IMG/VR virus record: IMGVR_UViG_3300045996_001551
Location: 1 to 23,758 of that record
Reading direction: 5' to 3' (one strand)
Source of the DNA: a virus
Length of the DNA stretch: 23,758 bases
Shown here: positions 1 through 23,758 of the stretch, piece after piece
Layout: each line of letters opens with the position of its first letter
Numbering within the stretch: position 1 is the first letter of the stretch
Notes under the pieces: generated by a model
What the model saw: the letters and a program-made list of their open reading frames with translations, nothing else
The model's database searches: none
Told to the model about the DNA's origin: nothing
Translations under genes and position numbers: made by a program

Positions 1-455
1 TTGGATCACCGGACAGCCGGGGATTCTATCTGGCCACGACGCACAGCGGCCGTCGCTACGTGATGGACTTTGTCCGCATGGGCATGAACCGAGCGCAGCC
101 ACGGTTTCAGGTCAATGGCGTGATGGAGGATGGCAAGGACCTGTGCCAGTTCGAAGTGGCGCCCCACGTCATCGGCATCGAGGCCGCGAGGAAGGAAGGC
201 AGCGGCGTGTATCGCAAAGACATCATTGGCTTTGCCCACCCGGACGCCAAGTTAATCGCCGCCGCGCCGGAGCTGCTCGAGGCTCTACGCAAGGCTGAAT
301 TCCGCCTCGCCAAGCTCATCGCGTTGAACGATGAAGAACCCGGCATCGCATCGCCTGACGATGCGGTTGCTTTGGAGCAAGTGCGAACGGCGATCGCGAC
401 GGCTGAAGGCCGCTCATGGGAAGCCGCCCGCGCGGTCATCGAGAACGCGAGCTGA
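1..455 (+). CDS. Phage hypothetical protein, 5'-truncated at window edge (paralogue of 1195-1560)
   Basis: The frame is open from the first complete codon at position 3 to the TGA ending at 455, so the gene begins outside the window. The GTG at 60 lies inside the conserved region and is not the true start. The protein shares the order and spacing of motifs with the gene at 1195-1560: a 'YLAT...GR.YVM.F' block, an 'RFA/Q' segment, then 'HPDAKLIAAAPELL'. That last motif recurs in many small phage proteins of unknown function that begin 'HTPGPW'; the beginning is missing here. The C-terminal 60 residues are predicted helical and differ from the paralogue. No catalytic motif is visible, so no function is proposed. 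Confidence 0.8.
   Translation, partial: GSPDSRGFYLATTHSGRRYVMDFVRMGMNRAQPRFQVNGVMEDGKDLCQFEVAPHVIGIEAARKEGSGVYRKDIIGFAHPDAKLIAAAPELLEALRKAEFRLAKLIALNDEEPGIASPDDAVALEQVRTAIATAEGRSWEAARAVIENAS
243..277 (+). repeat. 35-bp near-identical direct repeat, copy 1 (copy 2 at 1426-1460)
   Basis: The stretch is repeated at 1426-1460 with two mismatches (tta versus ctg in the middle). Both copies encode DAKLIAAAPELL in the same frame of two paralogous genes. The similarity most likely reflects gene duplication plus protein-level constraint, and it could serve as a short tract for recombination. Confidence 0.85.
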
Positions 456-492
456 TCACACGAACGAAGTTGGGACCTTTTAGGAGATAACA

Positions 493-864
493 ATGAACGC
501 TGTAGTTAAAGAAGAACCGAGCTTCGAGGAAGCCATCAAGCAGCACTTGGTGGAGAACCGCCAGCAGCTCGTGAAGCAGGCCGTATCGAGCGCGATGGAG
601 CGCATGGCCGAATCCATGAAGTACACGGCGATGGATCAGGCTCACAAGCAGATCGTCGAGTTCTTCAAGAACGAAGTCGGCCCTGAGGTCGAGAAATACC
701 TCACCAGCCAGCGTGAGGCGCTCATTGCTTCGATGATCGACACCATCAAGCGCGTGATGGAAGAAGGTCTCAAAAAGCAAGCGGAAGAATGGATCAAGGA
801 CATGGCCAATCCGTACAGCCGTGCCAAGACGATCGCCGCAATGCTGGGTGGCAAGTCCATCTAG
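493..864 (+). CDS. Hypothetical helical phage protein (123 aa)
   Basis: An ATG at 493 is preceded by AGGAG at 482-486, a strong ribosome binding site at good spacing. The protein is charged, rich in Glu, Lys, Gln and Met, lacks hydrophobic segments, and reads as almost wholly alpha-helical with coiled-coil-like spacing through residues 10-105. It ends in a short 'PYSRAKTIAAML' tail. It lies 37 bases after the preceding gene and 15 bases before the zinc-finger miniprotein, so the three are probably cotranscribed. I do not recognise the family and no enzymatic motif is visible; a cytoplasmic DNA- or protein-binding accessory role is only a guess. Confidence 0.8.
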   Translation: MNAVVKEEPSFEEAIKQHLVENRQQLVKQAVSSAMERMAESMKYTAMDQAHKQIVEFFKNEVGPEVEKYLTSQREALIASMIDTIKRVMEEGLKKQAEEWIKDMANPYSRAKTIAAMLGGKSI

Positions 865-879
865 AGCTTCGCAGGAGAA

Positions 880-1002
880 ATGAACAGCTCTAAACCAGTT
901 GAGAAGTGCTTGGACTGCGATGGCGCAGGTAAGTATCCGTCTGGCCATACATGCAAGTCATGCGATGGCAAAGGTCATGTGCCGATTGGTAGCAACTCCT
1001 AG
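880..1002 (+). CDS. 40-residue DnaJ-type CxxCxGxG zinc-finger miniprotein
   Basis: A short frame runs from ATG at 880 to TAG at 1000-1002, with AGGAG at 873-877 as ribosome binding site. The product has two CxxCxGxG units, CLDCDGAG and CKSCDGKG, separated by eight residues. This is the repeat that forms one zinc centre in the cysteine-rich domain of DnaJ/Hsp40. No J-domain is present, so it is not a complete co-chaperone. Such free-standing two-repeat fingers occur as small phage and bacterial proteins of unknown role. The strong Shine-Dalgarno, fit between neighbours (15 bases before, 8 after) and four correctly spaced cysteines support a real gene, although it is easily missed because of its length. 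Confidence 0.78.
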   Translation: MNSSKPVEKCLDCDGAGKYPSGHTCKSCDGKGHVPIGSNS

Positions 1003-1010
1003 AGCGCGCG

Positions 1011-1166
1011 ATGGACATCAGCATCACAAAAGCTATCCAGGAGCTGGACTCGCTCATCGAAGAGATCGAGCGAGACGGTTTTACGACAGTGGATAGCCTT
1101 GACCTTCCTGTGTTGCTGAAGGCTGTCGCGGCGCTTGAGACATGCAAAGAGCTTGGCGGTCGATAG
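1011..1166 (+). CDS. Small acidic helical protein (51 aa), unknown function
   Basis: The frame runs from ATG 1011 to TAG 1164-1166, only 8 bases after the zinc-finger gene and 28 before the next start. The product has an amphipathic N-terminal helix ('AIQELDSLIEEIERDG') and a second helix ('LPVLLKAVAALETCKEL'). It has no signal peptide, membrane segment or metal site. No clear Shine-Dalgarno is seen, so it may depend on coupling with the upstream gene. The family is not recognised. Confidence rests on position in a gapless array and sensible amino-acid composition. Confidence 0.6.
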   Translation: MDISITKAIQELDSLIEEIERDGFTTVDSLDLPVLLKAVAALETCKELGGR

Positions 1167-1194
1167 TCACATTCCCCTCAGAGAGAACTACAAC

Positions 1195-1560
1195 ATGAGC
1201 AAGCACACACCGGGACCGTGGGATTGGTTCGAGGGTACTCGCGGGCCTTATCTCGCGACTCCAAACCGCGGCCGATTGTATGTGATGTCCTTCGCGCGTA
1301 GTGGCATGCAGGGGGCAACACCTCGCTTCGCTCATTGGGATGGCATCGAGGGCGGGACGGAGCGCGAGCGCATGGGCGGCATCATGTGTGACGGCGTGAA
1401 GCTCCCCAGCGGTGATTTGCATCCTGACGCCAAGCTGATCGCCGCCGCGCCGGAGCTGCTGCAACTTGCGAAAGACCTGCTTAAGCAGGTCGAGAACGAA
1501 TGGCCCGGCTGTGCACTTGTCGAGCGGGCGAATCAGTTGCTTGCTCAGTTCGAGCTTTAG
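1195..1560 (+). CDS. Phage hypothetical protein, 'SKHTPGPW...HPDAKLIAAAPELL' family
   Basis: I start this gene at ATG 1195, giving MSKHTPGPW, the usual opening of this widespread phage family. An in-frame ATG at 1135 lies inside the previous gene and is rejected. GAGAG about 10 bases upstream can act as ribosome binding site. The 121-residue protein has the N-terminal HTPGPW block, a central 'YLATPNRGRLYVMSF' strand region, and the 'HPDAKLIAAAPELL' motif near residue 80, followed by a helix. It is a paralogue of the truncated gene at the left edge. The family is common in temperate and lytic phages of proteobacteria, but its role is not established. Confidence 0.85.
   Translation: MSKHTPGPWDWFEGTRGPYLATPNRGRLYVMSFARSGMQGATPRFAHWDGIEGGTERERMGGIMCDGVKLPSGDLHPDAKLIAAAPELLQLAKDLLKQVENEWPGCALVERANQLLAQFEL
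1426..1460 (+). repeat. 35-bp near-identical direct repeat, copy 2 (copy 1 at 243-277)
   Basis: This is the second copy of the repeat at 243-277, differing at two positions, in the same reading frame of the paralogous gene. Confidence 0.85.
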
Positions 1561-1568
1561 AGCGCGTT

Positions 1569-1700
1569 ATGACCACATCAATCAACAGAACATTCGCTTT
1601 CCTGCTGCTGATCTTCATGGCAGTAGTCTCCAGCATATTCGGCCATCACATCGATGCCACTGTGCTGTTTGCAGCGGCAATGATCATTGCGGTCCGATAA
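1569..1700 (+). CDS. Two-helix small membrane protein (43 aa)
   Basis: An ATG at 1569 follows the previous stop by 8 bases, and the frame ends at TAA 1698-1700. The protein has two hydrophobic stretches, about residues 9-25 and 29-42, separated by a short 'GHHID' turn, so it is probably a helical hairpin in the inner membrane. An upstream in-frame ATG at 1500 would overlap the preceding gene by 60 bases and adds a non-hydrophobic arginine/cysteine leader, so the shorter form is preferred. No family is recognised. Small two-helix membrane proteins in phage accessory regions can act in lysis timing or superinfection exclusion, but nothing here proves either. Confidence 0.6.
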   Translation: MTTSINRTFAFLLLIFMAVVSSIFGHHIDATVLFAAAMIIAVR

Positions 1701-1710
1701 ACCCTCAGAG

Positions 1711-1740
1711 ACATATAAATATGTATTGATATAATTTATA
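1711..1740 (+). promoter_or_regulatory. AT-rich intergenic element with palindrome and -10-like TATAAT
   Basis: The 62-base gap between 1700 and 1763 is the longest in the rightward block and strikingly AT-rich. It contains a perfect 7-base inverted repeat, TATAAAT (1714-1720) and ATTTATA (1734-1740), with a 13-base centre, and a consensus-like TATAAT at 1730-1735. No -35 match is seen at the expected spacing, so a sigma70 promoter is only possible. The dyad could be an operator. Confidence 0.3.
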
Positions 1741-1762
1741 CCGTGCGCAGGACAGAGGCAGA

Positions 1763-1930
1763 ATGGAAAAAAATATGAAATATCCTGGGAAAAGAGATTG
1801 GACAGCGGAACTAATTTTATGCCTGAGTACAGTAATCACTGCGATTGCGATAGTGATGGCGCCCTCGAGCAGAGGTATAGGCAGCTGTTGCACGTCGAGC
1901 GCTGTGGATGTTTCATATTTGGAGCACTGA
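1763..1930 (+). CDS. Small single-pass membrane protein (55 aa), overlaps next gene
   Basis: ATG 1763 is preceded by AGAGG at 1754-1758, a short but usable spacing, and the frame ends with TGA at 1928-1930. A lysine-rich start ('MEKNMKYPGKR') precedes one hydrophobic helix at about residues 15-33, then a Ser/Cys-rich tail. It overlaps the next candidate by 112 bases in a different frame. Without it, the region 1763-1818 would hold no gene. It could instead be the 5' part of a gene broken by a frameshift, with 1819-1989 as the other part. The family is not recognised. Confidence 0.5.
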   Translation: MEKNMKYPGKRDWTAELILCLSTVITAIAIVMAPSSRGIGSCCTSSAVDVSYLEH

Positions 1931-1989
1931 TCGGCGGGAGCCTGGTAGGAATGGCTGTAACCTGGATGTTTGTTATATATCTGAAGTGA
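1819..1989 (+). CDS. Small membrane protein (56 aa) nested out of frame with previous gene
   Basis: ATG 1819 has GGA nine bases upstream; an alternative TTG at 1798 adds seven residues. The N-terminal 30 residues are polar with Cys-Asp pairs, and residues 31-55 form one glycine-containing hydrophobic helix close to the C-terminus, giving a tail-anchored look. The last 60 bases are not covered by the overlapping gene, which supports this frame being used. Whether both overlapping frames are translated, or they are two parts of one disrupted gene, cannot be settled from the sequence. The function is unknown. Confidence 0.5.
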   Translation: MPEYSNHCDCDSDGALEQRYRQLLHVERCGCFIFGALIGGSLVGMAVTWMFVIYLK

Positions 1990-1999
1990 GCAAAGACAT

Positions 2000-2293
2000 A
2001 TGGATATTCAGACAGAGACCAAAATCTACATCGGCGCAGCGATTCTATTCCCGCTTATCACTGCCATAGTGTGCGCCATCGGATGCCTGGCAATCGACGT
2101 TCGTAGATTTTGGTTACGTCGACGAATACACAGCCAAAAATCTTACGTTGATAAATGGGAAGCGTACGTCGATCATTGGGACATAGCAGACGAGAATCAT
2201 CCTGGGTGCTACACGGACAGAGCACAGAAACATCGAGAGACCCTAGCAAGAGAGCAGGCGAAGCTATCTCGTTTGATGGAAAAGCTTGAATAA
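2000..2293 (+). CDS. Membrane-anchored protein with cytoplasmic helical tail (97 aa)
   Basis: ATG 2000 starts 10 bases after the previous stop. Residues 9-33 form one hydrophobic segment, followed at once by a strongly basic stretch ('RRFWLRRR'), so the positive-inside rule puts the C-terminal 60 residues in the cytoplasm. That part is charged and ends in a helix ('HRETLAREQAKLSRLMEKL') with coiled-coil character. The base composition is more AT-rich than in the late genes. No family is recognised. It lies in a run of three small membrane proteins, hinting at a shared envelope role. Confidence 0.7.
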   Translation: MDIQTETKIYIGAAILFPLITAIVCAIGCLAIDVRRFWLRRRIHSQKSYVDKWEAYVDHWDIADENHPGCYTDRAQKHRETLAREQAKLSRLMEKLE

Positions 2294-2295
2294 AT

Positions 2296-2577
2296 ATGAT
2301 TCGTTGGAGGTGTCTTCGCTTGAAGTGTCGTCAAATAAAGTGGCGACGCAAAAGCACGAAGAAGAAATTTCCGATTCCGGCGTGCCCCGGTTGTGGTCTA
2401 CCGATGCGAATCGATCATTACCGAACGTCTCGCCGGGAGTCTAGAAGAAACAACTGCTCGTGCGGTGAGTGGCACTGGAGCGCGAAGGGCGGTCCGCATC
2501 GCCGAGGCTCGTGCAGAGCGAAGATTAGGAGAGATTGGGAAGCGTCATTTACGGAGGGAGAATCCAATGCCAAATGA
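2296..2577 (+). CDS. Small zinc-ribbon-like protein (93 aa)
   Basis: The frame starts two bases after the previous stop, with no strong ribosome binding site, so coupling is likely. After a basic leader the protein has CPGCG (C30, C33), then 'HYRTS.RES', then CSC (C54, C56) and a 'PHRRGS' ending. This arrangement (CxxC, HYR, E, CxC, PHRxGS) resembles a small family of phage zinc-ribbon proteins that I recall but cannot name. It probably binds one zinc ion. It overlaps the next gene by 11 bases. The Arg-rich N-terminal 25 residues might be partly non-native if the real start lies further in. Confidence 0.6.
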   Translation: MIRWRCLRLKCRQIKWRRKSTKKKFPIPACPGCGLPMRIDHYRTSRRESRRNNCSCGEWHWSAKGGPHRRGSCRAKIRRDWEASFTEGESNAK

Positions 2578-2758
2578 ATACGACGGACAAGGACACCCGT
2601 GGCTGGATTTCCTGCACTACCGCGCCATTGCAGTGGACTGGCTATACAGCGGGAACAGCAATGAGCGGTGCCGCGGGAACGATGCCGAGATTTCCAGGGT
2701 GCTTAGCATGACGCCTGAACAGGTCAAGCTGATAAGAGAGCGACGAAGAGATATCTAA
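2567..2758 (+). CDS. Small protein with helix-turn-helix-like C-terminus (63 aa)
   Basis: ATG 2567 is chosen because GGAGGGAG sits at 2553-2560, one of the best ribosome binding sites in the window; the in-frame extension back to 2393 would overlap the zinc-ribbon gene heavily. The product has an N-terminal 'HPWLDFLHYRAIAVDWLYSG' segment and a C-terminal 'AEISRVLSMTPEQVKLIRER' stretch with the pattern of a helix-turn-helix recognition unit ('adopt only if the repressor-like rule of A..L.(5)V..I holds'). A small DNA-binding regulator is possible but unproven. The stop is followed after two bases by the HNH gene. Confidence 0.65.
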   Translation: MPNEYDGQGHPWLDFLHYRAIAVDWLYSGNSNERCRGNDAEISRVLSMTPEQVKLIRERRRDI

Positions 2759-2760
2759 CA

Positions 2761-3093
2761 ATGCGCATGTACAGTCAGAAGCTGAGGAATATGGTTCTAG
2801 CCGGAATGCCGCCAGCATGGCTATACACGCACCCTCGTCGCAAGTATGTCGAACAGAAGATACTCGCAACTCCTCCGTGGGTTTCTCACAAAGAGATGCT
2901 GGCGCTGCAAGCCGAGAAACTCAGGCTCACAAAGCAATCGGGTATCAAGTACGTGCTTGATCACATCTGCCCTCTCAACCACCCTATGGTGTGCGGACTG
3001 AACGTTCCATGGAACATACAGATCGTCCCGCACTGGCATAACTCGCGGAAATCCAACACCTTCAATCATGATCAATTGGAGCTACTCCAGTGA
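2761..3093 (+). CDS. Compact HNH endonuclease-like protein (110 aa)
   Basis: Residues 64-100 hold an HNH (beta-beta-alpha-metal) signature: 'VLDHICPL' with D67-H68, 'GLNVPWNIQIV' with N85, then 'HNSRKSN' with N94 and N99. In this family the first His acts as general base and the others place the metal ion. The 'VCGL.VPWN.Q' form is typical of small phage HNH proteins. Those encoded next to terminase can help DNA packaging, while others are homing enzymes; this one lies in the early block about 20 kb from terS in this window. The N-terminal 60 residues are helical. The gene ends in a GTGA overlap with the next start. Confidence 0.8.
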   Translation: MRMYSQKLRNMVLAGMPPAWLYTHPRRKYVEQKILATPPWVSHKEMLALQAEKLRLTKQSGIKYVLDHICPLNHPMVCGLNVPWNIQIVPHWHNSRKSNTFNHDQLELLQ

Positions 3094-3296
3094 GTAACGA
3101 GAATGAGCGACAGATGAGGCGCGTTAAATTCGTTTTTAAGTGCACTAGCTGCACGAAGACACAGGAAGCTACCGATGAACAGGTCCAGGAAGCTCGGAGA
3201 GAGGGAGTCGCGTTCAGCTCTTGCTGTAGAGCGGTCGCGACGGTCACGCAAGTCAGTTACCGTACGGTCAGTGTCCGCAGTCCGCGTGGGACTTAG
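3090..3296 (+). CDS. Small zinc-finger-like protein (68 aa)
   Basis: The start is a GTG at 3090 that overlaps the stop of the HNH gene (GTGA), implying translational coupling. The protein has CTSC (C18, C21) and, 24 residues later, adjacent cysteines C45-C46, enough to form a zinc ribbon with the intervening helix. The C-terminal 20 residues are Ser/Arg/Val-rich and overlap the next gene in another frame, so the true end may matter less than the metal core. The family is not recognised; a DNA- or RNA-binding accessory role is possible. Confidence 0.55.
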   Translation: MSNENERQMRRVKFVFKCTSCTKTQEATDEQVQEARREGVAFSSCCRAVATVTQVSYRTVSVRSPRGT

Positions 3297-3480
3297 GGTC
3301 TGCAGATTTTGCTTTTATGTGAACAATGTCTCGTCGACAGCCTGCACCCATTGCAAGGTGTCCTTGAAGGGCGTTCGAGCGATCTACATGGAGGAACGCA
3401 CCGGCATGCCCGGTCATGGCAACGCCAGCGGCAAACGAGCGCGGGCAGTGCCGGTGCGTCCCAAAGCGATCAGCGATTGA
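3175..3480 (+). CDS. Zinc-ribbon-like protein (up to 101 aa), last gene of rightward block
   Basis: ATG 3175 has AGGA at 3163-3166 with 8-base spacing, but starting here makes a 122-base overlap with the previous gene, and the first 40 residues are an Arg/Ser-rich stretch. GTG codons at 3271 or 3286 would shorten it but lack a ribosome binding site. Residues 43-60 form a convincing metal site: CRFC, ten residues, CTHC. The basic C-terminal tail suggests nucleic-acid contact. The gene converges with the leftward unit and overlaps its last gene by 11 bases. Start uncertain; cysteine core likely real. Confidence 0.5.
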   Translation: MNRSRKLGERESRSALAVERSRRSRKSVTVRSVSAVRVGLRVCRFCFYVNNVSSTACTHCKVSLKGVRAIYMEERTGMPGHGNASGKRARAVPVRPKAISD

Positions 3481-3862
3481 TCACCGGCGCTACAGACTGG
3501 TTTGCGTTCGGATCCGGATCGGACTTTGCCGGGGTGTTCTCGATCACCGATCGCGCCACCTCGTCAGCGTTCAGCTGGCCAGCCACTTCACGCACCTCAT
3601 TTCTGATTGCATCGGCATCCTTATTCGTCTGGCTGGCAATCTCCTCGAGTCGCTGACGCACGCCAGCCACCAGGCTACGCACGCTTGAGTGTACCGAGCG
3701 ATCCCCGCGCACCTGCTGCTGTAGCTCGGCAAACGGGACCGTCGCGCCACGGGGCTGCTGCGTGATATGCGGATCACGGGTCGGATGTCCGGGCGTGGCT
3801 GCCGGGGTATTGGCTACACCGGCATTCGGATCAGGCTGCTGATTCTGATTCTGCTGACTCAT
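3470..3862 (-). CDS. Hypothetical protein with disordered N-terminus and coiled coil (130 aa)
   Basis: ATG 3862 is preceded by AAGGTGAG, a strong ribosome binding site, so the longer frame back to 3997 is rejected. The first 45 residues are rich in Gln, Asn, Pro and Thr and look disordered. Residues 50-110 are helical with heptad-like spacing ('SLVAGVRQRLEEIASQTNKDADAIRNEVREVAGQL' read in parts). The end is again low-complexity. No membrane segment or signal peptide is present. It is the last gene of the late block, beyond the lysis genes. I do not recognise it. Confidence 0.7.
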   Translation of the reverse strand: MSQQNQNQQPDPNAGVANTPAATPGHPTRDPHITQQPRGATVPFAELQQQVRGDRSVHSSVRSLVAGVRQRLEEIASQTNKDADAIRNEVREVAGQLNADEVARSVIENTPAKSDPDPNANQSVAPVINR

Positions 3863-3906
3863 GGGGCTCACCTTTGTAAAATGGAGTGACAGGAAAGCGT
3901 AAACTG

Positions 3907-3930
3907 AACGCCTGAGTTTATCCGGGCGTT
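3907..3930 (-). other. Small hairpin at end of gene 3918-4130
   Basis: AACGCCTG (3907-3914) can pair with CGGGCGTT (3923-3930) over eight base pairs including one G-T, with an 8-base loop. It spans the stop codon of the leftward gene ending at 3918. No run of U follows, so it is not a standard terminator; it might protect or pause the transcript. Confidence 0.3.
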
Positions 3931-4130
3931 CCAGCTTCCCGCATCCGCTCGAGCTGCAGCTGCTGTCGCGCTCGTGCTGCGTCGTCAGCAAGCCCAAGTC
4001 GGTTCAAGTCATCGTCATTGATAGTCCGACCCTCCGCTGCCGCCCGCCGCTGCAAAGAGGCTAACTCGCTCGCCTTCGTGAGCAGGTTGGTTAGGATTGT
4101 CGAGGCCAATAGCACGTCTTCGGCGTTCAT
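3918..4130 (-). CDS. Small helical protein paired with phage lipoprotein (70 aa)
   Basis: ATG 4130 has GGAG about 10 bases upstream. The product is fully helical and soluble: an N-terminal 'VLLASTILTNLLTKASELASL' helix, a 'AEGRTINDDDL' turn and a Gln/Arg-rich C-terminal helix. It begins inside the lipoprotein gene and overlaps its last 116 bases in another frame. From memory, phages of proteobacteria often carry a lipoprotein of the neighbouring type followed by a 60-70 residue helical protein with a similar 'AEGR.I.D.(E/D)' turn near the lysis genes, which supports this being a real conserved pair. Function unknown. Confidence 0.65.
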   Translation of the reverse strand: MNAEDVLLASTILTNLLTKASELASLQRRAAAEGRTINDDDLNRLGLADDAARARQQLQLERMREAGTPG

Positions 4131-4515
4131 TGATGGTTGCTCCAGATGAATCGGTGGGTTCGGCTACATCGCGGTTTCTCTTCTCCAGATATGCGTTCAA
4201 CGCATTGAGAATGCTAATTACAGAATCGAGCTTCTGATGTCCTGCAGCGACGTTAGTAGCATAGAGGGCTCGGGCCAGCTCTATCGACTTGCGAGCCTCG
4301 TCGCATTGGCGAATAACATCTTCAAAGTCTTCTTTTGTCAGCTTCCCGTGCTGAGCCAACACAGTTGACGTGTCGCGCGCCGCGCTCAGCGTTGAGTATG
4401 CATTTGCAATGTGATCTTCGAATGACTTCGGTGGCTGCAGGCCAAAGCTAGCGCACGCACCTAGCAACACGGACAGCGCGAGAGCGCCTAATGTCATCAA
4501 TACTTGCCGCTTCAT
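4015..4515 (-). CDS. Outer-membrane lipoprotein of the lysis region (166 aa)
   Basis: The first 21 residues are a lipoprotein signal: MKR, a hydrophobic run, then lipobox L18-G19-A20-C21, with Ala at +2, consistent with outer-membrane sorting. The mature part is helical ('FEDHIANAYSTLSAARDTS', 'FEDVIRQCDEARKSIELAR', 'LDSVISILNALNAYLEKR'). It starts in an ATGA overlap with the holin gene and GAGGT lies upstream. No C-terminal membrane helix is present, so it does not fit a single-component spanin, and it is far longer than Rz1. The last 40 residues are read from the overlapping gene's alternate frame and look low-complexity. It may take part in outer-membrane disruption, but this is inference from position. 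Confidence 0.75.
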   Translation of the reverse strand: MKRQVLMTLGALALSVLLGACASFGLQPPKSFEDHIANAYSTLSAARDTSTVLAQHGKLTKEDFEDVIRQCDEARKSIELARALYATNVAAGHQKLDSVISILNALNAYLEKRNRDVAEPTDSSGATINERRRRAIGLDNPNQPAHEGERVSLFAAAGGSGGSDYQ

Positions 4516-4820
4516 GTTTTTACCTCAGGTGTGGATTGACTCACGGACAGCTTGCCCGCCTTGAGCATCTGTTCGGTCGCGATGATGGCGGTATCCGAGA
4601 TGGGTGGAGTTGGCTTTGTGATTCGAGCCCAAGCTATGTAAGCAAGACCGATCGCTGTGAACAGCGTCATCAGTGCCTCAATGAATTCACCAGCCTTCTC
4701 AGAAAATAACTTTTCGTCTATGCCGAAAATGATATTTAGCAGCATTGCAAGCACGGGCACTGCTGTCACAAGAACCCCACGAATCACGGCTGCATCGAGT
4801 TTCGCAATCTTGTCGAGCAT
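4512..4820 (-). CDS. Putative holin, two transmembrane helices (102 aa)
   Basis: The protein has two hydrophobic helices, about residues 13-33 and 46-66, split by a charged 'GIDEKLFSEKAGEF' loop, and a polar C-terminal tail. This matches class II holins, which form the membrane lesion that frees the endolysin. It directly follows the endolysin gene. I start at ATG 4820 because AGGAG lies eight bases upstream; the GTG at 4829, which would overlap the endolysin stop as GTGA, sits inside that ribosome binding site and could at most make a minor longer form. Holin families are diverse, so the assignment rests on topology and location. Confidence 0.7.
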   Translation of the reverse strand: MLDKIAKLDAAVIRGVLVTAVPVLAMLLNIIFGIDEKLFSEKAGEFIEALMTLFTAIGLAYIAWARITKPTPPISDTAIIATEQMLKAGKLSVSQSTPEVKT

Positions 4821-4825
4821 TGGAG

Positions 4826-5287
4826 TCACTCCTGGTTAACCGGTGTGGACGGTTCGATCCATTCGCCTCTCTCCATCATGTTGGCCATACGCTTCGCACG
4901 TGATGGTGTCTGACGTGCCCATTTAGAATCGAGCATCTCGTCGGCAGCTTTCACAAAGTCACCGGCCTCGATCGCTGCAACCATCTTCTTAAAATTGGCA
5001 ACGCCATTGATTCCGAGCTGATAGGCCATGCACAGAACAACCTGCTGCCGAGCAGGCTCCAGGTTGCCATACCATGGGAACTTATTTGCAAGCAAATTAT
5101 CGAGACGAAATATTCTATTTCGCAGCAGATACACGCCTTCCTCAGCGGTTAAGCCTGCTCCCGGACGGCGCTTGTCAATCAGGATCCCAACACCAACTGT
5201 TAGAAATCCCTCAGTGTCCTCATAAGCAAACGGCCTGAAACCTTCATCCTCCCAAAGTCTTCGAGCCACTTGCTTATCGTTGATCAT
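4826..5287 (-). CDS. Endolysin, T4-type lysozyme (glycoside hydrolase 24), 153 aa
   Basis: The enzyme should cut the N-acetylmuramic acid to N-acetylglucosamine bond of peptidoglycan. The T4 lysozyme triad E11-D20-T26 is matched at identical spacing by E15, D24 and T30 in 'EDEGF' and 'EDTEGFLTVGVG'. The residue matching T4 His31 is Ile here. The second half carries 'LDNLLANKFPWYGNLEPARQ' and 'ANMMERGEW' segments usual in phage lysozymes of 145-165 residues. There is no signal peptide or signal-anchor, so release should depend on the holin encoded next to it. The start overlaps the previous stop (ATGA) at 5284-5287. Confidence 0.93.
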   Translation of the reverse strand: MINDKQVARRLWEDEGFRPFAYEDTEGFLTVGVGILIDKRRPGAGLTAEEGVYLLRNRIFRLDNLLANKFPWYGNLEPARQQVVLCMAYQLGINGVANFKKMVAAIEAGDFVKAADEMLDSKWARQTPSRAKRMANMMERGEWIEPSTPVNQE

Positions 5288-5517
5288 TTTCTGTCCATCC
5301 TTAAAATAGCGTCTCGTGTTTCCTCTCGCAGGCGATGCATAGACCCGCGCAGGCCAGTATCGTGATCACCGATCTCGCGGGCGATGGCGGTGAGTTGAGC
5401 GGCGAAAGTGGCCATCGCGGCCCGGACCTCACGACACTCCTTCACGTGAAGATACAGTGCGCCGGCCAGCGCCAAAATCACAGTGACCAGCACACCGATA
5501 ACCCACTCTATCGGCAT
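5284..5517 (-). CDS. Membrane-anchored helical protein upstream of endolysin (77 aa)
   Basis: An N-terminal hydrophobic helix at residues 5-23 is followed by a charged helix through residue 76 ('VRAAMATFAAQLTAIAREI', 'SMHRLREETRDAILRM'). This gives a small single-pass protein with a coiled-coil-like tail. It starts in a TAATG overlap with the gene before it and ends in an ATGA overlap with the endolysin. The topology (N-terminal anchor, helical tail) is like that of an inner-membrane spanin (Rz), but an Rz1 partner nested in its frame is not seen. It could also be an antiholin or a general membrane accessory. No family assigned. Confidence 0.7.
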   Translation of the reverse strand: MPIEWVIGVLVTVILALAGALYLHVKECREVRAAMATFAAQLTAIAREIGDHDTGLRGSMHRLREETRDAILRMDRK

Positions 5518-5708
5518 TAGTCCGCCGGATCGTCCGCGATACTGGCGACGAGCATGCCCAGGAATAGACGATCCATCGGGTTGTATTGATCGCGCGCCCG
5601 AATCTCATTCAGCCTCTCACACTGCTCATTCGTCAGGCTTGAAAGCCTGGGAACGCCATTCTCTGGCAGCAGTGCATTGATGATGATATGCCCTGATTTG
5701 TGGCTCAT
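5517..5708 (-). CDS. Hypothetical protein (63 aa)
   Basis: ATG 5708 lies in an ATGA overlap with the preceding gene, and its TAA forms a TAATG with the next start, so it is locked into the coupled array. The product has an 'LLPENGVPRLSSLTNEQCERLNEIRARDQYNPMDRLF' body (read in parts) with a helical centre and an acidic end ('SIADDPAD'). There is no membrane segment. A 6-bp hairpin (5634-5649, loop TGAA on the plus strand) falls inside it. Family and role are not recognised. Confidence 0.65.
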   Translation of the reverse strand: MSHKSGHIIINALLPENGVPRLSSLTNEQCERLNEIRARDQYNPMDRLFLGMLVASIADDPAD

Positions 5709-6058
5709 GGTTTGTCCGTCTCCAGGTGGGTTCGATATCCGGCATTGAGGAATGCGGACTTTAACTCATCCACCTCAACCCGTTGCAACCGAGTTTCTCG
5801 ATCGATTCGATGCTGCTCTCGAAGGATCAGATTTTCTATACGCACTAGATCAGCACGCATGCGATTCTCTGAATTGAGTGCCGCATCTCGAGCACCCACC
5901 GACAAACCGAACGCCAGCGCAGAAAGGGTGACAGCAATGGCCAGAATCACTATCGCAATCGGGACCGCCTTATTTGACTCGATCTGAATTACGCTGGCGC
6001 CCTGGCCGCTCACATTAGCTCCGACGCCTGGCAGGAACTTTGGATCGTAGTCGCTCAT
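5705..6058 (-). CDS. Single-pass membrane coiled-coil protein (117 aa)
   Basis: The start is ATG 6058 (MSDYDPKFLPG), which overlaps the previous stop as ATGA; the frame further upstream reads through the neighbouring gene and is rejected. A polar 30-residue leader precedes a hydrophobic helix at residues 31-54 and a long charged helix at about 60-105 ('RMRADLVRIENLILREQHR') with heptad spacing. It is therefore an inner-membrane protein with a coiled-coil tail, like its two neighbours at 6055-6435 and 5284-5517. No homologous family is recognised. Confidence 0.7.
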   Translation of the reverse strand: MSDYDPKFLPGVGANVSGQGASVIQIESNKAVPIAIVILAIAVTLSALAFGLSVGARDAALNSENRMRADLVRIENLILREQHRIDRETRLQRVEVDELKSAFLNAGYRTHLETDKP

Positions 6059-6435
6059 CGGTTCCGGCTCCGCTCCAGAGTCGTCACCCTGCCATCTACG
6101 GATTCTATGTGGAGTTCCACGCGCTCCACCTTTCCCGAACTCGAATTGATCCGGTCGTTGATCTGGTCGATTCTCCCCTCGGTCCGGTCCGCCGCCTTCA
6201 GCATGAACTCGTACTGAGTCTGCACGACCTTTACCGTCTGGTTGAGGTCCTGAATAGATTTGATGTTCCATCCGAGGAATCCAGTCATTGCCACGCCAAT
6301 CACACTTAAAAGCCATGTCTGCGCACTCGTGACCCGTGGATCGAGCATCGTTATTTTTGCGCCAGAGTTCGCAATACGCTGCATCAATAGCTCCATTTCT
6401 TCTGGAGTCAGCGTCGGCGGGCGCGTGATAGACAT
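6055..6435 (-). CDS. Single-pass membrane coiled-coil protein (126 aa)
   Basis: ATG 6435 begins five bases after the stop of the tail-fibre-assembly-like gene. Residues 1-38 are polar with a 'LTPEEMELLMQRIANSG' helix, residues 40-56 are hydrophobic, and residues 60-124 form a regular charged helix ('DRTEGRIDQINDRINSSSGKV') with strong coiled-coil periodicity. The layout suggests a membrane-anchored oligomer. Related small phage proteins sit between tail and lysis genes, but I cannot name a family. It ends in an ATGA overlap with the next gene. Confidence 0.7.
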   Translation of the reverse strand: MSITRPPTLTPEEMELLMQRIANSGAKITMLDPRVTSAQTWLLSVIGVAMTGFLGWNIKSIQDLNQTVKVVQTQYEFMLKAADRTEGRIDQINDRINSSSGKVERVELHIESVDGRVTTLERSRNR

Positions 6436-6440
6436 CGGTT

Positions 6441-6869
6441 TTACTTCCCCGTAAGTCCCTGCAGCTCAGCCCTAAGCTTAGCTTTTTCCTGAACAAGCAT
6501 GTCGCGAATTTTGAGCGCCTCGGCATCGGAAGGATTGATGGTGAGCTCTACCATTGGCCGGATCAATCGTTCATCAATTCCCTTAATCGACTGAAGGATT
6601 TGAGTCTCGCGCGCCCGGGCCTGAGACACGAGTGGATCCACGAGCCACCGTCTGCTTATGCCGTCCCAAAAATGCGATTCATCGGGCCTCGGCGGCTGAT
6701 AGTCCACCGCCTGTCGGGTGCTGGGATCGATCCTATAAGAGAGCGCGTCAAAGGCGCCTTCGATCAGGTCCTGCCCTTCCCTTAGAGCTATCTCGTCGAT
6801 AGCTCTAGACGAAACCCTGATTCCAACGATCGCCCCAGAGGCCACTTCAAAAACAGTATAAGACTTCAT
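6441..6869 (-). CDS. Tail fibre assembly-like protein (142 aa)
   Basis: The N-terminal 60 residues follow a pattern common in small proteins encoded after phage tail fibres: 'Y.VF..ASG.I.G', then 'EGQDLIEGAFDALSYRIDPSTRQAVDYQPPRP', then an aromatic 'W..ISRRWLVDP'. The C-terminal half is a long helix ('LIRPMVELTINPSDAEALKIRDML'). Such proteins are often annotated as tail fibre assembly or virion-associated proteins that may chaperone folding of the fibre. The start overlaps the stop of the giant tail protein (ATGA at 6866-6869). A strong hairpin lies 25 bases upstream of the start. Role inferred from motif and position. Confidence 0.6.
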   Translation of the reverse strand: MKSYTVFEVASGAIVGIRVSSRAIDEIALREGQDLIEGAFDALSYRIDPSTRQAVDYQPPRPDESHFWDGISRRWLVDPLVSQARARETQILQSIKGIDERLIRPMVELTINPSDAEALKIRDMLVQEKAKLRAELQGLTGK

Positions 6870-9800
6870 CGTTTCATAAACTCTACTTGAAACTCAGGGT
6901 CGATCACGAAGATCGACCCTGACAATGGTGGAGGGGGTAGCGGAACCCCCTTCACTATCCCCCCAATGGACAGCGTCACATTGTCACCCGTGTTGACAGG
7001 GACGAATGAAGTAATCGAAAACCCCTGTGGCGTGTCAAGTGGCACTCCGACGCCACTCTGCCCAGTGATCGCTCCACCGGTGTGGCCGGTAGACTGCAAT
7101 CGGACAGAGGCGCTCGAGCCCTGGCCGGTACGATAGGCATCGCCAGACAGGGTCACAACCAACGTACCTACAGATGCCATCACGCCAAGCGGAAAGTTTG
7201 TATTGTTGATCGGGATTGCGTTGCGCCCCCCACCGCTATACGTGCCGATCAACTGAAGCGACTCATGCTCACTGATCGCACCGGGCAAAACATCACCCGT
7301 ATCGATCATTTCAAATTCGATGCCGGGACCGAAAGCGACATTAACCGCACCGCTCCCCACTTCATGGAATGAGCCGTCAAAATAGGACAGCGGTCCCGTC
7401 GCCGCGCGAGGTCCAAAAACTATCGATCCATCTTTCCAGTAATAGACATTTCCGCCGGCATCTCTAGTCAGACCAAGCTGCGTCGCGGTCGTGTATGTTC
7501 CAAAATCCCCTATGTAGGTTCCGCTTTCATAAATCTGCAGCGGTCCGCTAGTGCAATACCACGCGTGCCGGATGTTCGTGTAGCTCATGCTTTGCGCAGG
7601 CGCATCACTAAATCCAATCATGAAGTGACGATTTGTCTGCGCGGGTCGAAACTGAATATGCGCTACGGCATAGCCTACGGCGCTAATGACATCAGCGTCA
7701 CCCCAAAAAGTTGTCCCACTGGTTTTGAATAGTGATCGAGTGCCAGCCGAGCAGCCTCCACGAGGAATCCATGGCGACGCTCGGTGGAAGCCGAGCAAAG
7801 AATCCACGGTAGGCTCACTGCCGTTGATCTCTTCGAAACGCGGCTCCGGCATCCACTGCCGCGTTGCCGTGTTCGTGTCATGGAAGTGATAGGCACGGTG
7901 ATTCTGTACCGTCGCCCCCACTGCATGACGAAACTCTGCTGCGCTTATAACTTTCTGCCCGGTCTCAGGGTCATATATTCCTGAGACCCCTGAGTTCCCG
8001 GCGTTGTATCCAGAGCCGTGAACAAGCCCTACGCTCAAATACCATCTATTGGGATGAAGGATTCCAGCGAACGAACTCAACACAATGGCTTGGAAATAGG
8101 GGTTACTATCGGTCGCGCCTGTTGCCGCATTTATGGCGCTAGCGCATCCATGATAGAACGTCCCCGTCAGTTGGTTGACTCGAAACCAAACAGTGGATCG
8201 ATACGTACGTCGACTATCGATCGGGAAGGTTGCAGTCGTCCAACCACCGTCACCATTCGTTCCAGTCCCGTCGACCGATTGACACTGCCAAAGCGGGATC
8301 GATGTTCTAAACGGTCCTAGCGGCGCCGTTCCCGCCCCACCCAAAACGATATTGTTTTCTGATGTGGAGCCATTCTGAACCCAAAATCCATCACCCTGGC
8401 TGCCGCTTGAGCCGACGACCCACTGTCCGACAGGCAGCATATTCTGCCCATCGCCTGGCTGACCTTGCCTGGCTTTGGTGATGGTGAAATCGATTGGAAT
8501 TGAAACTCCATTGTAAGAAGCCTGCAGGCGTGCTCGAGCCTGATCGGCCGTGATCACCGTCAGCCGATAAAACCCTCTGGGTTGACCTACTACGGGAGTA
8601 TTGTCAGCGGTGTTGATCTGAACGGTACATCCAGACTGTGAAACGATCGTGTAAACCGCTTGGGCTGTGCGATCGACAATTCCCTCAAAGACAAGAAAGA
8701 AACCAGACGCGCTCGTAAGATCGGTCACGACGCCGTCAGGGTCGGCGACTAGCGTGTGATTTTCGTTGGTGAGATGCCCAGAGATAGCGGGCTGCCCATT
8801 GGCACCGCTGGCACCCTGCGTCAAACGGATTACCGTGATTTCATCGAAGAACCCGTTGGACTCAGCCCGGACCCTAACGCTGTTGTTTCCTCCGAAGTTA
8901 GCAGCGGTCAGCGTCCGAATATCTCCACTTCCTGTCAGTGTGACATTCGGAGTAGTGGTCCATGTTGTGGCGGTCGCAATGTTGGTTCGAGCAGCTGTGA
9001 ATGTTATTGATGTCGGTGTCCCAGCGCCGCCCGACGCAGGGAATGCAAATGTCTGGGATGTAGCGGTCAGCCTGAGCTGCTGAGCCGGAGCGCCTGCCGT
9101 TCCCTGCGAGCCGCGCAACCCTGATGCGCCGAAATGGATATCGAGCAGCGAACCGGTTTGGGTCCACATCGAGACATCCAGAAACAGACGACCAACGAAC
9201 GGGTGATCTACACCAACCTGAGTGCCGTTACGGTACAGCCGGATGACTTCTCCATCATGTACGGCCGCGAAGATATCAGCGGCCACATATGTACCTAGGC
9301 TCGCGCCCTGAACACCGTTGGTGATTTGATGGAATGTTCCTGTTTCAGTGAGCACAAACCCGCTATTTATGCCCGTAATATTGGCATCGACTGCCGGATC
9401 ATCGTTCAATCCGATAGCGCGACGCGTGTTGACCGCCCCTGCTCGGCAGGTGAAAAAGCATCCGCCGGAAAAGCTGGATTGAGCGTACGCGCCCGCGTTC
9501 CACGAAGTGCTCCCGCCGGAAGACTTTGTGATGCTGGTTGAAGTGGTCGTGACATTCGTAGCGCCCGCCCAGTCGAATAAACCAGGCCCTTGAATACCTG
9601 GGACGCCAGGCTCCCCATCCTCGCCATCGATCGCAAGGATTGAGGGGGTCGACCATGTCCCAACCAGAATGCCGGCAGGCGTTTTAAGAGCTCGTGACAT
9701 CCACAGCGGATTGCCATCGTATGCAGGGGGTGCGTCGCTCCATCCGGAAGGGACATTGCCCGTAGGCGTTGTAGGCTGAATGGCCGATCGACGGAAGATG

Positions 9801-12800
9801 AACGCGGTGATATTGCCGTCTGCCCCCGGCTCCCCGTCCTCACCTTCTTCGCCGACGACGCGCCACGGCCCCTGCCAAGCCCCGCCCGTCCCCACGCGGG
9901 TACGCATGTATAAGTCGCCGGTTACGAACGTCGAGTGCCAAGGTCCGCTAGCTGTAGTCGAGAACTGGACCTCAACAGACTCTCCTGGCGTTCCGGCGCC
10001 AGCATCGATCGAAACCCCCGGAATGCCTGCGGTCGACCCTGAAGGATAGAACTCAGAGGTAATGCCCTCTCTTCGAGTTCGTGCCCAATAGTATCGAGTG
10101 GTCGCAGTGGCGAAAGTATGGTTGAAGGTTGTGGCGCGAGATCGGTTCGCGAGCGTGGCGCCACTGCGATCATTCGTTTCGGCCGCGTAGTACTCGATGA
10201 CATCCCACTGCTCTGGCGGAGGTGCATCCACAGTCACGGTAATGGCGCCCACAACGCCCACGGTGTTGAGGTCGGACACTGGCGGGGGTCGAGACGATTG
10301 ATCTTCCTGTGGCGTCTCGCTGGCGGGTAGGTACTGAATCCTCAACGCCGATCCAGAATAGTTCTCCTCACTGACTACATCAGGATGTGCGAAGCCTGAG
10401 ATCGGCTCTACAGTGGGATTTGGCCCAACGTATGACGACCCCGTGCCGTTCGTGCCTCGATTCGACAGATGATTGCCGAGACGCGGAACCTCGCCAGAGA
10501 AAGCCCTGAATTGCGTGCCGAAATCCGGCATCGACAGCCCTGAACCGTCAAGCAAGACATACATCGAACCGGGGCCACCGGCACCGCCGGCACCGGGATA
10601 CATGTCCGTGCCAAAAACATCGACGAGCGCAGGTTGAACGCTATCAGCGCCTGAAATGTCAATTAACCCATTCGCGCCGAGTGCCATCCCGCGGCAAATG
10701 ATGACGAGGCCAGCACCACCCGCTGCGCCTGCACCACCCCGAAGATTCGATGCGACCGGATTTGTGGAGTCGCCGCCGATTCGCCCGCCTGGAGCGCCGC
10801 CACCTCCACGTAGATCATCAGGAAGACCGATCAGATTATTTCCATCGATCCTGAGACTTCGAACCGGCGCCGTGTGATACTGACTTTCAGTCAGCGCGGC
10901 AGGCCGAGTCCCCAGCATTTTGAAATCGGGATTTGTTTGATTGGTATAAACACCGTCCCACCCGCGCGAGGCGCCCACATAGCCCGGCGTGCCGGGAATT
11001 GTTTCAGCGATGATCGTATCAGCGGCGTATTCGTCGATCCCATACGTTACCGCCAACGGGCCACCTGAATCGGTGATTCCAGCATGCCCGCGACCGATGC
11101 CATTTATAGACCCATTAACTTGCAGAAAGCCGCGAATCCTTAGCTGGACGTTGTTACTAATGGTCAGCGTAACGCCTGAAGCTATGGTCAGGTCACCCAG
11201 GTGGTAATAAATCGCCGCTGCATTCCCGAGGGAAGCATGTCCGCCTAGCGGGGTAGTTGCCGCGGTGAGTACATTGCCAACAATCGTGATTCCAGTGGCA
11301 CTCGATAGTGCTGTGCCTGTCGCGCTATAGGCGGCATCAGGAAGAGAAAAGGTCGCTTGTGTCGGTGGCCTAACATCTGCTCGCGCCGTCGAGCCAAATA
11401 GATCAACAGTGATTCCAGATCGATAGTTGACCGAGATGCCCTGTACTTCGAAAGCACGATCTATTTCCGGAGCTCCAGGCGCTGGGGTCGGTCCAGCGAA
11501 ATCACGGACATGCGCCCACCGACCTCGACCTACATCTCCGACCTCAATGTTATTCATCGAGTCGAGCAAGCGCACTGTCAGTTCCTGCGGAGGTCCGGCA
11601 TATCGATCTCTAATCTGATCGATCTGATTAAACACAGTGGCGTCCGTGTGAATGGACCCGTGCAACCCCTTGAAGCTTCGAATATATGGGTCAGCCTTTC
11701 CGTGGATGTCGATAGAATCGAAATCGAAATAATCTGTGGAGCGATTGAAGCGAGATCCGTTCCAGCTCCATGCCACCACAAAAACATTGTGCAGACTCTT
11801 CATCGAATGGCGCAGCTCTCCCACTTGTATCGTGTTCGAATTGTCCATCACAAAAGAATGAGAAGCATCCTGACCAATACGTTGCAGACGCTTTAGACCG
11901 AGGCTTCCGTCTGCATAAACAGGAGAGAACAAGCCACAGAGAAGATATATTTCCTTCTCAAGGAAAGTCTTTCCGTCTACCTTGGAAAGACCCTCAAACC
12001 GCACCATCCTGCCTGAGTTTGGGCTGGCGTCGGTGGCCGGGTTCCATAAGTCAGAACCGATGCCGGTGAAATCGGATTCTGTAATCCACTGAGAATCGAT
12101 TCCCATATGCCAATGATCCGGCAACGACTGTCCATCGCTGTATAGATCACCACTTAGGACCGCGAGCGCTAGCTTGATCGCAGGAAGCTCAAGATAAATA
12201 TATTCGGTAATCTTTTCTCTGCGATCGGCTGCCACAGCCGGATCGATGGTGACAGTTTCAGCCACCGTCCCGAACACAGGGACACATCCTGTAAACGAAT
12301 CTCCAGACTTCCCGGTATATCTATAGATCGTGTTTTTTATCTTGAAATAGCCAACAGTGGTGCTAGGGGCATCCGTATAGCTCGCGCCGTGAAACACCAT
12401 CTCAAACGCCGAATTATCTGTAGCGTTGATGGTTGTGTCGCCGGCAGTCAGAGTGCTGGAAAGCGTCGTAACAACGGGATCGAATATGTTTTGCCTGAGT
12501 GCCCTTTGAATGTCGGCACACTCGATCGAATAGGCGCCGTTGAGATAATTCGAATCAACGATAATCTGAGTACCAACGCGCATTAGGTTGGCAAAGCTGT
12601 CACCAGCAAAGCCAACGTAGAACCGACACTCCTTCCCTCGCAGTCCGACTCTATCGGCAAGTCGCTCACGAACCTCCTCCGTGAACTGCCTTGCCTTGTC
12701 TACTAAGCTAAATGTCGCGGTCCCGATCTCTGCTCTCGCGTCATCAGGCTTGAGCCTTTGACTCGTGATGATCGTCTCTCGAAGCACTCCATTGATGACG

Positions 12801-12937
12801 GTTCCAGGTACGCCGCTGATGTCAGCATGGCTAGTTACATATATAGAATCGACATCCAGAATGATGCCGACAACGAAGCGATATTCTTTTTGACGAGAGA
12901 CGCGCTTTGCTGCAAATGACGGAGTATCTTGCCTCAC
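6866..12937 (-). CDS. Giant modular tail-tip / receptor-binding protein (2023 aa)
   Basis: This single gene fills a quarter of the window and takes the place of lambda gpJ and its neighbours. By eye: residues 1-520 form a hub-like region that should cap the tail tube; 580-870 hold a glycine-rich beta-helical domain with 'GGGGAPGGRIGG' (about 711-722) and 'GGAGAAGGAGLVIICRG' (about 733-750); 880-950 resemble a fibronectin type III fold; collagen-like GXY linkers occur near 1028, 1103, 1275, 1375 and 1490; 1110-1270 and 1730-1860 look like two related jelly-roll (SPRY/LamG-like) lectin modules; the last 130 residues form a separate C-terminal domain ending in a proline-rich 'GVPLPPPPLSG' segment. 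Host recognition is the expected role. Both ends overlap neighbours by 4 bases. Family membership of each module needs a profile search. Confidence 0.88.
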   Translation of the reverse strand: MRQDTPSFAAKRVSRQKEYRFVVGIILDVDSIYVTSHADISGVPGTVINGVLRETIITSQRLKPDDARAEIGTATFSLVDKARQFTEEVRERLADRVGLRGKECRFYVGFAGDSFANLMRVGTQIIVDSNYLNGAYSIECADIQRALRQNIFDPVVTTLSSTLTAGDTTINATDNSAFEMVFHGASYTDAPSTTVGYFKIKNTIYRYTGKSGDSFTGCVPVFGTVAETVTIDPAVAADRREKITEYIYLELPAIKLALAVLSGDLYSDGQSLPDHWHMGIDSQWITESDFTGIGSDLWNPATDASPNSGRMVRFEGLSKVDGKTFLEKEIYLLCGLFSPVYADGSLGLKRLQRIGQDASHSFVMDNSNTIQVGELRHSMKSLHNVFVVAWSWNGSRFNRSTDYFDFDSIDIHGKADPYIRSFKGLHGSIHTDATVFNQIDQIRDRYAGPPQELTVRLLDSMNNIEVGDVGRGRWAHVRDFAGPTPAPGAPEIDRAFEVQGISVNYRSGITVDLFGSTARADVRPPTQATFSLPDAAYSATGTALSSATGITIVGNVLTAATTPLGGHASLGNAAAIYYHLGDLTIASGVTLTISNNVQLRIRGFLQVNGSINGIGRGHAGITDSGGPLAVTYGIDEYAADTIIAETIPGTPGYVGASRGWDGVYTNQTNPDFKMLGTRPAALTESQYHTAPVRSLRIDGNNLIGLPDDLRGGGGAPGGRIGGDSTNPVASNLRGGAGAAGGAGLVIICRGMALGANGLIDISGADSVQPALVDVFGTDMYPGAGGAGGPGSMYVLLDGSGLSMPDFGTQFRAFSGEVPRLGNHLSNRGTNGTGSSYVGPNPTVEPISGFAHPDVVSEENYSGSALRIQYLPASETPQEDQSSRPPPVSDLNTVGVVGAITVTVDAPPPEQWDVIEYYAAETNDRSGATLANRSRATTFNHTFATATTRYYWARTRREGITSEFYPSGSTAGIPGVSIDAGAGTPGESVEVQFSTTASGPWHSTFVTGDLYMRTRVGTGGAWQGPWRVVGEEGEDGEPGADGNITAFIFRRSAIQPTTPTGNVPSGWSDAPPAYDGNPLWMSRALKTPAGILVGTWSTPSILAIDGEDGEPGVPGIQGPGLFDWAGATNVTTTSTSITKSSGGSTSWNAGAYAQSSFSGGCFFTCRAGAVNTRRAIGLNDDPAVDANITGINSGFVLTETGTFHQITNGVQGASLGTYVAADIFAAVHDGEVIRLYRNGTQVGVDHPFVGRLFLDVSMWTQTGSLLDIHFGASGLRGSQGTAGAPAQQLRLTATSQTFAFPASGGAGTPTSITFTAARTNIATATTWTTTPNVTLTGSGDIRTLTAANFGGNNSVRVRAESNGFFDEITVIRLTQGASGANGQPAISGHLTNENHTLVADPDGVVTDLTSASGFFLVFEGIVDRTAQAVYTIVSQSGCTVQINTADNTPVVGQPRGFYRLTVITADQARARLQASYNGVSIPIDFTITKARQGQPGDGQNMLPVGQWVVGSSGSQGDGFWVQNGSTSENNIVLGGAGTAPLGPFRTSIPLWQCQSVDGTGTNGDGGWTTATFPIDSRRTYRSTVWFRVNQLTGTFYHGCASAINAATGATDSNPYFQAIVLSSFAGILHPNRWYLSVGLVHGSGYNAGNSGVSGIYDPETGQKVISAAEFRHAVGATVQNHRAYHFHDTNTATRQWMPEPRFEEINGSEPTVDSLLGFHRASPWIPRGGCSAGTRSLFKTSGTTFWGDADVISAVGYAVAHIQFRPAQTNRHFMIGFSDAPAQSMSYTNIRHAWYCTSGPLQIYESGTYIGDFGTYTTATQLGLTRDAGGNVYYWKDGSIVFGPRAATGPLSYFDGSFHEVGSGAVNVAFGPGIEFEMIDTGDVLPGAISEHESLQLIGTYSGGGRNAIPINNTNFPLGVMASVGTLVVTLSGDAYRTGQGSSASVRLQSTGHTGGAITGQSGVGVPLDTPQGFSITSFVPVNTGDNVTLSIGGIVKGVPLPPPPLSGSIFVIDPEFQVEFMKR
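6894..6922 (-). promoter_or_regulatory. Perfect 12-bp hairpin before end of tail-tip gene
   Basis: TCAGGGTCGATC (6894-6905) and GATCGACCCTGA (6911-6922) are exact reverse complements with a 5-base loop. The hairpin lies inside the last codons of the giant tail gene and 25 bases upstream of the next gene's start. No U-run follows, so it is not an ordinary terminator. It may set the ratio of the two proteins or mark an RNA processing site. Confidence 0.5.
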
Positions 12938-13350
12938 GCCATCACCCTAATCATAAAGGAGAAACGGAATCCGTCTGTGCTGCCGCCCTGTCCACGCGGC
13001 TCTCTGCCTCGGTCATATCCAACTGATTCTATTTCCGCGGTCATGGGATTATTGGGTGTGTTTGCAGTCCCGTAAGGGTCAAAGGTAAATGTCTCTCCGT
13101 CCTCGACTGAATCAAGGAACTCCTTTACCTGCGCTGCAGAGGTGCCGTATAGCACCGCGAGAGAAACATTCCATATCTCGCACGCGTAAAATCTTACTGT
13201 CTCACGCGTCCCATCCAGAGACTGTTGCCGCTCATTGCTGACCTGGCGTGCCGTTGGCAGAGAAACTACGGGAAGGTTAATGGAATAAGAGGAGTTTGCG
13301 GAATGCCCTGGAATAAGCGATCTCTTTGCAGTGTAGGTAACGGCGGTCAT
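12934..13350 (-). CDS. Minor tail / distal tail-tip protein (138 aa)
   Basis: The gene sits between the tape measure and the giant tail-tip protein and overlaps both by 4 bases (ATGA). This is the slot of lambda gpM or of distal tail proteins that join the tube to the tip. The sequence is beta-rich: 'YSINLPVVSLPTARQV', 'VRFYACEIWNVSLAVLYG', 'DGETFTFDPYG' and a final 'GFRFSFMIRV' strand, fitting the tail-tube-like fold shared by this group. No cysteine cluster or catalytic site is present. It is assigned by location and strand pattern, and a DUF2460-like identity is possible but unchecked. Confidence 0.65.
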   Translation of the reverse strand: MTAVTYTAKRSLIPGHSANSSYSINLPVVSLPTARQVSNERQQSLDGTRETVRFYACEIWNVSLAVLYGTSAAQVKEFLDSVEDGETFTFDPYGTANTPNNPMTAEIESVGYDRGREPRGQGGSTDGFRFSFMIRVMA

Positions 13351-15128
13351 GATGATGGTTCCGGGATCAGTTCTCTGGCCTGTCTGCTCGATGGATTAAT
13401 AATCACCGCATCATATTCATTTATCCTGTCCTGCAGCTGCTCGATGAAATAATCGACGCTATCCCGACCAGTGAACACGTTACCCTCCACGACGAGCTGT
13501 ACGATGCGCTGCCCGCCTTGATCGGTCGCGTTTCCGCCTGATGTCGGTTCGTCGGTGCTGCCCGGCTGCATATAGACCGGATTGTGCGGCGCGCCGATAG
13601 AAGGAGCGCTGTCCCCGCCAGCCACCGTACTTGCCACCGCAGCAGCTCGAGCTGCACCATATACAGCCACTCCTGCCGCCGCCGCATACCCCCAAGGCGC
13701 GCCCCACTGCTTGATCACCTTCATCATGGCGGCATGCGTGTCCATGACAATCGATTTTATCGCCATGGTTTTCTCTATGATGAGGATCCCGCGAGCAATG
13801 CCGGCAAACTTTCCACCGTAAGCTGTGAGCAGACTTTGCGCCGCAAGCGCTCCTTGCTGCCGGATGCTGAGTAACTGTGCCTGCAGCTCCTCTTCCTGGC
13901 TTCGTTCATAGTTGCGCTCATTTCTGGCTGCTTCACTGCGCTCGGCAAGTTGCTCTTTTACGATCGCCGTGATTTGCTTCTGTGCCTCCTCTTCTGCAGA
14001 GATGGCATCATCTCTAACATCTTGCTGCCCATCGGCTATCATGTCCTGCAGCTTTTGCGCCTCTTCCGCGCGCTTACGCGCGATGTCCGCCATGATGTTG
14101 TCGAAGTCTTGCTGATCTTCGTTAATCTTTTTGAGCGTGACCCGAAATTCTTGGACTGGATCGATGCGACGGCTGATTGGACCGCCGCTGATCCGCTCGC
14201 CGCTCTGCAGGCGTTCGAGATCGCGAAGAACCTGCAAGCGCGGTTCGAGTTCAGCGAGCGCCGCCTGGATGTCTCGGATGCGCTGTGCGCCACTAGCGTT
14301 TGGCGAACCAGATTGGAAGAATTTTAATCGCGCCTCAAGGCGTGCGTATTTCTCTTCAAGATCTGTCAGCTCGTCGCCCGTACCAAAGATATCGGCCAGA
14401 AAATTACCGACCCCCGAAGCCACTGCATTTTTCGCGGCAGTAGTCCACTTGTCTAGAGCCTTTGTGCCGCGGTCGATTGCCTGCACTGCCCGAGTATCAA
14501 GCGTAATACCCAGACGATCAGCCTCGGCGTTTAGTTCGCGGATGCCTATAGAGCCTCGATTAAGCAACGGAATGAGCGCCTGGCCAGACTTGCCGAACAG
14601 ATCAGTGGCAATGCGCGTCTTTTCTACTTGCGGAATCGTATCCCGGAATCGATCAGATATTTTCGCGAGCTGCTCTTCGAGTGGCAGCTTTCCGAGCTCG
14701 CGCGCATCAAGATTCAAACGACCGAGCGCGGCACGCATCGAGCCCGTCCCAGCGATCGCCTCGCCAAGCCCATTCTGATACGTTCGAATGCTTGCGGTGA
14801 GCTGCCCGAATTCTATGTCAGACTGCTGCGCGACATGCTGCAAGCGTGAGAACGATTCTACAGATAGGCCAGCAACCTCGGCGGCATCGCCCAAAGCATC
14901 GGCCGCTCTTACTGCCGATAGAGCAAAAGTAGCAACGCCTGCTGCTGTAAAAATAGGGACAAACCGACCAATCGAAGCGCCGAGGGAAGCGAACCCGGCA
15001 TCGAGCTTTCCTAAATTGATAGTGCTCAAGCCACGCAGCGCGCTGTCGACCTGCATCGTACTCGCCAGCGCTGAGGCATTGTTGGCCCGGAGTTCGAACG
15101 CCGCGACAGGAATGCCGGTTGTGCTCAT
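13347..15128 (-). CDS. H: Tail tape measure protein (593 aa)
   Basis: This is the long helical protein directly after the frameshifted tail chaperone pair, the invariant place for the tape measure. It spans the lumen of the tail tube, fixes tail length and helps DNA cross the inner membrane. Residues 20-120 carry the usual 'ADALGDAAEVAGLSVESF' and 'QLTASIRTYQNGL' pattern. Hydrophobic segments lie at about 57-72 and about 470-505 (Ala/Gly-rich), joined by long coiled coils including a Glu/Gln/Ala-rich stretch. At roughly 0.15 nm per residue, 593 residues predict a tail near 90 nm. It is short for a siphovirus. Start ATG 15128 lies 10 bases after the GT stop. Confidence 0.9.
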   Translation of the reverse strand: MSTTGIPVAAFELRANNASALASTMQVDSALRGLSTINLGKLDAGFASLGASIGRFVPIFTAAGVATFALSAVRAADALGDAAEVAGLSVESFSRLQHVAQQSDIEFGQLTASIRTYQNGLGEAIAGTGSMRAALGRLNLDARELGKLPLEEQLAKISDRFRDTIPQVEKTRIATDLFGKSGQALIPLLNRGSIGIRELNAEADRLGITLDTRAVQAIDRGTKALDKWTTAAKNAVASGVGNFLADIFGTGDELTDLEEKYARLEARLKFFQSGSPNASGAQRIRDIQAALAELEPRLQVLRDLERLQSGERISGGPISRRIDPVQEFRVTLKKINEDQQDFDNIMADIARKRAEEAQKLQDMIADGQQDVRDDAISAEEEAQKQITAIVKEQLAERSEAARNERNYERSQEEELQAQLLSIRQQGALAAQSLLTAYGGKFAGIARGILIIEKTMAIKSIVMDTHAAMMKVIKQWGAPWGYAAAAGVAVYGAARAAAVASTVAGGDSAPSIGAPHNPVYMQPGSTDEPTSGGNATDQGGQRIVQLVVEGNVFTGRDSVDYFIEQLQDRINEYDAVIINPSSRQARELIPEPSS

Positions 15129-15137
15129 GTGTCACTT

Positions 15138-15676
15138 CTACTGTTTGCTGTCGATCCGACGAAAGTATAGCTTCCATGCCGTCAGCTCTTCGTAATCAAA
15201 CATCCTTTGCACGACTCGGACAGGCTTGCCCATCAGTGCCGCAAGCCTGTGCCAAGTCTCAAACAGCGGATCGACTAGGATTTTTTTTCCAGTGCTTCCG
15301 CCTCTTCCGGTGTTGTCGGCAGTCTCGAATGTTTGATGATAGCAACCGCGATCTTTCGCAGATCGCAAGAGTCTCTTCCTTGTAGCATCCCGACGCCATG
15401 AGAGACATCAGAGAAGAGCTTGTTTCCGAGCTGATCACAGGCGCACATCGCAATGATTTCCGCATCCGGCATCGGATTGTTTGGATACATCGCATTGTGC
15501 ACGACGAGCTTGTGATGCTCAGTCCCATTCATCGAAAGGAAATAGACAGTGCGACCCGTGCTAAGCGTTTCCTGTCCAATGCGCGGGCGAGACTCCATCC
15601 ATGCATCGATCGGGCTGTGATCGGCGCGTGCCACATCACCCGGTGGTGTCGGGACTGGCGTTGCTGATTGATTCAT
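15138..15676 (-). CDS. GT: Tail assembly chaperone GT, -1 frameshift fusion (179 aa)
   Basis: Translation starts at 15676 in the G frame and moves to the -1 frame at the A-run 15281-15287, reading on to the stop at 15138-15140. The product is 132 residues of G plus 47 residues of T ('ILVDPLFETWHRLAALMGKP...'). In lambda, G and GT bind the tape measure and gather tail-tube subunits, and their ratio is set by slippage. Here the T part has no start of its own that could avoid the overlap, fills the gap up to the tape measure, and has a helical, charged composition typical of T domains. Confidence 0.85.
15275..15676 (-). CDS. G: Tail assembly chaperone G (133 aa)
   Basis: The gene follows the tail tube gene in an ATGA overlap and precedes the tape measure, matching lambda gene G in order. 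The protein is helical with a 'PDAEIIAMCACDQLGNKLF' middle and ends 'EALEKKS', with its TAG only one codon beyond the slippery A-run. This is the product of ribosomes that do not slip and should be the major form. It is not part of the mature virion in characterised phages. The first 25 residues are proline-rich and likely flexible. Confidence 0.85.
   Translation of the reverse strand: MNQSATPVPTPPGDVARADHSPIDAWMESRPRIGQETLSTGRTVYFLSMNGTEHHKLVVHNAMYPNNPMPDAEIIAMCACDQLGNKLFSDVSHGVGMLQGRDSCDLRKIAVAIIKHSRLPTTPEEAEALEKKS
15281..15305 (-). promoter_or_regulatory. Programmed -1 frameshift site (A AAA AAA) with upstream SD-like GAGG
   Basis: Read on the minus strand, codons GAA AAA AAA TCC TAG contain the heptamer A AAA AAA in the correct X XXY YYZ phase (15287-15281), one codon before the G stop. 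A GAGG at 15304-15301 sits 13 bases upstream, in the range where a Shine-Dalgarno-like sequence stimulates -1 slippage in dnaX. After slipping, the frame runs ATC CTA GTC into the T domain. Confidence 0.85.
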
Positions 15677-16128
15677 GGCGTAACCGTGGGAACGCCGCTA
15701 ACGGCGATTTCGAAATCGTGCGGACGCGCCGCGGGAGCCTCTGTGGTCGCTGTATAAGCGCCGCCGGCCATGCGAATCAACTCGCCCTGAAAATCAGTGC
15801 GACGGTTGCCAGCATCGGGCTCGACCGCGTACCAGTTGCGCTTTCTACCCCCTTGCGCAAGGTCACCCAGCATTGTGTTGTGTACGGACTGGCTGTAATT
15901 GGTCAGTAGTTGACCAACACCATTGGACCACGATGGAGAGCTGACCGAAGCAATCGTGACACCGTCGAGCGTATTTTCTTTCGCCGCGCTCTTTGACGGC
16001 TCCGGGACCGTAAAGCTCTTGAGCTGAGGTATCTTTGTAAACGAATCCGAACCCGGGGCTGGCAATGGGTCGGCGGTCGATGCGCCCATATAAAGCTGTA
16101 CTTCCGAGGCGGAAGAAATCGCAGTCAT
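15673..16128 (-). CDS. V: Major tail tube protein (151 aa)
   Basis: The gene lies between the tail terminator and the tail chaperones, the usual place of the tube subunit. The protein is a compact beta-rich chain: 'SEVQLYMGAS', 'FTKIPQLKSFTVPEPSK', 'TIASVSSPSWSNG', 'FQGELIRMAGGAYTATTEAPA', a pattern seen in lambda gpV-type and related small tube proteins. About 30-40 hexameric rings would be needed for a 90-nm tail. At 151 residues it lacks the extra Ig-like C-terminal domain of lambda gpV. AGGA stands about ten bases before ATG 16128. Confidence 0.85.
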   Translation of the reverse strand: MTAISSASEVQLYMGASTADPLPAPGSDSFTKIPQLKSFTVPEPSKSAAKENTLDGVTIASVSSPSWSNGVGQLLTNYSQSVHNTMLGDLAQGGRKRNWYAVEPDAGNRRTDFQGELIRMAGGAYTATTEAPAARPHDFEIAVSGVPTVTP

Positions 16129-16144
16129 GACTTAGTTCCTCGCG

Positions 16145-16606
16145 TTACGGGTATGAGACATCTGGATTCCTTCTATCAGCAAGGTACAGCGCCTGCCATA
16201 CGGTGCTCAATTCTTTGATCACAAGTGATGTCGAGGAATCCGTCGCGACATCCTGTGCAGGTCCCGGAGCAACTTCTAGCAGCCACTCAAGCCCGACCTT
16301 TGCCGTATCCATAATCGCTACGTGCGCGCGTAGTCTCAAACTATTGAGACGCTCGATTAGAAGCCTCTCGTTCGTGTCCGCCATCACATAGCGAATATTG
16401 AATGTCGCAATCCACGCTGCATGCGTAAGGGTAGAGCTTGCATCATTCGGCGAATCTTCGCCTTGTATGATCGTGATCCCCGGAACTTCGCCTGAGTCAT
16501 AGTCCAGCGGCAGCGTGCGATAGAGGTGCACGCGACCTGAAAACTCAGGGAATGTGTTGTTTATAACATCCTCTAACCGACACCCTATGGCCTGAATCGG
16601 CAACAT
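16145..16606 (-). CDS. U: Tail terminator protein (gpU-like, 153 aa)
   Basis: The gene is located between the head-tail joiner and the tube gene. The protein has the alpha/beta pattern of gpU-type terminators: an N-terminal helix ('AIGCRLEDVINNTFPEF'), strand 'RVHLYRTLPLDYDSGEVPGITII', a 'FNIRYVM' strand, a long helix 'ERLLIERLNSLRLRAHVAIM', and C-terminal strands. It caps the finished tube and joins it to the head. ATG 16606 follows the previous stop by three bases. Confidence 0.8.
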   Translation of the reverse strand: MLPIQAIGCRLEDVINNTFPEFSGRVHLYRTLPLDYDSGEVPGITIIQGEDSPNDASSTLTHAAWIATFNIRYVMADTNERLLIERLNSLRLRAHVAIMDTAKVGLEWLLEVAPGPAQDVATDSSTSLVIKELSTVWQALYLADRRNPDVSYP

Positions 16607-16609
16607 GCA

Positions 16610-16906
16610 TTATTCCAACTCTAGCAAAGACCAACCCGAATTTCCGCGCGAGAAATCGCGGACCATCCACTTCTTTCCTCGCAGCTCGACATCCATGCCT
16701 TTGCGAAGTCCAAGCCGATCGGCATCGACATTAAGCACTGAAACGGAGGCATCGGTCGACCTCACCTGCGCGCCGGCAAGTGCGCCGCTGATCGCGGTTC
16801 CGATACGCGGGATGCCTCGGATACAGTGACCATCAAGAATGATGGACTCTCCGAGGTGGGTGGCGATGGTTTCCACCGCCACTTCCCGAACGTGCTTGAA
16901 GTCCAT
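16610..16906 (-). CDS. Head-tail joining protein, gpFII / Gifsy-2-like (98 aa)
   Basis: I start at ATG 16906 (MDFKHVREVAVETIATHLGE), five bases after the previous stop; an ATG at 16957 would overlap the cement gene by 46 bases and adds an unlikely His/Gln-rich leader. The protein contains the 'G..I..G..I.GI' barrel entry and ends in beta strands ('VSVLNVDADRLGLRKGMDV', 'KWMVRDFSR', 'GWSLLELE'), like lambda gpFII and the Gifsy-2 family, which form the tail attachment ring. Position between capsid cement and tail terminator agrees. Confidence 0.75.
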   Translation of the reverse strand: MDFKHVREVAVETIATHLGESIILDGHCIRGIPRIGTAISGALAGAQVRSTDASVSVLNVDADRLGLRKGMDVELRGKKWMVRDFSRGNSGWSLLELE

Positions 16907-16911
16907 TCCGA

Positions 16912-17277
16912 TTACGCAGTGCGCGTCGCGTTGCCCGGGGTGAGCTTGACGATACACGTCGTTTCAGCGTTGGCGCCCGCGCGTACCGCGATCACAGCGC
17001 CGGTGATATCCCCCGAGGCAGGTGTAGCAGCGCTATCGTCGAATGCCCCTGCGGAATCGTCCCAAATCAGCTTTTCGCCTTGGACGAAAACCGCAGCAGC
17101 GACTTTTGGCAGCTCGAAGACCCCTTCGATGGCAACGGGAATTGTTTCCCCCGATGCGCCATCGGTTAATGCCACGCCAATGCAATGCAACATATCGATG
17201 ACAGCGCCAGAGACGATCGTGCCACCGGCAACATAGTCGATCACGTTGCCGTCGCGCTGGACTTGATTCTTAGACAT
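16912..17277 (-). CDS. Capsid cement/decoration protein, DUF2190 family (121 aa)
   Basis: The protein has the DUF2190 layout: 'VIDYVAGGTIVSGAVIDM', 'GVALTDGASGETIPVAIEGVFELPK', and small-residue-rich strands to the end. The members form trimers or patches on the outside of expanded capsids and stabilise them. It has a strong ribosome binding site, GGAGGA (17285-17290), and follows the capsid gene after a 70-base gap that holds a GC-rich hairpin, so it may be expressed at its own level. The next gene starts five bases after its stop. Confidence 0.85.
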   Translation of the reverse strand: MSKNQVQRDGNVIDYVAGGTIVSGAVIDMLHCIGVALTDGASGETIPVAIEGVFELPKVAAAVFVQGEKLIWDDSAGAFDDSAATPASGDITGAVIAVRAGANAETTCIVKLTPGNATRTA

Positions 17278-17314
17278 GAAGAAATCCTCCGAAAGTTTCT
17301 AAACCTTGAGCAGA

Positions 17315-17338
17315 CAGGGGGCGGAATCCGCCCCCCTG
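17315..17338 (-). terminator. GC-rich hairpin between capsid fusion and cement gene (no U-tract)
   Basis: GGGGGCGG (17317-17324) pairs with CCGCCCCC (17328-17335) around a 3-base loop, and CAG/CTG can extend the stem past a single bulged base. It lies in the only sizeable gap of the late block. Because no U-run follows on the minus strand, full termination is unlikely; partial termination, pausing or 3'-end protection of the capsid message are options. Confidence 0.5.
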
Positions 17339-17347
17339 CCGATTAGA

Positions 17348-19423
17348 TTAGGAGGCAGCACCCTCGTTCTTGAACGCTGCGCGGAAGTCGATCGCGGCCA
17401 GGCCGTAGTCGAGGCGTACTTTCATGTTCATGGCGTCGCTCATGAACTCGATTTCCTCATCGATGAACGGCTCACGCTCTCCATCCAGGAACGCCACCTC
17501 GATCGCCTCCACCAGATTCGGATCGGCGAACAGGAACCAATCCGTTCCCTGCACGTAGGGCGAAGAAACCACGGTCAGATTCAGCGTGCGCGCGTAGTTG
17601 CCACGAGCCGGATTTGCCTGCCCGGGATCGGCGGTCGAGTTGATGATTGTCCAGGCGAGAGCCTCGTACTCCGGCGCAACCAGCAAAATCTTGGGCTCGA
17701 TGCCGACATACTCGAGCAACGACAAATCACGCTGCCGCTTCATCATCGCATTCGCTGCGCCCAAGCTTGTGACAGAGATCACGGTTCCTGAGCTCACGTA
17801 GTTCGCGTGACCACCGGCCGTGGTAACTGCTGTGGCGTTGAACAGCGCGCCGGTATCGTCCATGGTGGGACCGGTTCCGGAATTCAGATAGAGCAGCGCA
17901 TAAAAGTCGATCTCGACCGTCCGGCCAGCTGCCTGACCCATTTTCTTCGCCATAGTCCCAAAGCCGTTCAGATCATCGTTGATGATCATTTCGCGAGACA
18001 GCGAGATGTAACGACCCTTCGTCGCGATCTTGATGCCGACCTCTTCTTCGCCGATCGTGCCTTGCTTGTATTCCCCACGCTCGGGCTTGAGAACAAGCGA
18101 CGAGAATGAGCCCAAGGTGAGGCGAGTGTTTTCCTTGAAATCCGGCACACTGCCAATCGCGGCGAGTTTGTCCCAGGTGCGCGGTACCGTCGTATAGGCA
18201 TCACGCAATCGCTTACGCGCCACGTTCGACATCAGCAGCGGGAAATCGCTCGTGGTGTGTGAGGCCAGCACCTTTCGAGCAATCTGATCCTTTGTCATTC
18301 CGCGACAGTTGACGCCGGATCGGCGCAACGCGTGCGCGGCCAGCTCATGCAGAGAGGCGCCGTTGAATTCGTTGCCTGCCTCTCGCTTCCCGCCGAGACG
18401 ATTCATGATGGCGCTTTCGGCGCCGGCCAGGAACTTGTCGCGCTCGGTGGCGCCAGGAACCACAGCAGCACCGCCGGGGCCACCAGCAGGACGCAGCGGC
18501 TCTGCGCCTTCCCCGAGCGCCTTCAGCAGCTTTGCGCTCGCGGCCTGTTCGGTGCACTCGACATCGCTCAAGCAGGTATTCATCAGCTCACTGTGCGAGA
18601 GCACGAACGGCGCAAACAGAGCACGGATTGCTTCCTGGCGAACCTTGTTCGCGGCAATGAAGTTCGTGCGGGCTTGCTCTGCGGCAGCATCAGCAGCGGC
18701 CTTGCGCGCCGCCTCGATCTCTTCAGGAGTCATTGCATGTACCTCGGGTAATGCGGCGGCTGCCGCTGGTTTCGGAGCGGCGGCAATCCGCCGGAGTGCA
18801 AAATCTTTGGGAACATTCCGGAAGCTGGCGATCAGTGCCTTCGCTTTATCGGTGGGCTCCTCATCATCCTCTGAATCGTCCTCATCGGGCGTCAGTTTCT
18901 CATCGGCGAATCCCTTCTCAATCGCGGCATCAGGACCCATCCATGTCTCATCGTCGCACATCTGTGCGAGTTCCTTGCGATCCATTCCGGTGCGCTCGGC
19001 ATAGGCATCGAGCATTCCATTACGGATTTCGTCGAGGGTGTCCGCCGTCTTGCGAAAGTCCTTCGCCTCGCCATAGGCGAGTGTCCATGGGTTGTGGATC
19101 ATGATCTTCGTGGCTGTGCCCATTTTGATGGTGCTGCCAGCCATGGCGATGATCGATGCGGCCGAAGCAGCCACGCCCTCAACCGCCACCGTGATTTTGG
19201 CGCCGTGGCTCTTCAATTGGTTATAGATGCCGATTCCGTCGAAAATGCTACCGCCGGGGGAATTAATTCTCACGAGAATATCATCCACCTCGCCGATTGC
19301 TTTTAGATCGTCTGCGATTTTCTTCGCACTGCAACCGTCCCCGTACCAGTCTTCGCCGATGTAATCATAGATGCGGATCTCGGCAGCCTTGGGCTTGTTC
19401 TTTCGGGCGAAAACCTGAATCAT
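17348..19423 (-). CDS. Prohead protease - scaffold - major capsid fusion protein (691 aa)
   Basis: One frame encodes three parts. Residues 1-180 are a ClpP-like (S14) protease: 'INSPGGS', nucleophile S87 in 'EGVAASAAS', H110 in 'IMIHNP', and an acidic residue at 158-159 in 'DDETWMGP'. Residues 181-230 are an acidic then Ala/Pro-rich linker. Residues 231-390 are a helical scaffold-like region ('TPEEIEAARKAAADAAAEQA'). Residues 392-691 are the major capsid protein, with 'TLGSFSSLVLKPERGEYK', 'ISLSREMIINDDL' and a final 'MKVRLDYGLAAIDFRAAF'. NCBI lists such protease/capsid fusions as a family. The protease should cut out the scaffold after assembly. The start overlaps the portal stop (ATGA). Confidence 0.9.
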   Translation of the reverse strand: MIQVFARKNKPKAAEIRIYDYIGEDWYGDGCSAKKIADDLKAIGEVDDILVRINSPGGSIFDGIGIYNQLKSHGAKITVAVEGVAASAASIIAMAGSTIKMGTATKIMIHNPWTLAYGEAKDFRKTADTLDEIRNGMLDAYAERTGMDRKELAQMCDDETWMGPDAAIEKGFADEKLTPDEDDSEDDEEPTDKAKALIASFRNVPKDFALRRIAAAPKPAAAAALPEVHAMTPEEIEAARKAAADAAAEQARTNFIAANKVRQEAIRALFAPFVLSHSELMNTCLSDVECTEQAASAKLLKALGEGAEPLRPAGGPGGAAVVPGATERDKFLAGAESAIMNRLGGKREAGNEFNGASLHELAAHALRRSGVNCRGMTKDQIARKVLASHTTSDFPLLMSNVARKRLRDAYTTVPRTWDKLAAIGSVPDFKENTRLTLGSFSSLVLKPERGEYKQGTIGEEEVGIKIATKGRYISLSREMIINDDLNGFGTMAKKMGQAAGRTVEIDFYALLYLNSGTGPTMDDTGALFNATAVTTAGGHANYVSSGTVISVTSLGAANAMMKRQRDLSLLEYVGIEPKILLVAPEYEALAWTIINSTADPGQANPARGNYARTLNLTVVSSPYVQGTDWFLFADPNLVEAIEVAFLDGEREPFIDEEIEFMSDAMNMKVRLDYGLAAIDFRAAFKNEGAAS
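18731..18745 (-). promoter_or_regulatory. Candidate internal translation start for scaffold-capsid
   Basis: Within the fusion gene, GAGGT (18741-18745 on the minus strand) is followed after 7 bases by an in-frame ATG at 18733, which is Met231, exactly at the boundary between linker and scaffold region. Initiation here would give a 461-residue scaffold-capsid protein without protease, similar in logic to lambda Nu3 made from inside gene C. Confidence 0.5.
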
Positions 19424-21063
19424 GATTCTTTCTCCATACCTTTACGGATCCACGATCGGAGGCTTGCGGAACTTAGGATTTGCTGCCTGATACGGTTTTC
19501 TGTGTCTTCCTTTTCTCCGTCGTCGCTGTCCGGATCGGCCTCACCAGGGGCCGCGGGTTTTGGCGAATCCTGGCCAGAGGGTTGACCGTTATCCGACTCC
19601 TGAATGATGCCCATGCGCTTTCGCTCCTCGGCATCACGCTGGATCTCAAGGTTCACCTGATCCGGGTTCTCGCCACGCTCCCGAATGATGCGCGGGCGAC
19701 TCTTGAACTTGCGTTTCTCGAGCAAGTCGTTTGCCATCGCCTCCTTAAGCGGATCAATCCATGGCATCGGCGGAGGTGTATGAGTGACATCGTAAATCGT
19801 TGCGATGTCCACATCGCGCGTAACCTTGATCAGCCGTGCCGCCAGCGCGCCACGCACGAAGTTGTCCCAAATGGGCTGGCAGAAACGATAAATGAATGTT
19901 CCCGTCAACCGACGATATAGAACGTACTGCTCGATCAGCTCTTGCCGCTGAGAGCTATAGGTGCCGCTGTAATTCTTTGAGATTGAAGAGGCGCCTGCGC
20001 CAATTCCGCTTGCCATTGACTTGAGCTGAGAGTTCCTGAACTCAATCAGCGCATTGTTGGGACGATTATTAGAGATCGTTCCAATCTCTTCGCCCGGCTG
20101 CAGATCATCGAAGATCATGCCGGGAACGAATTCCATCATTCGTAGCGCCTGTTTTTCGCCGGTGCTGCTTTCGATGCCAGAAGCATCGTTGTAATTATCC
20201 GGCGATCCTTTTTTGATATATCCCGCCATTGCAGCAGCCACGCGAGCTGCAATGCGCTCAGACTCGTCTATCTCCTGGATATCTCCTGCACGGGCGATCA
20301 CGGTAGCGAAATCGGTCAGGCCGCGAGTCGACTCCAGCCGCTTCGTGCGCTTCAAATGCATCATTCTGTCGGCGCTTACGCGCTTTGTTTCGGCGCTCAG
20401 CTTGCCCCTGCCACCGGGGTGTTCCTTATAAACGTGATAGGCGCGCGGACGACCCCACCCGTTCAGCTCGATTCCCTGTACGATGTTTCGCTGATCATCG
20501 GTGAGGTCAATCGGCACGTAATCAGGCTCGAGCATTTCCAGGCTATATGGGACAATCGTCCCGTGATCTAGCGAGGCAATGTCCCCGATAAGATGCTGAC
20601 CGAACATCTCTCCATCACGCACCCAAGTACGCGCTACCAATCCTTGCATCGTGTAGTAATCGTACTCATGCGTCACTTCAGGCGTATGGATCCAGTCATC
20701 CCAAAGCGATAGCAAATCCTGATTGATGCCGGTAACGAGTTTCTTATCCTTCGTCTTCACCTGTGGCTCGGGCTGGATGCCCTGCCCAACGATATTTGCG
20801 ACCAAGACATCTAGCGCGCCCGAAGCAATATCGAAGGTGTCTTCAAGCCATCGCGCCTCCTCTCTCATCTTTTGAGCGGTTCGCGAATTGCGCTGATCCT
20901 GGCTCATTCCAAGGCGCTTCACGCGCTGCAGCCGGCTGTCCTCGCCGTCCCTGCTCCTTATGCGTTGCGTCGCTTCCCAAGCGATACGGTTACGCGCACG
21001 CGCGAACGCCCAAGCAGGCGAAATCGCGGCGATAACTTTTTCGAGCCTGTTTTGAGCGCTCAT
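19420..21063 (-). CDS. Portal protein, lambda gpB family (547 aa)
   Basis: The protein forms the dodecameric channel at one capsid vertex through which DNA enters and leaves. The sequence shows the lambda-type portal layout: a basic N-terminal helix region ('RNRIAWEATQRIRSRDGED'), 'DVLVANIVGQGIQP', 'LVARTWVRDGEMFGQ', 'YVPIDLTDDQRNIVQGIEL', 'AYHVYKEHPGG', and a C-terminal wing with 'YSSQRQELIEQYVLYRRL' and 'MPWIDPLKEA', ending in an acidic disordered tail. Length is close to lambda gpB (533). It is flanked by gpW-like and protease-capsid genes with ATGA overlaps at both ends. Confidence 0.92.
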   Translation of the reverse strand: MSAQNRLEKVIAAISPAWAFARARNRIAWEATQRIRSRDGEDSRLQRVKRLGMSQDQRNSRTAQKMREEARWLEDTFDIASGALDVLVANIVGQGIQPEPQVKTKDKKLVTGINQDLLSLWDDWIHTPEVTHEYDYYTMQGLVARTWVRDGEMFGQHLIGDIASLDHGTIVPYSLEMLEPDYVPIDLTDDQRNIVQGIELNGWGRPRAYHVYKEHPGGRGKLSAETKRVSADRMMHLKRTKRLESTRGLTDFATVIARAGDIQEIDESERIAARVAAAMAGYIKKGSPDNYNDASGIESSTGEKQALRMMEFVPGMIFDDLQPGEEIGTISNNRPNNALIEFRNSQLKSMASGIGAGASSISKNYSGTYSSQRQELIEQYVLYRRLTGTFIYRFCQPIWDNFVRGALAARLIKVTRDVDIATIYDVTHTPPPMPWIDPLKEAMANDLLEKRKFKSRPRIIRERGENPDQVNLEIQRDAEERKRMGIIQESDNGQPSGQDSPKPAAPGEADPDSDDGEKEDTENRIRQQILSSASLRSWIRKGMEKES

Positions 21064-21281
21064 CGGCAGGTGAAGCGCGCAACTGAATACCGGGTGCGTG
21101 CCGCGTGCGGATTCTCCAACTGATAAATCCGGCGCCGCAGGTATTCAATCACTTTGATCATGTCCTCCGCTGATCGGTATGTAACCTGCTGATCCTCGAA
21201 ACGTACCGAGAGTACGCTTGAGAGCTGCGCTTGCTCTAGCGAGGCAAGCTGAATTTTCAGAGATTCAAGGTCGTTGGCCAT
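21060..21281 (-). CDS. W: Head completion / connector protein, gpW-like (73 aa)
   Basis: The small protein lies between terminase large subunit and portal, the place of lambda W. It is helix-strand-helix: 'LESLKIQLASLEQAQLS', a 'VRFEDQQVTYRSAED' strand pair, then 'MIKVIEYLRRRIYQLEN'. Lambda gpW has 68 residues and the same order; it binds below the portal and stops DNA leaking. It overlaps terL by 17 bases and the portal by 4. Confidence 0.85.
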   Translation of the reverse strand: MANDLESLKIQLASLEQAQLSSVLSVRFEDQQVTYRSAEDMIKVIEYLRRRIYQLENPHAARTRYSVARFTCR

Positions 21282-23271
21282 ATCGGTTAAACCATGATCC
21301 TCGGTTAGTCGTAACCCATCGGCCGCGCGATGGCGGATTCGGGCGTGGCGCCGGCGGGGGCTTCGGGGGCTGCTCGGGCTGCTCGACCTCGGCTACCGCG
21401 TCATCCGCTACAGTCTCAGTTTTCGCACTCCCGTATTTTGCTTCCACTGCCTTGGAAATGTCATCAAGTTTTAATGATCTGGCCAGCATGGCGGCATAGG
21501 CGTAGATCCAGCAGTCGAGCGGCTCCTGGGGGGCGTTCATCTTTTTAGGACGGAAGAATGCGACACGGCGCCCCTGCACTTCCTTATAAAACTTTTGTTC
21601 GCTGGTGAGTCCGTCGAACCACGCATCATCCACGCTGGCAGGGAAATGGATGTAGCCATCGAGTGAGGCGGAAATGACCTTTGACAAGCGCTGGTAGAGC
21701 AGATCTTTTGCCGTATCTACGCCGATGATGAAAAGATCACAGCGACTGCCTTTTGCCTTGCCGGGCTTCTTTGGCCACACCAACCTACCCAATCCCGCCG
21801 CGCCCTTGATCGCAAAAACCCTTTCGAATCTGTGCTTATAGCAGTATTTGTATGCCTCCTGCGTGTAATGTCCGCCAGTGTCGACACAAACAGCGTCGAT
21901 CTGTAGCACACGCCCGCTCTCAGTGATGAATGTGCGCTGTCGATATTTTGTCAGCGCATCCCAAACGTCTTTTGCACCAGGATTGCCACGCTCGACATGA
22001 TGCTCTATGACCCAGCAGTGATCTCGAGCGCCCCACCCTACGAGCTGCCACTCAAGCCGATCGTCTTGCGTATCCACTCCTACGGTGAGCTCCACCACGC
22101 CATTCGGCAGGCTGTCGGGTCCATACGGCTCTTTCCGGTCTTTGATTGAGGACCCATCCACTGCCTCGCCCTTTGCTTCCCATGTCTCGCCCAATGCGGT
22201 ATTGACCCAAGTCTGCAGCGTCGACGGAAGGCGCTTCGCGATGAGGAACGCGGTTGCCATTTCCCCCCACTTGACCCAAGGCGAATACAGCTCGCTGATA
22301 TGAAATCCGGCGAGACCATTAAAGGGCTTGCTCGCGGTCCATCGACCACGCTTGAGCATCTCCGGCTTGTCTACATCGCGCAGCTCGGCGGTACAGTGCT
22401 TACACACATAGACCGCGGCGGAGGGATTGCCATCGGGCCAGCGCACTTGAGACCAGACAAGGCGCTGAAATTCGTTACAGCGCGGGCACGGCACCTCATA
22501 AAATCGCATGTCGCTGCCCTCGAATCCGGCCTCGATACGGCTTGCGCCCTTGATCGTTGGAGTTGATCCGGCCAAAAACTTTTTATTCCAAAAAGTGGTA
22601 GATCTTTTTTTTCCCAAAGAAATCGGATCACCTTCGGTTCCGGCACTGACCGGGTATCGGTCCACCTCATCGAACAGGGTGATGCGAATCGGTCGAGAGG
22701 CTAGCCCCGAAGGGGCATTCGCGCCCGCGATCGTAATATGCCCGCCCGGGAATTGCTTATGCAGTAGCGTGTTCCCGCTGTCCCTGGATCGCACATCCTT
22801 GACCCGACCTCGAAGCGACGGCGAGTCTCGCAGCATGGGGGCCAATCGATCTTTCGACCAGGCTTCCGCGATTTCAACAGTCGGCTGCACCATCAACATC
22901 GGCGCTGGATCCTGGTCTATGTGATAGCCAACAACGTTATTCAGAGCCTCGGTGTACCCCACCTGCGCGCTCTTCATCACCCAAATTTCTAGGATCGCCG
23001 GATCCGACACCGCATCCATGATGCCGCGCAAATAGGGCGCTCGATCCGTTCGATAGCGCCCTGGCTCCGCGCTTGATTCGCTAGATAGGTACCTCCGCTC
23101 GTCTGCCCATTCGCTCACCGTCCATCTCGGCGGTGGCTTCAATATCGAGAGCGTCTGAGCTATCAGTCTGTCGATCGTCGCTGATTCCGTGGTCAGGTCG
23201 ATAATCGGCAGCTTCCGAGAGAGCAGCGTGGAGCTCGGTAGTAAGGCGGTCTCTGATGCTTCCTGGATCAT
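21265..23271 (-). CDS. Terminase large subunit, lambda GpA family (668 aa)
   Basis: The protein is the packaging motor and nuclease. ATPase signs are a Walker A-like K100-SAQVGYT and Walker B 'ITLFDEVD' with D201-E202. A zinc ribbon is formed by C262, C265, C290 and C293. The nuclease half has acidic 'VGVDTQDDRLE' (D400) and 'VCVDTGGHY' (D464). 'EWADERRYLSSESSAEPGR' near residue 54 is typical of the family. The C-terminal 50 residues are proline-rich. ATG 23271 is the only ATG start; it overlaps terS by 191 bases, and even the conserved EWADE motif lies within terS. An A-run at 22612-22605 repeats the slippery heptamer but leads to a stop. Confidence 0.93.
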   Translation of the reverse strand: MIQEASETALLPSSTLLSRKLPIIDLTTESATIDRLIAQTLSILKPPPRWTVSEWADERRYLSSESSAEPGRYRTDRAPYLRGIMDAVSDPAILEIWVMKSAQVGYTEALNNVVGYHIDQDPAPMLMVQPTVEIAEAWSKDRLAPMLRDSPSLRGRVKDVRSRDSGNTLLHKQFPGGHITIAGANAPSGLASRPIRITLFDEVDRYPVSAGTEGDPISLGKKRSTTFWNKKFLAGSTPTIKGASRIEAGFEGSDMRFYEVPCPRCNEFQRLVWSQVRWPDGNPSAAVYVCKHCTAELRDVDKPEMLKRGRWTASKPFNGLAGFHISELYSPWVKWGEMATAFLIAKRLPSTLQTWVNTALGETWEAKGEAVDGSSIKDRKEPYGPDSLPNGVVELTVGVDTQDDRLEWQLVGWGARDHCWVIEHHVERGNPGAKDVWDALTKYRQRTFITESGRVLQIDAVCVDTGGHYTQEAYKYCYKHRFERVFAIKGAAGLGRLVWPKKPGKAKGSRCDLFIIGVDTAKDLLYQRLSKVISASLDGYIHFPASVDDAWFDGLTSEQKFYKEVQGRRVAFFRPKKMNAPQEPLDCWIYAYAAMLARSLKLDDISKAVEAKYGSAKTETVADDAVAEVEQPEQPPKPPPAPRPNPPSRGRWVTTNRGSWFNRYGQRP

Positions 23272-23704
23272 TCATCATCGCCAGTTCGGGCGCGCACTTC
23301 GTCGGCAGAGAGAGCAGCTTCGCCCGGACCGACGTAATGACGTAACTCCACGCCTTTGAAATTGACTCGATGCTAAGGAGTTCGCCACGCCTAACCGCGT
23401 TTTCGAGCTCATGTTTATCCGCCTGAGCAGCGGCAAGCCTAGTCTTCTCCGCATCCAGCGAGGCCAACTGACCAGCACGACCGCCACCGCTGCCACGCTC
23501 GGTGAGCGCTGCTTTGACTGCCTCGGCGCTTCTGCGTCTGACCAATTCATCGACAACATCTGGGATGTAATAGATCCGTTTTTGGCCATCGATTCGTACC
23601 GGTTCGGTATCCCAGGCCGCGAACGCCTGCGTGGTTATCCCTACGACTTTGGCCGCGAGTGCCGTATGCACGAATAACCGCTCGTCTTGCTCCTGATTTG
23701 CCAA
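23081..23704 (-). CDS. Terminase small subunit, Nu1-like (207 aa)
   Basis: The protein recognises the packaging site and brings in the large subunit. Residues 12-55 form a winged helix-turn-helix ('ALAAKVVGITTQAFAAWD', 'KRIYYIPDVVDELV') like lambda Nu1. Residues 80-115 are a long helix ('LDAEKTRLAAAQADKHELEN') for oligomerisation, followed by 'RRGELLSIESISKAWSYVI' and 'LLSLPTKCAPELA', usual in this family. The start is set at TTG 23704, which places the DNA-binding fold about ten residues in. No ribosome binding site is clear, and the frame stays open to the window edge, so an upstream start beyond 23758 is possible. Confidence 0.85.
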   Translation of the reverse strand: MANQEQDERLFVHTALAAKVVGITTQAFAAWDTEPVRIDGQKRIYYIPDVVDELVRRRSAEAVKAALTERGSGGGRAGQLASLDAEKTRLAAAQADKHELENAVRRGELLSIESISKAWSYVITSVRAKLLSLPTKCAPELAMMNDPGSIRDRLTTELHAALSEAADYRPDHGISDDRQTDSSDALDIEATAEMDGERMGRRAEVPI

Positions 23705-23758
23705 GAAAGTAAGCCCAAAAAACCCTATCGCTAGAGATTTGCCGGGGTTCGCATTACC

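Follow-up and report, generated by a model that had tools for sequence, protein, structure and literature searches.

The window, meaning the whole stretch of viral DNA that was analysed (23,758 nucleotides, IMG/VR record IMGVR_UViG_3300045996_001551), carries on its minus strand genes in the order terminase, portal (Pfam Phage_portal_2), protease-capsid fusion, cement protein, head-tail connector, an unassigned gene, a probable tail tube gene, G, T and tape measure. The fusion (17348-19423, 691 aa) unites the protease, a ClpP-like domain, with the major capsid protein (Phage_capsid_4). Two overlapping frames, G and T, sit directly upstream of the tape measure gene, and an in-phase X_XXY_YYZ slip site was found near the 3' end of G (Table 1). 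A family search with the tail tube candidate gave no match, no Rfam families were found in the window, and structure prediction for G was unsuccessful (pLDDT 42.5).

Table 1. Features of the G/T region (window coordinates) and the basis on which each was assigned
Feature	Position	Strand	Basis
Gene directly upstream of G, probable major tail (tube) protein	15673..16128	-	position only
Gene G, probable tail assembly chaperone, 133 aa, C-terminus EALEKKS*	15275..15676	-	ORF; homology via L024 G
SD-like GAGG, 13 nt before the heptamer; possible frameshift stimulator	15301..15304	-	spacing; class-level enrichment
Slippery heptamer A_AAA_AAA, in phase with G, within A8 run 15281-15288	15281..15287	-	sequence; relatives' junction
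TAG stop of G, one codon (TCC) past the slip	15275..15277	-	sequence; TCCTAG or NNCTAG ending also in L024, L026, L081
T segment after the -1 shift, 47 codons and stop	15138..15281	-	codon usage; phrog_337; L024 T
Weaker outer pairing, from 9 nt after the slip	15271 to 15202	-	varies with folded length
Hairpin, 17 bp with 11-nt loop, inside T, starting 22 nt after the heptamer	15213..15258	-	folding
Tape measure protein, 593 aa	13347..15128	-	phrog_9483 tail length tape measure, E 1.6e-37

The 3' end of G reads GAG GCG GAA GCA CTG GAA AAA AAA TCC TAG, so that the gene does end one codon after an in-phase A_AAA_AAA, as the initial annotation had stated. The 47-codon -1 frame described there is also present, running from the slip to a stop at 15140-15138 and reading ILVDP...IDSKQ. 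Two details differ from that description. The -1 frame was said to open at the slip and is in fact free of stops from 15407, about 120 nt further upstream; the distance to the tape measure was given as 10 bases, and the ATG at 15128 makes it 9 nt past the T stop. Tape measure and T share one frame. A -1 shift yields a GT fusion of 179 aa with the junction EKK-ILVDPLFETWHRLAALMGKPVRVVQRMFDYEELTAWKLYFRRIDSKQ, and the 146-nt 'gap' ahead of the tape measure should be annotated as T coding sequence. Independent initiation of T was considered and rejected: its first 16 codons contain no start codon, and two later ATGs have no well-placed SD, as judged by eye.

Eleven genes of the window were examined, and an A/T-type X_XXY_YYZ heptamer in phase within the last few codons occurs in G alone; the sole other heptamer close to a stop, CCCGGGC, stands 9 codons before 16912-17277 ends. 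The gene for the terminase large subunit contains a second minus-strand A8 run (22605-22612), which also reads in phase as A_AAA_AAA but is some 450 codons short of the stop. In related loci, a favourable slip site occurs within the last five or so codons of 31 of 1964 ORFs (1.6%), many of which are G genes themselves. By codon usage, the T frame scores 0.075 where real genes average 0.16; the value falls inside the spread of real genes, and 0.4% of out-of-frame windows attain it.

Relatives of G and T and the junction between them

Searched alone, the window G reaches phrog_344 at E 0.19, short of the family threshold, and T reaches phrog_337 'tail protein' at E 2.7e-4. T gave no Pfam hit when tested for PF06223, most of whose core it is missing. 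A capsid-profile search of bacterial genomes uncovered a relative, L024, with 50% capsid identity; this contig is deposited as part of an uncultured Acidobacteria MAG. Its G (119 aa, ending EANEKKS*) lies between capsid and tape measure and is followed by a -1 frame T of 83 aa (ILGEPEIEAWHW...). In pairwise comparisons against a one-sequence database, the window G is 32% identical to that of L024 (E 2e-8) and the window T 38% identical over 50 aa (E 7e-8); the two tape measures align from the N-terminus, by inspection. The match of L024 G to phrog_344 'tail assembly chaperone' has E 9.8e-8, and L024 T exceeds the Pfam cut-off for PF06223 Phage_tail_T (30.4 vs 25.9 bits). The window G is very diverged.

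The 15-nt junction GAAAAAAAATCCTAG is identical in the window and L024; the flanks differ and the proteins are only about 35% identical. Two further loci, L026 and L081, carry GAAAAAAAATACTAG and GAAAAAAAAGGCTAG at the same place, that is, A8 followed by NNCTAG. Other searches yielded little. Phage records gave no tblastn match with the window G, L024 G or the tail tube protein, and only weak hits with T, the best of which (Moraxella phage Mcat9, E 3) falls on a genuine Phage_tail_T. Scans of viral contigs with the tape measure, the tail tube protein and a G alignment found no relatives. A match of L002 to G was rejected, being weak and outside any tape measure or T context. A contig with 85% capsid identity, L003, ends before G, and no close relative spans the junction.

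An exact scan of 2.9 million viral contigs with the bare 16-mer CGAAAAAAAATCCTAG returned 8 loci, 5 of which (L107-L111) are in-phase chaperone-type G/T pairs. In these five, the 16-mer closes, in phase, an ORF of G size whose C-terminus is EKKS*, the GAAAAAAAATCCTAG junction is present as in the window, and T frames of 98-117 codons follow the slip. A tape-measure-like long gene comes next in four; L107 stops at the contig end. T of L107 and L109 is Phage_tail_T, above the cut-off, and their G is phrog_344. G and T of L108 and of the L110/L111 pair have no detectable similarity to those of the window, and the next long genes of L108 and L110, the two tested, match tape-measure families. In these 5 of 8 matches from the viral collection, the identical junction thus serves several G/T families, at least three of them unrelated. 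As TCCTAG was fixed in the search string, the hits cannot show a preference for it; the contrast of GAAAAAAAANNCTAG with GAAAAAAAANNN (and other stops) would separate such a preference from a search-string artefact. The 16-mer CGAAAAAAAATCCTAG could serve as a short exact signature for finding G/T pairs in metagenomic contigs.

Conservation of a lambda-style G/GT arrangement, which the initial annotation had described for long-tailed phages, is thus borne out, since heptamer, -1 frame and place ahead of the tape measure are kept in the relatives. Homologues with an intact G and a closed T frame had been named as evidence to the contrary; L024, L107 and L109 were checked in this respect, and all three have T frames.

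Some true pairs escape the strict slip rule. Phage mEp043 (L017:9096-9138) has annotated GpG and T genes that overlap without a canonical X_XXY_YYZ; its slip site must be non-canonical, with G_GAA_AAG as a candidate. The 'no slip' result in 61 loci, a count that includes loci where the tape measure was not found, is therefore not evidence of absence.

Sequence elements on either side of the slip site

SD stimulators of -1 frameshifting sit 9-14 nt upstream of the slip site (PMC5009743, review). The GAGG lies 13 nt upstream of the heptamer, exactly as first reported, and hence inside the published range. Of 32 candidate sites for a G/T slip, 15 (47%) carry an SD-like 4-mer 7-14 nt upstream, against 12% of control in-frame positions in the same genes, and the energy of pairing with the anti-SD is -4.6 kcal/mol at slip sites and -2.3 kcal/mol at controls; each value was reached by 0 of 20,000 resamplings. 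The motif positions peak at 9-10 nt upstream. Measured against synonymous recoding, the excess is modest (15 vs 10.9, reached by 9 of 500 recodings, or 23 of 500 once related sites are weighted), and the encoded residues therefore account for part of the enrichment. In the five pairs of the 16-mer scan, GGAG or GAGG occurs at 7-10 nt in four (binomial P 0.001 vs the 12% rate; 0.007 with the related pair L110/L111 counted once).

The proposal that the GAGG of the window helps slippage agrees with its spacing and with the enrichment of the class. At the level of the single site, synonymous recodings of EEAEAL pair with the anti-SD equally well or better half the time, and the motif was not found in L024, the nearest relative. 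The window GAGG is explained equally well by the residues it encodes, and is a possible stimulator of slippage.

Downstream, the hairpin region of T folds with -37.6 kcal/mol over 81 nt (z -4.1), placing it among the most stable 0.4% of the window after GC correction. The core pairs with a probability of about 1.0 in all foldings; the outer pairs vary. Taken as a class, G/T sites are followed by more structure than coding controls are (mean z80 -1.63 vs -0.36, p 4e-5), and none of 124 controls lies at or below z -4.1. Structures that stimulate -1 frameshifting usually begin 6-9 nt after the slip, 12-15 nt also being given, and the core at 22 nt is further away than the usual 6-9 nt. We hypothesise that the hairpin has a role in frameshifting. 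After GC correction, the window folds most strongly elsewhere, at 6875-6973 (-43.9 kcal/mol per 81 nt), the 3' end of a 2023-aa fibre-like gene; further strong signals lie at 16811-16891 and 3383-3472.

Possible routes to a GT protein

Taken together, our results indicate, with a probability of roughly 0.87, that 15676-15138 is a lambda-type tail assembly chaperone pair expressed through programmed -1 ribosomal frameshifting. Most ribosomes would make G and terminate at TAG. A minority would slip back one base on A_AAA_AAA, where two lysine tRNAs can re-pair with AAA, and would go on in the T frame to give GT. In lambda, G binds the tape measure and T recruits the tail tube protein (Atkins et al. 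2016, PMC5009743). By this precedent, the tape measure protein would be coated by the G part. GT would be the rarer product, its low ratio to G being set by the efficiency of the slip, and its T part would bring in tail tube subunits. In E. coli-type tests, frameshifting was about 10% with A_AAA_AAA cassettes and 6-7% with those of tail chaperones (PMC3711429). We infer that the site is used in vivo and that GT is made, by a ribosomal rather than a transcriptional mechanism.

The same protein could be reached through RNA polymerase, which might add an A within the A8 run, so that a fraction of the mRNAs would encode GT in one frame. The window run does have eight A, programmed transcriptional realignment is listed as acting on A runs above 7 (PMC3711429), runs of 9 slip in bacteria (PMC5009743), and A8 is present in every A_AAA_AAA relative examined. 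GAA AAA AAA, however, necessarily makes A8; many slip sites at the same position are not homopolymeric (GGGAAAG, AAAAAAC, TTTTTTC); and the elements enriched at slip sites, SD-like and structural, act on ribosomes. Transcriptional slippage is improbable. Detection of EKKILVDP by mass spectrometry, one of the checks first suggested, cannot tell the two routes apart because both yield this junction peptide; RNA sequencing can separate them.

The length of T raises a different doubt. The window T has 47 aa, compared with 83-117 aa in its homologues, and its C-terminal half is missing: it stops just after a conserved EL..WK.Y motif, and the relatives run 36-70 residues further, through a ...P.DF.P motif and most of the PF06223 core. 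The missing DNA does not lie downstream, because the tape measure starts 9 nt later. The frame might then be a decayed remnant that lost its C-terminal half by deletion and left GT nonfunctional. Against this, T keeps coding-like codon usage without stops and follows an intact slip junction, and T frames that are likewise in phase and short, at 46-53 codons (L004, L059, L066, L093) or 60 (L081), are found in other phages. Decay is improbable, and since T frames of 46-60 codons exist elsewhere, the short T may work. A naturally short T could be of use in locating the part of T responsible for recruiting tail tube subunits.

Mere coincidence, with an A run close to the end of G and a -1 frame open by chance, has in its favour that the -1 frame is open after 978 of 1964 phage ORFs and that a loose heptamer scan, which was not discriminating and was not used as evidence, gave as many wrong-phase hits (38 and 47 in the controls) as right-phase ones, but T homology in the -1 frame and an identical junction in independent phages leave it a negligible chance, the conserved T homology already refuting it in substance.

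Programmed frameshifting in a chaperone pair is an ordinary conserved phage feature, to which the window adds a new lambda-style G/GT family member and the confirmation of a conserved recoding event in an uncultured phage. Its added value lies in a junction conserved in diverse phages, a stimulator signal at the level of the class, and a shortened T. A more speculative view, possible though doubtful, is that unrelated G/T families share a composite cassette (an SD-like element about 10 nt upstream, G-A8-TCCTAG and a downstream stem) that was kept or re-evolved while G and T were exchanged, and that the 47-aa T represents the minimal functional part.

Comparison with known frameshift systems

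The likeness to dnaX of E. coli is limited to the signal and does not extend to the gene. Both have an SD-like element, an A-rich heptamer and a downstream stem-loop. The dnaX slip site is A_AAA_AAG, with an efficiency of about 50%, whereas the window has A_AAA_AAA, an SD spacing of 13 nt and a stem core 22 nt away.

In lambda gpG/gpGT, as in the window, the pair lies between a putative tail tube gene and the tape measure, the site of the -1 shift is near the end of G, and T probably belongs to the same domain family, the relatives of the window T being Pfam Phage_tail_T. The slip site is GGGAAAG in lambda and A_AAA_AAA in the window; the window T, moreover, lacks the C-terminal half and ends 9 nt before the tape measure. 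Other close counterparts are L024, L107 and L109. Although their T is longer, at 83-117 aa, and L024 has no GAGG, they combine a phrog_344 G and a PF06223 T with a GAAAAAAAATCCTAG junction identical to that of the window.
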